A stretch of DNA of 64,000 bases, taken from the NCBI GenBank assembly GCA_022826945.1, contig JAJDTY010000075.1:1-64000 (forward strand). The letters are read 5' to 3'. The notes under the pieces are model-generated. The model was not told the DNA's origin and did not search any database. It worked only from the letters and a program-made list of their open reading frames with translations. Numbering within the stretch: position 1 is the first letter of the stretch; each line of letters starts with the position of its first letter. Source of the DNA: Candidatus Binatia bacterium. GTDB taxonomy: Bacteria > Desulfobacterota > Binatia > Bin18. Shown here in pieces: positions 1 through 64,000 of this stretch. The translations under genes and the position numbers were made by a program.

Positions 1-249
1 GATGAGCCAGTTTCGGCTCGGGGTCTTTTTCCACATGGCCAACCCCAAGGCCAACCAGGTTAAGCCCGTCGCACTAAACCCAAGCGGCATCATGAAGCTG
101 GCGATGTGAGCGGAGTTATCACGAAAAATCGGCACAAACGATGCAGGATCGAGCGCCTGCCAGTAGGGCACCAGCCCCAGGGCGAGAAGCAACAGAGCAC
201 CCGCCAGGAAGCCCAGGAGCACCGTTGCGATTTGTGGCGGTATGTTCAT
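1..249 (-). CDS. Partial membrane protein, possibly DUF1772-like
   Basis: The first 83 codons of a minus-strand gene that runs off the left edge of the window. It starts with MNIPPQIATVLL at 249, behind a purine-rich AGGG-type ribosome binding site. There is a hydrophobic segment at about residues 8-28, then a polar loop (LDPASFVPIFRDNSAHI), then a second hydrophobic stretch at about 53-73. The early glycine/leucine helix followed by a VPYWQ and an SFVPIF-type loop recalls the DUF1772 (anthrone oxygenase-like) family of small four-helix membrane proteins, but only the first half is visible. The membrane location is clear; the family call is tentative. Confidence 0.5.
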   Translation of the reverse strand, partial: MNIPPQIATVLLGFLAGALLLLALGLVPYWQALDPASFVPIFRDNSAHIASFMMPLGFSATGLTWLALGLAMWKKTPSRNWLI

Positions 250-374
250 TTCTCTTTCCCTCTTATTGCGGAAGATAGGGTGCAATGATGCTCCCAGATT
301 TGTTAAGGCATCAACGTCAAGACCTTAAACTAGGAAATTCTGTCCTCCTTTTGCTCCCCGATGCGGATGGAGCC

Positions 375-881
375 CTACGCCTTCGTCTCTATCACGGGTC
401 GTTGAATACCTAAATCTGTGATAACCTCAGCTCCCAGCTCATGGAAAACTTCTGGCGAAATCCCGATCTTGAGACTGCGCCCGCCACCACCCAGGATAAC
501 GGTTTCCAGCTCCATCACCCGCGTATCAACGTATAAGGGCATATCCGCAGGCAGCGAAAACGGCGTCACGCCGCCGACTTCCATCCCCGTCAGCGCGTGC
601 ATCTCCTCGGCCGAGGCAAACGACGCCTTGGACACTCCCATGAGTTTGCGGACCCGTTTGTTCACATCAAGCTGGGTTGTAGCCAGGACCACACAGGCCA
701 CAAACTTCTTGGGCTCCTTCTTGGACGCCACAACGATCGTGTTGCCGGACGTTTCCGGCGGATAGCCATAGTGAGCGCAAAACACGACTGTATCGGCGTG
801 GACCGGGTCTATGGTTATCCGCTCAAAGGGCAGTCCCAGTGCCTCGAGCGCGTCAATAACTCGTTGTTCCGAAGCCGTCAT
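375..881 (-). CDS. YbaK/EbsC-type aminoacyl-tRNA deacylase
   Basis: A 168-residue protein of the YbaK/ProX editing-domain family, which hydrolyses mischarged aminoacyl-tRNA (Cys-tRNAPro or Ala-tRNAPro types) in the cytoplasm. The sequence has the family pattern: an N-terminal helix (EQRVIDALEALGLPFE), VASKKEPKKFVACVVLAT with its conserved Lys, a KLMGVSKASFASAEEM stretch, then the Gly-rich GVTPFSLP and VILGGGGRSLKIG loops. The reading frame is open further upstream, but the ATG at 881 follows an AGGAGG about nine bases away, so I take that start. It lies downstream of the hydrolase gene ending at 996, separated from it by a strong hairpin, so it probably has its own promoter. Which tRNA it edits cannot be told from sequence. 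Confidence 0.85.
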   Translation of the reverse strand: MTASEQRVIDALEALGLPFERITIDPVHADTVVFCAHYGYPPETSGNTIVVASKKEPKKFVACVVLATTQLDVNKRVRKLMGVSKASFASAEEMHALTGMEVGGVTPFSLPADMPLYVDTRVMELETVILGGGGRSLKIGISPEVFHELGAEVITDLGIQRPVIETKA

Positions 882-931
882 GCTCCACAATCCTCCTTGA
901 GAGACACAGAAGCGGAAGGCTCGCTGCATAC

Positions 932-961
932 CAAAACGCCGGGTCGAAACCCGGCGTTTTG
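932..961. terminator. Strong bidirectional hairpin terminator
   Basis: A perfect 13-bp inverted repeat (932-944 against 949-961) closes a four-base CGAA loop. The outer part of the stem is A-rich on one side and T-rich on the other, the usual form of a bidirectional intrinsic terminator. It sits 35 bases past the stop codon of the minus-strand hydrolase at 996, so it most likely ends that transcript. Confidence 0.8.
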
Positions 962-995
962 TCCTCAGTGAAAACCGAGTGTGAGTCGCTCTGCG

Positions 996-2747
996 TTAGC
1001 CAGCGGCCATATCATAACTGCGCAGCATCTTACCCGGCAGGGCCCCGCTGCACTGACCGTCTTCAAACGTAATCTGCCCATTGATAATCGAATATCGATA
1101 GCCGTCGGCCTTTTGGACTCGACGCCAGTCGCCGTCGGGCAAGTCTTTAATCGTCTCCATCGGTCGCACGGCCAGCTTTTCCAGATCGTACACCACGATG
1201 TCCGCGGGCATGCCCTCACGCAGCCAGCCCCGGTCCCGGATACCAATCGCCCAGCCAACCATGGTCGACAGCCGCCAGTGTGCCTCTTCCAGGGTCATGA
1301 TCTGCTTGTCGCGCACCCAGTGGGTCAAGAAGTGAGTCGGGTAGCGGCCCAGGGTCAGGAATTTGGTATGCGCGCCACCATCCGAGGCTCCGACCAGGCA
1401 GAGCGGGTGTTTGAGAATAGTGGTCAGGGCTTCTTCATCGTTATTGATGAAGCCCTGCATGGCAAACTCGGTCTTGAGGTCTTCTTCTACGGACAGATCG
1501 AGCAGCGCGTCGATCGGGTGTTTGCCTTGCTCTTGGGCCATTTCCGCGACGGTACGACCCTTGAGATGAGCGTTCTTTTCCAGGTGGACATCATCGATAA
1601 ACGTCTCGTCCCAGCGGAACATCCGGAGCTGACCCTGTTCGCCGTCGGGATTCTCGCCCGGCATGACGGTCGGGGCTTTTTCCATATCAGCCTTGAGGGC
1701 CGCGCGCCGACCGGGGTCGGCCAGCTTCATGCGGCGCTCTTCCAGACTGCCGACCGTGGCCTCGTTCCAGGCCGGGAGCTGGTCAAACAAGCCGATGGTT
1801 TCCAGCGTAAACTCAAACTCAATCGGCATGCAGATGTTGACCGGCAGGACTGGCGCTTCTTTATTTGCCCGCTCGGTCCAGGCCAATTGCTCACGCCAGG
1901 TGTCGGGGGAGGACGGATCGTGGATGATCGCGTTCCAGTTCACCGGTCGGCCGCTCGTCTTGGCCAACTCTAATAAGAAATCCATCCCCAGCCCTTGGAG
2001 AGCATGACCCATGGTCCACTCAATAGAGCCCCGGTTGAACTCGCGCATGACGGACGCCATTTCGAGAAATTCTTCACGCGGCGCTACATGGGTCGGGAGA
2101 TAGCCGCCATCATAGTCACGGTTCGCCATGCTAAAACTGGCGGAAAAGCCGAAGCCGCCGGCCTGCAACCCTTCTCGCAGCAGATGTTTCAGCTCCGCAA
2201 TCTGATCCGGGGTGGTCTTGTAGTCCGGGTCTCGCGCCGCATCGTTACCCAATACCCAGGCGCGCAACGGAGAGTACGGGACGAGTGAGGCGGCGTTGAT
2301 ACCCAATCCGCCACGGTCCAGGCTATCCAGATATTCGGGGAAGGTCTCCCAGTCCCAGCGCATGCCGGCCTGCATGCAGGACAACGGAATGGACTCGGTT
2401 CGCTCCATACGGCGCATCGCCCGGTCACGATCTTCCGGACGCACCGGCGCAAAGCCAAAGCCGCAGTTCCCGATCGCGACCGTGGTCACGCCGTGCCAGC
2501 CGGAGAGCGTGGCATACGGGTCCCACGCCGTACCGCCGCTGAGCGCTGCATCGTAATGGGTATGGATGTCCATAAACCCTGGTGCAACGATCATGCCGGT
2601 TGCATCAAGCACCCGCGTGGCCGTATCCTGGATATTCCCCATGGCAACGATCCTGCCGTCACGAATTGCGATATCGCCTCGATAGCGAGGCACCTGCAAT
2701 CCATCGATAATCGTGCCGTTCTTGATAAGCAGATCGTACTCTGCCAT
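996..2747 (-). CDS. N-acyl-D-amino-acid deacylase-like amidohydrolase (family 3)
   Basis: A 583-residue metal-dependent hydrolase of the D-aminoacylase/amidohydrolase-3 family, predicted to be cytoplasmic, which removes acyl groups from N-acyl-D-amino acids or related amides. The N-terminal beta-sandwich (DLLIKNGTIIDG, DIAIRDGRIVAMG) is followed by the metal-binding MDIHTHYDA motif (H62, H64). Near the C-terminus come the LVGASDGGAHTKF metal/catalytic segment and the WREGMPADIVVYD-like return of the sandwich domain. The length fits the family (480-590). The ATG at 2747 has an AAAGGAGG just upstream. It is a single-gene unit ending in the hairpin at 932-961. Family is clear; the substrate is not. 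Confidence 0.85.
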   Translation of the reverse strand: MAEYDLLIKNGTIIDGLQVPRYRGDIAIRDGRIVAMGNIQDTATRVLDATGMIVAPGFMDIHTHYDAALSGGTAWDPYATLSGWHGVTTVAIGNCGFGFAPVRPEDRDRAMRRMERTESIPLSCMQAGMRWDWETFPEYLDSLDRGGLGINAASLVPYSPLRAWVLGNDAARDPDYKTTPDQIAELKHLLREGLQAGGFGFSASFSMANRDYDGGYLPTHVAPREEFLEMASVMREFNRGSIEWTMGHALQGLGMDFLLELAKTSGRPVNWNAIIHDPSSPDTWREQLAWTERANKEAPVLPVNICMPIEFEFTLETIGLFDQLPAWNEATVGSLEERRMKLADPGRRAALKADMEKAPTVMPGENPDGEQGQLRMFRWDETFIDDVHLEKNAHLKGRTVAEMAQEQGKHPIDALLDLSVEEDLKTEFAMQGFINNDEEALTTILKHPLCLVGASDGGAHTKFLTLGRYPTHFLTHWVRDKQIMTLEEAHWRLSTMVGWAIGIRDRGWLREGMPADIVVYDLEKLAVRPMETIKDLPDGDWRRVQKADGYRYSIINGQITFEDGQCSGALPGKMLRSYDMAAG

Positions 2748-2899
2748 ATGATCCCTCCTTTGGCTCAGAGAAGCCGGTTGCGATTATATTTCATCCTCCC
2801 CGTAGCCACCCGGTTCAGGCCTTTGGTACAACACGTTGACAGGTCTCTCCATCCTGCAACGGAATGCGCCGCAATTGCAAGGGTTACCGCACACGACTG

Positions 2900-3316
2900 C
2901 TACGTAATCGCGTCGAGTCCGGCTTGGGCGCATTCGATGTCTTGTTCAACCGAACCGCCACTGACACCGATTGCCCCGACCACTACATCCCCAATTCGGA
3001 TCGGCAAACCGCCGCCAAAGGTTACGATACGCGGAATATGCGGCACCCCTGCCAAGAGTGCCGGATCATCCTTAATGAAGTTAAAAAACTCGTGCGACGG
3101 CATCCCAAAAAGGGCGGTGTAGGCTTTGTTCTGAGACACCTCGATACTGACTAACGGTGTTCCATCCATCCGGCAAAACGCCTTGAGCAGCCCACTCTCG
3201 TCCAGTACAGCCACAACTTGGGGCACCCCAAGTTCCTTTGCCTTGGCAACAGCCGCGGCTACCATCTGTTGCGCGAGTTCGTCTGTCACACTCTGCTTTT
3301 CAAAGGTCTGGGCCAT
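2900..3316 (-). CDS. GlcG/HbpS-family heme-binding-type protein
   Basis: A 138-residue single-domain protein of the GlcG/HbpS (DUF336) family. The pattern is typical: an N-terminal helix (DELAQQMVAAAVAKAKELG), VVAVLDESGLLKAFCRMDGTPLVSIEVSQNKAYTA, and the Gly-rich C-terminal sheet (GGGLPIRIGDVVVGAIGVSGG). Members bind heme or small ligands and often accompany glycolate or xenobiotic oxidation genes; the function here is unproven. The frame is open upstream to 3427, but the ATG at 3316 has an AAGGAGG in good position, so I use that. The gene is divergent from the secreted amidohydrolase at 3419, leaving about 100 bases for promoters. Confidence 0.8.
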   Translation of the reverse strand: MAQTFEKQSVTDELAQQMVAAAVAKAKELGVPQVVAVLDESGLLKAFCRMDGTPLVSIEVSQNKAYTALFGMPSHEFFNFIKDDPALLAGVPHIPRIVTFGGGLPIRIGDVVVGAIGVSGGSVEQDIECAQAGLDAIT

Positions 3317-3418
3317 TACGTCCTCCTTGTGGTGTTTTCGCTGGAGTATAGAAGGAAAGAGGTGTAGGGGTAAAGAGAGAATAGTCACCACAGATGAGAG
3401 AGTTTGGAGGAGGCTAGA

Positions 3419-4858
3419 ATGAAACACGTGCTTGCACTCATCCCATTCCTGTTGGTGGTGAGTCTACCCTCTCTTCAAGCGAAGCAGGACGATCCTTCCC
3501 CCCTCGCTCCGGTCGTCTTTACCAATGTAACGGTGATAGATGCGACTGGAACGCCAGCCCAGCCCGACATGACCGTTGTGCTCACGCAGGATCGTATTAG
3601 CGCCCTGGGGGAAACCGGGACGGTCGCTATCCCCTCAGGTGCCCACGTTGTCGATGCCACGGATCATTTTCTCATACCCGGCCTATGGGATATGCATACA
3701 CATATCGCCGACATTGGGACGTATCCGAGAAGCAAGGATATTTTTCTACCGCTGCTCATCGCCCACGGAGTCACGGGCATTCGTGATATGGGCGGCGACT
3801 TGGCGGCCCTCACCCAGTGGCGTAAGGAGATTACGACAGGCAAGCGGGTCGGTCCCCGCATTATCGCCTCCGGTCCCATGCTGGATGGGCCCCACCCCCC
3901 CTTCCCCCAATCGGTCAGTGTGCACAATGCGACCGAAGGGCGCCAGACCGTACTAGAGCTCAAGCAGCAAGGGGCAGACTTTATCAAAGTCCAGTCGCTT
4001 ATTCCGCGCGATGCCTATTTCGCCGTCATGCAGGAAGCCCGACAGCACGGATTGCGAGTTGCCGGCCATCTGCCGGATCAGATCACGGCCACGGAGGCGT
4101 CCGAGGCTGGGCAACACAGTATGGAACATTTCATTGGTTGGCTCAAAAGCAGCTCAACAGTGGAGGAAGAACTGCTCCAAACGGTGTCGATTTTTGACCT
4201 GTTCCAAAAAAAAGAACCCGTTCAACGCCTCCTCGGTACCCAGAGTAAAGGGAAAGAAGAAGCGCTGTTTGCGCGCCTCGCGCAGAAGAGCATGTGGCAG
4301 TGCCCAACGATCGTGTGGATGCGAGGCTTATCGCATATTGACGAAAACACATTTCCGGCTGACCCACGACTGGACTATATTCCCGCCTCGTGGGTTGCGG
4401 CTTGGCGTGTGACGAAGGAAGAACGCTTGCTCGCAGGCCGCTCTGCCGAGGATATTGCAGCGGGCAAGCAGTATTTCCAGACGCTGTTTGACTTGATTAA
4501 AACGGCACACAGGGCAGGCGTACCCTTCTTGGCCGGGACCGATACACCGGCTCCGTATATCTTCCCCGGCTCATCGTTACACGAAGAATTAGCCCTCCTG
4601 GTCGAGGCTGGCCTGACACCCATGGAGGCCTTACAGACCGCGACCCGCAATCCTGCCCTGTACCTTGACCAACAAGATCGGCTTGGCACCATCGAAGTGG
4701 GCAAGATTGCCGATCTCGTCTTGCTCGAAGCGAACCCCCTGGAGGATATCACCAACACCCAAAAAATTGCGACCGTCGTTGTTGGCGGCAAGCTCTTCTC
4801 TCAGAGCGCCTTACAAGCCCTCCGAACTGCCGCCACTACCAGTGCGCAGCAGGGGTAA
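3419..4858 (+). CDS. Secreted imidazolonepropionase-like amidohydrolase
   Basis: A 479-residue amidohydrolase with an N-terminal signal peptide (MKHVLALIPFLLVVSLPSLQA), so it probably works in the periplasm. The TIM-barrel hydrolase signature is visible: the beta-sandwich FTNVTVIDATG, the metal site GLWDMHTHIAD (H93, H95), the later EHFIGW histidine, then FLAGTDTP with the conserved Asp, and a family-typical C-terminus (EELALLVEAGLTPMEALQTAT, GTIEVGKIADLVLLEANP). Relatives include Xaa-Pro dipeptidase-like and carboxypeptidase-like secreted amidohydrolases; the substrate is unknown. A GGAGGAGG eight bases before the ATG at 3419 supports this start over one 15 bases upstream. The gene converges on the small secreted protein at 4870. 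Confidence 0.85.
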   Translation: MKHVLALIPFLLVVSLPSLQAKQDDPSPLAPVVFTNVTVIDATGTPAQPDMTVVLTQDRISALGETGTVAIPSGAHVVDATDHFLIPGLWDMHTHIADIGTYPRSKDIFLPLLIAHGVTGIRDMGGDLAALTQWRKEITTGKRVGPRIIASGPMLDGPHPPFPQSVSVHNATEGRQTVLELKQQGADFIKVQSLIPRDAYFAVMQEARQHGLRVAGHLPDQITATEASEAGQHSMEHFIGWLKSSSTVEEELLQTVSIFDLFQKKEPVQRLLGTQSKGKEEALFARLAQKSMWQCPTIVWMRGLSHIDENTFPADPRLDYIPASWVAAWRVTKEERLLAGRSAEDIAAGKQYFQTLFDLIKTAHRAGVPFLAGTDTPAPYIFPGSSLHEELALLVEAGLTPMEALQTATRNPALYLDQQDRLGTIEVGKIADLVLLEANPLEDITNTQKIATVVVGGKLFSQSALQALRTAATTSAQQG

Positions 4859-4869
4859 CGGACAGCGCC

Positions 4870-5355
4870 TCAAAAAGATCGTGCACTGCGACAGGCGTCA
4901 CTCCCAGCTGAATGATAGTCGGTCACAAGTGTTGCTCCATCAGGGCAACTGATAGCAACATCGTCTCCGAGGGGATTTGAGCATACGTCTTTTCCTTTAA
5001 GGGGCTTGTGGTAGTGCAGGCTCGGACAGTCCGGGCGTTCATATACCCACTTGGTGGCCTCATCGGTTTCGTGTTGCAGTATTTGCAGAGCCGCTTCCTC
5101 AGGCGTGTAGTCCGGTTCCGGCGGCAGCACTTCCGCTGGTGCTCCCGCAGGGGCGGGGGAGCGCTTCAGTACTTCCACGGGAGCTGTCTCAGACTGAGGC
5201 GTTGAGGGGGCAGGGTCTGGCGGGTTCAGGTCTTCCCACTGGCCCGTATACGGATTAAAAGCCTTACCCCATTCCTGAGACGACACCTGCGCTGAGCACA
5301 CCAGGCAGAAGCCAAGCATGAGAGAGAGTACGAAACCTCGTCTGGCTGGGCGCAT
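4870..5355 (-). CDS. Small secreted protein of unknown function
   Basis: A 161-residue protein with a clear signal peptide (residues about 1-22, cleavage after CSA). The mature N-terminus has an NPYTGQWEDLNPPDP segment and a Pro/Glu-rich linker (about residues 45-80). A C-terminal part has four cysteines spaced through the last 55 residues, possibly two disulfides. I do not recognise a family. The ATG at 5355 has a GAGGAAA ribosome binding site. It lies 12 bases downstream of the alpha/beta hydrolase in the opposite reading sense to the amidohydrolase, and may be the start of its own short transcript. Confidence 0.65.
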   Translation of the reverse strand: MRPARRGFVLSLMLGFCLVCSAQVSSQEWGKAFNPYTGQWEDLNPPDPAPSTPQSETAPVEVLKRSPAPAGAPAEVLPPEPDYTPEEAALQILQHETDEATKWVYERPDCPSLHYHKPLKGKDVCSNPLGDDVAISCPDGATLVTDYHSAGSDACRSARSF

Positions 5356-5367
5356 ACGGTTTCCTCG

Positions 5368-6249
5368 TTAGAGATGTGTTTCAAACCATTCTTTGATGAG
5401 CGGCAGACTCTGGTCAAGTCCAGGACCGGAGAGAATGTCACTATGGCCAAGACCGGGCAGAATCACAATCTTCTTGGGCTCTCCAGCCTTTTCATACATG
5501 GACTGTGACTCTTCCATGGATACGCGCTCATCTGCGTCGCCGTGCAACCATAGTATCGCGCGGGGTGATATCTGATGCACGACGGACTCGGGTCGATACG
5601 CAATCAACGCTTCACCCGAGGTCAACGTGATCTCTCGGCTCCACTGCGGATACTGGTCGAGAATCTGTGCGAACAGGGCGGCCGTACTCTCCGGCTCAGG
5701 CACAATCTCGCTGGCTTGAACATACTGCTCCTGCCCGGTCAGGACACGCGTGCGTCGGTTGTCTTCCAGGCGGCGGCGTAATGCTTGCCATTCCCAGAAA
5801 TGACAGGCGTCACGCGTCCAACGCCCACAGTCGCCGATGCCGCAGACGCTCACCGTGGCTTTGACCCGCTCTTCTACCCCGGCAGCATAACTGACGTTGG
5901 CTCCACCGAGGCTGACGCCGAGCAGTCCGATCCGGTCCGGATCGACCTCAGGCTGTTGCTGCATGAACGTGACCGCATTTTGGATATCTTCGATCTGCCG
6001 CATGGGGATGATCTGGCGACGGGGTTCTCCGCCACTCGCACCCAGGAAGCGGTAGTCAAACGTCAGGACAACATACCCAGCCTGAGCTACGCGCCGGGCA
6101 ATATCGGGCAACAGGACCTCTTTCACCGCAGTAAAACCGTGGCATATGACAATGCCGGGCCTTGGCCGATCGGAAGAGCTGTCCTCAGGCAGAAAAAGGA
6201 CGCCTGCCATGGGGACACTTTCACTGTAGAATTGAACCGACTTTTCCAT
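5368..6249 (-). CDS. Alpha/beta hydrolase (dienelactone hydrolase/BAAT-type)
   Basis: A 293-residue cytoplasmic alpha/beta hydrolase. The serine nucleophile sits in the elbow GLLGVSLGGANVSY, the acid in WLHGDADERV and the histidine in LPGLGHSDIL, so the triad is complete. An oxyanion-type HGFTAVKE loop lies near residue 45. Family members cleave esters, lactones or thioesters; the substrate cannot be inferred. The ATG at 6249 with an AAAGGAGG is preferred to the in-frame start 78 bases upstream, which would overlap the preceding gene. It follows the ICMT-like gene by 10 bases and is probably cotranscribed with it. Confidence 0.8.
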   Translation of the reverse strand: MEKSVQFYSESVPMAGVLFLPEDSSSDRPRPGIVICHGFTAVKEVLLPDIARRVAQAGYVVLTFDYRFLGASGGEPRRQIIPMRQIEDIQNAVTFMQQQPEVDPDRIGLLGVSLGGANVSYAAGVEERVKATVSVCGIGDCGRWTRDACHFWEWQALRRRLEDNRRTRVLTGQEQYVQASEIVPEPESTAALFAQILDQYPQWSREITLTSGEALIAYRPESVVHQISPRAILWLHGDADERVSMEESQSMYEKAGEPKKIVILPGLGHSDILSGPGLDQSLPLIKEWFETHL

Positions 6250-6259
6250 ATTCCTCCTT

Positions 6260-6850
6260 TTAGCGCTTGAGCATCCTGGGGATAAAGCGTGGCACACGCT
6301 GTTGATACTGCTCGTAGGCCTGCCCAAAACGCTCGACCAACTCGCGTTCTTCCATCAGCGTAATGCCATACAGCACGACGCAGGCAAGAGGACAGAGAAG
6401 GTACACAGCCAGATAGTTCGTAAAAAGCGCAACCGCGAAGACACTCAGAATCACAACGCCATAACGGGGATGCCGCAACCGCGCATAGATACCCTGGTCC
6501 AAAAGCGGCTGACTGGTCGGCGTGGGCGACAGTTCGGGAATGCCGACCAGAGTGCGCAGGATCAGATGTTTCCGACACTGAAATTCCACCACCAGGGCTG
6601 CCACAAAGCACAGCACGGCGGGCCAGCCTAACCATCCGGGAGGACCGAACTCTACAGCCAGAAGCGGATGACGCAGCAGAAAGACGCCCGTGCCAATGGC
6701 AATAAGAATCGCCCCCAGCACGGAGTACGAGATCACGAGTCCAAGTTGTCGCCAGCTATGAACCAGACCGTGAGCAAACGGCCAGAACAGGATACCTGGA
6801 ATAAAGGTCACCAGCGTGAGGAGAGCCACGTGATAACGGACGGTATCCAT
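6260..6850 (-). CDS. Isoprenylcysteine carboxyl methyltransferase-family membrane protein
   Basis: A 196-residue membrane protein with about five hydrophobic segments and the C-terminal signature of the ICMT/PEMT-like family: GIYARLRHPRYG near residue 130, then two helices, then LMEERELVERFGQAYEQYQQRVPRFIPR. In bacteria these proteins are presumed SAM-dependent methyltransferases of lipids or small hydrophobic acceptors; the substrate is unknown. It starts a short minus-strand operon with the alpha/beta hydrolase 10 bases downstream. The upstream gap to the osmC gene is only 29 bases, so all three may be read together. Confidence 0.75.
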   Translation of the reverse strand: MDTVRYHVALLTLVTFIPGILFWPFAHGLVHSWRQLGLVISYSVLGAILIAIGTGVFLLRHPLLAVEFGPPGWLGWPAVLCFVAALVVEFQCRKHLILRTLVGIPELSPTPTSQPLLDQGIYARLRHPRYGVVILSVFAVALFTNYLAVYLLCPLACVVLYGITLMEERELVERFGQAYEQYQQRVPRFIPRMLKR

Positions 6851-6879
6851 TCCATTAACAAGCTAACCGTCTGCTCTCC

Positions 6880-7392
6880 TCATACAACGGTATACGAGAC
6901 GTTGAGGTCAGGTTTATTCTGTATGGTCTGAAAGACGACACAGTAGCGTTCGGTCAAACGAATCAGGGTTGCCAACTGCTCCGCATCGGCATCCGTGTCC
7001 AGATCAAATCGGAGGCGAATGTCACGAAAGCCGACCGGGGCTTCTTTTGAAACTCCGAGGGTCCCCCTGAAATCCAGATCGCCCTCCGCGATTACCTTGC
7101 CATCTCGAAGCTCCACCCCAATCGCTGTAGACACGGCTTGCAGAGTCACGCCGGCACACGCTACGAGCGCCTCCAGCAGCATATCGCCGGAGCAGGCCGC
7201 CAGCCCGTCCCCGCCAGTTGCCGGATGCAGCCCGGCTTCGACCAATGCCTTACCCGTTTCAACACGGCAGGTAATGCCTTCGCCAATCCGTCCTTCGGCA
7301 TTCAGCGTTACCACCGCCTTTTCCGGTGTGTCTTTATAGGTATCCTTGAGCGGTGCCTGGAGGGCGCGGAGTTCTTCTGCTTTCATGGTCAT
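6880..7392 (-). CDS. OsmC-family thiol peroxidase
   Basis: A 170-residue OsmC/Ohr-superfamily protein. It has the two conserved cysteines, C79 in the central helix (LEALVACAGVT) and C151 in LTERYCVVFQT, which form the peroxidatic pair that reduces organic hydroperoxides. The GLAACSGDMLLEA region also carries an extra cysteine (C67). The ATG at 7392 lies right after AAGGAGAACG; a second ATG six bases on is possible. The gene sits in a minus-strand run, 20 bases after the cupin-like gene, so it is likely cotranscribed with it. Confidence 0.85.
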   Translation of the reverse strand: MTMKAEELRALQAPLKDTYKDTPEKAVVTLNAEGRIGEGITCRVETGKALVEAGLHPATGGDGLAACSGDMLLEALVACAGVTLQAVSTAIGVELRDGKVIAEGDLDFRGTLGVSKEAPVGFRDIRLRFDLDTDADAEQLATLIRLTERYCVVFQTIQNKPDLNVSYTVV

Positions 7393-7412
7393 CGTTCTCC
7401 TTAATTTGCTGT

Positions 7413-8168
7413 TTACTGCTCCATGCGGTCCAGTGCGTCTTGCGTACTGCCCGCGTCACTATAGTCGGCGTCCTGGTCAAAGCTCACAAAAATCATGCTC
7501 ACCCCTTCAGGACCGGCGGTGAACGGCGCTGCCTGTTCTCCACCCGGAATGAAACGGAGCGCTTTCGGTTCCAGTCGCCTACCGAGAAGAGAAGCCGAAC
7601 CGGAATAAACCACCTCATACCGGCCATACTCTGGAACCGGGGGCGTGAACTCGGCACCAGCCGGAAACGCAACCAGTTCGGCAGTGGGGCCGAAGCTCGG
7701 CGGGATCAGCAGTTTGCGTCGCGCGAGTGGACAACCGGGCATGGGTTGCCACTCGACCTCATGTGCACAGCGTGTCAGCTCGCGGCCACGGACGTTTGCC
7801 TGCCAGCGCCGTTTTTTGTCGCGCATGACAGCCACGCCGCCCGGCTTGGCATGCAGTACGAGCATGTCGTGCCCGCCGCTGACCATGAACGGACCGTAGG
7901 GTGTATTGTGTTCCGTATAGTGCACGGCCGGCGCATCCAGCCGGACCAGCGGGAAGGCCATTGAGCCTTCAAGCAGAACTTGGAATTGCGCTGCATAATG
8001 AAAATGCGGCTCCACCGTATAGTCTTCCGAGATTTGCGCCCGTATCGCTTCGGGCCCACCGTCTCTGCCTTTCAAATACATTTGAAGCTGGGTTTCCCCT
8101 CCGCCTTCAAGGGCTAAGGTTTTCCACGGTACGGTTGAGGGCTCTACGATATACCGATGGGGGTCCAT
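7413..8168 (-). CDS. Cupin-like protein of unknown function
   Basis: A 251-residue protein. Around residues 52-70 it has a cupin-like metal motif (TVEPHFHYAAQFQVLLEGS), with H55 and H57 as likely ligands. Downstream, HYTEHNTPYGPF and DMLVLHAKPGG resemble the second cupin motif. Positively charged segments follow (MRDKKRRWQANVRGRE). Cupins include dioxygenases and isomerases; nothing here fixes the reaction. The start at 8168 has a GGAGGGACGAC before it. It is upstream of osmC with a 20-base gap. Confidence 0.6.
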   Translation of the reverse strand: MDPHRYIVEPSTVPWKTLALEGGGETQLQMYLKGRDGGPEAIRAQISEDYTVEPHFHYAAQFQVLLEGSMAFPLVRLDAPAVHYTEHNTPYGPFMVSGGHDMLVLHAKPGGVAVMRDKKRRWQANVRGRELTRCAHEVEWQPMPGCPLARRKLLIPPSFGPTAELVAFPAGAEFTPPVPEYGRYEVVYSGSASLLGRRLEPKALRFIPGGEQAAPFTAGPEGVSMIFVSFDQDADYSDAGSTQDALDRMEQ

Positions 8169-8232
8169 GTCGTCCCTCCTTGTTTGCGTCGTTCACTCCC
8201 CGCGGGCGTCTCGTCTCCCGCGCTTTCCCAAT

Positions 8233-9453
8233 CTACTCCACAACCGCTTGATACGTCAAAACCCGCAGCTCACGCCGGATTGGATACGAAGAGGACGGCA
8301 TCAGTTGCGTGAGAAAGATGACGATCAAGTCTTCCACTGGATCAACCCAAAAAGTTGTGCTGGCAGCCCCACCCCATGAATACTCACCGGATGAGCCAAG
8401 AATCTGGGCTTTGACCGGATCTAGCGTGACGGAAAAACCCAGACCGAACCCAATCCCATCAAAAGGCATCTCACTGAACACCTTCTGGCCCATACGGCTC
8501 AGATCAGCATTGTCCGGCAGATGATTCACGGTCATGAGTTCAACGGTCTTACGGCCAAGGAGGCGTTCACCGTTCAATACGCCTCTATTTCTAAGCATAA
8601 GTAAAAACTTGAGATAGTCACTCGCTGTTGAGACCAGCCCGCCCCCACCCGAGAGAAACGTCGGCTGTCCGCGATACCTACTCTTCGTTGGGCTATCAAT
8701 GAGGAGAAAGCCCCCTTTTTGATACTCATAGTTTGCGGCCAAGCGGGGGACATCTTCATCCGCAACCGCAAAGGCAGTGTCCCGCATACCCAGCGGCTCC
8801 CAAATATGCTCGCTGAAATAGGCAGCGAGCGACTGTCCTGACAGCAGTTCAACAAGATATCCCAACACGTCAGTGGCCACACTATAACTCCAGCGCGTTC
8901 CCGGAGAGAAAAGTAGCGGGAGTGTACTGAGCTTTTGCACCATGTCGTGTAAACTTCCCTTGGAACTCGACCCTTCAACTCCTTGGGCGCGGTACAGAGC
9001 GTCAACCGGATGAACGTTCATAAAGCCGTAGGTGAAACCGGCTGTATGTGTCAGCAGGTCGCGAATCGTTATTTCACGTTCAGCCGGCGTGGTGTGGTAG
9101 TGCTGAGCATCTCCGGATTCAAAGACTTCCAAGTGTTTAAATTCAGGAACGAAAGCTGACACTGGGGTATCGAGCTGAAACAATCCTCGTTCATACAGCG
9201 TCATAAGCGCCACACTGGTGATGGGCTTGGTCATGGAATAGATGCGAAAAATGGTGTCTTCTTCAATCGGTGTATGTGCTTCTACATCGCGTAGTCCGTA
9301 ACGATTCAGATAAGCTGGCTGGCCACGCCGGGCCACCAGCACCAGATAACCAGGAATTCTCCCGTCATCGACATAGCCATTGAGATGCTCGGGGATACGG
9401 TTCAGGCGGCTGCTACTCAGTCCGACGCTTTCTGGGGAAACGGTTTCAATCAT
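8233..9453 (-). CDS. Serine hydrolase of the beta-lactamase class C/EstB family
   Basis: A 406-residue penicillin-binding-fold serine hydrolase. The catalytic SxxK motif is SMTK (S73, K76), the Tyr motif is in RWSYSVATDVLGYL, and the DLLTHTAGFTYGF segment is typical of EstB-like esterases. The protein ends with a GGAASTTFWVDPVEDLIVIFLTQ segment, where the HxG motif of lactamases is replaced by a WGGAAST type, as is common in esterases. No signal peptide is visible, so it is probably cytoplasmic. The ATG at 9453 has a CAGGAG eight bases upstream. It is divergent from the amidohydrolase at 9609. Confidence 0.85.
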   Translation of the reverse strand: MIETVSPESVGLSSSRLNRIPEHLNGYVDDGRIPGYLVLVARRGQPAYLNRYGLRDVEAHTPIEEDTIFRIYSMTKPITSVALMTLYERGLFQLDTPVSAFVPEFKHLEVFESGDAQHYHTTPAEREITIRDLLTHTAGFTYGFMNVHPVDALYRAQGVEGSSSKGSLHDMVQKLSTLPLLFSPGTRWSYSVATDVLGYLVELLSGQSLAAYFSEHIWEPLGMRDTAFAVADEDVPRLAANYEYQKGGFLLIDSPTKSRYRGQPTFLSGGGGLVSTASDYLKFLLMLRNRGVLNGERLLGRKTVELMTVNHLPDNADLSRMGQKVFSEMPFDGIGFGLGFSVTLDPVKAQILGSSGEYSWGGAASTTFWVDPVEDLIVIFLTQLMPSSSYPIRRELRVLTYQAVVE

Positions 9454-9608
9454 GAATGTGCTCCTGAGGACAATCTACGTCCAAGTCTGCCGCGCTACCT
9501 TATGCCATTAGGCAGAGAAGCAAAATAGAATACCCTGGAGTTCGCTAGCTTCCGTTGGCGAAAATTGATAATGGTCTTGGCCAATATAATCCAGACGAAG
9601 GAGTTCTG

Positions 9609-10766
9609 ATGGCATACGCAACCGGACGCATATTTTTTGACGCAGACAGCCATATCATGGAGTTGCCGGACTTTCTGACGGCCACCGCTGACCGTGATGT
9701 CGCCGACCAGCTTCCCCCGTTTACTTTTGAAGCCGCAGGAGTACTCGCTCAACATGTGAGTCAGTACGTCAACAACGGTCGCCCGGAACACGAAGCGCAG
9801 AAATTGCGAGACTTGGGCGACGGCTTGATTAGCGGTCCCAAGGGCTATGACGCACTCGGCGCGTTTGACGCCTCCGAACGGACGGACGCGCTCGACCGTT
9901 TGGGCTTTGCCAAACAATTTGTCTTCTCCTCGCTGAGCACCTCCATGCTGTTTGGGTCAGACGTTGCGCCCGATATTGCCTATGGCGGCTGTCGGGCGCA
10001 TAACCGTTCCATGGCGGAATTCTGTGCGGACGAGCGTCTGGTCGGCGTGGGACTCCTTCCCATTGACGATGTGGAACGGTCGATTACAGACCTCGACTAT
10101 GCGGTGAGTCTTGGGCTGGAAGCCATGTGGATTCCCCATCGCTTAGCCAACGGGCATTCGCCCGGTCACACCGCCCTTGATCCCCTCTGGGCTCGTTTTG
10201 TTGAGCATCGGGTCCCCTTCCTCTTGCACGTGGGTGGGGCCGCGCTCAAAGTCGATCCGGGCTGGCTCGATAACGGCCGTCCGATCCCCAACGACTGGCT
10301 CGGCGGCGGTGAAAACATCCGCAGTAAAGACATGATGAGCCTGCATCATCTGCCCGAGCAGTTCCTGTCCAGTATGGTGCTGGACGGTGTGCTGGAACGC
10401 TTTCCCGAACTGCGCGGTGGGGTCATTGAACTCGGGGCCGGTTGGGTGCCGTCCATGCTGGACCGGCTTGATCTGGTGGCCGGCATCTGGAGTCGGAGCG
10501 AGCCGCTGCTCAAAGACTTGCAGCGCACACCAAGCCAGCAGATTATCGATCAGGTTCGCTTCACACCATTTGTATTCGAGAATGTAGGGACCATCATCAA
10601 TGCTTCTGACCCGCGTCTCTATATGTTCTCCAGCGACTACCCACATCCCGAGGGCGGCCGCGACCCCTTGGGTCGTTTTGGTCGTGCATTGGAAGGACAA
10701 GACGCGGAGACCTTGGACCTGTTCTATACGCAGAACTTTGCGGACTTGATGAGGATGAGCGCGTAA
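9609..10766 (+). CDS. Amidohydrolase family 2 protein
   Basis: A 385-residue member of amidohydrolase family 2 (decarboxylase/hydrolase TIM-barrel, the ACMSD relatives). The N-terminal FFDADSHIMEL (D13, H15) supplies the first metal ligands, LLHVGG the barrel histidine, and the C-terminal MFSSDYPHPEGG the conserved Asp. Members decarboxylate or hydrolyse ring-cleavage products in aromatic catabolism. The ATG at 9609 has an AAGGAG six bases upstream and puts the DxH motif at the expected position, so I prefer it to the start 54 bases earlier. The gene is alone on the plus strand and is followed by two hairpins. Confidence 0.85.
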   Translation: MAYATGRIFFDADSHIMELPDFLTATADRDVADQLPPFTFEAAGVLAQHVSQYVNNGRPEHEAQKLRDLGDGLISGPKGYDALGAFDASERTDALDRLGFAKQFVFSSLSTSMLFGSDVAPDIAYGGCRAHNRSMAEFCADERLVGVGLLPIDDVERSITDLDYAVSLGLEAMWIPHRLANGHSPGHTALDPLWARFVEHRVPFLLHVGGAALKVDPGWLDNGRPIPNDWLGGGENIRSKDMMSLHHLPEQFLSSMVLDGVLERFPELRGGVIELGAGWVPSMLDRLDLVAGIWSRSEPLLKDLQRTPSQQIIDQVRFTPFVFENVGTIINASDPRLYMFSSDYPHPEGGRDPLGRFGRALEGQDAETLDLFYTQNFADLMRMSA

Positions 10767-10786
10767 CGTCTCATTCATGGCACAGG

Positions 10787-10805
10787 GTGGGTTTTCCCGA
10801 CCCAC
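10787..10805 (+). terminator. Hairpin after the amidohydrolase gene
   Basis: A six-bp stem (GTGGGT against ACCCAC) with a seven-base loop begins 20 bases past the stop codon at 10766. There is no long T run, so it is a weak terminator by itself; the next hairpin probably helps. Confidence 0.5.
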
Positions 10806-10817
10806 TCTACTCTCGAA

Positions 10818-10846
10818 GAGGAGGAGTCCGGTAAGACTGCCTCCTC
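10818..10846. terminator. Second hairpin between converging genes
   Basis: An 11-bp stem (10818-10828 against 10835-10846, one bulged base) rich in GAG/CTC, with a six-base loop. It lies between the plus-strand amidohydrolase and the minus-strand TIR gene and could stop transcripts from either side. Confidence 0.5.
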
Positions 10847-11034
10847 ACTTCAATCCGAAGAGTCGAGTAAAGTAGAAACTCTCAATTCTTCGACTTCATT
10901 TCAGTCGTTAATACCAGCTCCAAATTTTAGCTTCCTTAATTCCCAATGTTCGGGGATCTCGCCTAACCATCCGACACCGGAGGACTTGCAGGCCGGGTAG
11001 GGTTTGAGGGTGTGGGTCGTGGCTGCGCGCTCGT

Positions 11035-11595
11035 CTAGTTCTGCCACCCTTTTGAACAATTACCTCTTCTATTACGGCTAAATTGCTCTCGGCTGTTGTC
11101 AGGCGGTGTTCCGTCTCTTCTCTGAAACGCTCGATGAATCCACTTGCGGATGTTTGTCGCTTGGCTTTCCCAATCGTAGATAAGTGCATAGGAATCATTC
11201 CTGGTGCGGTTATCTGCCAATCTCGGCGGTATTAGACGACGATTAAAGGTTCTTGCTCCAAAATTCGGATGGTTGGGAAGCAGGATACCCAGCAAACCAC
11301 ATCTAGGATTATTCTCAGTATCGCTCAAACTGGAACCAATCTCCCAATCCACATGCTTTCTCTTCCAGGTACAGCGGCCTATCAGCACAATCGTGACGGT
11401 TGCGTCGGGAATGAAATTGTCACGGATTCTCCGGCGAACTTCGTCCAGAGGGAGATTGCGGTCATCTATGTCTCCGTCTTTGACCGATTTATCTACAATG
11501 TCTCCTTTCATCATTTTGGCAAATCGCTCTTTGTACTTTTGGTCTTGATCGTGGTGGTAGCTGATGAAGACCTTATGTCTCTTGGTTTGAGGCAT
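11035..11595 (-). CDS. ThsB-like TIR domain protein (DUF1863-type)
   Basis: A 186-residue protein of the MTH538/ThsB-like TIR fold. It opens with KVFISYHHDQDQKYKERF, has a DATVTIVLIGRCTWKRKHVDWEIGSSL core in which W84-E85 matches the place of the catalytic Glu of ThsB-type TIRs, then GLLGILLPNHPNF and LIPPRLADN. The C-terminal half (ALIYDWESQATNIRKWIHRAF) ends in a DNSREQFSRNRRGN tail. ThsB TIRs in Thoeris make an NAD-derived signal on phage infection. No ThsA-type effector is present here. The start is two bases after the stop of the upstream gene, with a GAAGGAG inside that gene's end, so the two are translationally coupled. TIR family is clear; a defence role is inferred. Confidence 0.85.
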   Translation of the reverse strand: MPQTKRHKVFISYHHDQDQKYKERFAKMMKGDIVDKSVKDGDIDDRNLPLDEVRRRIRDNFIPDATVTIVLIGRCTWKRKHVDWEIGSSLSDTENNPRCGLLGILLPNHPNFGARTFNRRLIPPRLADNRTRNDSYALIYDWESQATNIRKWIHRAFQRRDGTPPDNSREQFSRNRRGNCSKGWQN

Positions 11596-11597
11596 TG

Positions 11598-12080
11598 CTA
11601 TTCTCCTTCGGCCTGTTCCAAATCGGTCAAATCTTCCACGCCAGCAATTTTTGCCAGCATACGGTTGTAGTTACGCAACTCGTCCTGCAATGCCACCAGT
11701 TCTTCACGAAACTTCTCCCGTTTAGTCTCGTCATCGAACGCGCCAGCCAAGGACTCCTTATGCCATTTTACGGTAAAAGGACGCACTACTTGGTTCAACA
11801 CGGGCACGGCAACCTTGCTGAATTGTATGGTTCTGCGTCCTCGCCGACGGAGAATCTCACGGGACGTTGAAAAAAGGGAATACACGCTGTCCAAAGCCGT
11901 TTTTTCGTCTCCCACTTCAATTGGCAAAGGCTGGGTAACGATTCTGGTCAGCATCTCAATATACAACTCCCAGGCTGCATCCCGGTCGGAGGTTTGGAAA
12001 GATATTTCCGCGCTGGCCCATTTTGGGCCTAACTGTATCTTCTCCAAACCGAAATTCTTGAACATTTTCTTGAGTTTCAT
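11598..12080 (-). CDS. TIR-associated protein of unknown function
   Basis: A 160-residue, mostly helical soluble protein that I cannot assign to a named family. It starts MKLKKMFKNFGLEKIQL and has an acidic/aromatic DRDAAWELYIEMLTRIVTQPL helix, a DEKTALDSVYSLFSTSREILRRRGR segment, an AVPVLNQVVRPFTVKWHKESL segment, and a C-terminal coiled-coil-like helix (FREELVALQDELRNYNRMLAKIAG). The ATG at 12080 has an AGGGG ribosome binding site; the longer open frame would overlap the fic gene. Its stop is two bases before the TIR start, so the pair is a tight operon. It is a candidate partner: regulator, sensor or effector of the TIR enzyme. That role is inference from coupling alone. Confidence 0.65.
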   Translation of the reverse strand: MKLKKMFKNFGLEKIQLGPKWASAEISFQTSDRDAAWELYIEMLTRIVTQPLPIEVGDEKTALDSVYSLFSTSREILRRRGRRTIQFSKVAVPVLNQVVRPFTVKWHKESLAGAFDDETKREKFREELVALQDELRNYNRMLAKIAGVEDLTDLEQAEGE

Positions 12081-12127
12081 TCTTTGACCCCTCCCCCATA
12101 TATCAGGTATCCAGCACCTCGCGGCTC

Positions 12128-13294
12128 TCACAATGCCTCGGTCCCCTCGTTGAGGATAGAAAGATACCCGTCGTAGACGAACACGCGGCCACGGCGCTTA
12201 CCAGTGATCTCGCGTGCGATTCCGTGTTGGACCAGCCGATTCATGGCCCCGGAGGCCGTTTGAAAGGACAATTGAGTGTCGCGTTGCGCTGCGGACAACG
12301 ACAGAATAGGCCGCGCCTTGAGCGCGTCGTGTATGCGTAGCACCGACCCGGCCCGCCGTCCTTCGGTTGTCTCAATTCGGCTGTGGTTATCCTGGAACAT
12401 GTGGGAGAGACGTTGAGCGGTCGAGACCGCACTCGTGGCCGTCAGGCGTACTCCTTCGAGAAAGAAGGACAGCCAGGACTCCCAGTCCCCAGTCTGGCGC
12501 ACCTGGTTCAGCAACTCGTAGTAGGTGGAGCGGTTCTGCTTAAAATACAGACTCAGGTACAAAAGTGGCTGGCTGAGTACACGAGCGTGGCATAACAGCA
12601 GGGTCACGAGCAATCGCCCCACGCGCCCGTTGCCGTCGAGGAAAGGGTGAATGGTCTCGAACTGCACATGCGCGAGTCCCGTTCGAAGCAGCACAGGAAG
12701 CCCGTCGTCCTCGGCGTGGAGAAAACGCTCGAACGCTGCCATACAGTCAGGCACGGCTGTATACGGAGGTGGGACAAAGGCGGCATTGCCGGGCCGAGTA
12801 CCGCCAATCCAGTTCTGCGAGCGGCGGAACTCGCCAGGGGTTTGGCCACTCCCCCGCCCGCGTGATAGCAGCACGCCGTGAATCTCGCGGAGCAAGCGAT
12901 TCGACAGTGGGAAGTTCTCCCGCAGGCGGCGCAACCCATGGTTGAGCGCCGCTACGTAGTTCGAGACTTCAATCACATCATCGAACGGAACTCCAGGCGC
13001 TTCGTCCAATTCAAAAAGCAAGAGGTCGGACAGCGACGACTGCGTTCCCTCAATCTGAGAGGAGAGCACCGCTTCCTTGCGCACATACGCGTAGAGAAAA
13101 AGCGCCTCGTCCGGCAGAAGGGTCGAGACGCCATCGAGCCGACCCAGGGCGAGTACCGCTGATTCAAGCGCCTGCTGTAACGGCCCGTCTAGGACCAGCG
13201 CCGGGTTTGGCGGGAGCGGTGCCGGCATAAAGGCTCTGACTCGCTCGCCCCCAACGCTCGTCACATCATACCTGCCGATTTCTCCGCGTTGCAT
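12128..13294 (-). CDS. Fic/DOC family AMP transferase
   Basis: A 388-residue Fic protein. The N-terminal Fic_N region carries the class II auto-inhibitory motif SSQIEG (E82), which blocks ATP until released. The catalytic loop HPFLDGNGRVGR (H216-R227) is intact, and a C-terminal winged-helix-like part (SGAMNRLVQHGIAREITGKRRGRVFVYDG) probably binds nucleic acid or DNA. Such proteins AMPylate Ser/Thr/Tyr of targets and are often found within type I restriction loci. Here the upstream gene is an hsdM remnant, so this Fic gene is probably what remains of such a locus. The downstream TIR-associated gene starts 47 bases later on the same strand. Confidence 0.9.
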   Translation of the reverse strand: MQRGEIGRYDVTSVGGERVRAFMPAPLPPNPALVLDGPLQQALESAVLALGRLDGVSTLLPDEALFLYAYVRKEAVLSSQIEGTQSSLSDLLLFELDEAPGVPFDDVIEVSNYVAALNHGLRRLRENFPLSNRLLREIHGVLLSRGRGSGQTPGEFRRSQNWIGGTRPGNAAFVPPPYTAVPDCMAAFERFLHAEDDGLPVLLRTGLAHVQFETIHPFLDGNGRVGRLLVTLLLCHARVLSQPLLYLSLYFKQNRSTYYELLNQVRQTGDWESWLSFFLEGVRLTATSAVSTAQRLSHMFQDNHSRIETTEGRRAGSVLRIHDALKARPILSLSAAQRDTQLSFQTASGAMNRLVQHGIAREITGKRRGRVFVYDGYLSILNEGTEAL

Positions 13295-13373
13295 GAAAGC
13301 CAGTGCTTATTTCACTTTTCTCAATAGCGCGCCTTATTATTTAAGTTTAATGGCAAAAATTAAAATAACAAGG

Positions 13374-13439
13374 AAGTCCGGTTGGGTATTGCCTGGTAAA
13401 GATCAGTCGGGTTGATCTCAAGTAGACTCAACCGGACTT
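13374..13439. repeat. Inverted repeat at the end of the hsdM remnant
   Basis: A perfect 11-bp inverted repeat (13374-13384 and 13429-13439), extendable to 14 bp with one mismatch. It encloses the stop codon of the hsdM fragment and a further imperfect copy of the same arm at 13405-13415. It could be a terminator-like structure or the scar of a rearrangement. Confidence 0.5.
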
Positions 13440-13864
13440 AATCGGCCTCCCCAAAACTGACCAGCTTTATTCAATAAGCCTTCGGTTTCTTTCTCTAGCG
13501 CTAGAATTTCGGCTGTCACTTCTTCCAAGGAGCGAAGCGGAGTGTTCTGATAGAAGTATTTGTTGAAGCTGATTTCATAGCCGATCTGGGTTTTGTCGAT
13601 ATTCAGCCAGACGTCTGCAACATGTGGGCGGACTTCACGCAGGCCCTCCGGGTCCAAATCGGTAAACCCGGCCTCTTCACGCTGAAAGCGGACTTCTTCG
13701 AGGACCGCGTCTTTGGAGTCTTCCAACAAACAGTCAAGGCGACGCAGCACGAACATGGGCAAGATGACATCACGGTATTTGCCCCGCACATAGACATTGC
13801 GCAAACAGTCATCGGTAATCGACCAGATAAAAGAGACGAGTTTATTGTGTCCGGTGTGGTCCAT
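13418..13864 (-). pseudogene. hsdM: Internally deleted type I restriction methylase (hsdM remnant)
   Basis: A 148-residue open frame joining the two ends of a type I HsdM. Residues 1 to about 76 match the HsdM N-terminal helical domain (SFIWSITDDCLRNVYVRG, VILPMFVLRRLDCLLE). From about residue 78 it jumps to the extreme C-terminus (VADVWLNIDKTQIGYEISF, LRSLEEVTAEILALEKETEG). The whole methyltransferase core, including the NPPF/NPPY motif, is missing, while intact HsdM is about 500-700 residues. The last 15 residues also look foreign to the family. The junction is near 13634-13642 and is in frame. No hsdS or hsdR is present. It cannot methylate DNA; it is a remnant, although a small expressed protein is possible. 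Confidence 0.8.
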
Positions 13865-13918
13865 TTTCTCTCTACCAGGCAGCGCGCCGCCTCTCCTTGG
13901 CTTCGTCGTATCTCCGAA

Positions 13919-13952
13919 GCCTGGATACCTGTTTTCGCAGGCATGACACAAT
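13919..13952. repeat. REP-like dispersed repeat
   Basis: This stretch resembles the common intergenic repeat whose translation gives PAKTGIQ/ENRYPGF-type peptides (consensus CCTGGATTCCCGCTTTCGCG and its extension). Here it is slightly degenerate and has a short CCTG...CAGG stem around TTTTCG. It sits just upstream of the hsdM remnant, where the flanking frame is open by chance. Confidence 0.55.
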
Positions 13953-14053
13953 ACGGTCTGGTATTCCCGTAGAAGAGGCAGCCCAACATCTTGCAGGTAA
14001 TGGAATAAGACAGATACACAAGAGTGAGCATTTCAGAATAAGGAGGAGAGCAT

Positions 14054-14911
14054 ATGGACATTGGTGTATTCTGTTTCACGTCTGGCGAGTCGGCGGACCC
14101 TGCGATTGTGGCGAAAAAGGCCGAAGAACTGGGCTTTGCCTCGTTTTGGGTCCCGGAACATCCGATCCTGCCGGTGCATACGACCGTGGGCTATCCCATG
14201 GCTCCGGATCAGCCGATTCCGAGAACGATCGGGATTATTTCCGACCCGTTCGTGTCGCTGGCTCGGGCCTCGGCCACGACCACGAAAATCAAGCTGGGCA
14301 CAGGGATTTGTCTCGTGCCGGAACGTAACCCGTTGTTGCTGGCCAAAGAGATCTCCACGCTGGACCACTATTCGGGCGGGCGTTTTCTGTTTGGCATTGG
14401 GGCCGGCTGGCAAAAGGAAGAGTGCGAGATCATGGGCGGGGATTTTCCGCACCGTTGGACTCAGACCCGGGATTCGGTTCTGGCGATGAAAGAGCTGTGG
14501 ACTGCGGACGAGTCCGAATATCACGGCAGGTATTATGACTTTCCCGCGGTCAAATGCTTCCCCAAGCCGGCCCAAAATCCGCATCCACCCGTTATTCTGG
14601 GTGGCTCGGCCAAGAATGTGTTCAAACGGACGGTTGAGTGGGGTGACGGCTGGATGCCGGTCAGCACCTCGCCCGACGAGATTCGACACGGCCGCGAGAC
14701 CTTGAACGAGCTGGCCGCCCAAGCCGGGCGTGATCCCCAGTCTATCTCCGTTATCGCCTTTGGGCAGCCGGGGCAGTTGCACAGCCGGGACCAATCCCAG
14801 GCATTGGAGGAGGCCGGCGCGGAGCATGCCATTATCTGGCTCAACAAGCTTCAGGAAGAGGAGGTCATTCCGGAGTTAGAGGGGTTGGCTCAAGAGATGC
14901 TGGGCGCATAA
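14054..14911 (+). CDS. LLM-class flavin-dependent (F420-type) oxidoreductase
   Basis: A 285-residue luciferase-like monooxygenase of the F420-dependent TIGR03619 type. Visible features are the N-terminal MDIGVFCF strand, AEELGFASFWVPEH, the conserved substrate-side TTKIKLGTGICLVPERNPLLLAKEISTLD segment, SGGRFLFGIGAGW (phosphate-binding region) and the PHPPVILGGSAKNVF loop. It probably oxidises or reduces small organic molecules with F420 or FMN. The ATG at 14054 follows AGGAGGAG. A second flavin monooxygenase starts 20 bases downstream, so the two form an operon. Confidence 0.85.
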   Translation: MDIGVFCFTSGESADPAIVAKKAEELGFASFWVPEHPILPVHTTVGYPMAPDQPIPRTIGIISDPFVSLARASATTTKIKLGTGICLVPERNPLLLAKEISTLDHYSGGRFLFGIGAGWQKEECEIMGGDFPHRWTQTRDSVLAMKELWTADESEYHGRYYDFPAVKCFPKPAQNPHPPVILGGSAKNVFKRTVEWGDGWMPVSTSPDEIRHGRETLNELAAQAGRDPQSISVIAFGQPGQLHSRDQSQALEEAGAEHAIIWLNKLQEEEVIPELEGLAQEMLGA

Positions 14912-14931
14912 AAACGCAGGGGAGCCGCACC

Positions 14932-16272
14932 GTGAAAAACATGATGCATCTGAATGCTTTTCTGATTCACAGCCCCATGAATCATACGGTCGGGTCGTGG
15001 ACCCATCCGGACAGCACGGTCGGCTCCTCTTTTGCTCAACCCGACATGTGGCAGGACATTGCCAGAACGCTGGAGCGGGGCAAGTTTGACGCCATATTTT
15101 TTGCGGACCAGCTTGCCACCTATGGCAACTACCGCGCCCGCACCGATGAATCCCTCATCCATGCCGTTCAGTTTCCGGTTCATGATCCGACCTTGCTGAT
15201 TCCCATGCTGGCCGCGGTAACCGAAAGGCTCGGGTTTGCCGTGACCCTGTCCGCCACCTATTACCCGCCGTATATGGCGGTCCGCAAACTTTCGACGCTC
15301 GATCATCTGACCAGGGGACGGATCGGGTGGAATATTGTCACCTCCTTCCATGTTGGTGAGGCGCACAACATGGGCTTGGAAGGCACGGTTACGCACGATG
15401 CGCGCTATGAGCGCGCCGATGAATACATGCAGGTCTGTCACAAACTGTGGCAGAGCTGGGAGCCTGACGCGGTCGTGGGGGATAAAACGTCCGGGGTGTA
15501 TGTTGACCCCAGCAAAGTCCATCCCATCAATCACAAGGGCAAGTGGTTCTCCTGTCCGGGCATCTCGCCGGTTGCGCCTTCGCCCCAGGGTCACCCGGTC
15601 CTTTTTCAGGCTGGCGCCTCAGGCTCTGGGCGCGATTTCTGCGCCAAGCACGCCGAGGCCGCGTTCGGGGTGCAACTGACCACCCGAGCTATGAAAGCCT
15701 ATGCAGACGACATGCGCGCACGGGTAAAAAGCATGGGCCGAGATTCCGCCAGCCTCAAATTTATCTGGGGTATTCAGGCCATTGTCGGAGGAACGGAGGA
15801 AGAGGCGCGCCGGAAGCAGCAAGACGTCAACGACCACGTTCCGGTCGAAGGCGGATTGGCCCTGCTGTCGGGTCACACCAACCACGACCTGTCCCAATAT
15901 GACCTGGACCAGCCGGTTGAAGATATTGAGGTTGAAGGCGTGCGCGGGCTGTTCGAGATATTCACCAAGATGTATCAATCGGGCGATCTGGGCCGCGACC
16001 GACTCACCATGCGCGAGGTCGGTAAAATCTACGGCGCGACCATTGGCTGTCCGCAACTTGTCGGCACGCCAGAGCAGATCGCCGATCAGATGGAAGCGAT
16101 CCTGGATGAGACCGGCGGCCACGGGTTTAATATCACCCCCTCGACCATGCCGGGCTCAATTACGGAATTTGTTGACGCTGTTGTACCGGTGTTACAGAAA
16201 CGCGGCCTGCACCGCACGGGGTATACCGGCCAGACGCTCAGAGAGCATCTGAGGCAGGAGGCGTGTGAGTGA
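14932..16272 (+). CDS. NtaA/DmoA-family FMN-dependent monooxygenase
   Basis: A 446-residue two-component-type flavin monooxygenase of the nitrilotriacetate/dimethylsulfide monooxygenase family (NtaA, SnaA, DmoA). It has the family hallmarks: KFDAIFFADQLATYG near the N-terminus, RLGFAVTLSATYYPPYMAVRKLSTLDHLTRGRIGWNIVTS (shown here in part as TLDHLTRGRIGWNIVTS), HKGKWFSCPG, and a QAGASGSGRDFCAKHAEAAF segment. Such enzymes need FMNH2 from a separate reductase, which is not next door. The GTG start at 14932 has a CAGGGGAG upstream; two ATGs follow within five codons. It lies 20 bases after another LLM gene and faces a DUF3237/amidohydrolase operon. Confidence 0.85.
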   Translation: MKNMMHLNAFLIHSPMNHTVGSWTHPDSTVGSSFAQPDMWQDIARTLERGKFDAIFFADQLATYGNYRARTDESLIHAVQFPVHDPTLLIPMLAAVTERLGFAVTLSATYYPPYMAVRKLSTLDHLTRGRIGWNIVTSFHVGEAHNMGLEGTVTHDARYERADEYMQVCHKLWQSWEPDAVVGDKTSGVYVDPSKVHPINHKGKWFSCPGISPVAPSPQGHPVLFQAGASGSGRDFCAKHAEAAFGVQLTTRAMKAYADDMRARVKSMGRDSASLKFIWGIQAIVGGTEEEARRKQQDVNDHVPVEGGLALLSGHTNHDLSQYDLDQPVEDIEVEGVRGLFEIFTKMYQSGDLGRDRLTMREVGKIYGATIGCPQLVGTPEQIADQMEAILDETGGHGFNITPSTMPGSITEFVDAVVPVLQKRGLHRTGYTGQTLREHLRQEACE

Positions 16273-16363
16273 GCAGAGAGTTTATCTCCACTTGAGAGGG
16301 AGGACCGCAGCGCGGCGGTGTGGGTTTCGCTCGGTCAAGGAACCCACCCCGACCTTCGGCCAC

Positions 16364-16378
16364 CCCTCCAATGGAGGG
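16364..16378. terminator. Hairpin between converging genes
   Basis: A six-bp stem CCCTCC/GGAGGG with a three-base loop lies between the monooxygenase ending at 16272 and the DUF3237 gene ending at 16390. A longer imperfect stem (GTGGGTT against AACCCAC) lies about 20 bases before it. Together they probably end transcripts from both sides. Confidence 0.45.
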
Positions 16379-16389
16379 AATGTCAAGAG

Positions 16390-16845
16390 TTAATCCGGTA
16401 CGACGGCATACACCCGATAGGTCACCTCGTTGGGCTTAAGTTTGCCCTCGCCCACTGCCATCAGGTTATTGAGCCAGGCATACCGCTCGTCGCCGGTCTC
16501 AAACTGTATCTGTGAGATAAAATAATTATCCCCGAAATTGGTCGAGCCGCCGCCCGCGAGCGCTTTCCGAATACCCTCGGTGGCCTCCATGCGCGCCCGA
16601 TAGGTGACGTAGATCGCCGCTCCATCGTCGCTCTCGAAGACCGCCCGCACATCGAGGCGCAGGTTGCCGTCCGGGCCGACCAGAGCCCAGTCGGCCCCGC
16701 TGGCCCGGACCTTGCCTTTCATCCGCGGGCCCTCGAAGTGTCCACCGGTCAGGTCGGCTACAATACGCTCGCCGAGCGGTCCCTTGCCGACGCTGATCGG
16801 GGTAATGAAGGTGGCGGTATAATCGCACAGATATTCGAGTTTCAT
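16390..16845 (-). CDS. DUF3237 domain protein
   Basis: A 151-residue protein of the DUF3237 family, small beta-barrel proteins often linked to aromatic or steroid-like catabolism but without a defined activity. The family pattern is visible: LEYLCDYTATFITPISVGKGPLGERIVADLTGGHFEGPRMKG in two parts (residues 3-45), GADWALVGPDGNLRLDVRAVFESDDGAAIYVTYRA, and a C-terminal RYAWLNNLMAVGEGKL segment that is nearly invariant. The ATG at 16845 has a GGGAGC ribosome binding site and lies 10 bases after the amidohydrolase stop, so the two are an operon. Confidence 0.85.
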   Translation of the reverse strand: MKLEYLCDYTATFITPISVGKGPLGERIVADLTGGHFEGPRMKGKVRASGADWALVGPDGNLRLDVRAVFESDDGAAIYVTYRARMEATEGIRKALAGGGSTNFGDNYFISQIQFETGDERYAWLNNLMAVGEGKLKPNEVTYRVYAVVPD

Positions 16846-16855
16846 CGGCTGCTCC

Positions 16856-18013
16856 CTACAGACCGTAGACCTGCGCCGCGTTCCGGCCGATGACCTTCTG
16901 CCGCGTTGCCTCGGGCATGGGCTCAACCAGTTCGACCAGCTCGGCCATATAGTTATCCGGATGGTCGGGATGCGGGAAGTCCGAGGCCCAGAAGAATTTG
17001 TCTGCGCCTACGAAGTCCACCACATGGCCAAAGGCTTTTTCGTCCGGATCGCCGGAAATCCAGCAGTTGCGATAAAAATAATAGCTGGGTTTTTCTTTGA
17101 GCTTGACGGTATCGCCCAAGGGGCTGTCAAACACGGCGTCCATACGGTTGAGCAGATAGCCGGCCCAGCCCGCACCCGATTCCAGCACCACAATTTTGAT
17201 CTTGGGGAAACGCTCAAACAGGCCGTACTGGAACATCGCCGTAAAAGCCTGGAGCGGTCCCTGGGCGCCGTGCACATTATAGTGCCACAGCGCCCATTTC
17301 TGCATATCCTTGAAGCGTTGGTGCACCCGCTTGGAGGGTGGCTCCCCACTCGGGTGAATACCGACCGGGACGTCCAACTCCTGGGCCTTGGCCCAGAACG
17401 GGTCATAGTCCGGGTGGGCGTGAGATTTATTGGTTGGCGTAAACGGCACGAAGAATGCGCCTTTGGCCCCGGCGCGCACGGCCCGTTCCAGTTCCTGGGC
17501 CGCTACATTCCCATCTCCCATTGAGATATGGGCAATCGGGATCAGCCGGCCATCGGAATCGGAGCAGAAATCAACCACCCAGCGGTTGTACGCCTCGGCG
17601 TAGGCTGCCTGGAGATCAAGGCCCTCAACCTCTTCGGTTTCCCATAAGAGGCCCAGACTCGGATAGATAATGGCTTTTTCCAAGCCCTCTTGATCCATTC
17701 GGGCCAGCCGCTCTTTGGGATACATCGAGCCAAAGGGCGCCTCGCCCACATAGGTACGGTCCGGGTGGGGAGCGGTTTCTTCTTCCGATTTCTTTCCCAT
17801 CGCCCCGAACTGGGCCAGTTGTCCCGGCTGTGAATACTTCGCGGGTCGTCCATCCAGTTCCAGGACCTCCAGTCCTTCTTCATTGGTGTGCAGACGGATT
17901 GCCCGGTCCTTATATTTGGGATGAATATACTTCTCCCAGGTATCAGGTGGCTCAAGGATGTGTCCGTCGGCATCAACCGCCCCGTTATAGGGAAACTTTC
18001 CGTTTGCGGCCAT
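16856..18013 (-). CDS. Amidohydrolase family 2 protein
   Basis: A 385-residue family 2 amidohydrolase. Metal-binding residues are in GAVDADGHILEPPDTWEKYI (D16, H18), a barrel His in VGIHPSGEPP, and the Asp in FWASDFPHPDHP. It has the PSLGLLWE and AYNRWVVDFC segments seen also in the copies at 32563 and 56222, so the three form one subfamily. The predicted role is decarboxylation or hydrolysis of a ring-derived acid in the cytoplasm. The ATG at 18013 follows GGAGGGA. It is first in an operon with DUF3237. Confidence 0.85.
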   Translation of the reverse strand: MAANGKFPYNGAVDADGHILEPPDTWEKYIHPKYKDRAIRLHTNEEGLEVLELDGRPAKYSQPGQLAQFGAMGKKSEEETAPHPDRTYVGEAPFGSMYPKERLARMDQEGLEKAIIYPSLGLLWETEEVEGLDLQAAYAEAYNRWVVDFCSDSDGRLIPIAHISMGDGNVAAQELERAVRAGAKGAFFVPFTPTNKSHAHPDYDPFWAKAQELDVPVGIHPSGEPPSKRVHQRFKDMQKWALWHYNVHGAQGPLQAFTAMFQYGLFERFPKIKIVVLESGAGWAGYLLNRMDAVFDSPLGDTVKLKEKPSYYFYRNCWISGDPDEKAFGHVVDFVGADKFFWASDFPHPDHPDNYMAELVELVEPMPEATRQKVIGRNAAQVYGL

Positions 18014-18132
18014 TCTCCATTCCCTCCGTTTTTACGTGTTGTGAACTGAAACTTGAGAGCATCATTTCTAGCCTACACGGTTCGCTCGAGCAAGGGTTTT
18101 TCGGGGGGGAAGGCGGCGGGGGTCCTGAGAGC

Positions 18133-18149
18133 GCGGGCTTCCAGCCCGC
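18133..18149. repeat. GC-rich palindrome in an intergenic gap
   Basis: A seven-bp stem GCGGGCT/AGCCCGC with a three-base loop, within a longer GC-rich phrase of a kind that recurs in intergenic regions of many environmental genomes. It lies between the amidohydrolase start (18013, minus) and the BNR-protein stop (18192, minus), so it may end the BNR transcript. Confidence 0.45.
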
Positions 18150-18191
18150 TCCTAGGCGGTCAGGATAGCCGCGTTCCCAGGTAATGGGTTT

Positions 18192-19250
18192 TTATCCGCA
18201 CGCCAAGGTATAGACGTTCTGACATCCGTCCGGCAGCGTGGACCCTCCCCAGGTCGTACCACCGTCCTGAGTACCGAACACTTGGCCCTCCCGCGTACCA
18301 CAGTATACGAGCTGCGGGTCCTGGCGGCTGAGGGCAACGGTCATCATGGTACTCTGGGGGGAGATGCCATAATCATAGCGCTGCCAAGTCTGACCCAGAT
18401 CCGGGCTGCGATAGACGGAGCCGTTCAGGGTAAGCGCCCCAGGACTCAACGCGGCGTAGAGGGTATTGGGATCACCAGGAGCGACCTGGATATCGCGCGC
18501 GTACGCTAACGGCGAAGAACGCCAGATTTCCATATCCGCCCAGGTCTGACCCTGATCCGGGCTTTGGAACAGCCCCATGCGCGTGGCCAGAAAGACGTTG
18601 CCCGGCTGCGCGGCACTCAGCACCAGGGCGTGCGTGTCCATCATACCTTCGGCATCGGTGTTGCTCAGAATACGACTCTTCAAATAATCCTGCTCGGCAA
18701 ACTGGAGCAGTGCTGAGGTACAGTCTTCCCAGGTGTCACCGCCGTCCCGACTACGGATGATTCCGCCGACCTCCAGGCCAGCATACACCGCATCCGGATC
18801 ATTCGGGTCGGCCGCTAGGCCGATAATACGACACGGAAAACCCATTTCAACCATGCCGGCCGGCTCGGCAAAGGTCAGGCGTTTCCAGGTGTCGCCGCCG
18901 TTCTCGCTCCGATAGATGGCCGCCGGTGCGGTGCCACAATATACGACCTGGGGATCGTTTGGGCGAAACAGCAGGGACCAGACCGCCATCCCGGTATCTG
19001 GAAAATCCAACTCCTCCCAGTGCGCCCCGCCGTCCGTACTGCGGTACGGTCCGTGCTGGGTGCCGACGTATAACAGGTGCGGATTATCAGGATGGATAAG
19101 AATGGCCCGAATCTCGGCCTGCTCCGGGAGGCCCTGGCTCAAAATCTGCCACTCTGTTTCTCCGACTCCTTGACGACACAAACCGCTGGACGGAGCGGTC
19201 TGTCCGTTCTTGGAAAACTGCGACGCCCCAGCGTAGACATACTGAGCCAT
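18192..19250 (-). CDS. BNR/Asp-box repeat beta-propeller protein
   Basis: A 352-residue protein built of repeated Asp-box motifs: YRSTDGGAHWE, YRSENGGDTWK, RSRDGGDTWED, SPDQGQTWAD, SPDLGQTWQR and TQDGGTTWGG, each followed by a VYAG/VYCGT/LYAAL-type strand. This is the sortilin/sialidase-like (VPS10, photosystem-stability-like) propeller fold. There is no signal peptide, so it seems cytoplasmic; no sialidase catalytic residues can be claimed. The ATG at 19250 is preceded by GGGAGAAAACC. It is divergent from the symporter gene with 231 bases between them. Confidence 0.8.
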   Translation of the reverse strand: MAQYVYAGASQFSKNGQTAPSSGLCRQGVGETEWQILSQGLPEQAEIRAILIHPDNPHLLYVGTQHGPYRSTDGGAHWEELDFPDTGMAVWSLLFRPNDPQVVYCGTAPAAIYRSENGGDTWKRLTFAEPAGMVEMGFPCRIIGLAADPNDPDAVYAGLEVGGIIRSRDGGDTWEDCTSALLQFAEQDYLKSRILSNTDAEGMMDTHALVLSAAQPGNVFLATRMGLFQSPDQGQTWADMEIWRSSPLAYARDIQVAPGDPNTLYAALSPGALTLNGSVYRSPDLGQTWQRYDYGISPQSTMMTVALSRQDPQLVYCGTREGQVFGTQDGGTTWGGSTLPDGCQNVYTLACG

Positions 19251-19481
19251 GGTTTTCTCCCTTCTTTGCGCGCTAGAGTCTCATTATTGGGTCAGCGGCC
19301 AATATGCAACCCAATCCTCAGAATCTTCAGGGCTAAATGATCAGCACAGAAAATCCGCCTGTCTTGTCTCCATTGGCTTTCCTCAGCTATCAGGACAAGC
19401 ACGGGAGGGTGTGTGGCAGACGTATCTTGGGTTCCACAGATGGCAACAGCACGCTAACGCGGACAAGGAGGAAGGCCAACC

Positions 19482-21419
19482 GTGCTCATATCTTTTCTGT
19501 CCGTTCTCATCTTGATTGCCCTGCTCTGGTCTCTGGGCTGGTATGCCAAACGCTGGGTTTCGACCGATGCCGATTATTTGCTGGCCGGCCGCCAGGTCAG
19601 TCTGCTCCCCGGCATTGCCGGGATCTGTGGGATCGCGTTTGCCGGCAGCGTAACCAGCATTATTCCGGGCCTGACCATTCAGTACGGTTTTTTCGGCTGG
19701 GTATGGGGCATTAGTCTACCCGCGGTCATCGGCTATTGGATATACGGCCTGCTGGCCTGCCCGTATATCCGTCGCTCCGGCGCCTATACCCTACCGGAGT
19801 GGTTGGAAATGCGCTTTGATGCGCGCACCCGCTTGGTTGTCAGCATTGCCACCCTCCTCGGCGTGACCGGCCTAGTCGCCATGAATGTCATTGCCATGGC
19901 GCTGATTATGACCGGTTTTCTTGAGGCTCCGTTATGGCTGATGGTGACGCTGATTCTCGGTGGTCATATCATGTTTCTCCTCCTCGGCGGTCTGTGGGCG
20001 TTGACCCTGACCGATGTCGTGCAGGTCATTCTGGGCTTCATCCTGCTGCCGGCGCTGGTCGGCTACTGTGCATGGACATTTGGCGGCTGGGATATGATTC
20101 AAGCTCAGTTTGTATCCCCGGCTCCGTTGACTCAGGGAACGGCGGGGACATTTCCGTGGCTCCGTCTGAGCTATCCCAGCATTATCACCGTCTCCCTGGT
20201 GGTCGGGATGTTCATTCAGTGGGGCGGCAACTACTATTGGCTGCGCGCCGCGGCCGCCCGCACCGAGTTTGTCGCCCGCTGGCAATATCTTATTGGTGGA
20301 GTCGTGGTCGTCGTGGTTGTCCACGGGGCGTTGGGCCTGCTCGGACTGTACGCGGGGAGCGTGTATCGCCAAGACTTTCTGGGTGAGGCCAACCCCATGA
20401 GCGCATATGGCATGCTGATGCGCGACCTTCCCTCAGGGGTGGCGCTCTTCGGCTTGGTGGCGGCCTTGGCTGCCACCATCTCAACCACCAGCAACGCCCA
20501 CCTGGGGATTACCTCGACCCTGGTGCGCGACCTGTATCAACGCTTTCTGCATCCGGAAGCAACACGCGAACAGGTTCTGCGTATCAGCCGGATTCTCACC
20601 GTCGTCACCGGGGGCGGTATCTGGCTGCTCAGTTTTTACCCCGGTGGCCCCTATTTTCTGCTGGCCATTAGCTGCGCGATGTTGGGACCGGCGGCGCTGA
20701 TCTTTTTGCTCGGACATCGCTGGTCGCGGATCAACGCAACCGGAGCGTTTTGGGGGACGCTCATCGGGATGGTCGTCATGCTGGTCTACGAAGGATTACA
20801 GCTGACTGGCGTGACCGCGTGGTCAACACATACGGTTCTTATCGGAACCCTGACCACCCTGCCCTTGATCGTTCTGATCTCGCTGGCAACCTCACAGCCG
20901 GCAAACCAGCAGGATAGGCACTCTGGGGTTGACCATGAGCCCTCTGCCCTCACCACCGAGCATGCGCAACTCCTGGACCTGTTGCACCACGGCTATGAAC
21001 GGATGGTCGAACTGACCGATTTTCTCGGCATGGACACCGCGCGCGGGAACCGCTTAATCAACGAACTGATAGCCGCTGGCTTGGTTCAGCGGCAGGCGCA
21101 ATCGGGGCCGGAATTTTTTACCCTGGGGCTCACTCCCCAGGGAGCGCAACACTGGGAGGAGACTGAAGAACCCGGAGCGGTTGTACCGCCCCGCTCTTCG
21201 GTTCCCACCATTGAACTCCAAATCCTCAGACAGATTGAGAGCAGTCCGCAGACACTACGGACCTTGGGTCGAGCGATTGAGGCGAATGCCTCGACGCTCG
21301 GCGTGATCGTCAGCCGCCTGGAACGACTCGGCCAGATACGTGGCCATGGTATATGGGAACGGCGTCTCGTCTTGTCCGATACGGGCCACGCAGCCCTCCA
21401 GGCGGCGGATCAGGGCTAA
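19482..21419 (+). CDS. Sodium:solute symporter fused to two winged-helix-like domains
   Basis: A 645-residue protein. Residues 1 to about 470 are a sodium:solute symporter (SSF) with about 13 membrane segments and family features such as ADYLLAGRQVSLLPGIAGI, SGAYTLPEWLEMRFD, and the ATISTTSNAHLGITSTLVRDLYQRFL segment. After a polar linker (about 471-486) comes a cytoplasmic extension with two winged-helix-like units: 487-560 (AQLLDLLHHGYERMVELTDF... with NRLINELIAAGLVQ and FFTLGLTPQGAQHW) and 574-643 (ILRQIESSPQTLRTLGRAI... with SRLERLGQIRG and RRLVLSDTGHAAL). The GTG start follows AAGGAGG. Whether the tail binds DNA is inference. Substrate unknown. Confidence 0.85.
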   Translation: MLISFLSVLILIALLWSLGWYAKRWVSTDADYLLAGRQVSLLPGIAGICGIAFAGSVTSIIPGLTIQYGFFGWVWGISLPAVIGYWIYGLLACPYIRRSGAYTLPEWLEMRFDARTRLVVSIATLLGVTGLVAMNVIAMALIMTGFLEAPLWLMVTLILGGHIMFLLLGGLWALTLTDVVQVILGFILLPALVGYCAWTFGGWDMIQAQFVSPAPLTQGTAGTFPWLRLSYPSIITVSLVVGMFIQWGGNYYWLRAAAARTEFVARWQYLIGGVVVVVVVHGALGLLGLYAGSVYRQDFLGEANPMSAYGMLMRDLPSGVALFGLVAALAATISTTSNAHLGITSTLVRDLYQRFLHPEATREQVLRISRILTVVTGGGIWLLSFYPGGPYFLLAISCAMLGPAALIFLLGHRWSRINATGAFWGTLIGMVVMLVYEGLQLTGVTAWSTHTVLIGTLTTLPLIVLISLATSQPANQQDRHSGVDHEPSALTTEHAQLLDLLHHGYERMVELTDFLGMDTARGNRLINELIAAGLVQRQAQSGPEFFTLGLTPQGAQHWEETEEPGAVVPPRSSVPTIELQILRQIESSPQTLRTLGRAIEANASTLGVIVSRLERLGQIRGHGIWERRLVLSDTGHAALQAADQG

Positions 21420-21503
21420 GGGCCCCGCTCATTCGACCTACGGCCCTGACAGTTCTCTTTGGAACGGATACACTTCGGTATCACTCCTGTTCGAGGTGAG
21501 CGT

Positions 21504-22874
21504 ATGCCGAGTACCAAGCCGCCGAGCGGCACGCGAGATTACTTACCTGAGACCGTGGCAAAACGACGCTACGTTGTGGCGAAGATCGAGAACATCTTTC
21601 AACGCTACGGCTTCCTGCCCCTCGAAACCCCGGCCATCGAAAATCTGACCACACTGTTAGGCAAGTATGGCGAGGAAGGCGACCAACTCCTCTTTCGTCT
21701 CCTCCATCGAGGCGACAAACTTACGCGCGCCCTGGAAAAACCGGCTCCCGACGCCGGGGACCTGGCCGAGCTTGGACTGCGCTACGATCTCACCGTTCCG
21801 CTGGCACGCGTGGTGGCCCAGTACGGCAACAGCCTCCCCAGGGTGTTCAAGCGCTACCAGATTCAGCCCGTCTGGCGGGCGGACCGTCCGGCGAAAGGCC
21901 GCTTTCGTGAGTTTTATCAGTGCGACGTCGATCTGACCGGCACAACGTCGCTGCTGGCCGAAGCAGAGGTGATGAACGCGGTCAGCAGTGCGCTGCTTGA
22001 GCTCGGTTTTTCCAATTTCTCCATTGCGCTCAACCACCGGGTGATTCTGCGGAGCATGATCGGGGCGGTCGGCATTGACCCCAGTCTTGAGGGGTCCGCT
22101 CTGATTGCCATTGATAAGCTGGACAAAATCGGTGTTGACGGCGTGCAGGCAGAACTCACACAACGCGGCATTGCTCCGGAATCGGCCCAACGTCTGCTCG
22201 CCATGACAACGAGCACCCCGGAGATGAGCAACCACGCCGTTTTAGAAGCCTTGCGCGGACAGTTATTGCAGCCCGAGGCGCAGCAGGCACTCAATGAGCT
22301 TGAAGCGCTTGTGGCCTTAACCATGGATGCCCCGGCAGGTTCGCATATCCGTCTGGCCCCGGCACTGGCACGGGGTCTGAGCTATTATACCGGCCCTATC
22401 TTCGAGGTCGTCTCAACCGACTTCAGCGGCTCGTTAGGCGGTGGCGGACGCTATGACAACCTAGTTGGCATGTTCAGCAACAAGCAGGTTCCGGCAGTCG
22501 GCTTTTCCCTTGGTCTGGAACGTATCCTGCTCTTAATGGAAGAACGACAGATGTTCCCGATCCTGCAACTGACGGCCCGGGTGATGGTCTGCGTCCTGCC
22601 CGATACTCCGCTGCCACCGGCAGTCGGACTGGCCTCGCGCCTGCGTCAGGCAGGCATTACTGTCGAGGTCTATCCGGAACAGAGCAAGCTCAAGCGCCAG
22701 CTCTCCGCCGCCGACGCCCAGCAGATTCCCTACGCCCTGATTCTCGGACCTGACGAGGTCGAACGCCAGCGTTATACCTTGAAGGACTTGGCAACCGGGG
22801 AGCAGCAAGCGCTAGGTGAAGACGATCTCATCGCCGCGCTCCAGCAGCCTAGAACACCACCTCAAGCTGCGTAA
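21504..22874 (+). CDS. hisS: Histidine-tRNA ligase
   Basis: A 456-residue class II histidyl-tRNA synthetase that charges tRNA-His. Motif 2 (VWRADRPAKGRFREFYQ), the His-binding LARGLSYYTGPIFEV and motif 3 (GFSLGLERILLLM) are all present, followed by the C-terminal anticodon-binding domain (VMVCVLPDTPLPPAV... IPYALILGPDEVE). The KYGEEGDQLLFRLLHRGDKL segment near the N-terminus belongs to the longer, eukaryote/Bacteroidetes-like HisRS branch. The ATG at 21504 with a GAGGTGAG in front and the usual PSTKPPSGTRDYLP start support it over the upstream in-frame ATG. Its last 26 bases overlap the end of the convergent DUF1302 gene. Confidence 0.92.
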   Translation: MPSTKPPSGTRDYLPETVAKRRYVVAKIENIFQRYGFLPLETPAIENLTTLLGKYGEEGDQLLFRLLHRGDKLTRALEKPAPDAGDLAELGLRYDLTVPLARVVAQYGNSLPRVFKRYQIQPVWRADRPAKGRFREFYQCDVDLTGTTSLLAEAEVMNAVSSALLELGFSNFSIALNHRVILRSMIGAVGIDPSLEGSALIAIDKLDKIGVDGVQAELTQRGIAPESAQRLLAMTTSTPEMSNHAVLEALRGQLLQPEAQQALNELEALVALTMDAPAGSHIRLAPALARGLSYYTGPIFEVVSTDFSGSLGGGGRYDNLVGMFSNKQVPAVGFSLGLERILLLMEERQMFPILQLTARVMVCVLPDTPLPPAVGLASRLRQAGITVEVYPEQSKLKRQLSAADAQQIPYALILGPDEVERQRYTLKDLATGEQQALGEDDLIAALQQPRTPPQAA

Positions 22875-24666
22875 TCAGATTGTCCCGGTCGCGCAGCAGG
22901 CCGATGCCGTTGTACTGGCCATCGAGGTAGTTGTACTGGAGCGTCAGTCGAAACGGATCCCGCGTCAGCGTGACTCCCGGCTGGACGAGCCAGGAGCCCT
23001 GCCAGTCGTAGAAGAAGACCAACTGCGGTTTAATCACCCCGGAGCGAAAGGAGGTCGAGATACTCAGCGTATTCACAAACTGGTGTTGATCGATATTGAC
23101 CAGGGAGCGGTTCTGGCGGCTCGGCTCGCTCACCGGAATCGCAAAATGACCAAAGCCGTAGGGTCCGGCTGACGCCAGCGACGTATCGTTAAAATCGACG
23201 ATATGCGTGCCGAACATCTGCCCGCTGATAATGAAAGACTGCTGGGGGTTGAGAGCGCGAATATAGCGGTTGATATCGATCCCCAGCACCCAGCGCACAA
23301 CGTGTGAGTGCGCAATATCGTTCTCATACGCCAGCAGCGGCGAGCCGGTGATAGGATCGACCCCGACCTGGCGGTAACCGGGTGTGATCTGACCGCCGGA
23401 CAGAACCGGTCCGAGCAGGTGCGTAGCACCAGAGTTCTTAAAAAACGGCTCGTCCCAGAAAACCGCGGCCTCGCTGCGGATGATCGCGTACCACTTCGGC
23501 ACGGGAAAAGAAGCAGTCAGACCGGAGATCGCAATTTTCGGATACAGTACATTGGCCTGGAAGTGATCGACGATGAACTGAGAGGCCCGTCCCGCGTTGA
23601 CCGCCTGCTCAAACGCCGCCAGGCTGATCGGCGGATTCTTCCTAGGCGTGACAATGCGCACCTCGGGCGCATCCAGAAACGTGTAGTAATGCGCCGCAGA
23701 CAGTGTCAGCTCACCAACTCTGGCGGTGACGCGAAAGCCGCCTCGAGTGTCCTTAAAATTCTGGGCCGGCTTTTTGATGACACTGCGTATCCCCGGCGGG
23801 TTCGGGGTTGACCAGGGTGAGCCAACCGGCACCGGGCTGGAGATATTCTTGTCAAAGGCTCCGTAGCCCTCAATATTGAGCTCGGAGAAGGGACCGACAT
23901 CCTCAAAGCTGTACACGGCTCGCACCATGTCCAGGGGTACGCGTCGGTCATCCAGGGAGACGAGGAAGCCGCCAAAGCTGGCATCGAGCGGATTGATCTG
24001 ATCCAGAAGCCGAAAGGCGTCGGTCTCCCCCCAGGACAGGTTTTGGCGTCCAATGCGTAAAAAGAGCGCCTCCCAAGACAGGTCAACATAGGCTTCAAAC
24101 AGCCGATGGCGCATGCGCAGGCTGCGACGCGAGTTAACACGCGAGCAGTCGGCAAACTGACGCGGACTGGTCCGCTTTTGTTTGCTAGGCTGACCACAGT
24201 TGGAGTGCAGGGGAAAGCGCTCGCTGAACACGTCAGGTCCGTAGTCCCAGACACCGTCGTACTCCCCCCGATAGGTTACGAAATAACTGATGTCTTCAAG
24301 CTGGAGCCACTGAAGCGGCTTGAGCAGCGGCGCCAGCACGCTGAGATGGCCCTCATAGCTGCCCTCAACCAAGTCCACCAGGTCGTGTCGTAATTCGACT
24401 TGGACGAAGGAGCGGTTCTGGAGCATATTGAAGGAATTATACGGTGTCTGGAGACGAGTATTTCCACCCGCGTTCTCCACTGCCATAGCCGTCCGGTTAT
24501 ATACCCGGCCGTTAAAGCGCAGCGTTTGAGACTCGTCCAGAAAGCGGGCGTGCAGCAGGGCCGGCCAGAGCAATAGACCAACGACCAAGCTACGAACGCA
24601 CAACAGTCCGCCCTGTCTCAGGCGCGATGAAGTGCACTCACTTGTCGCCGCTTGTCGACCCCGCAC
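22849..24666 (-). CDS. DUF1302 family outer-membrane protein
   Basis: A 605-residue outer-membrane beta-barrel of the DUF1302 family. A signal peptide (residues about 24-41, ending LLHA) is followed by a long beta-rich region with alternating hydrophobic residues and aromatic girdles. The protein ends LITQLEVVF, the C-terminal Phe expected by the BAM machinery. An Arg/Lys/Ser-rich insert lies at about residues 150-180. DUF1302 proteins go with DUF1329 proteins and are linked to uptake or export of hydrophobic compounds; the exact role is unknown. A GTG start with an AAGGGGA before it is used. The 3' end overlaps hisS by 26 bases on the other strand. Confidence 0.85.
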   Translation of the reverse strand: MRGRQAATSECTSSRLRQGGLLCVRSLVVGLLLWPALLHARFLDESQTLRFNGRVYNRTAMAVENAGGNTRLQTPYNSFNMLQNRSFVQVELRHDLVDLVEGSYEGHLSVLAPLLKPLQWLQLEDISYFVTYRGEYDGVWDYGPDVFSERFPLHSNCGQPSKQKRTSPRQFADCSRVNSRRSLRMRHRLFEAYVDLSWEALFLRIGRQNLSWGETDAFRLLDQINPLDASFGGFLVSLDDRRVPLDMVRAVYSFEDVGPFSELNIEGYGAFDKNISSPVPVGSPWSTPNPPGIRSVIKKPAQNFKDTRGGFRVTARVGELTLSAAHYYTFLDAPEVRIVTPRKNPPISLAAFEQAVNAGRASQFIVDHFQANVLYPKIAISGLTASFPVPKWYAIIRSEAAVFWDEPFFKNSGATHLLGPVLSGGQITPGYRQVGVDPITGSPLLAYENDIAHSHVVRWVLGIDINRYIRALNPQQSFIISGQMFGTHIVDFNDTSLASAGPYGFGHFAIPVSEPSRQNRSLVNIDQHQFVNTLSISTSFRSGVIKPQLVFFYDWQGSWLVQPGVTLTRDPFRLTLQYNYLDGQYNGIGLLRDRDNLITQLEVVF

Positions 24667-24694
24667 GCTGTTCCCCTTGGCCGTAATCTATCCT

Positions 24695-25960
24695 TCACTT
24701 CCCCAGCCGGACCATCTCTTTGACCGTAAACTTTCTGGGTTTGAGCGGTTTGTTGATCAGGACTTCGTCGGCGGTCCACAAGGCAGCGCGATTGCTTTTG
24801 TAGTCAATCCACACATTGCCGAGGTGGAGATGCGTACCCTTGACCTCTGCATTGTCCGGATCATCGGCCGGATCGCCAAACGTGTGGAGCAAAGTCCGCC
24901 AATGGTTGCCCTCACGGTCATACACGACAACGCAAAAGACCGAATAAATCTGCCGGTCAATATAAAAACGTCGCATGCCGTACGGATGGCTGGCATCGTT
25001 GGGGGTGGCTTCCAGAACGACGACCTGGCGCAACTCCCACGGCGATTGAGGATACCAGCCGCCTTTGCCCCCATACTCCGGGGGGTTTCCGCCAACGAAG
25101 CCCGGCATCAGCATCACCTGCTCGCCCAGATACTTCCAGGTGTAATTGTGGAGGTAACCCTGAAAACCGGCATGATCTTCAATGAGAAAATTCGCCTCAA
25201 ATGAGGACGACTGATGATTGACGACGATGCTCCGCGTACGGCGGCTCTGCGGGTCGTAGGCCCACCCCTTCTGGTTAGTCGTGTCGGCCGCGTAGTGAAA
25301 AGTGAGACTCTGAGCCCCTTCAAGATCTTGGGGGCTCATGACAATGGAGTGTTCTCGCCACCAAGTCCCTTCCTTTTCCCATTTCGCTACATTGAACTCC
25401 GGATTCGGCCGGAACATGCCGTATCTGCGTGAATAGCGGGTGTCCACCGCCCGTTCGGTACTGCCGCTACTGTTGACCGTGCGCAGGACGCCTTGGGTTG
25501 TCATGGTATCACCCATATAGCGCATGCGGTAATTCCAGGCGGCCTTAAGCCCGGCCTGCGGATCAGCCGGATCAATGCGGGGGAAAGGCTGGCCAAGAGT
25601 GTAGTTCTGGAGTTCTCCATCCGCGCCGAGTTGGACTTGGCCGGCATGTTTAATCGACGCCTGCATATAGGCCTCAAGGATAGGAAAATCCGTTGTCGCC
25701 TGCACGGGAATCTCAAAATCCCCGACCTGGACAACGCGGACAATCTCCGGCGGCAACATCTTTTCGGCAAGCTGAACATTTTCTTTGGTCAACGTCATGC
25801 CGGGTGTGATCCCGTCAATCTGCGGGCTGCCATTACGGTACGGCAGAAAACCGTTCAGCAGTTCCTGGTCTCCGTCCTGGGCATACACGCCTGTCGACAA
25901 CAGCCCCACCAAGCTCAGTATGCCGGTGAAAGAAAGAACGCTCCGATTTCTTATGCACAT
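24695..25960 (-). CDS. DUF1329 family periplasmic protein
   Basis: A 421-residue protein of the DUF1329 family, LolA/LolB-like periplasmic proteins usually encoded with DUF1302 barrels. A signal peptide ends at STGVYA, and the mature protein has the family features LNGFLPYRNGSPQIDGITPGMTLTKEN (in two parts), YSRRYGMFRPNPE, and PHPYGMRRFYIDRQIYSVF-like segments. The ATG at 25960 has an AGGAGAG upstream and gives a clean signal peptide; a start 30 bases earlier is also open. The DUF1302 gene follows after 28 bases, so the two are an operon, probably serving transport of a hydrophobic substrate across the envelope. Confidence 0.85.
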   Translation of the reverse strand: MCIRNRSVLSFTGILSLVGLLSTGVYAQDGDQELLNGFLPYRNGSPQIDGITPGMTLTKENVQLAEKMLPPEIVRVVQVGDFEIPVQATTDFPILEAYMQASIKHAGQVQLGADGELQNYTLGQPFPRIDPADPQAGLKAAWNYRMRYMGDTMTTQGVLRTVNSSGSTERAVDTRYSRRYGMFRPNPEFNVAKWEKEGTWWREHSIVMSPQDLEGAQSLTFHYAADTTNQKGWAYDPQSRRTRSIVVNHQSSSFEANFLIEDHAGFQGYLHNYTWKYLGEQVMLMPGFVGGNPPEYGGKGGWYPQSPWELRQVVVLEATPNDASHPYGMRRFYIDRQIYSVFCVVVYDREGNHWRTLLHTFGDPADDPDNAEVKGTHLHLGNVWIDYKSNRAALWTADEVLINKPLKPRKFTVKEMVRLGK

Positions 25961-26124
25961 TCGGCCCCCCTCTCCTGAGTGAATGTTCATTTTCTTGTAA
26001 AGATTCGCCGCTTCACACGCAAGAGGCAGGCGTGAGAAGCATCAAATCCCTTGACAGCCCCGAGTGCTCTCAGATAAGACGGCTGCATATTTATTCCTAA
26101 TAATTTGGAGGTAAGGAGGGCCTT

Positions 26125-27045
26125 ATGGCAACACCACAACCAGCAGTTCTCAATAGAAACATGGGCCAGCACCAGTGGTATGTCCATCTCAGTCGCCTAG
26201 ATGGCGCTGATATGGGTGTGATCAAATCCGCGGTCCAGCAGTTGCGGAAAGACTGTGCCGACAAAGGCATCAATCTGACCATCGGCCTCGGACCATCACT
26301 CCTCTCGGACCTCACGGACGATGTGCCCAACGATTTCCAGCCCTACGAAACGTTCCGCTCGATTGATGGCAGTGGCAAGGAAGCCAAGGGCACCCAGGAA
26401 GAACTCCTGTTCTGGCTGAACAGCGACAGAAAGGATGAGGTCTGGAAAGCCCAGTGGGACGCCCGGGAAGCCCTGAAGGGACATATGCGGGTAGCCCGCG
26501 AAACCATGACCTTCATCTTTGGCGACTCGCTCGACCTGTCCGGGTTCAAAGATGGTACCGGCAACCCCGAGCCCGAGCGGGATGTTGAAGTCGCCGTCGT
26601 TCCGGACGGCGAGCCGGGCGCGGGGGGGAGCTTCATCATTGCCCAGCGTTGGATTCATGACCTGGAAGCTTTCAACCTTCTGCCCGTTGAGGAACAGGAA
26701 AAAGTCTTTGGCCGGACCAAGGCCGACTCAACCCGCCTGTCCCCCCAACCCTCTCCTTCCCACCTCTCGCATGTCGAGTTGAGAGAGGGCAAAACCGGCG
26801 ACGACAGCACCCCCAAGCGGGATGAGATTTCGCGCCGTTCGACCCCGTACGCCTTCCACGATGGCACGGTCGGCCTGTACTTTATGGCCTTCTGTAAGAG
26901 CCAGGCCCCGCTTCGCGAGCGGATGCGGGCCATGTACGGCATGGACGGTCAGGAACGCGACCGGCTCACCTCGTACAGCAACCCGGCCTCCGGTTCGTTC
27001 TACTTCGCTCCGTCGGTGGAAACGCTCGACGCCGCGCTGTCGTAA
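26125..27045 (+). CDS. Dyp-type peroxidase
   Basis: A 306-residue dye-decolorising heme peroxidase. The distal GxxDG motif is GFKDGTGNPE (D143), the proximal histidine is expected in the SHLSHVEL segment (H213 or H216), and a conserved Arg lies in EISRRSTPY. It uses H2O2 to oxidise aromatic or heme-like substrates. It has no Tat signal and no encapsulin neighbour. The ATG at 26125 has an AAGGAGG six bases upstream. It is divergent from the DUF1329 operon and ends before a strong hairpin. A second Dyp gene is at 49501. Confidence 0.9.
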   Translation: MATPQPAVLNRNMGQHQWYVHLSRLDGADMGVIKSAVQQLRKDCADKGINLTIGLGPSLLSDLTDDVPNDFQPYETFRSIDGSGKEAKGTQEELLFWLNSDRKDEVWKAQWDAREALKGHMRVARETMTFIFGDSLDLSGFKDGTGNPEPERDVEVAVVPDGEPGAGGSFIIAQRWIHDLEAFNLLPVEEQEKVFGRTKADSTRLSPQPSPSHLSHVELREGKTGDDSTPKRDEISRRSTPYAFHDGTVGLYFMAFCKSQAPLRERMRAMYGMDGQERDRLTSYSNPASGSFYFAPSVETLDAALS

Positions 27046-27068
27046 CTATTAGCCAGATTTTCGTGTCA

Positions 27069-27102
27069 GAAGGGGGACAAGCCGTATGGCTCGTCCCCCT
27101 TC
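27069..27102. terminator. Strong hairpin terminator
   Basis: A 10-bp perfect stem (27069-27078 against 27093-27102) that continues inward, after one mismatch, into a second four-bp stem closing a GTAT loop. It starts 24 bases after the Dyp stop codon and can also serve the opposing retropepsin-like remnant. Confidence 0.8.
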
Positions 27103-27130
27103 TTATATCCGAGGATTCGGGAAAGGGCGT

Positions 27131-27510
27131 TTATTTTTTCGCTTGTCCCACTTGGGTGAGCATCAAGCGCATCGGGGAGAGTGTTCGGCTCAAGGGATTG
27201 ACCATTAAGCCAAAGTCTCAAGCGTGGCTGCTCCTAGCAGCGGACCATCGTCGGCCTCTCCAAGCACAACCGGAGAAGTCGCGCTTTGTCCCGCAAGAGT
27301 AAAACGACACTCAGACGCTCACCGAGTGATCGTTGTTCCATCGGCAAAGGTGAATTCGACACTCCGTTGGGGCTTCAGCTTCAGGGCACGCCATATATGG
27401 AGAGACAGCACGGTATACACCGCTCCGGTATCGACTAGGAAGCGGGCATGTGCGGGGCGACCTCGTCCGCTGGGTTTGGCCACCGTTGCCCGGACATAGG
27501 TGAGACCCAT
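27131..27510 (-). pseudogene. Broken retropepsin-like aspartic protease gene
   Basis: Reading the minus strand from the ATG at 27510 gives MGLTYVRATVAKP, then the active-site FLVDTGAVYTVLS and FADGTTITR, where a TGA at 27319-27321 stops the frame after 63 residues. Past the stop the same frame continues with family-like ECRFTLAGQSATSPVVLGE and DDGPLLGAATLETL. One missing G near 27204-27207 then shifts the frame, and it resumes as GLMVNPLSRTLSPMRLML down to a TAA at 27131. Restoring both lesions gives about 125 residues, the usual length of this clan AA protease family. It lies 32 bases after hpt. Assembly error is an alternative for either lesion. Confidence 0.7.
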
Positions 27511-27542
27511 GCTCTCTTCTCCTTAATGGCCGTCGGCCCTTT

Positions 27543-28082
27543 TTACTCAGCACAGACCTCGGGCCGCAGGACGGCAATATACGGCAGGTTACGATAGCGG
27601 CCGGCGAAATCGAGCCCATAACCCACCACAAACACGTCTCCGATGACAAAAGCGCGAAAGTCGACTTCATACTCGACTCTCCGCCGGGCGGGCTTATCGA
27701 GCAACACACAGGTTTTGACCTCACGGGCTCCGTGTTGCAAAAGCGCCGCGCGGAGAAACGCGAGCGTCCGGCCCGTATCAAGGATGTCGTCAACCAGGAG
27801 AATCCGCTGCTCCCGGATTTCCTGGTCGGCCGGGAAATAGTCCAGGCTGAGCCCACCACTCGTTGTCCCGTCTCCATAGCTCGATACCGCAGCAAAGCTC
27901 AGACGGAGCGGAAAGGGCAACTGGCGAATGATATCAGCCGTAAAGAGACAACCGCCTTTGAGCACCGACACCACCGTACAGGGTGCATCCCGGTAATGGG
28001 CCGCGACTTCCTGGGCCACGCGGCGCAGGCCAGCTCGGATATCTGTCTCTGTGAACAGGATACGTTCAATATCCTTTGCCAC
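27543..28082 (-). CDS. hpt: Hypoxanthine phosphoribosyltransferase
   Basis: A 179-residue purine salvage enzyme that joins hypoxanthine or guanine to PRPP. The PRPP-binding loop is RILLVDDILDTGRTLAF, preceded by VVSVLKGGCLFTADIIRQL and the flexible SSYGDGTTSGG loop, and followed by LLDKPARRRVEYEVDF with the base-stacking Lys and DFVVG-like DVFVVGYGLDF. The GTG at 28082 has a TAGGAG seven bases in front; the longer frame would need a TTG at 28121 without a site. The broken protease gene follows after 32 bases. Confidence 0.9.
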   Translation of the reverse strand: MAKDIERILFTETDIRAGLRRVAQEVAAHYRDAPCTVVSVLKGGCLFTADIIRQLPFPLRLSFAAVSSYGDGTTSGGLSLDYFPADQEIREQRILLVDDILDTGRTLAFLRAALLQHGAREVKTCVLLDKPARRRVEYEVDFRAFVIGDVFVVGYGLDFAGRYRNLPYIAVLRPEVCAE

Positions 28083-28202
28083 GTCGTCGCTCCTATCCCA
28101 CGCCTTTTCTCCGGCCGGCAAGTACCTCGCTGCTCAGGAGCTTTGACCGGTAGCACTGCAGGGAAAGGAGCCTACGAGGCAACAGAGGGTACTGACAAAC
28201 TG

Positions 28203-28616
28203 CTAGTCCATCGGTGGGTTCTGGGCTATCTGCGCAATGTCGTCATCCAGCTTGAGCCAGGGCTGGGCGCTGTCACACCAGAGTTGGGCTTCGGGCTTGA
28301 GCCAGGAGGTATCGTCGAGCGTACCGGCCTTGAGGAAATCCATTGTTGGCAAGGCTGCCACATCGGACATAATCGGCGAGCCGCACTTGTCGCAAAATTT
28401 CCGAATCACCGCTTGGCCACTCGATCCCTGATCGTTATACGCTGACAGCTCACCCTCGATGTTCAGCGACCCCTTCGGCACGGCAACCAGGATCGAGAAG
28501 GTCGTACTGGTTTGCTTTTGACAATTTTTGCAGTGGCAGATCGCCATCATCATCGGCTCTGCCTCACAGGTATAGCGAATATTCCCACATAAACAGCCGC
28601 CAACAATCTGTGACAT
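28203..28616 (-). CDS. GFA family zinc-binding protein
   Basis: A 137-residue protein of the GFA (glutathione-dependent formaldehyde-activating-like, Mss4-fold) family. Two zinc sites are visible: GGCLCGNIRYTC (C8, C10) with FCDKCGSP (C75, C78), and ICHCKNCQ (C27, C29, C32). True formaldehyde activation is not established for most members. The ATG at 28616 has an AGGAGGTG upstream. It follows another GFA gene at 28725 on the same strand with a 108-base gap. Confidence 0.85.
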   Translation of the reverse strand: MSQIVGGCLCGNIRYTCEAEPMMMAICHCKNCQKQTSTTFSILVAVPKGSLNIEGELSAYNDQGSSGQAVIRKFCDKCGSPIMSDVAALPTMDFLKAGTLDDTSWLKPEAQLWCDSAQPWLKLDDDIAQIAQNPPMD

Positions 28617-28724
28617 GTGAACACCTCCTGTTTTTTGCCATGCGCCGCCTATATCACGCCGGGGGTGAGGGATGAAGAGGTGGAAGACAACCAGCCCAGA
28701 AGTGAACAGAAAGACCGTGTAGGA

Positions 28725-29129
28725 TCAGCGCTTGTCAGGATCCTCGTCAAAACGGGGCAGGTCATCCCGGATCTCATACCAGGGCGCTTTATGACTCACC
28801 CAGATATGGCCCTGGGAGCGTACGCCCGGATCATCGTCCAAGGTTCCAATACGAAGGAGTATGGTCTGTGGATCACGGTCAAAATACGCATACACGTGCG
28901 AGCCGCATCGAGAACAGAAACAGCGCTTTTTTCCGGGCGACGACTCATAAGCGGTAAGCGCGTCCTGGCCGGTAACAATGGTGAACCCTGCCTTCGTCAC
29001 CAGCGCACTCGACCCATACACCGTGCCATTGATCTTGCGACACGTATGGCAATGGCAGTGCATGAAGCCGCGAATCTCCTCGGTGATTTCAAATCGGACG
29101 GCCTGGCAGTGACAGCTTCCTGTGACCAT
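28725..29129 (-). CDS. GFA family zinc-binding protein, second copy
   Basis: A 134-residue GFA-fold protein with the same ligand pattern as the one at 28203: SCHCQAVRF (C6, C8), HCHCHTCRK (C25, C27, C30) and CFCSRCGSHVY (C72, C75). The two copies differ too much to be a recent duplication. It starts 16 bases after the stop of tupA, so it may be read from the tungstate operon. Function unknown beyond zinc binding. Confidence 0.85.
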   Translation of the reverse strand: MVTGSCHCQAVRFEITEEIRGFMHCHCHTCRKINGTVYGSSALVTKAGFTIVTGQDALTAYESSPGKKRCFCSRCGSHVYAYFDRDPQTILLRIGTLDDDPGVRSQGHIWVSHKAPWYEIRDDLPRFDEDPDKR

Positions 29130-29145
29130 GTCTACCCCCGGTTTC

Positions 29146-29988
29146 CTATCCTCCTGGAGTATTGGGAAAAAAGAGTGGCTGGCCAGCGATGGTATAGCCG
29201 GTAATCAGACTTTGGCCTTCCGGCCCGACCAGCCAGTCGATGAACTGCTGGCCCAGACCGGCTTTCACATGCGGGTGTTTGGCCGGATTCACCAGAATCA
29301 CCCCGTATTGATTGAAAAGCTGTGGGTCACCTTCCAACAGGACAGTGTAATCAGCCTTGTTCCGAAAACTCAACCAGGTACCGCGGTCGGTCAGCGTGTA
29401 GGCCCGCATTCCGACTGCGGTGTTCAAGGTTGCTCCCATGCCGGCTCCGACCTCTCGATACCACGTTCCACTCGCCTCCAGCGGATCAACCGCGGCGATT
29501 TTCCACAATGCCCGCTCTTTTTTATGAGTGCCGCTTTCATCTCCGCGCGAGACAAATGCGACCTGGGTTTGGGCAATTTTTCTGAGCACCGCGCCGACCT
29601 CCTGCATACCGGCAATACCTGCCGGATCGTCCGCCGACCCAACAATCACAAAATCGTTGTACATGACATCGTAGCGTTTTACTCCCCAGCCCTCGGCGAC
29701 GAAGGCCTCTTCATCAGGCTTGGCGTGCACCAGCAGCACATCGCCATCACCGTTGCGGGCGTTCTTGAGCGCCTGACCGGTCCCGACCGCGACCACACGC
29801 ACTTCGATTCCCGTCTTGGCCTGAAAACGGGGCAGAATGGCGTCAAACAAGCCGGAGTTCTGGGTTGAAGTTGTTGACTGGAGAATAAGAAAGCGCTCCT
29901 CGGCCCGACCTGTCCCGCTCAAGAGCAACCCCAGCGTCAGGCTGAGGACGGCTCGCACGCACCGCAATCGAGGCGTTGGTCTAGGCAT
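29146..29988 (-). CDS. tupA: Tungstate ABC transporter substrate-binding protein
   Basis: A 280-residue periplasmic binding protein with a signal peptide ending near residue 29. It carries the TupA oxyanion-binding signature TTSTQNSGL (T39-G46), then GTGQALKNARNGDGDVLLVHA, and a YNDFVIVGSADDPAGI segment, all typical of the tungstate (rather than ModA molybdate) family. Tungstate is used in tungsto-enzymes such as aldehyde oxidoreductases. Genes for the ATPase and permease lie directly upstream in the same operon, separated by eight bases. Confidence 0.9.
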   Translation of the reverse strand: MPRPTPRLRCVRAVLSLTLGLLLSGTGRAEERFLILQSTTSTQNSGLFDAILPRFQAKTGIEVRVVAVGTGQALKNARNGDGDVLLVHAKPDEEAFVAEGWGVKRYDVMYNDFVIVGSADDPAGIAGMQEVGAVLRKIAQTQVAFVSRGDESGTHKKERALWKIAAVDPLEASGTWYREVGAGMGATLNTAVGMRAYTLTDRGTWLSFRNKADYTVLLEGDPQLFNQYGVILVNPAKHPHVKAGLGQQFIDWLVGPEGQSLITGYTIAGQPLFFPNTPGG

Positions 29989-29996
29989 TTTCCTCC

Positions 29997-30785
29997 CTAC
30001 GGAACGGCCCGGTCGTCTCCATAGGTATGTGGTGCAGCCGAGTTGGGCTGCCGAAAAAACTGAAGTGCGGGAGAATATTCAACGACCCGACCCTGCTCAA
30101 GCAAAACAACCTCGTCGGCCAGGCGACGGGCCTGAGCCATATCGTGGGTCACCAGGATGATCTTCGTCCCGCGCCTATGCGCGGCAAGGATCAGCTCTTC
30201 AATCGCTTCAACAGAAACCGGGTCCAGACTGACAGTCGGTTCGTCGAGCAACAGTACCTCCGGCTTAAGGACCAGGGCACGCGCAATGGCGACCCGTTGT
30301 TGTTCGCCTTGGGAGAGGACTCGGGCCGGGCGGTCCACGAGGTGTGAGAGGCTGGCAAGTTCCAGGATGTGTCGCAGCCGCTCCTCTCTTTCGGCCCGTG
30401 TGTACCGGCGCAGCTTGAGCGCGAAGCGCAGGTTGGCTCCCACAGATCGCCGCAGTAAAACCGGGCGCTGAAACACGAGCGCTTGTCGTTGCCGGGCCTG
30501 GTCCATCCGTGGGGTTTCTCCCCAGCGGATTTCCCCTTCGGTTGGGGCCAGCAAGCCATGCAGCAGTCGCAGCAGCAGACTCTTACCCGCTCCGTTCGGA
30601 CCCATGATGATGGTGCGGCTGTCCTGCTCGATGACTAGGTCGATGCCATCAATGAGGCGTTGGGTGCCGACGCTATACACGAGTTGATGAACGTTGAGAG
30701 GAAACAAGGACTGAGCGGTATCGGTCGATACTCGCTTGGGTTGCAGGGCCTCTACGTCGCTAGGCATAGGCGCTATTGGAGGCAT
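29997..30785 (-). CDS. tupC: Tungstate ABC transporter ATP-binding protein
   Basis: A 262-residue ABC ATPase. Walker A is GPNGAGKS (62-69), the Q loop lies in VFQRPVLLRRSV, the signature is LSQGEQQRVAIARAL, Walker B is LLLDEPTVSLD, and the H loop is ILVTHDM. It energises tungstate import with the TupB permease, whose last codons it overlaps. Two starts fit: 30785, or the ATG at 30767 that overlaps the tupB stop by eight bases. The second is more typical of translational coupling. No strong ribosome binding site is seen for either. Confidence 0.88.
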   Translation of the reverse strand: MPPIAPMPSDVEALQPKRVSTDTAQSLFPLNVHQLVYSVGTQRLIDGIDLVIEQDSRTIIMGPNGAGKSLLLRLLHGLLAPTEGEIRWGETPRMDQARQRQALVFQRPVLLRRSVGANLRFALKLRRYTRAEREERLRHILELASLSHLVDRPARVLSQGEQQRVAIARALVLKPEVLLLDEPTVSLDPVSVEAIEELILAAHRRGTKIILVTHDMAQARRLADEVVLLEQGRVVEYSPALQFFRQPNSAAPHTYGDDRAVP

Positions 30786-31467
30786 TGAGGCGCAGGAGCG
30801 ACACGGAGGCGTTTACGCTCAGCGCAATCAGGATGAGAATGAGCCCAAGCGCCAGGGCAAGCGCCAAGTCTCCCTTTGAGGTTTCCAGCGCAATGGCCGT
30901 AGTCATCACCCGCGTCACGTGTTTGATATTTCCACCTACGATGATGACCGCCCCCACTTCGGCTACGGCACGTCCAAAGCCGGCCAGGGCGACGGTCAGG
31001 AGGCTATACCGAGCGTCCCACAACAGAGCGGCGACGGCCGTCTTCGGTGGAACCCCCAGCGATAAGAACTGCTCTCGGTATTCGATGTAGAAGTCCTCTA
31101 TCACCTGTCGTGACAGGCTGGCGATAATGGGCGTAACCAGAATGGTCTGGGCAATGATCATCGCTGTCGGAGAATACAAAAGGTGGAGCCAGCCGAGCGG
31201 GCCGGCGTGAGACAGCGTCATATAGACCAACAGGCCCACCACAACCGGGGGCAGCCCCATCAGAGCGTTTAAGAAGACGATGAGCACACCACGTCCGGGG
31301 AAACGCACAATGCCGACTGTTGCTCCAATACTGAGTCCAATCACGCTGGCGATGGCGACAGCACCGAGGCTCACCCTCAAAGAAAGGAGTATAATCTCAC
31401 TCAGCGTGGGGTCGGCGGAAACGATGAGCTGGAAGGCTAAGGCAAAGGCTTGTCCGAAATCCTGCAT
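30760..31467 (-). CDS. tupB: Tungstate ABC transporter permease
   Basis: A 235-residue inner-membrane permease with five to six hydrophobic segments and the EAA-like loop that docks the ATPase (YREQFLSLGVPPKTA). The region GRAVAEVGAVIIVGGNIKHVTRVMTTAI is highly conserved in TupB/WtpB-like permeases. The ATG at 31467 follows the stop of the regulator gene after seven bases; a longer frame would overlap that gene by 32 bases. It is the second gene of the operon regulator-tupB-tupC-tupA. Confidence 0.88.
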   Translation of the reverse strand: MQDFGQAFALAFQLIVSADPTLSEIILLSLRVSLGAVAIASVIGLSIGATVGIVRFPGRGVLIVFLNALMGLPPVVVGLLVYMTLSHAGPLGWLHLLYSPTAMIIAQTILVTPIIASLSRQVIEDFYIEYREQFLSLGVPPKTAVAALLWDARYSLLTVALAGFGRAVAEVGAVIIVGGNIKHVTRVMTTAIALETSKGDLALALALGLILILIALSVNASVSLLRLNASNSAYA

Positions 31468-31474
31468 GGGGCTG

Positions 31475-32398
31475 CTATAGAGCGAACGCGACTTTACCGG
31501 CCTCACGGACCTCGTAGCCTCCGAGTACAGCCGCGCGTTCCTTTAACTCGGGCGAGGTCACAACGTCCAGCAGGGCTTGGACCGGTTTGGCAAAATACAG
31601 CTCTTTGGAGACCAGCAAATCGAAACGCTCCTCAACCATTTCGGTAAACGAGAGGCCCAACAACTCGGCCACCGACTGGACGGCCACCCCGACATCCGCC
31701 CGTCCCTGGAGCACATGTAAGCCGACCTCCCAGTGGGTCCGGGCTTCGACCTCGTAGCCTGTGATCCGTTCCGGTTTGATCCGGGCCTGCCGGAGCTGCT
31801 GATCGATGAACCAGCGCACCCCAGACCCGGCCTGGCGGTTCACCAGACGTTTCTTCTTCCGCGGCAGGTCGGCCAGCGAGCGGACCGGTTTGCCGTCGGG
31901 CCGGGCAATCAATCCGAGCCGGCGATGCCAGAGGGTCACGGCCACTAGGTCGGGGCGACCGGTTTGCGACACAAACGGCGCATTGTACTCGCCGGTCTCG
32001 GGGTCCAGCAGATGGGCCAGCGCCACGTGGGTCTTCGATTGCTTCAGCGCTTCGAGACCACCGAAACTGCCCAGATTGGTCGTGTAAAAAAGGTGTTCAG
32101 GGAAACGCCGGCCGGCTAAGTCAATCAAGCTATCAAGCAAGAGATCGTTGCTGCCCGCGATTAAGAGCCCCCGTTCGGGTCCAAACTGGACCGCTCCTGG
32201 AGACGCAGCGTGCGGCGGCATAGTTTGCGCCAGAGAATTCTGCTTGACCCAATCCTCCACCAGGCTTTGCGGGAACAGCCATTTACCGGTAACGCGCGTA
32301 CACGGAATCGTGCCGTTTCGGATCAAGCGGTACACCTGCTTTTCGTTGATATGCAGATACGCGGCCACTTCGCGCGTGCTGAGCAGAGTTTCAGGCAT
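31475..32398 (-). CDS. HTH regulator with periplasmic-binding-protein-like sensor domain
   Basis: A 307-residue regulator. Residues 1-52 are an excisionase/MerR-like helix-turn-helix (LLSTREVAAYLHINEKQVYRLI, GTIPCTRVTGKWLFPQ). Residues about 75-300 form a PBP-like domain of the type fused to metal-oxyanion regulators (GLLIAGSNDLLLDSLIDLAG, THVALAHLLDPETGEYN, ADVGVAVQSVAELLGLSF). It is first in the tup operon, so it probably senses tungstate or molybdate and controls its own transcript. The ATG at 32398 is at the end of an AT-rich leader with a near-consensus promoter. Confidence 0.85.
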   Translation of the reverse strand: MPETLLSTREVAAYLHINEKQVYRLIRNGTIPCTRVTGKWLFPQSLVEDWVKQNSLAQTMPPHAASPGAVQFGPERGLLIAGSNDLLLDSLIDLAGRRFPEHLFYTTNLGSFGGLEALKQSKTHVALAHLLDPETGEYNAPFVSQTGRPDLVAVTLWHRRLGLIARPDGKPVRSLADLPRKKKRLVNRQAGSGVRWFIDQQLRQARIKPERITGYEVEARTHWEVGLHVLQGRADVGVAVQSVAELLGLSFTEMVEERFDLLVSKELYFAKPVQALLDVVTSPELKERAAVLGGYEVREAGKVAFAL

Positions 32399-32424
32399 GA
32401 CATCCTTAAGAAAAGATTAACTGA

Positions 32425-32453
32425 TTATTACTTATTCAAACTTATTCTGTCAA
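32425..32453 (-). promoter_or_regulatory. Sigma70-type promoter of the tungstate operon
   Basis: On the minus strand a perfect TTGACA (32448-32453) is separated by exactly 17 bases from TAATAA (32425-32430). The ATG of the regulator is 27 bases further on. The spacer consists of two copies of GAATAAG (32431-32437 and 32441-32447) ten bases apart, one helical turn, a likely operator for the regulator itself. Confidence 0.75.
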
Positions 32454-32562
32454 ATAAAGACTTCTTATCTCTCTCTAGAAAGCTATGAATACGCCTCACC
32501 ATGCAGCACGGCTGATGCGTAACCCGCAAAAATACGCTACATGCGATGGGCAGGGAGGGAAC

Positions 32563-33702
32563 ATGCTGCACGGAAAAATCATTGATGCGGACGGACATAT
32601 CCTGGAACCTGTCGATCTGTGGCGGAACTACCTGGAGGCCAAGTTCAAAGATCGCGCCATTCGAATGGACACCGGAGATGATGGTGTCGAATACCTCGTG
32701 GTTGAAAATAAACCGCTGCCCATTACCCGTGGCATAGGCCCGACCGCGGCAGGCATCGGACAGCCTCTGCGGGCGATTTTTGAGCCGGGCCGTTTTGGCT
32801 ACCGTGATGGCCCGGCGGGAGCCTACGATGCGCAGGCGCGTTTGCAACGCATGAACGCGGATGGCATCGATATCTCGGTGCTCTTTCCCACCCTCGGCCT
32901 CATCTGGGAGCCCGGCATTACCGATGTCGAACTCTCGTCAGCCTACTGCCGCGCCTACAATAACTGGATTCTTGATTTTTGTTCCGCCGACCCGACTCGA
33001 CTCATCCCGGTTGCCCACATCGTTCTGCTGGATATTGACGCGGCAATTACAGAAGTGAAGCGGGTGGCAAAACTCGGGCATAAAGGCGTGTTCGTATGTG
33101 CCGCTCCGGCCAATAAGCGGGCCTTTTGGGACAGGACCTACGATCCACTGTGGGCGGTGTTGCAGGAGTCTGATTTGTCCATCGGTTTCCACACTGCGGT
33201 GCATGAAGACTTTCTCGGTCATCAGTGGATTGCCCAGGAAAACACCGACTTCATGGATACATCGTTTGTGTATTTTCAGTGCCTGCCGCTCGTGGCTGAC
33301 GTCCAGGCGGCTTTTGCCGCACTCTTTCAGGGCGCAGTCTTCGATCGGTTTCCCACCCTGAAAGTGAATCTCCTGGAGGTCGGCGCCGGCTGGATTCCGC
33401 ACGCCTTGGACCGCTGGGACTCCAAGTACCAAAAAATCGGCTATAAGACCGGCCTCAAGCATCTGCCGAGCGAATACTTTGCCCGGCAGTGCTGGATTTC
33501 GTTTGACCCGGATGAAACCACGATCCCTTATATGGCCGAGCGTTATGGCGCCGAGCGCTTTGTGTGGGCTTCGGACTTTCCGCACTGGGACGGCAGCCTT
33601 GACGCGCTGGGCGAGACAAAAGAGGCCATTGCATCGTTATCGCCAGAAGCCCAGCAGTGCATACTCGGGGACAATGTGGCCCGGCTGTATAATCTGACGT
33701 GA
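32563..33702 (+). CDS. Amidohydrolase family 2 protein
   Basis: A 379-residue family 2 amidohydrolase of the same subfamily as those at 16856 and 56222. IIDADGHILEPVDLW (D10, H12) begins the protein, PTLGLIWE and AYNNWILDFC follow, and FVWASDFPHWDG near the C-terminus has the Asp. The ATG at 32563 has a GGAGGGA five bases away; the open frame starts 78 bases earlier but that part is AT-rich and lacks family similarity. It is convergent with an LLM gene 50 bases downstream, and divergent from the tup operon. Confidence 0.87.
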   Translation: MLHGKIIDADGHILEPVDLWRNYLEAKFKDRAIRMDTGDDGVEYLVVENKPLPITRGIGPTAAGIGQPLRAIFEPGRFGYRDGPAGAYDAQARLQRMNADGIDISVLFPTLGLIWEPGITDVELSSAYCRAYNNWILDFCSADPTRLIPVAHIVLLDIDAAITEVKRVAKLGHKGVFVCAAPANKRAFWDRTYDPLWAVLQESDLSIGFHTAVHEDFLGHQWIAQENTDFMDTSFVYFQCLPLVADVQAAFAALFQGAVFDRFPTLKVNLLEVGAGWIPHALDRWDSKYQKIGYKTGLKHLPSEYFARQCWISFDPDETTIPYMAERYGAERFVWASDFPHWDGSLDALGETKEAIASLSPEAQQCILGDNVARLYNLT

Positions 33703-33752
33703 GTCCCGGAGGGCGGGTTGGTAGCGCGTGACCCGTTCTCCATATCCTCTGA

Positions 33753-34793
33753 CTATTGAAATTCGGGCATGACCTTGGTCGCAAACAGTTCCATAGACTT
33801 CATGACCTTCTCGTGCTCCATGCCGCCAAAGTGCATGAACAACAGCACGTGGGACACTTTGCATTCGTCTCGGAGCCAGCGGATTCTGGCACGGACCGTT
33901 TCGGGGTCGCCAAACCAGACCAAATCCTCGTCAATCACTTTGTCGTAGCTCAACGAGCGAATATATTTGGCCCACGGCTCGAAGAACTGATACGTCTCCG
34001 GCCAGCTCTCTCCCTCGGGCAGGGTAAACATCATGGCAAAGTCGTCCAGAAACCACTGCATGCCCTGGCGGGCCTCTTCCTGGGCCTTTTTGGTCGTATC
34101 GCTCACATAGACAAAGGGGTGACCGACCCGCGGCAGGTCGGTCCGACCGGTCTTTTTCATGGCAGTGTCAAGCCGCCCAAACAGTTGCTTGAGGTCGGCC
34201 AGAGGGGTGAGTGAGGCCCCCAGAATAGGCGTAATCCCCCGCCGCAGGGCTTTTTCCATGGTCGAGGGACTCAGGCAGGGCTGCCACAGAGGCGGGTGCG
34301 GTTCCTGGAGCGGTTTGGGCATCACGGTCACTTCCGGGATGCTGAAAAACTGGCCCTCATACGAAAAGGGCTCGCCGGTCCAGGCTTTGAGAATAATATC
34401 CAGACTCTCGTTAAACCGCTCCTCGGCCTCCCCCCAGGGGACGCCATAACCATCGAACTCGCCCTTGAACAAGCCTCGTCCCACACCAAAATCCAGCCGC
34501 CCGTCGGACAGCAGGTCGACCGTGGCGTAATCCTGAGCGACCTCAATCGGGTTGTGCCACGGCAGGACGCTGACCGCCGTGCCCAGACGAATACGTTTGG
34601 TCCGCGCCGCGATATTACCCAGCAGCACGTGTGGAGAAGGTTTGCCGTGATGATAAAAGGCGTGCTCAGCCAAAAAGACGGTACTATAGCCGAGCCGGTC
34701 GCCCCATTCGATCTGCTCCAGACCCTCGTCGTATATCTGTTTCATGGAAGAGCCGTCTGGCGTTTGGTTGATGATAAAAAACGAGAAATCCAT
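33753..34793 (-). CDS. LLM-class flavin-dependent monooxygenase
   Basis: A 346-residue luciferase-like monooxygenase of the bacterial luciferase alpha-like branch. The N-terminal MDFSFFIINQT strand, YSTVFLAEHAFYHHG, RLGTAVSVLPWHNPIEVAQDYATVDLLSDGRLDFGVGRG (in parts) and EPHPPLWQPCLSPST are typical FMN-dependent enzyme features. It needs reduced flavin from elsewhere. The ATG at 34793 follows GGAGAGGAAGAG. The NicX-like gene upstream ends 52 bases before it, so these two may be cotranscribed. Confidence 0.85.
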   Translation of the reverse strand: MDFSFFIINQTPDGSSMKQIYDEGLEQIEWGDRLGYSTVFLAEHAFYHHGKPSPHVLLGNIAARTKRIRLGTAVSVLPWHNPIEVAQDYATVDLLSDGRLDFGVGRGLFKGEFDGYGVPWGEAEERFNESLDIILKAWTGEPFSYEGQFFSIPEVTVMPKPLQEPHPPLWQPCLSPSTMEKALRRGITPILGASLTPLADLKQLFGRLDTAMKKTGRTDLPRVGHPFVYVSDTTKKAQEEARQGMQWFLDDFAMMFTLPEGESWPETYQFFEPWAKYIRSLSYDKVIDEDLVWFGDPETVRARIRWLRDECKVSHVLLFMHFGGMEHEKVMKSMELFATKVMPEFQ

Positions 34794-34845
34794 GCTCTTC
34801 CTCTCCTGTCGGGCGCGCCGCCACCGCTCCGCCTGTCGGTACGGC

Positions 34846-35901
34846 TCAGGCGCTCGGTTTCAGCGAGGGCTCGACAATAGCACCGTTTTCCACTACCGGT
34901 TGCCCGTCAAGGAAAACGCTACAGTTTCGCATTGGGATATCGAAATGACACAACGTGTGCCGGCCCGCCGCCGGGTTCGGCCCCGTGGACAAGAGGAAGT
35001 TGCCCGCAAACGCGCGTCCGTCAACGCCGATCGCTTCATCCTTGCCGTACAGACTGAGGGCGTGCCACAACGCCTTCTCGTGCATCCCCCAGCCTACGTG
35101 AGAAATGCCGCGGGCGGCCCGGTCCTCCCAGCGGTCCAGATAATCCCGGATCAGCGCCGCATCGACGCCATCGCCTTCCACCCCGGCCACAAACCCGTCG
35201 GTGAAGTACAGATGGACCGGACTTTCGACGTATTTATAAAAAGGGAAGACAATATCGCCGGGGGCCAGAACCGCCAGCCCGTTCACATCCGATGAGGCCG
35301 GAAAGGCGGCGATCAGCCCCTGACCCCAGTTGGCCCAACTGCCCGGCTCGGCGCAAAATCCACGAGAGCCCGTCACCAGACTACCCGCCAGGTCCACGCG
35401 CAGGTCCGTGCCCGCCGGCGAGGTCACCGTCATTGTTTTTGCGGCCTTGGCGCGTGCGACCGCACGGTCGATGCGCTGCGTCCGTTCCGCGGTTGGCAGC
35501 AGACGGGCAAGCGCGTCCGCGGGTTCTCTGATGTAGAGCATACGCGGGCCATGCTTGAGGATCTCGCCACGCTCCTCGGAGTGGATCAGCCCTTCGACCG
35601 AGAGGTCGACAATGAAGTCAACCTGCTTCAGCATCTCAACCACCTCGGGAAATCCTTGCAGGAGCGTGGAGCAGGCATTGCCCCGGTTCACCGCGGTATC
35701 GTTTTGCTGCGTCGGGTCAATAGGCAGCATGAGCTGAAACGGCCGCGCCCCGCAGGCGCTCAGACTCGTCAAACTCGCCGCCAGATACTGCGCGGACGAG
35801 TCCGGTTCGGTCAGAATCGCCGCGGTCTGGCCGGACTGCACCTGGCACCAGGCAAACTGCTGGGCAAACAAGGCGGTCAACGTCGGGTTGGGTTGCAACA
35901 T
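34846..35901 (-). CDS. NicX-like (2,5-dihydroxypyridine dioxygenase/M29-like) protein
   Basis: A 351-residue protein related to NicX, the non-heme iron 2,5-dihydroxypyridine 5,6-dioxygenase, whose fold is shared with M29 (aminopeptidase T) peptidases. The three iron ligands of NicX (two His and an Asp) have matches in ISHVGWGM (H268) and CHFDIPM (H319, D321). GVDGRAFAGNFLLSTGPNP is also conserved. It is the most diverged of the two clear NicX relatives here; the other is at 41086. It may cleave a hydroxylated ring or act on a related substrate. A GAGGAGG precedes the ATG. A flavin monooxygenase follows on the same strand. Confidence 0.75.
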   Translation of the reverse strand: MLQPNPTLTALFAQQFAWCQVQSGQTAAILTEPDSSAQYLAASLTSLSACGARPFQLMLPIDPTQQNDTAVNRGNACSTLLQGFPEVVEMLKQVDFIVDLSVEGLIHSEERGEILKHGPRMLYIREPADALARLLPTAERTQRIDRAVARAKAAKTMTVTSPAGTDLRVDLAGSLVTGSRGFCAEPGSWANWGQGLIAAFPASSDVNGLAVLAPGDIVFPFYKYVESPVHLYFTDGFVAGVEGDGVDAALIRDYLDRWEDRAARGISHVGWGMHEKALWHALSLYGKDEAIGVDGRAFAGNFLLSTGPNPAAGRHTLCHFDIPMRNCSVFLDGQPVVENGAIVEPSLKPSA

Positions 35902-36107
35902 GTGGCCGGCCCTCCTCGGAGCAGCCTCTGAAAATGAGTAGGGATCGGAATGATATAGTAAACTACTGAGACGCTTATTTAAATAGAACTCATCTCATAA
36001 ATAGGAGAGTCGCTACTTTTACCCAGGATTGACGGCATACAGAGTGCCCGTTAGACATTGATGAGATAGCTTCTAGTATCTCTGACATCGTGTTGGGTTC
36101 TCAAATA

Positions 36108-36629
36108 TCAAGAAGGGTTGCGGGAAGGGACGCTAATACCTTTCTTTTCCAGAGACTGGATCAGTTTCTCATCAATATGTTCGATAATAATATAATTGGT
36201 ATTTAGGGATTTCCGTATTGCTTCCTTTACATATCCCAGATTGTAACGCTTGATCTCTCCTTCGCTCTTAATGGCCCTAGCCAATTCTGCAATCTTGGTA
36301 ACCGTCAACTCGACGAGGTCTATATGCCATTCATTGACTTCGGAATCGGGAGTCTCTGCTTGAACCTTGTCTCCCTGAATCCCACACATTTCAAGAACTG
36401 TTTCTGGAGCAATGGCCAGATCGAGATGTGCCAAGTTGTTCCTGCTCAATGCCAACGCAGCGACAACCCTTTCCATCTGCGCTTCAGGTTCTTCGAGGAC
36501 GAATACAGATAGCTTGTTCTCCTTTGTCTCCAGACATTTGGTAGTATCGGCCTGAGCATCATCCGCGCCAAGCCATGATGTCCTATCCCAGTATCTTTTT
36601 TGTCTCAACTTTCGGAAGATTGTCGTCAC
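36108..36629 (-). CDS. Unknown protein, third gene of an accessory cluster
   Basis: A 173-residue soluble protein without recognised domain. It starts MTTIFRKLRQKRYWDR, has an ALALSRNNLAHLDLAI segment in the middle and a predicted helical C-terminus (EAIRKSLNTNYIIIEHIDEKLIQSLEKKG). It begins five bases after the HEAT-repeat gene, so it is translated from the same message. Base composition is visibly more AT-rich than the neighbouring catabolic genes, which suggests recent gain. Confidence 0.6.
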   Translation of the reverse strand: MTTIFRKLRQKRYWDRTSWLGADDAQADTTKCLETKENKLSVFVLEEPEAQMERVVAALALSRNNLAHLDLAIAPETVLEMCGIQGDKVQAETPDSEVNEWHIDLVELTVTKIAELARAIKSEGEIKRYNLGYVKEAIRKSLNTNYIIIEHIDEKLIQSLEKKGISVPSRNPS

Positions 36630-36634
36630 GACGG

Positions 36635-37705
36635 TCAGTTCTCCAACGAGCGGATGAGGTCCTCCAGATCCTCTCGAAGCTCGGGCACCTTCTCTCTTTC
36701 GAGCGCATGCCTGAGTGGAGCGATAGCCGCATCTTCCTCCAGGTAGGCCAAACCCAACGCAGCGGCGTCACGCACCAGAGATGCTGTATGATAGAGTCCC
36801 GTTGATAGAAGATCGACAACAAGGTCGCGTATAGCGACCGCCTCCTGGCGCGAAGCCCACCGTAATATCTCAGCCAACACTTCCGAGCTTGCGTCTTTAT
36901 CTATCAACTTTACTCTCAAAGATCGCAATACCGAGGCTGGATCGTATGCACATAGCCGTTGGAGACCGCCGGAAAGCTGGCTTTCAATACCGACCTCGAA
37001 CTGCTCCTCGTGAGCAACCGAAAGCAGCCTTCCTAATTGCTCCTCTACCACCTGGCTTAATATGCTGTCGTAGACTACGCTTTTATTGACAGATGCAAAT
37101 CCGGCTGTGATGCCCTTAGTCTGTAATTCCCAGGCATCGGAAAACTCGATGATGGCGTCCTCAAATGAACCTGGAATCGCATATCTCAACCGTTGCCCTG
37201 CCTGTTCGGTGTCGTCACTCCCTGTGAGTCCAAGCATACGCGCCGATTCCACATCTCTTGTCCACTGCCAGACCCACTCGGCAGCGTCACTCCCCATGAG
37301 TCCAGGTACACACGCCGGGATCAGCTTTGCAGTTGGATTGTATGCACACAGCCGTTGGAGACCACTGGAAAACCAACTCTCAATACCAATCTCGAACCGC
37401 CCCGCCACCACTTGGCTTGGTCTATCATCATAGATTACGCTTTTATTGGCAGATGCAAATCCGGCTGCGACGTCCACGGCCTGTGATTCCTGAGCGTCGG
37501 AGAACTCGATGATGATGCTCTCGAATGGATCTCGAATCGCATGTCGCCTTGCTCGCTGCCATACCTGTTCGGTAGCGCCGCCCGGTATAAGATCGTACCC
37601 GGGCGTAGGTGCCGACGCCTGCGCCTGCTTTGCAAGCGCCTCGGATTCGTCAACCGCATACCACGGTGCAGTGGAATTCCACGCTAGGCCATCTATGCTA
37701 CTCAC
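36635..37705 (-). CDS. HEAT-repeat protein with internal duplication
   Basis: A 356-residue protein of unknown function. Residues about 38-124 and 158-256 are two copies of one unit: FESIIIEFSDAQESQAV... against FEDAIIEFSDAWELQTK..., AGFASANKSVIYDD against AGFASVNKSVVYDS, and SSGLQRLCAYNP against SGGLQRLCAYDP. Residues about 262-356 look like HEAT-type helical repeats (VRDAAALGLAYLEEDAAIAPLRHAL, PELREDLEDLIRSLE). HEAT proteins are binding scaffolds. It overlaps the gene before it by four bases and is followed by another after five, so this is one operon. No catalytic motif is visible. Confidence 0.65.
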   Translation of the reverse strand: MSSIDGLAWNSTAPWYAVDESEALAKQAQASAPTPGYDLIPGGATEQVWQRARRHAIRDPFESIIIEFSDAQESQAVDVAAGFASANKSVIYDDRPSQVVAGRFEIGIESWFSSGLQRLCAYNPTAKLIPACVPGLMGSDAAEWVWQWTRDVESARMLGLTGSDDTEQAGQRLRYAIPGSFEDAIIEFSDAWELQTKGITAGFASVNKSVVYDSILSQVVEEQLGRLLSVAHEEQFEVGIESQLSGGLQRLCAYDPASVLRSLRVKLIDKDASSEVLAEILRWASRQEAVAIRDLVVDLLSTGLYHTASLVRDAAALGLAYLEEDAAIAPLRHALEREKVPELREDLEDLIRSLEN

Positions 37706-38463
37706 GGAACATCTCCCTTAGTGGCAATTTCATTGCCGACATCAACAAGCTCATTGAATATTTCCAGCACAAGGTTTCCATCAAGCTCCCCAACGAATTC
37801 GGGAACTGTGTTGATATCAAGTTCCAGACGACAAAGATTTCTCGAATTCGGCAACTGGGTCACCTTCGGTGGGCGATGGCCGCTAGCAGGTATATCAATG
37901 ACGGTATCAAGAATCTGAACCGCAGACCAAGTCGATAAACGATTGATCTTCAATCCTTCGATACTACGACGTGAATCTCGTCTTCTATTAATTCTATATG
38001 TTAAATCCTGGGTGTTCTCCGGATCTATCTCGACTGCCGGAAGGAGATCTTTAAGCTTTCTGCATGCATCCGGTAGACCTTCGGCAGGAAGCAGCAACAC
38101 CCCGCCGTACGCAACTCTGTGAACAGGTGGACAACTAGGGAGCCACTTTAGCATTAAGTCCTGGAAGCGGCTCTCCAAATCAGCATAGGGACCCAGTACC
38201 GGCAATTCATAAGGGAGATTTTTAGGGTCAGGGAAAAATCTCCAATCGAATCGATTGCTTCTCGCTTCGACACGGAGCCGCCCGTTCAGAAATGGGCCTT
38301 CTTCCATAACCAACTGCTGTTGTTGCTGGATACGTAGTTCGTCTGGCGCGTTCCCGACTAGGGACTCCCAGAAGCGTGTCTCTGTCAGGTTGATCGCATC
38401 AACCAAGAACACGGAGAGCCTCAGGCTCTCTACTTGCCATTCGTCTCGGCTGGATTCGGCCAT
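37702..38463 (-). CDS. Unknown protein, first intact gene of an accessory cluster
   Basis: A 253-residue soluble protein, not recognised. It begins MAESSRDEWQVESLRLSVFLVDAINL, has a beta-rich FLNGRLRVEARSNRFDWRFFPDP stretch, a PVHRVAYGGVLLLPAEGLPDACRKL segment and an acidic C-terminus (ELDGNLVLEIFNELVDVGNEI). Its stop overlaps the start of the HEAT-repeat gene by four bases (ATGA arrangement), which points to coupled translation. A SDR-like or nuclease motif was looked for and not found. Confidence 0.6.
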   Translation of the reverse strand: MAESSRDEWQVESLRLSVFLVDAINLTETRFWESLVGNAPDELRIQQQQQLVMEEGPFLNGRLRVEARSNRFDWRFFPDPKNLPYELPVLGPYADLESRFQDLMLKWLPSCPPVHRVAYGGVLLLPAEGLPDACRKLKDLLPAVEIDPENTQDLTYRINRRRDSRRSIEGLKINRLSTWSAVQILDTVIDIPASGHRPPKVTQLPNSRNLCRLELDINTVPEFVGELDGNLVLEIFNELVDVGNEIATKGDVP

Positions 38464-38552
38464 AATCCGCTACCTTCTGTCAAAACCATCGACATCCCTT
38501 ATATTATACTCCCTTAGCTTTAATCTATGACTAACTGGCATGTGTTCGATCG

Positions 38553-39039
38553 TTATGTTCTATCTTCACATTTCCAGCCTTCTTCTATTGTCTTCCTAAA
38601 GAGAGCATCTAAATCGAACTCCGGGGCCGGCATGTCACGTTTGTGTAAAGAAGTCAAGTAGAGAGATGGATCTTGAGAATTACCACGATTCGGAGACTTC
38701 ATAGACACTCTTTGACATCCTGGGCAGACCATCAAACCGGATATATTTGATAATAAAAAATCTTCAGAAATGATACTAAGCCCTAGTGTGCTGGAACTGA
38801 AGTACGGCTCATTAGAGAATAGCCCTCAGCGTTGGCTGTCAGGAGGGCTTTCTGCTGGGCCGTGGCGAAACCCTTCACAGGGCCGCAGTCCGCCACCGAT
38901 ATCCTTGCGGCGGTCAACCGGTGCTGTCATCGGGTCGAGTACCACTTATGCTACGAACTTCAATTCCAGCACACTAGGCGTAAAGCTCAAGACACGATGA
39001 TTCATCTCCTAAGACTTTGAATTTGTCCAAGAAGTTCAC
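38553..39039 (-). pseudogene. Possible small gene split by a MITE-like element
   Basis: On the minus strand, a GTG at 39039 opens a frame (NFLDKFKVLGDESSCLELYA) that stops at the first bases of the inverted-repeat element ending at 38978. Past the element another frame is open from about 38781 (LSIISEDFLLSNISGLMVCPGCQ) and runs on through LTSLHKRDMPAPEFDLDALF to a stop at 38553. Together they would make roughly 95 residues with one CPGC motif, possibly a zinc knuckle. The two halves are not exactly in frame with each other, so the original gene is a guess. It would be the first gene of the cluster at 36108-38463, 89 bases upstream of it. Confidence 0.35.
38782..38978. mobile_element. MITE-like element with 25-bp terminal inverted repeats
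   Basis: A 197-bp segment bounded by 25-bp inverted repeats (38782-38806 and 38954-38978) that match at 23 positions; the outer 15 are perfect. It has no transposase gene. I see no exact target-site duplication at its edges. Size and structure suggest a non-autonomous element mobilised by a transposase elsewhere, or the two ends of a decayed insertion sequence. It separates the two halves of a possible small gene. Confidence 0.7.
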
Positions 39040-39097
39040 CGTAGAATTCCCAAACTAATCCTGAATCGGAGACCTACATGCCTCCCAACTCTTTCTA

Positions 39098-39562
39098 CTA
39101 TGCGGCCGGTCGCGACACTCCGGCCATCGCACTTTTGACGGTCGTCTTGAGCGGATATTGAGAATAGTCCGCCTTCAGCTCAAGGGTATGGCCGTTCGGG
39201 TCGGTGACGTAGACCGAGGTGCCATAGCCGGTTGCGCCGTACAGCTCGACGGGTCCGAAGGTGATCGGCACGGCGTTGTCCTTCAGATACTGGACAATGG
39301 CGTCAAACTCGCCGTGCATGTGCAGGCAGACATGATCGACCCCACGCTGGTCTTTTTCCGCCAGCGTGCTCCCTTCCGGCAGGACCCGCAGGTCGATCAG
39401 ATTACGACCACACCGGACCTGATACAGCCCCATGTCCTCGATGACCCGCTCGACGCTCAGACCCAGGACCGTCGTATAGAAGTGCAAAGTTTTTTCGACA
39501 TCCGTGACTTGCAGCACGACATGATCGATACCGTGAAATTGAATCGGGCACTCGGATTTCAT
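39098..39562 (-). CDS. VOC/glyoxalase-fold protein, possible ring-cleavage enzyme
   Basis: A 154-residue vicinal-oxygen-chelate protein with two beta-alpha-beta-beta-beta modules. Likely metal ligands are H14 (GIDHVVLQVTD), H77 (GVDHVCLHM) and E128 (DPNGHTLELK), the pattern of glyoxalases and one-domain extradiol-type dioxygenases. It is the last gene of the operon starting at 43331, which encodes two Rieske oxygenases, so a role on a ring-derived product is likely. Its start overlaps the previous gene by four bases. A 20-residue tail after the last strand (SQYPLKTTVKSAMAGVSRP) is extra. Confidence 0.82.
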   Translation of the reverse strand: MKSECPIQFHGIDHVVLQVTDVEKTLHFYTTVLGLSVERVIEDMGLYQVRCGRNLIDLRVLPEGSTLAEKDQRGVDHVCLHMHGEFDAIVQYLKDNAVPITFGPVELYGATGYGTSVYVTDPNGHTLELKADYSQYPLKTTVKSAMAGVSRPAA

Positions 39563-39888
39563 ACATCCTCCACTGGCGCAAAGCGTTTGACATCAAAGCC
39601 ATTGATCACGGCTGGGTTTTGAAACATCTCCACGGCGTTGGCTACTTCCATTAAGGACAGACTCAGATGGAACAGCCGCTCCGCTTCGGGCGGCAGGGTG
39701 TCGAGCGGAAAGGCGTTCAGATATGCCGTAGCGGCTTCCACACGCGTGGACATACAGTCATAGAAGGCCTGGATGTCCTCCATGCTGCTGGCTAGGCGCT
39801 TGCTGGTCCGCTCGCGTTCCGTGGCGAGCGCCCAGTCGAGAAAAGGCTCAAGATCGGCAAACTCGGCGGGCAGTTTCTGTGCGCTCAC
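39559..39888 (-). CDS. Small helical protein in a Rieske oxygenase operon
   Basis: A 109-residue predicted all-helical protein (DLEPFLDWALATERERTSKR, SMEDIQAFYDCMSTRVEAA, RLFHLSLSLMEVANAVEMFQ). I do not recognise the family. It lies three bases after the Rieske gene and overlaps the VOC gene by four, so it is made with them in equal measure. It is too short and the wrong fold for a beta subunit, ferredoxin or reductase. It could be an assembly factor or accessory subunit of the oxygenase. Confidence 0.6.
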   Translation of the reverse strand: MSAQKLPAEFADLEPFLDWALATERERTSKRLASSMEDIQAFYDCMSTRVEAATAYLNAFPLDTLPPEAERLFHLSLSLMEVANAVEMFQNPAVINGFDVKRFAPVEDV

Positions 39889-39891
39889 GGT

Positions 39892-41070
39892 TTATGCCTC
39901 GGCGTAAAAACGGTCGAGTACGGTGTGAAAATACCGAATCTGCATTTCTTCGTCCTGAAAATACAGATTCTTCTTGGCCCGCGAGGCCAGCCCGATATGA
40001 ATCTGTTCGTGGGCGGTGGCGTCCTCCTGCAGCAGGTCCCGGAGCAGGCAGGTGAAGTACTCCTGGCCGACACGCTGGCCGGCGTTTTCCGCCGGACGAA
40101 AATAGATCTTGATATCCCAGTCGGTTCGATCAACCGCCTGGGGCCAGAAGTTATAAGACATATAGAAGTCGTGCGAGACGCCACGGAAGAGCAGCAGCGC
40201 CATATTGGGAAAGATCGTGTAAAAGTCAAAGGAGCCGATGCGGGGCAGGCGAGATTCGGTCTTGGCCACACTGAGCTGGGCGGCCAGCTTTTCGGTGGCC
40301 GGGCCAACGCGATCCTCGGGCGGGTCTGACGAATACACGCTGTGGTGGTTGAACAGGCGGACGTCGAGCAGGCGCGTGAATTGCCCGTCTTTCAGCACGC
40401 AGAACTCGGGAATGGTCCGACGGTGCTGAAACGGCAAATGATACAGCTCGTTCTGGGCGTCTAGGGCGATTTTCCAGTTGGCGTGCTCGTCCACTCTATA
40501 CCGCTTGGCCAGCGCCAGTTCGCCAAAGCCGCCGCCCTCAAGCTGGTCGGCCACCCCGCCCAGATATTCCCGGAGACTCTCGGGTGGACGTTCGGCCAGA
40601 TGAATAAAGATAAAGCCTTCGAATACCTCGGTGTGGATCGGGGTCAGGCCCAGGTCGCATTTGGGCAGATCGAAAAAATTCTCCTCGTCCGGCACCCAGG
40701 TCAGTTCACCCTTGGTATTATACGCCCAGGCGTGAAAGCCGCAGGTGAGCGTGCCTTTACACGTGCCCTTCTCGTCCCAAACGAGCTTATTACCGCGGTG
40801 GGAGCACACGTTGTGGAAGCCCCGGACCTCGCCGTCCCTACCCCGAATGATCAGGACCGAGGCACGACACATGGTCAGGTCTTTGGCAATATAATCGCCG
40901 GGGTTCGGGATCTCCTCGACCCGCCCGATATTCAGCCAGGTACGCCGAAAGATTTTCTCCCGTTCGAGCTCAAAATGTTCCGATGAAATCAGCGGCTCGG
41001 CCGCAACCGGGCCGGTGCCGATCTCCGGGTATTTCTCCGCCCAGCGTTTATCCGCAATTACGGTCCGCAT
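39892..41070 (-). CDS. Rieske non-heme iron oxygenase alpha subunit
   Basis: A 392-residue oxygenase. The Rieske [2Fe-2S] ligands are C89, H91, C110 and H113 (VCSHRG and CGFHAW). The mononuclear iron site is NELYHLPFQH (H211, H216), with the bridging Asp upstream at 204. It hydroxylates or demethylates an aromatic ring using electrons from a ferredoxin/reductase that is not in this operon. Sequence DRTDWDIKIYFRP in the C-terminal domain is family-typical. It starts 15 bases after the NicX-like gene and is followed after three bases by the small helical protein. Confidence 0.88.
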   Translation of the reverse strand: MRTVIADKRWAEKYPEIGTGPVAAEPLISSEHFELEREKIFRRTWLNIGRVEEIPNPGDYIAKDLTMCRASVLIIRGRDGEVRGFHNVCSHRGNKLVWDEKGTCKGTLTCGFHAWAYNTKGELTWVPDEENFFDLPKCDLGLTPIHTEVFEGFIFIHLAERPPESLREYLGGVADQLEGGGFGELALAKRYRVDEHANWKIALDAQNELYHLPFQHRRTIPEFCVLKDGQFTRLLDVRLFNHHSVYSSDPPEDRVGPATEKLAAQLSVAKTESRLPRIGSFDFYTIFPNMALLLFRGVSHDFYMSYNFWPQAVDRTDWDIKIYFRPAENAGQRVGQEYFTCLLRDLLQEDATAHEQIHIGLASRAKKNLYFQDEEMQIRYFHTVLDRFYAEA

Positions 41071-41085
41071 GCAACTGTCTCCTTC

Positions 41086-42138
41086 TTATCTGGTCACGGC
41101 CCGCATCTCCGTGGGGATCACGTCACCGTCCTGTACAATGAGTTCGTCATCAAGATACAGCGTACAGCCTTTCATGGGTAGGTCCATATGACAGGCCGTG
41201 TCGTTGCTCCCACCGAGTTCGGTATTGGGACCGGTCGAGAACAGGACGTTGCCGTAAAAGGCCCGCCCGTCCATACCAACCGTGGGAGCGCCGGTGGCGA
41301 GGTAATCCCAGCGCGCGAGATCGTTGAGACCCCAGCCAATATGCGAGATGGCAAACGCCCTGGGATCGTGAAAGCCGTCCATATAGTTCTTCACCAGCAT
41401 AGCATCAAAGCCGCCGTCGATATCAACGATCATGCCGTCTCGAATGGTGAAGGTGATCGGCTCCTGGACGTATTTATTAAACGGGAACAGAATGTCGCCG
41501 CGGTCCATGACGACCGTGCCGTTGACCCCGGTCTCACTACCCTGGGTCGCCAGAAATCCACCCGGCCAGTGGTCCCAGCGACCGGGAGTGTCCGTAAAGC
41601 CGTATTCGGTCAGAATCGGGAATTGCCCCAACTCGTACTGTACGTCCGTTCCGGCCGGGTTGGTAAAGCGGAGGTTTTGGGCCTTGGCCAAACGCGCTTC
41701 CGCGGCCTCGACACGCTCGCGCAGATCCTGGGTGGGAAAGAGACGCGACAGAACCTCAAAAGGTTCAACCACCAGCAGGATGCGGGTGTCCGCGGCCTGA
41801 ATCTCCAGCTGTTCTTTTGAAAACAGCAGAAAGATGAGGTCCACGACAAGGTCCGCGCTTTTGAGGGCCTCAATGGCCGGCCCGTTCCCGGCCAAGGCGT
41901 TCTGACCCACATCACCGGCCACGTTTTGTGCTCCATCCGCGCCCCGCGCCGGCAGGTTGACGTTGAACACGTCCACCCCCAGCTCACGCGCCGCGATCAT
42001 AAACGCCGAGGCGTACTCAACCGCTTGTTCCGCCTCTGACAGAACCGCAACGGTTTCTCCCGGCTTGACTTTGCACAGTTCAAGCTCCTGCCGAAACAGA
42101 CTCACCATTGTATTGGTCTGGCTGATTGAGAGTGACAT
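41086..42138 (-). CDS. NicX-like 2,5-dihydroxypyridine dioxygenase-type protein
   Basis: A 350-residue protein closely resembling NicX of the nicotinate pathway, an iron enzyme that opens 2,5-dihydroxypyridine to N-formylmaleamate. Conserved blocks include EALKSADLVVDLIF, TRILLVVEPFEVLSRLFPT, TEYGFTDTPGRWDHWPGGFL, GDILFPFNKYV, AISHIGWGL (H266) and ACHMDLPMKGC (H317, D319). These are within one or two positions of the His, His and Asp iron ligands recalled for NicX. It sits between two Rieske oxygenase genes, 15 and 23 bases away. I infer ring opening of an N-heterocycle or other hydroxylated ring. Confidence 0.8.
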   Translation of the reverse strand: MSLSISQTNTMVSLFRQELELCKVKPGETVAVLSEAEQAVEYASAFMIAARELGVDVFNVNLPARGADGAQNVAGDVGQNALAGNGPAIEALKSADLVVDLIFLLFSKEQLEIQAADTRILLVVEPFEVLSRLFPTQDLRERVEAAEARLAKAQNLRFTNPAGTDVQYELGQFPILTEYGFTDTPGRWDHWPGGFLATQGSETGVNGTVVMDRGDILFPFNKYVQEPITFTIRDGMIVDIDGGFDAMLVKNYMDGFHDPRAFAISHIGWGLNDLARWDYLATGAPTVGMDGRAFYGNVLFSTGPNTELGGSNDTACHMDLPMKGCTLYLDDELIVQDGDVIPTEMRAVTR

Positions 42139-42161
42139 GGCATTGCTCCTTGTCTACGGGC

Positions 42162-43331
42162 TCATTGTTGTTGCTCACCAAAGACTTTCTCCAGATAGTA
42201 ATTCATCACATGATGCACGGCGACCTCGTACTTCGACATCGGCCCTGGCTGATAGGCTCGGGACCGAAAACCGCGCTGTAAAGACTGCACCATGCCCATG
42301 TCTTCCTCCAGGGCAAGGTGCAAAAAGTCCTCATAGACTTTGACACGTTCCTTAAAATCCGGCAGGTCAAAGCGCTGCTTGGGGAAGAGCATATGGACCA
42401 GAGCCATGCTGCGATTTGCGCCCATCGGCCATTCGGTCACATAATGAATATTATCCTGCCTGGCATAAAAGCCCATATTGGGCTGGAGATGGCTGGAATA
42501 ACCCTTCTCAAGATGTTCGCCCGACAGCCAAGGCATAAAATCAAAGCGAGGCCGGCCATCGGGCGTCATCGGACTCACGCCGATAAAACGGCCGCAATAG
42601 CCCCACGGTTTAAGCTGAAATTCATACGACTCAAGCGGCTGATGCGGACCGAACGAAGAGGCGTGCAGCGTTGCCAGATGATAAATATCAACCAGATTTT
42701 CCGCCGTGGCTTTCCAGTTACACTCATATTCGATAGCGAACTTAATGGCTAAACGGAGATCTTCAGGTTGGTATGGTCCGAAGATCTCAGGAAAGTCGCC
42801 TAAGAATTCCAGCAGGCTTTCACTATCCGGATTGAAATTGATAAAAATAAACCCGCCCCAGGTGTCCAGCTTGAGGGGTACCAGGCGGTACTGCTGCATG
42901 TCGAAATTTTCGATCTCTTGGGTGTAGGCTGCGCCTCGGAGCCGCCCACACAGGTCATACGTCCAGCCATGATACGGACACGTAAACCGCTTGGTATTGC
43001 CCTGACCAGCCGCCACCTCGGTCCCGCGATGACGACAGACGTTATAAAAGGCATTGAGTTGCCCCTCTTCATCGCGGACAATCACAATCGGCTCATCCGC
43101 AATACACAGGGTGAGATAGTCACCCGGCTTTTCACACTCTTCCACGCGGCCGACGCAGAGCCAATCTTTTTGAAAGATGCGTTCCTTTTCTAATTCGTAA
43201 GTCTCTTGCGAGGTGTAAAAGTCACCCGGAAGATGTCGGGCTTGGTGCAAAGGCGCTTGAGTCTGGGTAATACGAGACGCGTCCCGCACTCCTCTCCCTT
43301 TCGTACCGCTCTCCTGAGAAGACAGGGTCAT
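42162..43331 (-). CDS. Rieske non-heme iron oxygenase alpha subunit
   Basis: A 389-residue oxygenase and first gene of the five-gene operon. The Rieske ligands are C99, H101, C118 and H121 (VCRHRG and CPYHGW). The catalytic iron site is ENLVDIYHLATLHAS (D215, H218, H223). It is nearer to the Rieske protein at 59748 (same QKEWLC/QKDWLC start and PYHGWTYDL) than to its operon partner at 39892, so the operon encodes two different oxygenases. No reductase or ferredoxin gene lies nearby. The upstream gap of 167 bases to the divergent molybdenum hydroxylase gene must hold both promoters. Confidence 0.88.
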   Translation of the reverse strand: MTLSSQESGTKGRGVRDASRITQTQAPLHQARHLPGDFYTSQETYELEKERIFQKDWLCVGRVEECEKPGDYLTLCIADEPIVIVRDEEGQLNAFYNVCRHRGTEVAAGQGNTKRFTCPYHGWTYDLCGRLRGAAYTQEIENFDMQQYRLVPLKLDTWGGFIFINFNPDSESLLEFLGDFPEIFGPYQPEDLRLAIKFAIEYECNWKATAENLVDIYHLATLHASSFGPHQPLESYEFQLKPWGYCGRFIGVSPMTPDGRPRFDFMPWLSGEHLEKGYSSHLQPNMGFYARQDNIHYVTEWPMGANRSMALVHMLFPKQRFDLPDFKERVKVYEDFLHLALEEDMGMVQSLQRGFRSRAYQPGPMSKYEVAVHHVMNYYLEKVFGEQQQ

Positions 43332-43454
43332 ATACGGATAGCCTCTTTATGATGGGCGTATACCGTTCTCTTACGATCTGTCAAGCAAAAGCCTTGACAC
43401 CTTTTTACCACACTGCCAGACTCACGCCGTAGCGATTTCTCCCCCTACCCTGAC

Positions 43455-43478
43455 CCTCTCTCCAACGGGGAGAAGGGG
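43455..43478. repeat. CCCTCTCTCC...GGGGAGAAGGGG dispersed palindrome
   Basis: An imperfect stem with an AAC loop, of the CCCTCTCCCCAACGGGGAGAGGG type that recurs between genes in many genomes. It sits about 20 bases before the start codon of the molybdenum hydroxylase gene and is therefore probably part of its mRNA leader. Confidence 0.5.
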
Positions 43479-43498
43479 AATGATGTAAGGAACACACT

Positions 43499-45889
43499 AT
43501 GGCAACCAGTCTTGCTGGCACGGGAAAGATGGTCGGCGCTGAGGTCAAGCGCGTTGAAGACCCACGTATGCTCCTGGGCAAGAGTCAATATGTGGACGAT
43601 ATCCATCTTCCCGATACACGGGCGGTCGCCTTTGTCCGCAGCCCGTATGCCCACGCGCGTCTTCTCAACATTGATACCAGCGCAGCCGCGGCCCACCCTG
43701 GCGTCCAGGCGGTGGTCACCGGCGAGGATGTCGCAGAGGCCATACAGCCGCTGCGGGTCGAGTTTGACCCAACAAATGCACCCACTCACAAGTCCTGCGA
43801 TTGGCCGGTCCTGGCTCGGGGAAAAGTCCGCTTTGTCGGTGAGATGGTGGCAGCCGTTATTGCCACCGACCGCTATATCGCCGAGGATGCCGCCGCGCTG
43901 GTCGAGGTCGAGTACGACCCGCTCGACGCTCTCTGGGACATGGAACAGGCGCTGGAGCCGGACGCCCCCCTGGCCCATGAAGACTGGGGCGACAACGTCA
44001 TGCAGACCCTGGAAGCAAGCATGGGCGAGGTCGATGCCGCGTTTCGGGCGGCTGACTGTGTTGTGGCTGAACGTTTTACAACCGGGCGGCACATGTCCCT
44101 GCCCATGGAGACGCGCGGCTGCCTGGCGACATTTGATCCGGTGACGGACTCGCTGACGATCTGGTCCTCGACCCAGGTGCCGCATGTCCTCCGTTCAAAC
44201 CTAGCACTCTTATTAGACTTTCCCGAACACCATATCCGGGCCATCGCCCCGGACGTAGGCGGCGGTTTTGGACCCAAGGCGCATGTGTTTCCCGAGGAAA
44301 TCCTGACCGCCTTCTTCGCTCGTCGTTTTGGCTGCCCGATCAAGTGGATTGAAGATCGGCGGGAAAATCTGGCAGCCGCCATGCACGCCAAGCATCAAAT
44401 TGTCGAGGCCGAGCTCGCCCTGAAAAACGACGGGACCATCCTCGGCGTGAAAGCGCGCTTTCTGAACGACGTGGGTGCATATTCCTGCTTTCCGTTTAGT
44501 TCGGCTCTGGAAGCCGGGCACGCAGCCTCAGGACTGCCCGGTCCGTATAAGCTCCCGGCCTATCGCTATGAAGCCGTCTCCATTGTCACCAATAAGGTCA
44601 CCTTGGGTGCCTACCGCGGCGTGGGTCTGCCGATTGCCATCCTGGTCATGGAACGCTTGCTGAATCTTGGTGCGCAGCGGTTGGGGCTTGATCCGGTAGA
44701 GATCCGCCTACGGAATATGATCCGCCAGGAAGATCATCCCTATACCACAATTGCCGGAGCAAAGATCGAAAGCGGCAGCCATCAGGAGTCCCTCCAAAAG
44801 GCGCTCGATATGTTGGGGTATGACAACTTCCGGGCGGAGCAGGAACAAGGTCGAAAAGCCGGCCGCTATCTTGGCGTGGGCCTTGGCTGTTACATCGAAG
44901 GCACGGCCCCCGGCTCTTCGTTTTTTAACCTCATGGGCATCCAGGTTGGCGGCTATGAGTCGGCCACCGTCCGTATGGATGTCAATGGGAAAGTTACTGT
45001 TTTGACCGGCTCTTCTTCACATGGTCAGGGTCATCGCACGACCCTCGCCCAAGTGGCGGCCGACGAGTTAGGCGTTGCCCTGGCCGATGTGAAAGTCGTT
45101 CAAAGCGACACCGCTCTGGTTCCATACGGCTGGGGAACCTGGGGCAGCCGAACGGCGGTGACCAGTGGCGGAGCGATTATCAACGCGGCGACGAAAATCC
45201 GGGAGAAGATTCTGCGTACGGCCTCACGGCTCAGCGAAATTCCTCCAGACGACCTCGAATTGGCGGGCGGCATGATCCGCCGTACGCAAGACGGAACGCC
45301 CTTAATGCCGATCAAGGCGATTGCCTATCAGGCGCTTGTCACCCCAAGCAAGCTGCCGGCAGACGAAGAGCCCGGTCTCGAAGCAACCTCGCATTATGAG
45401 CCGCCGCCAGCAACGCACTCCAATGCGACGCACCTGGCAACGGTCGAGGTGGATGTTGAAACCGGCCAGATCCACCTGTTGCGCTATATCGTTGTTGAGG
45501 ACTGCGGCAGGATTATTAACCCCATCATCGTCGATGGGCAAATTCAGGGCGGGGTCGCCCAGGGGATCGGCACGGCCATGTATGAACATGCCATCTACGA
45601 CGAGAATGGACAGTTCTTGACCGGCACGCTCATGGACTATCTCGTCCCTACGGCGGTAGACGTTCCTCCTGTTGAGATCGGACATATTGAAACGCCTTCA
45701 CCCGACAGCCAGGGAGGCATCAAAGGGATAGGCGAAGGGGGGGCCATTGCACCGCCGGCCGCAATTGCCAATGCGGTCGCCGATGCGCTCTCCCCGTTCG
45801 GAGTCCAGGTCAGCGAAATCCCGCTCACCCCGGAGCGGGTGTTGGCGCGTCTCGAGCAGGCGAGAAGCGAGGCGGGGACACCTGCCTAG
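43499..45889 (+). CDS. Molybdenum hydroxylase large subunit (xanthine dehydrogenase family)
   Basis: A 796-residue molybdopterin-binding subunit. The N-terminal domain (GKSQYVDDIHLPDTRAVAFVRSPYAHA) is followed by the Moco-binding core: DVGGGFGPKAHVFPEE, YRGVGLPIA in the place of the CO-dehydrogenase-type active-site loop, GSSSHGQGHRTTLAQ and the catalytic Glu (E746) in GGIKGIGEGGAIAPP. Such enzymes hydroxylate N-heterocycles, aldehydes or purines. The FAD and 2Fe-2S subunits that usually accompany it are absent; the next gene is a flavin monooxygenase 14 bases on. The ATG at 43499 has a TAAGGA. Confidence 0.88.
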   Translation: MATSLAGTGKMVGAEVKRVEDPRMLLGKSQYVDDIHLPDTRAVAFVRSPYAHARLLNIDTSAAAAHPGVQAVVTGEDVAEAIQPLRVEFDPTNAPTHKSCDWPVLARGKVRFVGEMVAAVIATDRYIAEDAAALVEVEYDPLDALWDMEQALEPDAPLAHEDWGDNVMQTLEASMGEVDAAFRAADCVVAERFTTGRHMSLPMETRGCLATFDPVTDSLTIWSSTQVPHVLRSNLALLLDFPEHHIRAIAPDVGGGFGPKAHVFPEEILTAFFARRFGCPIKWIEDRRENLAAAMHAKHQIVEAELALKNDGTILGVKARFLNDVGAYSCFPFSSALEAGHAASGLPGPYKLPAYRYEAVSIVTNKVTLGAYRGVGLPIAILVMERLLNLGAQRLGLDPVEIRLRNMIRQEDHPYTTIAGAKIESGSHQESLQKALDMLGYDNFRAEQEQGRKAGRYLGVGLGCYIEGTAPGSSFFNLMGIQVGGYESATVRMDVNGKVTVLTGSSSHGQGHRTTLAQVAADELGVALADVKVVQSDTALVPYGWGTWGSRTAVTSGGAIINAATKIREKILRTASRLSEIPPDDLELAGGMIRRTQDGTPLMPIKAIAYQALVTPSKLPADEEPGLEATSHYEPPPATHSNATHLATVEVDVETGQIHLLRYIVVEDCGRIINPIIVDGQIQGGVAQGIGTAMYEHAIYDENGQFLTGTLMDYLVPTAVDVPPVEIGHIETPSPDSQGGIKGIGEGGAIAPPAAIANAVADALSPFGVQVSEIPLTPERVLARLEQARSEAGTPA

Positions 45890-45903
45890 AAGGAGGGGAG
45901 CCT

Positions 45904-46983
45904 GTGCAGTTCGGTGTTTGTGTGGCCACGAAGATCGACGACTGGCAGTTAATCAAGTACGCGGAAGAGTTGGGCTATGACCGGGCCTGGATTCCCGACT
46001 CGCAGATGATCTGGTCGGACTGTTACGCCACCTTAGCCCTGGCCGCCCAGCACACCTCACGTATCCAGATTGGGACGGGAGTTGCCATCCCTGGGACGAG
46101 AATCGCCCCGGTCACCGCCCACTCCATTGCTTCCGTTAATCGCATGGCACCGGGCCGAGTCTTTTTGGGTATCGGTACCGGACATACGGCCATGCGGGTC
46201 ATGGGCATGCAGCCGATGCGAATTCGAGACTTCCGAGAGTATCTCCGGGTGGTCAAAACGCTCCTCCGAGGGGAAGAAGTTGAATACACCTATCACGGCA
46301 CCACGCGGACGATCCGTTTTCTGCATCAGGATCTACACTTCCTGAACCTGGACGATCCGATTCCGATGATTGTCGCCGCCAACGGTCCCCGAGCGCTCAA
46401 AACTACGGGTGAGTTCGGGGATGGCTGGGTCGCAGGGGTGAAACCCGGACCGGAAGCCTTTCTCAACGACTGGCGGCAGGTCCAGGCCGGGGCGGAACAG
46501 GCGGGCCGAACCTTGCCCGACAGCTTTCATACCGCAGCTTTTACCACGGCCGTCGTGCTACAACCCGGCGAGTCGCCGGCCTCGGAGCGGGTCATTGAAA
46601 TGTGCGGTTCTCAGGTCGCCGCCATCATCCACTTTGTCTATGAAATCTATCAACAAACCGGCCAGGAGGAAGTCATCCCCACCGGCTATAGAGGTATCTG
46701 GGATGAATACTGCGCCCACGTCGAGCGGATGGAGACGCCGGCGGACAAGCGCTACCTCCAGCTTCACAACGGTCACTGCACCTTTCTCGTGCCCGAAGAG
46801 CGCCGCTTTGTCACTCCTGAAGCCATCCAGGCGACGTGTCTGATTGGTGAACCGGCGGACATCATCGACCAACTCCGGGCGGTCGGAAAGGCCGGCCTGA
46901 AGGAAGTCACGCTCCTGCCTCCGATGGCCGCGGCGCGCACGGTGTTCAAGGATTTCTCTGAGCAGGTCATGGCACGCTACTAG
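45904..46983 (+). CDS. LLM-class F420/FMN-dependent oxidoreductase
   Basis: A 359-residue luciferase-like protein of the 5,10-methylene-tetrahydromethanopterin reductase-like branch. It has MQFGVCVATKIDDW at the start, RIQIGTGVAIPGTRIAPVTAHSIASVNRMAPGRVFLGIGTGHTAMRVMG in parts, and DPIPMIVAANGPRALKTTGEFGDGW. The GTG start at 45904 has a GGAGGGGAG in front and lies 14 bases after the molybdenum hydroxylase stop, so the two are one transcript. Substrate unknown. Confidence 0.85.
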   Translation: MQFGVCVATKIDDWQLIKYAEELGYDRAWIPDSQMIWSDCYATLALAAQHTSRIQIGTGVAIPGTRIAPVTAHSIASVNRMAPGRVFLGIGTGHTAMRVMGMQPMRIRDFREYLRVVKTLLRGEEVEYTYHGTTRTIRFLHQDLHFLNLDDPIPMIVAANGPRALKTTGEFGDGWVAGVKPGPEAFLNDWRQVQAGAEQAGRTLPDSFHTAAFTTAVVLQPGESPASERVIEMCGSQVAAIIHFVYEIYQQTGQEEVIPTGYRGIWDEYCAHVERMETPADKRYLQLHNGHCTFLVPEERRFVTPEAIQATCLIGEPADIIDQLRAVGKAGLKEVTLLPPMAAARTVFKDFSEQVMARY

Positions 46984-47104
46984 CGCAGTGCAGCTTGATG
47001 TGTAGCGGCCGTGTCGGTTTATGCCGGCTCAGACCTCCGATCACTCCCCTGCCTTCCTCCTACTGGAGAAAAGGACGGCGCGTCAAGGAGATGAAGCGTT
47101 GCCG

Positions 47105-47491
47105 CTATCGCTGGAGCCGCGTGGGCGTGGCAGTAAAACGATCAAGCACGAACACGCGCTGGCGTTCGTACAACCGTCCTTCAAGCCGGAGAGGGCAACC
47201 ACGCATATCAGCACTTTTGAGAGAGGCGAGTAATTCCGGTGCGCCAGTGAGCACGACAGACTTGCGTATCGACTCGAGAACGGACCACGCCCGTTTGCCA
47301 TTATCCAGCCGGTCTGCACTGCGGATATTCATCGTCCAGTATTGCTCATCAATACGAACGTATAGCCTCCGTGGGTAATCACCGGTTCCTTCCTCAGGGC
47401 TTAAGAGGACCCCTGACAAATACATCGGCATGCCGTAGGAAACCCAGCAGCCGGACACGAACAGCGCAATACAGAGAATATTCGCCTTCAC
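47105..47491 (-). CDS. Small predicted lipoprotein
   Basis: A 128-residue protein with an N-terminal lipoprotein signal: MKANILCIALF and a lipobox VSGC with the Cys at 15. The mature part has RRLYVRIDEQYWTMNIRS and a C-terminal GCPLRLEGRLYERQRVFVLDRF strand-rich region. I recognise no family. It is probably anchored in the outer or inner membrane. It is divergent from the Nramp-like gene, with only 42 bases between the starts, so the two promoters must overlap. Confidence 0.65.
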   Translation of the reverse strand: MKANILCIALFVSGCWVSYGMPMYLSGVLLSPEEGTGDYPRRLYVRIDEQYWTMNIRSADRLDNGKRAWSVLESIRKSVVLTGAPELLASLKSADMRGCPLRLEGRLYERQRVFVLDRFTATPTRLQR

Positions 47492-47533
47492 CGATCTCAG
47501 CTTACACTAAATAAACATGCTATAAACTCAGGC

Positions 47534-48757
47534 ATGAAGCGGAGGAAACCCTTTGGTCCTGGGTTGCTCGTTGCTGCCGCTTTTATCGGCCCCGGAACGG
47601 TCACGACCGCCAGTGTCGCAGGAGCGCAGTTTGGGTTTGCCCTGGTGTGGGCGGTCGGGTTTTCCATTGTTGCCACCCTCGTCCTGCAGGAAATGTCGGC
47701 CCGACTCGGCATTATTGCGCGCAGCGGACTCGGTGAAGCGCTCCGGGCAGCTATTCGAACCCCGCTCTTCCGTCTCCTGCTCCTGACCCTGGTGGTCGTC
47801 GGCATAGGCGGCGGCAACGCCGCCTTTGAGATGGGCAATATTCTTGGCGCGGCGGTGGCCCTGGCTGAGGTCTCCGGGCTTTCGCCCTCATCCTGGACCC
47901 TGGTCGTTGGCTGCCTGGCGTTTGTGTTGCTGTGGTCCGGAACGTACGCGGCAATTGAGCGCGTGCTGGTTCTGCTGGTTCTGCTCATGAGCGGGGTCTT
48001 TCTGCTGACGGCCCTGCTCGTCCAGCCATCACTCTCGGACATCTGGGCCGGCTTTTTCAGCCCGACCCTCCCGGCCGGGTCATTTATGACCGTGATGGCG
48101 CTGGTCGGCACTACGGTTGTTCCCTACAATTTGTTTCTGCACGCCAGCGCGGTCCAGGCCAAGTGGCCGGCGACGCTGTTCGCTTCTCAAGCCCTGCGCG
48201 AGGCACGCCGCGATACGTTTCTCTCGATCAGTCTGGGTGGGGCCCTCACCCTGGCCCTGGTCGCAACCGCGGCCGCAGCTTTTTTTCGCCAAGGCATAGC
48301 GTTGGAAAATGCGACCTCCATAGCCAAACAGCTTGAGCCCCTCGTCGGCGCACACGCGCGCCTCCTTTTTGCGACCGGCCTGTTTGCCGCCGGACTGACC
48401 AGTGCCATCACCGCCCCGCTTGCCGCCGCCTATGCCACGGCCGGGGTGCTGGGTTGGTCCGTAGACCTCGATACAGGCAAGGTCCGAATGGTGTGGAGTG
48501 CGGTTGTCCTGATTGGGACGGGGCTCGCCTTTTTTGGACAGCACCCGCTGGTAGCTATCCTGCTGGCCCAGGCAGTTAATGCCTGCCTACTGCCTCTCCT
48601 TGCCGGTTGTCTCCTGTTTGTCATGAATCAGCAGAAGCTTCTCGGTTCCTATACAAACGGCATACTGGCCAATATGGCGGGCAGCGCGGTTGTGCTTGTC
48701 GTGACGGGCTTGGGAGTCTTTCAGTTCTTTCGCGTATGGGGGGTGATCCCAAGCTGA
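47534..48757 (+). CDS. Nramp-like transporter with altered metal-site motifs
   Basis: A 407-residue inner-membrane protein with about 11 hydrophobic segments and clear Nramp homology (GPGLLVAAAFIGPG, LQEMSARLGI, GTTVVPYNLFLHASAVQAKW). The first-helix DPGN motif that binds Mn/Fe is GPGT here (19-22), and the helix-6 MPH is VPY (196-198). Both ligand sets are thus changed. Members with this GPGT/VPY pattern are a known side branch of the family with unknown substrate. The ATG at 47534 follows only a weak site. The yfbR gene starts 45 bases after its stop. Confidence 0.85.
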   Translation: MKRRKPFGPGLLVAAAFIGPGTVTTASVAGAQFGFALVWAVGFSIVATLVLQEMSARLGIIARSGLGEALRAAIRTPLFRLLLLTLVVVGIGGGNAAFEMGNILGAAVALAEVSGLSPSSWTLVVGCLAFVLLWSGTYAAIERVLVLLVLLMSGVFLLTALLVQPSLSDIWAGFFSPTLPAGSFMTVMALVGTTVVPYNLFLHASAVQAKWPATLFASQALREARRDTFLSISLGGALTLALVATAAAAFFRQGIALENATSIAKQLEPLVGAHARLLFATGLFAAGLTSAITAPLAAAYATAGVLGWSVDLDTGKVRMVWSAVVLIGTGLAFFGQHPLVAILLAQAVNACLLPLLAGCLLFVMNQQKLLGSYTNGILANMAGSAVVLVVTGLGVFQFFRVWGVIPS

Positions 48758-48802
48758 CACGGCCTCGCCCTCGACTGGAGCGGAATATCTGCGGAGTCTC
48801 AT

Positions 48803-49381
48803 ATGAGTCATTTATTTGCCTATCTTTCTCGGATGAAATTTATTCGGCGCTGGAGTTTGATGCACAGCACCTATCCGGAAAACGTCCAGGAACACAGCCT
48901 GCAAGTTGCGCTGGTGACCCATATGCTGGCCGTTATTCGGAATCGTCTCTTCTCCGGCGAGGTGAACCCGGAGCGGGCCGCGACCCTGGCCCTCTATCAC
49001 GATGTCGGCGAGGTCTTGATCGGCGACCTGCCCACACCCGTCAAGTATTTTAATCCCGAGATCAAGACCGCGTATCAAACCATTGAGCAGACCGCGGTGC
49101 ATAAGCTGTTCAGCATGCTGCCCGAAGAACTCAAAGACGGCTATCAACCGTTCTTTGAGTCGGATGAAGCCGACCGCGACCACCACGAACTGGTAAAAGC
49201 CGCGGACAAGCTGTGCGCTTATCTCAAATGCCTGGAAGAGGTCAGCGCGGGCAATCAGGAGTTTTCCCAGGCCGAACAAACGCTCAAGGAGACGGTTGAT
49301 CGGATTGACCTCCCGGAGGTGCGCTATTTTCTGGAGACCTTTGTCCCGAGTTTCCGCCTCACCCTCGACGAGTTGGGTTAG
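48803..49381 (+). CDS. yfbR: 5'-deoxynucleotidase YfbR
   Basis: A 192-residue HD-domain nucleotidase. It aligns along its length with E. coli YfbR: ENVQEHSLQVALVTHMLA (H31), LYHDVGEVLIGDLPTPVKYF (H66, D67), KAADKLCAYLKCLEEVSAGNQEF and FVPSFRLTLDE. It removes phosphate from deoxynucleoside 5'-monophosphates in nucleotide salvage. The start MSHLFAYLSRMKFI also matches. The gene ends right before a short GC stem and a seven-T run. Confidence 0.92.
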   Translation: MSHLFAYLSRMKFIRRWSLMHSTYPENVQEHSLQVALVTHMLAVIRNRLFSGEVNPERAATLALYHDVGEVLIGDLPTPVKYFNPEIKTAYQTIEQTAVHKLFSMLPEELKDGYQPFFESDEADRDHHELVKAADKLCAYLKCLEEVSAGNQEFSQAEQTLKETVDRIDLPEVRYFLETFVPSFRLTLDELG

Positions 49382-49383
49382 AG

Positions 49384-49405
49384 CGCCGAGCGGGCGTCTT
49401 TTTTT
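49384..49405 (+). terminator. Intrinsic terminator after yfbR
   Basis: A short GC stem (CGCC at 49384-49387 with GGCG at 49393-49396) is followed within three bases by seven consecutive T (49399-49405). It begins three bases after the yfbR stop codon. The stem is short, but the T run is convincing. Confidence 0.65.
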
Positions 49406-49500
49406 CGTTCCGAACCACAACTTGGCTGGTATGGACCCCATCCCTCAATTACAGTGAAAGAGTGCCGGGGGCGCAATCCAAAACACGTCAGGAGGGAAAA

Positions 49501-50433
49501 ATGACAGCACAGACTCCGCAGGCAGGCATTATTCCGGAGCCGAATCAACATGCCCTCTTTCTGGTCACCAGGGTGAACAATCCAACCGCCACCCGCGAAA
49601 CGGTCGCCCGGGTGGTCGCGGGTATTCCCGAACTGGTGACAACGGTTGGCCGGCACGACCCGGAGGCTGCCCTGGTGTGTACGGTCAGTTTTGGCTCGGG
49701 CTTTTGGGATGTACTCTCCCCAGGCCGTCGTCCCAAGGGGCTGCGACCCTTCACCGCTATTGACCTGCCCGGCAAGAGCGCGCCGAGCACGGGCGGCGAC
49801 ATCCTGTTTCATATCATCTCGAAACGGCTGGACCTCAATTTCGAGTTGGCCAAGCAGGTCCGGGGTCAATTCGGAGAGGCGATAGACGTGTTGGACGAGA
49901 TCCACGGCTTTCGCTACCTGGACTCACGCGATCTGACCGGGTTTATTGACGGCACGGAAAACCCCAGCGGCGATGAGGAGCGGGCAGAGGTCGCCTTGAT
50001 CGGTGACGAAGACCCCGACTTCGCCGGCGGCAGTTACGTCTTCACCCAACGCTATGTGCATAATTTCCCCAAGTGGAACGCCACCCCGCAAGACGAGCAG
50101 GAAGGAGCCGTCGGTCGCCGCAAGGCGGACAGCGAAGAGCTGTCCGACGAGTTCAAACCCCCGACCGCCCATATCAGCCGGGTGGTCATAGAGGAAAACG
50201 GTGAAGAGCTGGAAATCCTGCGCCACAGTTTCCCCTATGGAACGACCTCGGAGGCGGGCCTGTTCTTCATTGCCTATACCAAGGATCTCGATATTACCGA
50301 CAAGATGCTGCGGCGCATGCTGGGAGCCAGCGGCGACGGGCTGCACGACCATCTCATGGACTACACCCAGGCCGTATCAGGTGCGCATTTCTTTGCCCCG
50401 TCGCTCGAAATGTTGCGGACACTGGGGGGATAG
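49501..50433 (+). CDS. Dyp-type peroxidase, second copy
   Basis: A 310-residue heme peroxidase of the Dyp family. GFIDGTENPSGDEE is the distal GxxDG motif (D150), PTAHISRVV supplies the proximal His, and EILRHSFPYGTTSEAGLFFIAY the conserved Arg region. It is closer to the cytoplasmic YfeX-like/TyrA type than to the copy at 26125, and neither has a Tat signal. The ATG at 49501 has AGGAGGG five bases away. It is a single-gene unit converging with the phosphoesterase gene three bases further on. Confidence 0.9.
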   Translation: MTAQTPQAGIIPEPNQHALFLVTRVNNPTATRETVARVVAGIPELVTTVGRHDPEAALVCTVSFGSGFWDVLSPGRRPKGLRPFTAIDLPGKSAPSTGGDILFHIISKRLDLNFELAKQVRGQFGEAIDVLDEIHGFRYLDSRDLTGFIDGTENPSGDEERAEVALIGDEDPDFAGGSYVFTQRYVHNFPKWNATPQDEQEGAVGRRKADSEELSDEFKPPTAHISRVVIEENGEELEILRHSFPYGTTSEAGLFFIAYTKDLDITDKMLRRMLGASGDGLHDHLMDYTQAVSGAHFFAPSLEMLRTLGG

Positions 50434-50436
50434 GGC

Positions 50437-51015
50437 CTACGGAGCAGTCGGATTCCCCTGACAGGCTTCCAGGTCAAAGAACAATTCCCGGCCCGGATTC
50501 TTCAGCTCAGGGCTCTCGCCCAGCCGGAGAATATGGGCGGTGATGTTTCCGGGCGCGATATCGAGCACGCCAACCGTTCCGAGCCGGGTGGACCACAGAT
50601 GGGGATGGGTGGCGCTGCCTGAGTTGATCTGCAAGACCCCCTCCCGATACTCCAGGCGCTCAAAGTGGGTATGCCCGGTGATGATAATGTCGGCGGGCTC
50701 ACCGCGCAGATACTGTTGGGTTAAGTCGGCAATCGGCCGCTCTTCAGGCTCCATGTCGTGGACCATGGCAATACGCCAGCCTTCGAGGTGCAGCCGCTGC
50801 ACGTCTTCCACGCGCGGGTCGTCCCAGCCACTGTCATTATTGCCCCGGGCCGCCAGCGTCGGCGCGATATCCTCCAACCAGTCCAGCACCCGCGGAGAGA
50901 CGATATCCCCGGCGTGGAGAATAAGGTCCGCGCCCGTAAAAGCGACCCTGACTTCGTCCCAGAGATCACGGATCGTGCTCGGCAGGTGAGTGTCCGTAAC
51001 GAGACCGATACGCAT
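50437..51015 (-). CDS. YfcE/MJ0936-type metallophosphoesterase
   Basis: A 192-residue calcineurin-like phosphoesterase. Metal ligands are seen as TDTHLP (D8, H10), LILHAGDIV (D37), ARGNND (N59/N60), and GHTHFERLEY near the middle. It probably hydrolyses phosphodiesters; the physiological substrate is unknown. It is only three bases from the stop of the convergent Dyp gene. The ATG at 51015 has a GGAAGAAAG upstream. Confidence 0.87.
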   Translation of the reverse strand: MRIGLVTDTHLPSTIRDLWDEVRVAFTGADLILHAGDIVSPRVLDWLEDIAPTLAARGNNDSGWDDPRVEDVQRLHLEGWRIAMVHDMEPEERPIADLTQQYLRGEPADIIITGHTHFERLEYREGVLQINSGSATHPHLWSTRLGTVGVLDIAPGNITAHILRLGESPELKNPGRELFFDLEACQGNPTAP

Positions 51016-51083
51016 GGATTATCTTTCTTCCTGTGTACCGAGGATATCTAGGCGTTAATTCCCAAAAATAAAATTTCCCCTTC

Positions 51084-51293
51084 TCACTCCACGTCCACCA
51101 AAATGTCTTTCGTTTGTGATCCTGAGTGCTGGGGCGAGACTTCATCTTCGATCATCATTTTACAGGCATCCCGTATATGCTCTTCCTATTCTTCGAGCGT
51201 CTCTCCTTGGCTGAAAATTCCGGGAATCTCTTTCAGCCCTCCGACATACCAGCCATCATCTGTCCAATATTCAAGTGAGAAGGGGCGTTTCAT
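51084..51293 (-). pseudogene. HicB-like antitoxin gene with an internal stop codon
   Basis: A 70-codon minus-strand frame too broken for an ordinary gene call. It starts MKRPFSLEYWTDDGWYVGGL, then KEIPGIFSQGETLEE, where a TAG replaces an expected Leu codon (one base change from TTG). After the stop it goes on in the same frame with EEHIRDACKMMIEDE and ends KDILVDVE. This is the HicB/DUF1902-type RNase H-like antitoxin fold: two N-terminal strands, GQGETLEELEENI-type helix. An AAGGGA lies before the ATG. No complete hicA toxin gene is next to it. It is likely a dead antitoxin. Confidence 0.65.
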
Positions 51294-51357
51294 GAGCATT
51301 CCCTTAGTGTGAGTAAGGATTCAAAAAGCTTCATATACCTGGTCACGGCGTTTCAGC

Positions 51358-52908
51358 CTAGTCTAGTGCAGAGGAGAGCGTGTTTATCATATCCCGAATC
51401 GCGGCACTGTCCGCCTCATCGGGACTGGAAAGGCTCAGTGTCGTGATTTCTTCAAGACTCTGAAGCCCAGCGTTCGGTTGTTCTAGTCCTGTATCTTGAG
51501 GTGTCGATTGCTCTTGTATGCTCGATGTGGATCGACTCGTTCGTATTCCTGTCATTGGATAAGGATTAGAGATATCAGATGCAGCCGTGCCACACACTCC
51601 ATTCCGTACATCAATTTGAAAATAGAACCCCTCAACGCTGTTATTGCCAGTCTTATTAAACACAAAGAACCGACAAATAAGGAAATCGCTAGGTTCGAGC
51701 AATCCAAATTCATACGGTAAGGGATTACCTGGGTTGACATCCTGGATGCGTCCAGCAGCAACCGGATTGCCATATTCATCAGTCCCAAAAATGAGGGGAG
51801 TCTCGGTGCTGGTATCAACCCGGCTTAACCGATAGATGCGAGTGGATGTACTAATGATGGTATACCTAAACCGCCAAGTTCCAAGCAAGTCGTTGAGGCT
51901 GCTCCCGCCCCCCCTTGCTTCACACACATCATAGTGGGTCGGGAGACCGTACCGCGCACCCACATCATTGATACACACGCCTTCGTCACACTGCCCCGGA
52001 TCGCAGTCCCCATCTCCAATCCCACAGTAGTTATACACACAGTAGTTGGGGTCGGGACGAGTGCCCGCTTCACACACATCGTAGTGGGCCGGGAGACCGT
52101 GCCGCGCACCCACATCATTGACACAGGTGAGCCCGGCCTGGCATTCGCTGTTAGAATCGCAATCGCCCTTCCCTGCCGGACAGGGTCCAAAATCTCGACA
52201 GTAGTTGGGGTCGGGTTGTCCACCACCGCCACCATAGATGGCCCGAATTCCTGCGATATCGTCTGCTTGGAGTCGGTCGGTATCGTCGGCCTTGGAGTTC
52301 ATAATGGCATTCACGGACTGACCATGATCGTCCGGGTGATCGAGGCCCAGGACATGGCCGAATTCATGTATTGCGACCCGGTGGAAATCAATTGCGCCAA
52401 AGCGCCGTGGACCCGAATAGGTGCTCCAGTCCTCGTTGCTATTAAAATGCACATCACTATCGACGATTTCACCCGAAGAATCGTGGAACCACAGGTGCGT
52501 AACGGCCAGTGTGTTCTCGCCAAAGGCCATGCCGCACTGCGTGTCCGCCCAGACGACGGTGTTGATGCCATCCACATCGCTGCTGGTACATGACACGGAA
52601 ACCGGCCGACTAGGAGAGATGCGAAACGTGAAATTGGCTCCCACTGCATTCCACTGCCGTGCCGCGTCTCGCGCGGCATCGTCCCAGCACGGGCCATATT
52701 CTGTAAGCGGATTGTTGGGGGGACAGCCAACGCGCAGGTTGAGCGAGGCCTCGGACTCCTGCCAGAAAATGCCTACTCCAGTAGGAGTAGTTTCTTGGAC
52801 ATAGGCTAGGCTGTCACGCGGACACCAAGCCAGTATCATCAGGAAGGGGAGCAGGACTGCAAAAAGCAGGCGGCCCTTCGGTTGGGTATGGGGCGTCTTA
52901 CTGCTCAC
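51358..52908 (-). CDS. Matrixin-type metalloprotease with Cys-rich repeats
   Basis: A 516-residue secreted protein. The signal peptide (residues about 12-35) ends near DSLA. The zinc site HEFGHVLGLDH (H181, H185, H191) is that of matrixins (M10), preceded by GAIDFHRVAI and followed by the Met-turn region NAIMNSKADDTDRLQADD. After that come two tandem Cys-rich repeats of about 45 residues (each with DPNYC, C..GDCD and a CVNDVGAR/CINDVGAR, HYDVCEA core), then a beta-rich region. The GTG at 52908 has an AGGAG six bases in front and overlaps the stop of the gene before it by 11 bases. It is probably a secreted protease. Confidence 0.85.
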   Translation of the reverse strand: MSSKTPHTQPKGRLLFAVLLPFLMILAWCPRDSLAYVQETTPTGVGIFWQESEASLNLRVGCPPNNPLTEYGPCWDDAARDAARQWNAVGANFTFRISPSRPVSVSCTSSDVDGINTVVWADTQCGMAFGENTLAVTHLWFHDSSGEIVDSDVHFNSNEDWSTYSGPRRFGAIDFHRVAIHEFGHVLGLDHPDDHGQSVNAIMNSKADDTDRLQADDIAGIRAIYGGGGGQPDPNYCRDFGPCPAGKGDCDSNSECQAGLTCVNDVGARHGLPAHYDVCEAGTRPDPNYCVYNYCGIGDGDCDPGQCDEGVCINDVGARYGLPTHYDVCEARGGGSSLNDLLGTWRFRYTIISTSTRIYRLSRVDTSTETPLIFGTDEYGNPVAAGRIQDVNPGNPLPYEFGLLEPSDFLICRFFVFNKTGNNSVEGFYFQIDVRNGVCGTAASDISNPYPMTGIRTSRSTSSIQEQSTPQDTGLEQPNAGLQSLEEITTLSLSSPDEADSAAIRDMINTLSSALD

Positions 52909-53557
52909 TAGGCATCTCCTGGCGTAACTCCTGTTCAATCATTTGGGTAAAGGTCCCCAGCGACATGGCCTCAGACGGTTGATCTTTCTGCTCCTGAACA
53001 ATGGGGGCTCCGTCGTGGAGTATCCCGCCCTCCTCGCTGGGCAGCGTGGTAACGGGCTGCCGGGCATGATTATGGATGGTCTCGGTCCCGCGCTCAGCAT
53101 CAAACATCACCCGGTAGACCCCCTGCCACATGCCGACGAGCGGTACGGCCTGGTGTTGGTTGCCTTGACAAAAAATGACCGTCCGTTCTCCCAGGCTGAA
53201 CTGCGGCACGCCCGCAATCTGCATGACAAGTCCATCCGGTGTCGGACCGCCCAAAAAGTGCAAGGTGATCTCTGTTTGACTCTCGTCACCTTTCAATACG
53301 TCCAGGTCGGAGAAGGTCACCAGCGTGAAGGGCGCTTCTTTCTCCGCATTCCACTCGGTCGCAATGGCAGAGACGGTGCCGATGGCAATCACCTCAGCAT
53401 CCTGCACCAGGGAGGAAAAGGACTGTTCAATAACCGTAGTGGCTCTTGCGATTTGCAGGAGCGACAGCAGGCTCATCGCCACCGCGAGCACCCCCCGGAG
53501 CAGCGGCGTTTTACAATAAGACCGCGGCAGGTACAGGTCCTTGGTCCGGTCAGACAT
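52898..53557 (-). CDS. Secreted partner protein of the matrixin
   Basis: A 219-residue protein with a signal peptide ending at ARA (about residue 39). The mature N-terminus, TTVIEQSFSSLVQDAEVIAIGTVSAI, and FSDLDVLKGDESQTEITLHFLGG belong to a beta-barrel-like family seen next to matrixins in other genomes. Its function is unknown; it could be a propeptide-like inhibitor or secretion partner. Its last 11 bases overlap the protease start (GTGAGCAGTAA), so both are translated together. Confidence 0.65.
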   Translation of the reverse strand: MSDRTKDLYLPRSYCKTPLLRGVLAVAMSLLSLLQIARATTVIEQSFSSLVQDAEVIAIGTVSAIATEWNAEKEAPFTLVTFSDLDVLKGDESQTEITLHFLGGPTPDGLVMQIAGVPQFSLGERTVIFCQGNQHQAVPLVGMWQGVYRVMFDAERGTETIHNHARQPVTTLPSEEGGILHDGAPIVQEQKDQPSEAMSLGTFTQMIEQELRQEMPSEQ

Positions 53558-53710
53558 ATCTTACTCCTCCTTATGAGACAGCATGGTCCCGGCTGGTGTG
53601 CCGGGCCGTATCCCAATCACACAAACCGTCTGATTGCATGTTAGGGCGGGGGAGAGCACAAGAGGAGGAGAACAGCGCGTCAAGTCCTTAACTTGCTATT
53701 CCGCTATTCT

Positions 53711-56173
53711 TTACTGCCCCACGATCCAACGGGCCGCCGCGACAATATTCTCGGGCGCAATCCCGTAGCGCCGGTACAGGTCGGTCTGGGTGCCGGACTG
53801 TCCGAACTCGGTCACCCCGAGACAGGTCATCCGCGTTGCCAGCGCCCCACCAATAAACGACAGGGTATGTGGGTGCGCGTCGTGGAGGGTCACGACCGGA
53901 GCGCTCCGCTCCGCAACCGGCACCAGGGCTTCCACCCAGCTTTCGTATCGTTGGCCCTGCATATTCTGCTGCTGGGTCGCCATATAGTCGTGAAACAACA
54001 CATCTGCGCTGGTCACGTTGAACACATTGGCAAAAATCCCGTGCTGTTTGAGCTGTTGCGCGGCCTCAACCGCTTCCGGCAGCATAGCGCCCGTCACAAA
54101 CACGTGGACGACGTTCACGCCGGGTTGGTAGGCTTCCTCGGACTGCCAATCCAGCAGCCGATAGCCCCCCTGAAGCACCTGCTGCCGCAGGTCTTCTTCC
54201 CCGTCTCGTTCCAGCGCCATATTGAAGATGGCCTGGTCCAGCGGCTTGGTCGAGAGCCGCAAATAGGCGCTCTTGCCGGTGTCCCGGTCCTGGAGTTCGG
54301 TCAGCGCGGCCAGGAGAATCCATTCCAGCTCAAGCGCATAGGCCGGTTCGTAATAGGTGACACCGGGCAGTTGGACCCCGATGCCCGGCGTAATGAGCGA
54401 CTGGTGCGCCCCGCCTTCGGGGCTGAGGCTGATCCCCGAGGGAGTGCCGATGACGATGAATCTGGCCTGCGAGTAGGCCGCGTAAATAAAGGCGTCGAGC
54501 GCCCGGCACACAAACGGATCGTAGACCGTGCCAATCGGGAGCAGGGACTGCCCATACAGCTCGTCAGCCAGGCCAAAAGCACCCAAGGCCAGAAACAGAT
54601 TAGTCTCGGAGATGCCGAGTTCGATGTGTTTGCCGGTCGGGTTCTCGCGCCAGTCGATCAGCAGAGAGATATCCGACTCCCCGAAATAATTCTTCATCTG
54701 ACGACGCGAGTACACCCCGACCTTGTGAATCCAGCCGCCCAGATTGGTTGACATGGCGACATCGGGCGAAATCGTCACCAGATGGGGCGCAATCTCGGGC
54801 TGACGACTGAGGGCCAGAAAAATGCGGCCCAGTATGGCCTGCGTCGACAGGACGCCATGATACGTTCCGCCCAAACCGGCTGGAATCTCAATAGCTGTTT
54901 CCGCAGCCCGTGCGACCGGAGCAGAACGCCGGGATTCCTCGGCCAACTCCTCCCCCTCTTCCAGCAGCGTGCTGATATAGCGTGCCTCTTCGCTGTCCGG
55001 GGGAAAGGCGGCAAACTCCTCGCCCTCGGCCACGCCCAGCCGCTGGCGGACCTCTTCGATCTCCCCGGGCTTGAGCAGCCGGGCGTGGTTGGCGGGATTG
55101 CCGGCCAACGGCAGGCTCCAGCCCTTGATCGTATAGGCAAAAATCACAATCGGTTGGGTCTCGATGGCGAACGCCTCGGCAAAGGCTTCGAGCACCCGCT
55201 CCAAATCGTGCCCGCCGAGATTGGCCAGCAGCTCTTTCACCTCATCCGGCTCATAACCGGCCAGCAGCTCGGCCATGGCCGCATCTTTTTTCCCGTTGGA
55301 CTGAACGAAACGATCACGAATGGTGATACCGTCCTGGAGCAGCAGGCTCTGGTACTCCTCATTACTCATCTCATCGATCCGGGCTCTGAGTTTGAGCCCG
55401 TAGGGTTTACGAAAGACGTCTTCGAGCCGGTGGCCGTATTTGAGGTCAATGATATGCCAGCCGTTGGCGGCAAACATTTCCCGCAACTGCTGGGCGCGGC
55501 CGTCCGGGACAACGCGATCGAGGCTCTGCCGGTTCAGGTCCACGATCCACAGCACCCGCGACATCCGCTGGGTATAGGCTTCTCCCAGCGCCTCCCAGAT
55601 ATTGCCCTCGTCCAGTTCGGCATCACCGACCAGGGCAATATGCCAGCCCGAGGACGGCCCGTCCGGGGGTGGAGCGGCTTCCCGGTCCGCGCCGTCAGCA
55701 TGGTCCTCCAGATAGTCACGGACCAGGGCACCAAAGAGCGGCGTCACCGCACCAAGGCCGACCGAGCCGGTTGAAAAATCGACCTGGTCCGGGTCTTTGG
55801 TGCGGGACGGGTAGGCTTGTAGGCCACCGTACTGACGGAAGGCCTTGAGCTTCTCTTGGGGCAGCACACCACGTAAGAACTGAATCGCATGAAAAACCGG
55901 GGAGGCGTGCGGCTTGATGGACACGCGGTCACCCGGTCGCAGAAAATAAAAGTACAGCGCGGTCAGCAATGTCACCACCGAGGCAGAACTGGCCTCGTGC
56001 CCGCCCACTTTGATGCCGTCCGGGTTGGGACGCACAAAGTTCGCATAATGCACAATATAGGTTGAGAGCCACAGCACCCGCCGCTGAATACGTTCAAGCA
56101 TATCCAGGTCATACAGGTCCCACCGGCGGACGCGGTCGGAAGACGGCGTATCGGCTAAGGCGTGCTGTTTCAT
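53711..56173 (-). CDS. AceE-like homodimeric pyruvate dehydrogenase E1/transketolase-family enzyme
   Basis: An 820-residue thiamine-diphosphate enzyme. The ThDP motif is GDAELDEGN (G183-N191) followed by WIVDLNRQSLD, and GHEASSASVVTLLTALYFYFL, KPHASPVFHAIQFLRG and GSVGLGAVTPLFG are all in the AceE pattern. The C-terminal half (LLIDWRENPTGKHIELGISETNLFLALGAFG in parts, ALVPVAERSAPVVTLHDAHPHTLSFIGG) matches the pyrimidine and transketolase C-terminal domains. It likely oxidises pyruvate or a related 2-oxoacid. The E2 and E3 genes are not next to it, though an E3-like flavoprotein is at 62262. Confidence 0.78.
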   Translation of the reverse strand: MKQHALADTPSSDRVRRWDLYDLDMLERIQRRVLWLSTYIVHYANFVRPNPDGIKVGGHEASSASVVTLLTALYFYFLRPGDRVSIKPHASPVFHAIQFLRGVLPQEKLKAFRQYGGLQAYPSRTKDPDQVDFSTGSVGLGAVTPLFGALVRDYLEDHADGADREAAPPPDGPSSGWHIALVGDAELDEGNIWEALGEAYTQRMSRVLWIVDLNRQSLDRVVPDGRAQQLREMFAANGWHIIDLKYGHRLEDVFRKPYGLKLRARIDEMSNEEYQSLLLQDGITIRDRFVQSNGKKDAAMAELLAGYEPDEVKELLANLGGHDLERVLEAFAEAFAIETQPIVIFAYTIKGWSLPLAGNPANHARLLKPGEIEEVRQRLGVAEGEEFAAFPPDSEEARYISTLLEEGEELAEESRRSAPVARAAETAIEIPAGLGGTYHGVLSTQAILGRIFLALSRQPEIAPHLVTISPDVAMSTNLGGWIHKVGVYSRRQMKNYFGESDISLLIDWRENPTGKHIELGISETNLFLALGAFGLADELYGQSLLPIGTVYDPFVCRALDAFIYAAYSQARFIVIGTPSGISLSPEGGAHQSLITPGIGVQLPGVTYYEPAYALELEWILLAALTELQDRDTGKSAYLRLSTKPLDQAIFNMALERDGEEDLRQQVLQGGYRLLDWQSEEAYQPGVNVVHVFVTGAMLPEAVEAAQQLKQHGIFANVFNVTSADVLFHDYMATQQQNMQGQRYESWVEALVPVAERSAPVVTLHDAHPHTLSFIGGALATRMTCLGVTEFGQSGTQTDLYRRYGIAPENIVAAARWIVGQ

Positions 56174-56221
56174 GCGGCTGGCCTCATAACACTGCGCTGA
56201 ATGGAATCAGGCTGGTATGGA

Positions 56222-57352
56222 CTACAGGCCAAAGAAGGTGGCCGCATTCTCCCCCAGGATTTTGTTGACCGAGGCTTCGGGCAGACGAGCCAGCGATTCG
56301 CGCGTTTTCTTGACCGGCTCGGTAAAGCCTTCGGCATGGGGATAGTCCGAACCAACAAAAAACTTATCGTCTCCAACCAGCTCAACCATATGCGGCAGGG
56401 TCCGTTCGCTCGGGTCGGCGGAAATCCAGATGTTCCGCGCAAAGTATTCGCTGGCCGGCCGCTTCATCTGGCAGGTGTGACCCATATAGCTGAACCGATA
56501 GTCCAGCCGGTCGAGCCACTCGGCCACCCAGCCGCTGGCCGATTCAATCGTGGCGACCCGCAGGCGCGGGAAACGCTCGAACACGCCGTCGTAGACCATG
56601 GTGGTGAGGGCCATGCGTGGGTCTTGAATGACGTTCATGCTGAGAAACATAAAGCCGGGGTCGCGGTCGCTGTACCATTCGTTGCCAATGTATTTTGCAT
56701 GGACCACCAGATGCAGTCCGACGGCAATGTCGCACTCTTGGGCCGTCGCCCAGACGGGATCAAAGTCCGGATGGCCAAAGCTCTTGCCATCGATCGGCAG
56801 GGCGCCAACAAAGACCCCGTGCACGTCGGCTTTGGCCAACCGCTTGATCTCCTCAACCGCGGCGGCAGGGTTGCGCAACGAGATATGGCCCAGGGGATAG
56901 AGACGATCCAGACGACCCTGGCAGGTTTCAGCCGCCCAACGGTTATAGGCACGGCAATGAGCGGCAGCGAGTTCCGGGTCTTCAACCAGGTCCTCCCACA
57001 GCAACCCCAGGGTGGGGTAGATAAACTGGCCTTCTATCCCTTCGACATCGAGGAAGTGAATCCGTTGCTCCATGTCCTCAAGCGAATGACTGAACGCCTG
57101 AGTCCAATCAAAGGATTTGAGCCCCTGGCCCGATTCTTTTTGGCCATAGCCGACGGCAACGCCCATGAGTTCCTCAATGCTGAGGTCTCCGGAGTGATCA
57201 ATCCGCACGTCTTCAACCGCCACCGCATACCGGTTGCTTTTTGGGTCTTGTTCAAACCGCAAGCAGCGCGAGCGGTACCGGGGATCGATATGCTGCTCCC
57301 ACAGGTCGAGCGGTTCCATAAAGTGACTGTCCGCATCAATAATACGCGTCAT
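56222..57352 (-). CDS. Amidohydrolase family 2 protein
   Basis: A 376-residue family 2 amidohydrolase of the subfamily seen at 16856 and 32563. IIDADSHFMEPLDLW (D8, H10) starts the protein, GLLWEDLVED and AYNRWAAETC follow, and FFVGSDYPHAEG carries the Asp. It may decarboxylate or hydrolyse an acid from ring cleavage. The ATG at 57352 follows an AAGGAGAG. The LLM gene ends 15 bases before it on the same strand, so the two form a pair like those at 14-18 kb and 32.5-34.8 kb. Confidence 0.87.
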   Translation of the reverse strand: MTRIIDADSHFMEPLDLWEQHIDPRYRSRCLRFEQDPKSNRYAVAVEDVRIDHSGDLSIEELMGVAVGYGQKESGQGLKSFDWTQAFSHSLEDMEQRIHFLDVEGIEGQFIYPTLGLLWEDLVEDPELAAAHCRAYNRWAAETCQGRLDRLYPLGHISLRNPAAAVEEIKRLAKADVHGVFVGALPIDGKSFGHPDFDPVWATAQECDIAVGLHLVVHAKYIGNEWYSDRDPGFMFLSMNVIQDPRMALTTMVYDGVFERFPRLRVATIESASGWVAEWLDRLDYRFSYMGHTCQMKRPASEYFARNIWISADPSERTLPHMVELVGDDKFFVGSDYPHAEGFTEPVKKTRESLARLPEASVNKILGENAATFFGL

Positions 57353-57367
57353 GGCGTCTCTCCTTTT

Positions 57368-58246
57368 TTATCCGTTTCCAACTGCTCGCATGGTCGCCGC
57401 AAACTGTTTCATCTGTGCAAAGAGCTCATCCGGCCGATCCGTTGTGGTCAGCATGTATAGCTCCTGCACTCCTGCCGCTTGGTAGGCCTGCGCCTGGGCG
57501 ACGGAAACATTCGATCCGACCAGAGTCGTAATCTCCAACTGGGCGGCATCGCGTCCGGCCTCTCGCATCAGGACGTGCAAGGTCTCGGTCTTCTTTTGAA
57601 TCGTCTCGGGCGAGAGAAAAACCGGTTGCCAGCCGTCTCCCCAGCGCGCTACGCGGCGCAGGGCGGGCAGGGTGTTGCCGCCGATCCAAATCGGCGGATG
57701 CGGTCGCTGCACGGGCTGCGGCCCGAAATTTACATCAGCATCAATCTTCCCGTAGGCTGTGCTGAGACGCGGATGCGGGTCCGTCCACAAGGTTTTCATC
57801 AGCTTGAGGCAGTCCTCGCTCAAGGCCGCTCGATCTTCGAACGGCACCCCAAGAAACGCAAACTCATCCTTCAGCCAGCCGATACCAACGCCACAGATGA
57901 TCCGTCCGCCCGACAATCGATCCAGCGTGGTGATCATCTTGGTCACGGCCGCAGGGTGGCGATAGGGTAGAATAATCACGCTCACCCCCAACCGCACCCG
58001 CGTCGTGATGGCGGCCAGAAACGCCAGGGTGGTGAAACAGTCCGGCCAATCCTGCTCCTGGTACACATGCCACGGCGGATTGTCCATCTTCACCGGGAAC
58101 GGAGTCTGAATTTTCTGCGGCGGCAGGATGTGGTCGCCAATCAGGATGGACTCGCAGCCCAGTTCTTCCGCGAGCTGGGCCATATCCCGCAGCACGGCGG
58201 GGTCGGTCACGGACGCCCCACTATTGACATGTATCCCGTATTGCAT
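57368..58246 (-). CDS. LLM-class F420-dependent oxidoreductase
   Basis: A 292-residue luciferase-like enzyme of the TIGR03619 type. It has MQYGIHVNSGASVTDPAVLRDMAQLAEELGCESILIGDHIL in parts, TRVRLGVSVIILPYRHPAAVTKMITTLDRLSGGRIICGVGIGW in parts, and HPPIWIGGNTLPALRRVARWGDGWQ. It is the first gene of a two-gene operon with the amidohydrolase at 56222. The ATG at 58246 follows GGGGAGGCGG. Substrate unknown. Confidence 0.85.
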   Translation of the reverse strand: MQYGIHVNSGASVTDPAVLRDMAQLAEELGCESILIGDHILPPQKIQTPFPVKMDNPPWHVYQEQDWPDCFTTLAFLAAITTRVRLGVSVIILPYRHPAAVTKMITTLDRLSGGRIICGVGIGWLKDEFAFLGVPFEDRAALSEDCLKLMKTLWTDPHPRLSTAYGKIDADVNFGPQPVQRPHPPIWIGGNTLPALRRVARWGDGWQPVFLSPETIQKKTETLHVLMREAGRDAAQLEITTLVGSNVSVAQAQAYQAAGVQELYMLTTTDRPDELFAQMKQFAATMRAVGNG

Positions 58247-58670
58247 CCGCCTCCCCTGTCATTCGGCGTGAGTTTGGAAAGCGCCTGGATGGACGTTAGC
58301 GCGCCCAGCCGAACCCGGTCAAGGGAAAAAGACGTTAAGCCAGATGGTCCAGCTTGCCTTGCAGCAGGACTGACCGGCGCTCTCTTCATCCCCTCCCTGG
58401 ACGTGTGCTGCCCATTTCCAGGCATGAGCGCGCGCCAGCCGGAGAGGGCTGCCGGGCGGAGGCACCCCGCCCCCGCCACTCCGCGGCATCCATCCAAAGA
58501 AAAGACCGGTTATCCACTGGCCAAACTTAAAACACTATTTTATTTAAAAGACTTTCAGAAAAACCATAGGGGGGTCTCCACCCCAAACTCAATAAAATCA
58601 AGAACTTATTGGGCCGTCGACATGCCGTGTGTGCGAGGTCACTCCGCCCCAGACGATCAGGAGAGGAAGT
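58247..58670. other. Intergenic gap, nothing recognised
   Basis: A 424-base gap between the LLM gene start (58246, minus) and the NicX-like gene stop (58671, minus). Its left part is GC-rich with only chance frames; its middle (about 58520-58600) is AT-rich and is the likely promoter region of the LLM/amidohydrolase operon. I see no RNA gene, long hairpin or repeat in it. Confidence 0.5.
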
Positions 58671-59708
58671 TCAGCGATACAACGGTTGCAGGTCTTGGGC
58701 GAGTTCTGCCAAGTCGGGGGGGCCGACAATGGTGCCGTCTTTGACAATCTGCTCGCCGTCGAGCCAGAGCGACTGCTTTGACAGCACGGCGTCGGGATGG
58801 TTCTCGCCGCCGCCGGGCATCCAGAACGGCAGGCCCAAGCCGACCGCATTGTAGCCCGGTACGCGCTGGTCCTCAAGAAAACAATTGCCCGTGTAGCGCG
58901 CGGCAGGATGGATGCCGCAGGTGAAGTGAATGATATAGCCCAGCCCCTCACCGCTGGCCCGTCGCAACGAGCGCTCCAGCACGGTTCCCTCGGCCACACC
59001 GCCCGACACGTCCTGCACGGTTCCGTCTATGGTCAGGCTGATCGGCTCTTCCAGCGGGGTATAGTACTCGTGGAAGACGGTGTCGAACTTCACCACGCCT
59101 TTGACCGAGTCTTCCTTGGGCATGATCATGACCGTGCCGGGGACAAACAGGGCACCCGGCCCGTTGGCGCGACCCGTGCCCATGGCCATGGGCTCACCCA
59201 CGGTGAAGGTGACATCCGTCCCGACCGGATTGGTGATGCGGCCCCGAGCGCCTTTTTTCTCGACCAGCAGGGAGTCAAAGGCTTTGGTGACGGCAAATAG
59301 GGTGTCGAGGTTGACCTTGCCGAAGAGCCGGACCGTGGACTCGGCATTCAGACCCGCGGCCAGATAATAGCGGGTGCGCTGATTCTGCATGGCCGTGTCA
59401 AACGCTTGCGAGCCGGCCATATAGGGAAAGGCCAGGTCTATCCATACGTCGCAGTTCGTGACCGCGGCCCGGACCGGATCGGAGATATAGGGGTCGCCCA
59501 GCGCGCCCTGAAAGGGGAGTTGCGGAGCAATGAGCAGAGCCACCGGCGTATCCAGACTGCGGGCCGCGTTTTGGATGGCCTCAACCGTGCGCATATCCGA
59601 AGCCGTATCTGCGGTGATCAGCACGGTCTCGCCCGACTGCACCAGCAGAACATCACGGATCATCGCGTCTGCGGCCTGAGTGAGTTCCGGTCCGAGATTG
59701 GTAATCAC
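58671..59708 (-). CDS. Distant NicX/M29-like protein
   Basis: A 345-residue protein distantly related to the NicX-like proteins at 34846 and 41086. Overall length and layout agree: KKGARGRITNPVGTDVTF matches their NPAGTDV block, and the metal triad may be H261 (GYIIHFTCGIHPAARYTGN), H304 and D306 (GGENHPDAVLS). The usual CHxDxP motif is thus changed to NHPD. It may be an M29-like hydrolase instead of a dioxygenase. It is last in an operon with a Rieske oxygenase 39 bases upstream. Confidence 0.7.
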   Translation of the reverse strand: MITNLGPELTQAADAMIRDVLLVQSGETVLITADTASDMRTVEAIQNAARSLDTPVALLIAPQLPFQGALGDPYISDPVRAAVTNCDVWIDLAFPYMAGSQAFDTAMQNQRTRYYLAAGLNAESTVRLFGKVNLDTLFAVTKAFDSLLVEKKGARGRITNPVGTDVTFTVGEPMAMGTGRANGPGALFVPGTVMIMPKEDSVKGVVKFDTVFHEYYTPLEEPISLTIDGTVQDVSGGVAEGTVLERSLRRASGEGLGYIIHFTCGIHPAARYTGNCFLEDQRVPGYNAVGLGLPFWMPGGGENHPDAVLSKQSLWLDGEQIVKDGTIVGPPDLAELAQDLQPLYR

Positions 59709-59747
59709 TGGGCTACCCTCCTGTGTCCGGCCCGTGCCGTGGTGGGC

Positions 59748-60902
59748 CTACTCGGCCTCCAGGCGTTCGAGATAATAGTTGGCGATGCTGTGAATGGCGA
59801 CCTCAAAGCGGGACATGGGACCGGGTCTGAAATACTTGGAGTCCATGCCCTGCTGGAGCGACTTGATCATCGAGATGTCCTCGGACAGAAACTCTTTGAG
59901 AAAGTCGTCATAGATCGCCACCTTGTCCTGAAAGTCGGGCAGCTCAAAGTGCTGCTTTGGAAAGAGCTGATACGAAACACCAACCGTTTTATCGACGCTC
60001 TCTCCCGGCCAGACCGACATAAAGCACAGAAAGTCGTGGCGTGGAAACCAGGGGATGTTCGGCCGCAGATGGCTGGAATAGCCACCCTCGGCCAGCTTGC
60101 CCGAAATCCAGGGAATCGTCCCGAATAAGGAGTCACCGTTCGGGGCCAGGGTCTTGCCTTTGAAATAGCCGTGATAGCCGCCCCGCACAGGCCGGAACTC
60201 GTAGGACTCGAGCGGCTGCCAGGGTCCGAAGGTGTTCACGTGGAGCACGGCAATATGATAGATATCGGTCAGATTTTCATTCACGAACTTCCAGTTACAG
60301 TCCAACTCGAACGAGAACTTGCTGGCCAGACGAAAGTCTTCATAACGATAGGGCTGATAGGTCTGGGGAAAATCGACCTCGTTCAGGACATCCATCAAGC
60401 TCCGCGCCGCCGGATCGAAATTGATAAACAGGAAGCCCGCCCAGGTCTCGACCCGCAAGGGAATCAGGCCGAAGTCCTTGGTATCAAAGCCCTCCATTTC
60501 CGCGGAGTGGGGCGCGTTGAGCAGCCGGCCGTCCAGGTCGTACGTCCAGCCGTGGTAGGGGCACGAAAATGCCTTGTCGCAGCCTTTACCAAAGGGAGTC
60601 CCGTTGTCGGATTCACCGAACGCCACCTGCGTTCCCCGGTGGCGGCACACATTGGAGAAGGCGCGCAGCTCTCCCTGGCGGTCCTTACAGATGACAACCG
60701 GCTCGCCAGCTATCCGAAAGGTCAAATAGCTGCCCGGCTGGTCCAATTCTTCGACCCGGCCCATGCACAGCCATTCTTTTTGAAAGATGCGTTCTTTCTC
60801 GCGTTCATAAATCTCGGGCGAGGTGTAAAAATGCGCCGGCATATGTCGCGCCTGGGAAAGCGGCTGCCGTGTCCGGGCGGCTTCAGGGGGCAATTGTGTC
60901 AT
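59748..60902 (-). CDS. Rieske non-heme iron oxygenase alpha subunit
   Basis: A 384-residue oxygenase. Rieske ligands are C86, H88, C114 and H117 (VCRHRG and CPYHGW), with a longer loop between them than in the other two copies (the stretch ESDNGTPFGKGCDKAFS adds an extra Cys). The catalytic iron site is NENLTDIYHIAVLHVN (H216, H221). It likely hydroxylates or demethylates an aromatic substrate. No reductase component is nearby. It follows the FAD oxidoreductase by 27 bases and precedes the NicX-like gene by 39. Confidence 0.88.
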   Translation of the reverse strand: MTQLPPEAARTRQPLSQARHMPAHFYTSPEIYEREKERIFQKEWLCMGRVEELDQPGSYLTFRIAGEPVVICKDRQGELRAFSNVCRHRGTQVAFGESDNGTPFGKGCDKAFSCPYHGWTYDLDGRLLNAPHSAEMEGFDTKDFGLIPLRVETWAGFLFINFDPAARSLMDVLNEVDFPQTYQPYRYEDFRLASKFSFELDCNWKFVNENLTDIYHIAVLHVNTFGPWQPLESYEFRPVRGGYHGYFKGKTLAPNGDSLFGTIPWISGKLAEGGYSSHLRPNIPWFPRHDFLCFMSVWPGESVDKTVGVSYQLFPKQHFELPDFQDKVAIYDDFLKEFLSEDISMIKSLQQGMDSKYFRPGPMSRFEVAIHSIANYYLERLEAE

Positions 60903-60929
60903 GGTTTTCTCCTTAGTCCTGTGTCGCTA

Positions 60930-62108
60930 TCAACCCATCAGGCCCTCGTCGTACATGCCCCGAATGGGTTGTTCTTCCGCAAAACGGGTAAAGCGAAAGG
61001 CGTCGATATCCGTCTCCGGCTGCTTGCCGTTCAGAATCAACTCGGCCATCATCTCGCCCACCGCCGGGGCCAGCTTGAAGCCGTGACCGCTGAAGCCGAC
61101 GGCCATATACATGCCGCTAATCCCCGGCACGGCGTCCAGAATGGGGTGCCAGTCGGGCATGACATCAAAAAAGCCCGAGTAGCCGCTGTGGAAATAGCCG
61201 GTCTCAAAGCGGGGAAAACGATGGGTGACATGGCCGGTCATCTCAACCGTTCTGTCATAGCTGACGCCGTGGTCGTAGTGGTCGGGGTCGACCCGGTCGT
61301 TGAGTTCAATCGGATCGAGCGAGCCGACCAGGGTCAGGTCCGCGCCCTCGGGGCGCGTGTAGACCTGGCTGACGAAGTCGTAAAACAGGGGATGCCGGTC
61401 TGCGGCCTCGGCCGGTCGTTTGACAAAACAGATATTGTGACGGCACACGGTCAGAGGAATCGCCACCTCCACCATGGCCGCAATACGATCGCCCCAGGCG
61501 CCGGCCGCGTCAATGACCGTGGGCGTGGAAAAGCGCCCCTTATTGGTGACGACCTCGGCCACCGCTCCGCCCACCAGTTGGATGCCGGTGACCTCGGTCC
61601 CCTGGTGGACCTGCACGCCCATCTGTCGTGCCCGTCGGATAAAGGACGAGGTAGTGTCCGACGGGTCGGCGTAGCCGGAGTCCGGCTCCCAGGCCCCGCC
61701 GGCCAGGTCTTCCACGCGCGTGCGCGGCTCGATTTCGCGGATTTCTTCGGGAGAGATAAAGCAGGTGTTGATCCCGACGCGGCGTTGCATGGCCACAACC
61801 TTTTTGAGCGCGTCGAGATCCTGCTCGGGCACGCCCATCAGATAGCCCGTTCGTGTAAAACCGGCCGACCCGCCGACCACATCGCCAAAGTTTTCAAACA
61901 CGTCCAGGCTGCGCCGCACCATGCGTGCGGTCACCTCGGTTGAATAGTGTTGGCGAATGCAGGCCGAGCTTTTGCCGGTCGCCCCGGAGGCAATGAAGTT
62001 TTTCTCCAGGACGACGACGTTGGTGATACCCCGGGTGGCAAGATTGAACGCAATACTCGATCCCGTCACCCCAGCACCGATGATCACGATATCCGCTGTG
62101 TGGGCCAT
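60930..62108 (-). CDS. FAD-dependent oxidoreductase (DAO/sarcosine oxidase type)
   Basis: A 392-residue flavoenzyme of the D-amino-acid/sarcosine oxidase family. The ADIVIIGAGVTGSSIAFNLA dinucleotide-binding motif is at the N-terminus, VVLEKNFIASGATGKSSACIRQHYS follows, and the C-terminal GMYMAVGFSGHGFKLAPAVGEMMAELI closes the FAD domain. Such enzymes oxidise secondary or tertiary amines. The ATG at 62108 follows CAGGAGGGG; the frame is open far upstream only by chance. It starts the operon with the Rieske gene, which suggests an N-containing substrate. Confidence 0.88.
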   Translation of the reverse strand: MAHTADIVIIGAGVTGSSIAFNLATRGITNVVVLEKNFIASGATGKSSACIRQHYSTEVTARMVRRSLDVFENFGDVVGGSAGFTRTGYLMGVPEQDLDALKKVVAMQRRVGINTCFISPEEIREIEPRTRVEDLAGGAWEPDSGYADPSDTTSSFIRRARQMGVQVHQGTEVTGIQLVGGAVAEVVTNKGRFSTPTVIDAAGAWGDRIAAMVEVAIPLTVCRHNICFVKRPAEAADRHPLFYDFVSQVYTRPEGADLTLVGSLDPIELNDRVDPDHYDHGVSYDRTVEMTGHVTHRFPRFETGYFHSGYSGFFDVMPDWHPILDAVPGISGMYMAVGFSGHGFKLAPAVGEMMAELILNGKQPETDIDAFRFTRFAEEQPIRGMYDEGLMG

Positions 62109-62261
62109 ACTCCCCTCCTGAGCGTCGGCCCATCCTATAAGCTCGGCTTGTCTGGGCGCAAGCGATTTCTGTATTTCGAGTCGTTTCGCTCCCCTCCTTG
62201 TAAACCGGACCATCCCGAGTACCCTGTTCTTAGGAGCCCAGGGCACAGCAGGAGGCCTCTT

Positions 62262-63779
62262 ATGACGACCATTGCACTGCCTGAAGACGCGTATAACCAG
62301 ACCCTCGTTGCCAACGTCCACCCCCGTGACTGGACGAACCCGGAGCCCGCCCCGAGTTACAATCTGGTCGTCCTGGGTGGCGGGACTGCCGGCCTGATTA
62401 CCGCAGCCGGCGCGGCCGGTCTTGGGGCCAAGGTGGCCCTGGTGGAACGGGAGCATTTGGGCGGCGACTGCCTGAACGTCGGCTGCGTGCCGTCCAAAGC
62501 CCTGCTCCGAGCGGCCCGGGCCATTGCGGATGTTCGGGACGCGGATCAATATGGAATCGAGGTGCCGCCGGGAACCCAAGTGAATTTTCCGGCGGTCATG
62601 GAACGGATGCGCCGGCTCCGCTCGGAAATCAGCCCACATGACTCGGCACAGCGCTATCGGGACGAACTGGGCGTGGATGTCTTTCTGGGTGAGGGACGTT
62701 TTGTAGATTCGGACAGCGTGGAAGTCGACGGCCAACACCTGCGTTTCCGTCGGGCAGTCATCGCCACGGGCGCCCGGGCCATGCCCCTGCCGATTCCCGG
62801 TCTGGCGGAAGCGGGTTATCTGACAAACGAGACCGTCTTTTCCCTTACCGAACTTCCCAAACGGCTGGCTATTATCGGCGCCGGTCCGATCGGCTGCGAA
62901 CTCGCCCAAGCGTTTGCCCGCTTCGGATCTCAGGTCACCCTCCTCGAAGTGATGCCCCAGATCCTCATCCGCGAGGACAAGGATGCCGCGGCCCTCATCC
63001 AGGCCGCACTGATTCGGGACGGCGTCTCACTCGTCCTCGGCTGTCAGATCACCGGGGTGGAGCGGGACGGCCAGGAAAAAGTGCTCCAGGTAGAAAAAGA
63101 CGGGCAGCAAGAGGAGGTCCGCGTGGATGCCGTCCTCCTCGGAGTAGGCCGCGCGCCCAACGTCGAAGGGATGAATCTAGAGGCCGTCGGGGTGGATTTT
63201 GATACCAAACAGGGAGTGAAGGTCGACGATCGGCTCCAGACGACTAACCCGCGTATTTATGCCGCAGGCGATATTTGCTCACCGTATAAGTTTACCCATA
63301 TGGCGGACGCCCTGGCCCGTATTGTGATTCAGAACACCTTGTTCGTTGGACGGGCAAAGGCGAGCGCCTTAACCGTGCCGTGGTGCACCTATACCGACCC
63401 TGAAATCGCCCATGTCGGTTTGTATGAACATGAGGCGGAAAAACAGGGTATTGCCATCCAGACCTTTCACCAGGAGATGGGGCAGGTCGACCGGGCCGTA
63501 CTTGAGAGCGATACCGATGGTTTTGTGAAAATCCACACCCAGGCCGGTAAGGATACCATTCTGGGCGCCACGATTGTGACCCGGCATGCGGGCGAAATGA
63601 TCTCGGAACTGACCCTGGCCATGGTCGGCAACCTGGGACTCGGTACCCTGGCCAGGACCATTCATACCTATCCCACCCAGGCCGAAGCCATAAAACGCGC
63701 CGCGGACGCCTATAATCGCACCCGGCTGACCCCTCGGGTCAAATCGCTCTTCACCAAGTGGCTGGCCTGGACGCGCTAG
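62262..63779 (+). CDS. MerA-like pyridine nucleotide-disulfide oxidoreductase
   Basis: A 505-residue class I flavoprotein disulfide reductase. FAD site NLVVLGGGTAGLITAAGAAG, the redox pair GGDCLNVGCVPSKAL (C70, C75), the NAD(P) site RLAIIGAGPIGCELAQAFARF, and the C-terminal dimer domain (PWCTYTDPEIAHVG, HAGEMISELTLAMV, HTYPTQAEAIKRAAD) are all there. It lacks the N-terminal heavy-metal domain and the C-terminal Cys pair of true mercuric reductase, so it is only MerA-like. An E3-type role is also possible. The ATG at 62262 has a GGAGG upstream. It is divergent from the DAO gene. Confidence 0.85.
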   Translation: MTTIALPEDAYNQTLVANVHPRDWTNPEPAPSYNLVVLGGGTAGLITAAGAAGLGAKVALVEREHLGGDCLNVGCVPSKALLRAARAIADVRDADQYGIEVPPGTQVNFPAVMERMRRLRSEISPHDSAQRYRDELGVDVFLGEGRFVDSDSVEVDGQHLRFRRAVIATGARAMPLPIPGLAEAGYLTNETVFSLTELPKRLAIIGAGPIGCELAQAFARFGSQVTLLEVMPQILIREDKDAAALIQAALIRDGVSLVLGCQITGVERDGQEKVLQVEKDGQQEEVRVDAVLLGVGRAPNVEGMNLEAVGVDFDTKQGVKVDDRLQTTNPRIYAAGDICSPYKFTHMADALARIVIQNTLFVGRAKASALTVPWCTYTDPEIAHVGLYEHEAEKQGIAIQTFHQEMGQVDRAVLESDTDGFVKIHTQAGKDTILGATIVTRHAGEMISELTLAMVGNLGLGTLARTIHTYPTQAEAIKRAADAYNRTRLTPRVKSLFTKWLAWTR

Positions 63780-63847
63780 GAAGGTTCGCTCATAATAGTG
63801 AAATACGAAGTCGGCCCGCGCCTCGCGACGAGAAAGGTGGACCCCCT

Positions 63848-64000
63848 ATGACTCAACTCAGGAATGTCTTTTCTGGAAGGTTCCTTTTGCTCTTGTGTGT
63901 GGCTGTTGCTGCTTCCATCGCGCTGACGCCTGCGGTCGGCAGTGCTGAAGACGCAAAACAGAGCACGCAGACAACCTATACCAAAAAAACGATTACCCAT
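63848..64000 (+). CDS. Start of a secreted protein, cut by the window edge
   Basis: The first 51 codons of a plus-strand gene. MTQLRNVFSGRF is followed by a hydrophobic core (LLLLCVAVAASIALTPAV) and a GSA|ED cleavage site, then a Lys/Thr-rich mature start (AKQSTQTTYTKKTITH). An AAGGTGG lies eight bases before the ATG. It is 68 bases after the MerA-like gene. Nothing more can be said without the rest. Confidence 0.6.
   Translation, partial: MTQLRNVFSGRFLLLLCVAVAASIALTPAVGSAEDAKQSTQTTYTKKTITH

Follow-up and report, generated by a model that had tools for sequence, protein, structure and literature searches.

Which protein answers a ThsB-type TIR when the partner encoded next to it belongs to no named family? 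The question is raised by two adjoining genes in the window, the whole 64,000-nucleotide stretch of a Candidatus Binatia bacterium (contig JAJDTY010000075.1, positions 1 to 64,000). Bacteria, plants and animals all use TIR signalling in immunity, and newly recognised partners of TIR proteins reveal new signals and new ways of killing infected cells. The TIR protein and its 160-amino acid partner, referred to here as X, are probably the two parts of a defence switch of an uncatalogued kind, because they share one operon and because relatives of X are found mostly beside TIR genes across phyla.

The gene pair and its setting

The features of the locus are:

10901..11059, minus strand: N-terminal relic of an hsdS-like gene, recognised by eye, with no Pfam match of its own
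11035..11595, minus strand: ThsB-type TIR protein of 186 amino acids, with W84-E85
11598..12080, minus strand: X, the all-helical TIR partner of 160 amino acids, an ORF of no named family
11603..11608, minus strand: AAGGAG, resembling a ribosome site for the TIR gene and lying within the final codons of X, as read from the sequence
12128..13294, minus strand: Fic gene, 5' of X with a 47-nt gap (Pfam Fic_N 7.9e-27 and Fic 2.4e-17; PADLOC SoFic 9.4e-118)
13418..13951, minus strand: N-terminal relic of hsdM, type I restriction-modification (Pfam HsdM_N 5.1e-12)

The stop of X and the TIR gene are two bases apart, a single operon, and the TIR protein keeps its catalytic glutamate, E85, with W84-E85 in place; this much of the original prediction is confirmed. 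The Fic gene and X are probably on the same transcript. Around the pair lie defence relics, as was also predicted correctly. The hsdS-like relic overlaps the 3' end of the TIR gene in a different frame, and a 457-aa ORF in one same-genus genome (G005) has a start resembling that of the relic; the hsdM relic has its counterpart in another (G003), an 813-aa ORF with a common start (L094 10141-12582). Farther along the window, a luciferase-like gene (14054-14911, plus strand; named by eye) represents a very large family expansion, with 125 to 150 matches per genome in six same-genus genomes, at most the best 150 being scored.

A helical protein of no named family

The partner had been described at the outset as helical and nameless, and it is both. 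Searches with X against Pfam, NCBIfam, PADLOC, PHROGs and the PDB sequences gave nothing convincing, and its AlphaFold model is confident and all-helical (pLDDT 90.9, pTM 0.86). Because X is missing from every library searched, defence finders that work by family will probably overlook the pair. The matches of the model to PDB structures are generic, none of them distinctive, and no recognisable nucleotide-binding or enzymatic domain was found in X.

Conservation is concentrated in the near-invariant residues E42, R46, S65, R74, R100-P101 and W106. A36, F70 and P101 never vary among 37 diverse X sequences; E42, R46, R74 and R100 are each conserved in 36, the sole exception at all four being a Ruegeria protein (L009). 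This single case hints that the conserved residues make up one functional site that decays after loss of the TIR. Among 79 near-kin X proteins R74 and R100 are invariant; one member (L058, no TIR in view) is without E42 and R46, and another (L019, TIR present) has K in place of R46.

The segment R100...H107 resembles the HEPN motif, RX4-6H, and would fit X as a HEPN-like ribonuclease effector. The motif is not kept family-wide, however, H107 being replaced by Q in 6 of the 37 diverse members, and such an activity is very improbable.

TIR genes around X

A genome-wide scan yielded 249 confirmed relatives of X from many phyla; the 80 loci used here lean to near kin because they are the best of the 249. 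Purpose-built TIR profiles find a TIR in the fetched flank at 59 of the 80 loci; at 53 it lies within 500 bp of X, and at 45 it is less than 150 bp away and on the strand of X. The density of TIR genes around X is 0.78 per kb below 500 bp and 0.144 between 0.5 and 1 kb; from 1 to 5 kb it is 0.014-0.032, and farther out it is 0. Since these loci also supplied the training TIRs for the profiles, detection is affected but position is not. Of the 62 TIR ORFs at most 500 bp from X, 56 share its strand and 6 are opposite. For the 33 relatives that have a same-strand ThsB-type TIR within 130 bp, the two ORFs overlap in 24 pairs (two of these overlaps, each of more than 150 bp, depend on long ORF starts) and lie within 53 bp of each other in the other 9. 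The order is X-TIR in 15 and TIR-X in 18.

Genomes were also drawn by phylum, to lessen the bias toward near kin. Counting seed genomes, X occurs in 7 of 395 genomes of its own phylum and in 4/251, 5/299 and 7/199 genomes of the further draws. X is rare and patchy, its rarity being overstated because the A2 profile missed two distant X proteins in the own-phylum draw (L152, L157). Outside the seed genomes, a TIR is in the fetched flank of 16 of 19 X loci (5/6, 3/3, 2/4 and 6/6 by draw), at least three of the 19 (L129, L111, L136) being contigs already among the 80 (L018, L040, L055). The 19 are what is left of 21 fetched after removal of L137 and L141, neither with a TIR, which are in a seed genome (G479); they leave out the X places of seed genomes G000, G477 and G480, with a TIR near L015 (G477) and none near L071 (G480). 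At L113, L135 and L140 the TIR lies 0.1 to 1 kb from X and is not its immediate neighbour. The original prediction had staked itself on homologues of X not being found mostly away from TIR genes; the tallies of 53 of 80 within 500 bp and 16 of 19 in the fetched flank come down on its side.

Some loci have TIR genes on both sides of X (L037, L038, L085 and L092, Poribacteria; and L138, where four TIR ORFs surround X), and in the four from Poribacteria the additional TIR retains the catalytic glutamate. At six loci (L042, L079, L087, L090, L080 and L052; Nitrosomonas, Methylomonas) the TIR near X is joined, by eye, to a domain of formylglycine-generating-enzyme type, for which links with diversity-generating retroelements are described elsewhere.

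X might nevertheless be a passenger, an island gene of unrelated function that travels with TIR genes. The fetched flank, short in some cases, holds no TIR at 21 of the 80 loci, and in the tree 26 of 80 rows lack one within 500 bp; a PF08937 search of G482, the genome of one TIR-less locus (L033), gave no match. Since X is without a TIR at some loci, it can stand apart from the TIR. Mere travelling does not explain why the ThsB-type pairs are on one strand and mostly overlapping, nor why X has no other recurrent neighbour: no Pfam family occurs in more than 4 of the 79 non-TIR neighbours that were scanned (judged on the 25 commonest of 170 families). Seen from the TIR side, moreover, X is near-obligate, as set out next, and a passenger role is hardly credible.

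X seen from the TIR

The family PF08937 is present in 57 of the 395 own-phylum genomes, and in that draw it lies within 1 kb at 5 of 7 X places, the window counted. A TIR-side sample was taken from the same genomes, consisting of 30 PF08937 places with E below 1e-10. The X-linked TIR subfamily was defined by at least 100 bits against profile A4, or as the window's own TIR; X adjoins 7 of its 8 members, the exception (L161) being near a contig end, and the training alignment of A4 includes the window TIR and the L111 TIR, whose contig is that of L040. In contrast, none of the 22 other ThsB TIRs (A4 below 50 bits or no score) adjoins X. One of these sits 1.3 kb from X in the same TIR cluster (L157), and the rest are without X in the fetched flank. 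The catalytic glutamate is conserved in all 34 aligned primary TIRs and in all 8 other TIRs that adjoin X.

Some other own-phylum ThsB TIRs have different genes next to them: PDC-M50A genes as named by PADLOC (L146, L147), SLOG-patatin genes (L148, L154) and a gene with a PADLOC phospholipase match (L151). Because of these neighbours, ThsB-type TIRs seem to have one partner slot that takes different protein fillings, X among them.

Evolution and local loss of the pair

In the tree of X the host phyla are intermixed, and it is the type of TIR that is clustered: ThsB after X requires 4 changes (14.7 when shuffled) and ThsB before X 9 (17.2 shuffled), while other TIRs (16 against 17.2) and no TIR (19 against 22.0) are not clearly clustered. 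The distances of X and of its TIR are correlated over 34 pairs (Mantel r 0.41, with 0 of 2000 permutations as high), to which shared descent of the hosts may contribute.

The nearest named relative of X is 86% identical and belongs to another Candidatus Binatia assembly (L014). The spot occupied in the window is common to the genus: alignments at 89-96% identity cover both flanks in G001, G002 and G004 and a single flank in G003, G005 and G006. What lies between the flanks differs. G003 has, in order, the 813-aa hsdM-like ORF, Fic, X, TIR and hsdS-like ORFs; in G001 X and TIR come with a differing Fic; in G004 roughly the first 21 residues of X are fused to a piece of TIR; in G002 and G006 only scraps of the X module persist. 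In G005 (L183:5981-7745) Fic is directly followed by an intact 187-aa TIR and then by an hsdS-like ORF, and X is absent. Intact X is thus present in two of six same-genus genomes (G001, G003) and missing from four (remnants in G002, G004 and G006; lost in G005), which marks the module as unstable there. The differing content among members of the genus makes this a variable spot, where breakage or loss of the module has happened repeatedly. The genus may thereby provide ready-made comparisons between intact pairs and a TIR whose X was lost in nature.

The G005 locus bears on the reading of the pair as a toxin-antitoxin module, with the TIR as an NAD-depleting toxin and X as its inhibitor; a toxin module and an inhibitor were both among the options of the original prediction. 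The tight coupling and overlap of the genes and the small size of the partner are what such a module would have. Against an inhibitor role stands the intact TIR without X in G005, a single draft genome in which an assembly fault is possible, together with the X proteins that have no TIR in view; fusion of X to patatin (below) is a further point against it. The toxin module is accordingly disfavoured, and we regard it as improbable.

Forms of X and a working model

X departs in two ways from the free-standing form found in the window. The first is an N-terminal transmembrane helix, present in distant-branch X proteins (L114, L115, L152, L157), in Streptomyces forms (L006, L007) and, by eye, in the distant-branch X of Aureispira (L176). 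Window X has none, and among 80 near-kin X proteins only L092 passes the same test. The second is fusion to a patatin domain on the C-terminal side of X, above the Pfam cut-off in L005 and L010 and just under it in L004 (25.3 vs 27.7 bits); these are three loci only, all on rhizobial plasmids, and TIR genes are present in each flank.

A TIR accompanies X in 8 of 9 plasmid neighbourhoods (three Streptomyces longwoodensis records count as one), the exception being Ruegeria L009, and both X relatives on IMG/VR contigs adjoin a TIR. The flank of the Ruegeria plasmid gene (L009:5031-5525) is without a TIR, and a transposase-like gene, recognised by eye, adjoins X. Plasmids and members of many phyla carry this uncatalogued partner, and its membrane-anchored and phospholipase-fused forms suggest a membrane output.

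These patatin fusions and membrane-anchored forms are the argument for X on the output side; casting the TIR as sensor and signal maker, and X as receiver, draws on the analogy with Thoeris. The reading that we favour, with a probability of roughly 0.45, is Thoeris-like immune signalling divided between the two proteins: an NAD-derived signal would be made by the TIR, and X would receive it or serve as the effector, probably at the membrane. The ThsB-type TIR, its catalytic glutamate retained, would serve as the sensor of infection and would convert NAD to a nucleotide signal. X would be responsive either to that signal or to the TIR in its activated state, and its charged cluster (E42, R46, R74, R100), which we infer to form a single site, would be the conserved part of this receiving or effector half. 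Action at the membrane would be by X alone, through a membrane anchor or through a fused effector. That the TIR is an NADase and makes a signal, that X binds this signal and acts at the membrane, and that the pair defends against phage are all presumptions of this scheme. Against it stand the X loci without a TIR, the generic fold with no recognisable nucleotide-binding or enzymatic domain, the small number of patatin fusions, the lack of a transmembrane helix in window X and the instability of the module within the genus.

In a sharper version X, a helical bundle, would be the first representative of a new receptor class for TIR-made nucleotide signals, in which the Glu/Arg cluster binds the NAD-derived messenger and membrane damage is triggered directly, through the N-terminal transmembrane helix or through the fused patatin; stated so fully, it is unlikely.

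The main rival to the signalling pair is direct binding of X to the TIR. X would be an adaptor or sensor upstream of the TIR, controlling its assembly, and the TIR would kill by depleting NAD. Here the variety of TIR proteins beside X counts: single ThsB TIRs, a TIR extended by a long C-terminal part (L002), a TIR-WD40 protein (L007) and one annotated as GUN4 (L003); in Calothrix, 15 bp separate one X from a GUN4-annotated TIR protein that comes after it. One partner common to TIRs so unlike each other is to be expected if X contacts the TIR domain, and helical bundles, several of them among the fold matches of X, are common interaction folds. The X-patatin fusions, on the other hand, are more natural with X coupled to output, and loss of X beside the intact TIR of G005 fits both readings equally well. 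Upstream action of X is a serious alternative, if on balance a doubtful one. The same variety of TIR architectures qualifies the original prediction of a two-gene TIR module: the pair is real, and rather than a local oddity it is one instance of a widespread family.

Comparison with known systems

In Thoeris, a nucleotide made by ThsB activates the partner in the operon (PMC11204291; PMC12847820, as far as these were consulted), and the signal induces membrane perturbation by type II effectors, according to the consulted part of the latter (PMC12847820). The X-TIR pair has in common with Thoeris types I and II a ThsB-type TIR with its catalytic glutamate, a second gene in the operon and a patchy distribution, and the membrane-anchored forms of X recall the TM-macro ThsA of type II. 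It differs in the partner, which is a SIR2-SLOG or TM-macro ThsA in Thoeris types I and II, X having no Pfam match to SIR2, SLOG or macro. Profiles for STALD and ThsA_Macro found no match in the genome and were likewise silent on the controls, and no SIR2_2 gene was found on contig C8. Other contigs of the genome do hold two SIR2_2 genes (G000 C3:10670-11092, in a 999-aa frame, and C78:77608-78015, in a 309-aa frame). A SIR2_2 partner may serve the TIR in trans.

Type IV Thoeris, described in outline as a TIR with a caspase-like protease as operon partner, shares with the pair the operon and, by analogy, a TIR-made signal; X is unlike that partner in having no Pfam match to a protease family. 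Small modules tied to TIR and other signalling genes are known from conflict systems as SLATT and effector-associated domains, in the accounts consulted. X is likewise small and TIR-linked; unlike SLATT, window X matches no Pfam model, and its distant relative L131 reaches SLATT_5 at E 0.02 and 14.4 bits against a cut-off of 60. Set against the four-helical accessory protein of diversity-generating retroelements, window X is again without a Pfam match.

The best PADLOC match of the window TIR is PDC-M50B (PDLC04688, 6.9e-10, 37.4 bits). The candidate system PDC-M50 (M50A with the ThsB-like M50B) resembles the X-TIR pair in joining a ThsB-like TIR to a small partner and differs in that neither X nor five relatives have an M50A match in PADLOC. 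TIR/SLOG-patatin loci (L148, L154) have a ThsB TIR by a phospholipase, and some forms of X are patatin-fused; there it is SLOG that precedes patatin, whereas in the rhizobial fusions it is X. A type VI Thoeris has been named in print (PMC13232231); its source, a 2025 preprint on TIR signalling systems, may already cover the X-TIR pair. Should X be the receptor of a TIR-made signal, X and the ThsB-type TIRs would add to Thoeris another Thoeris-like type that many hosts share and whose output differs from SIR2, macro and caspase.
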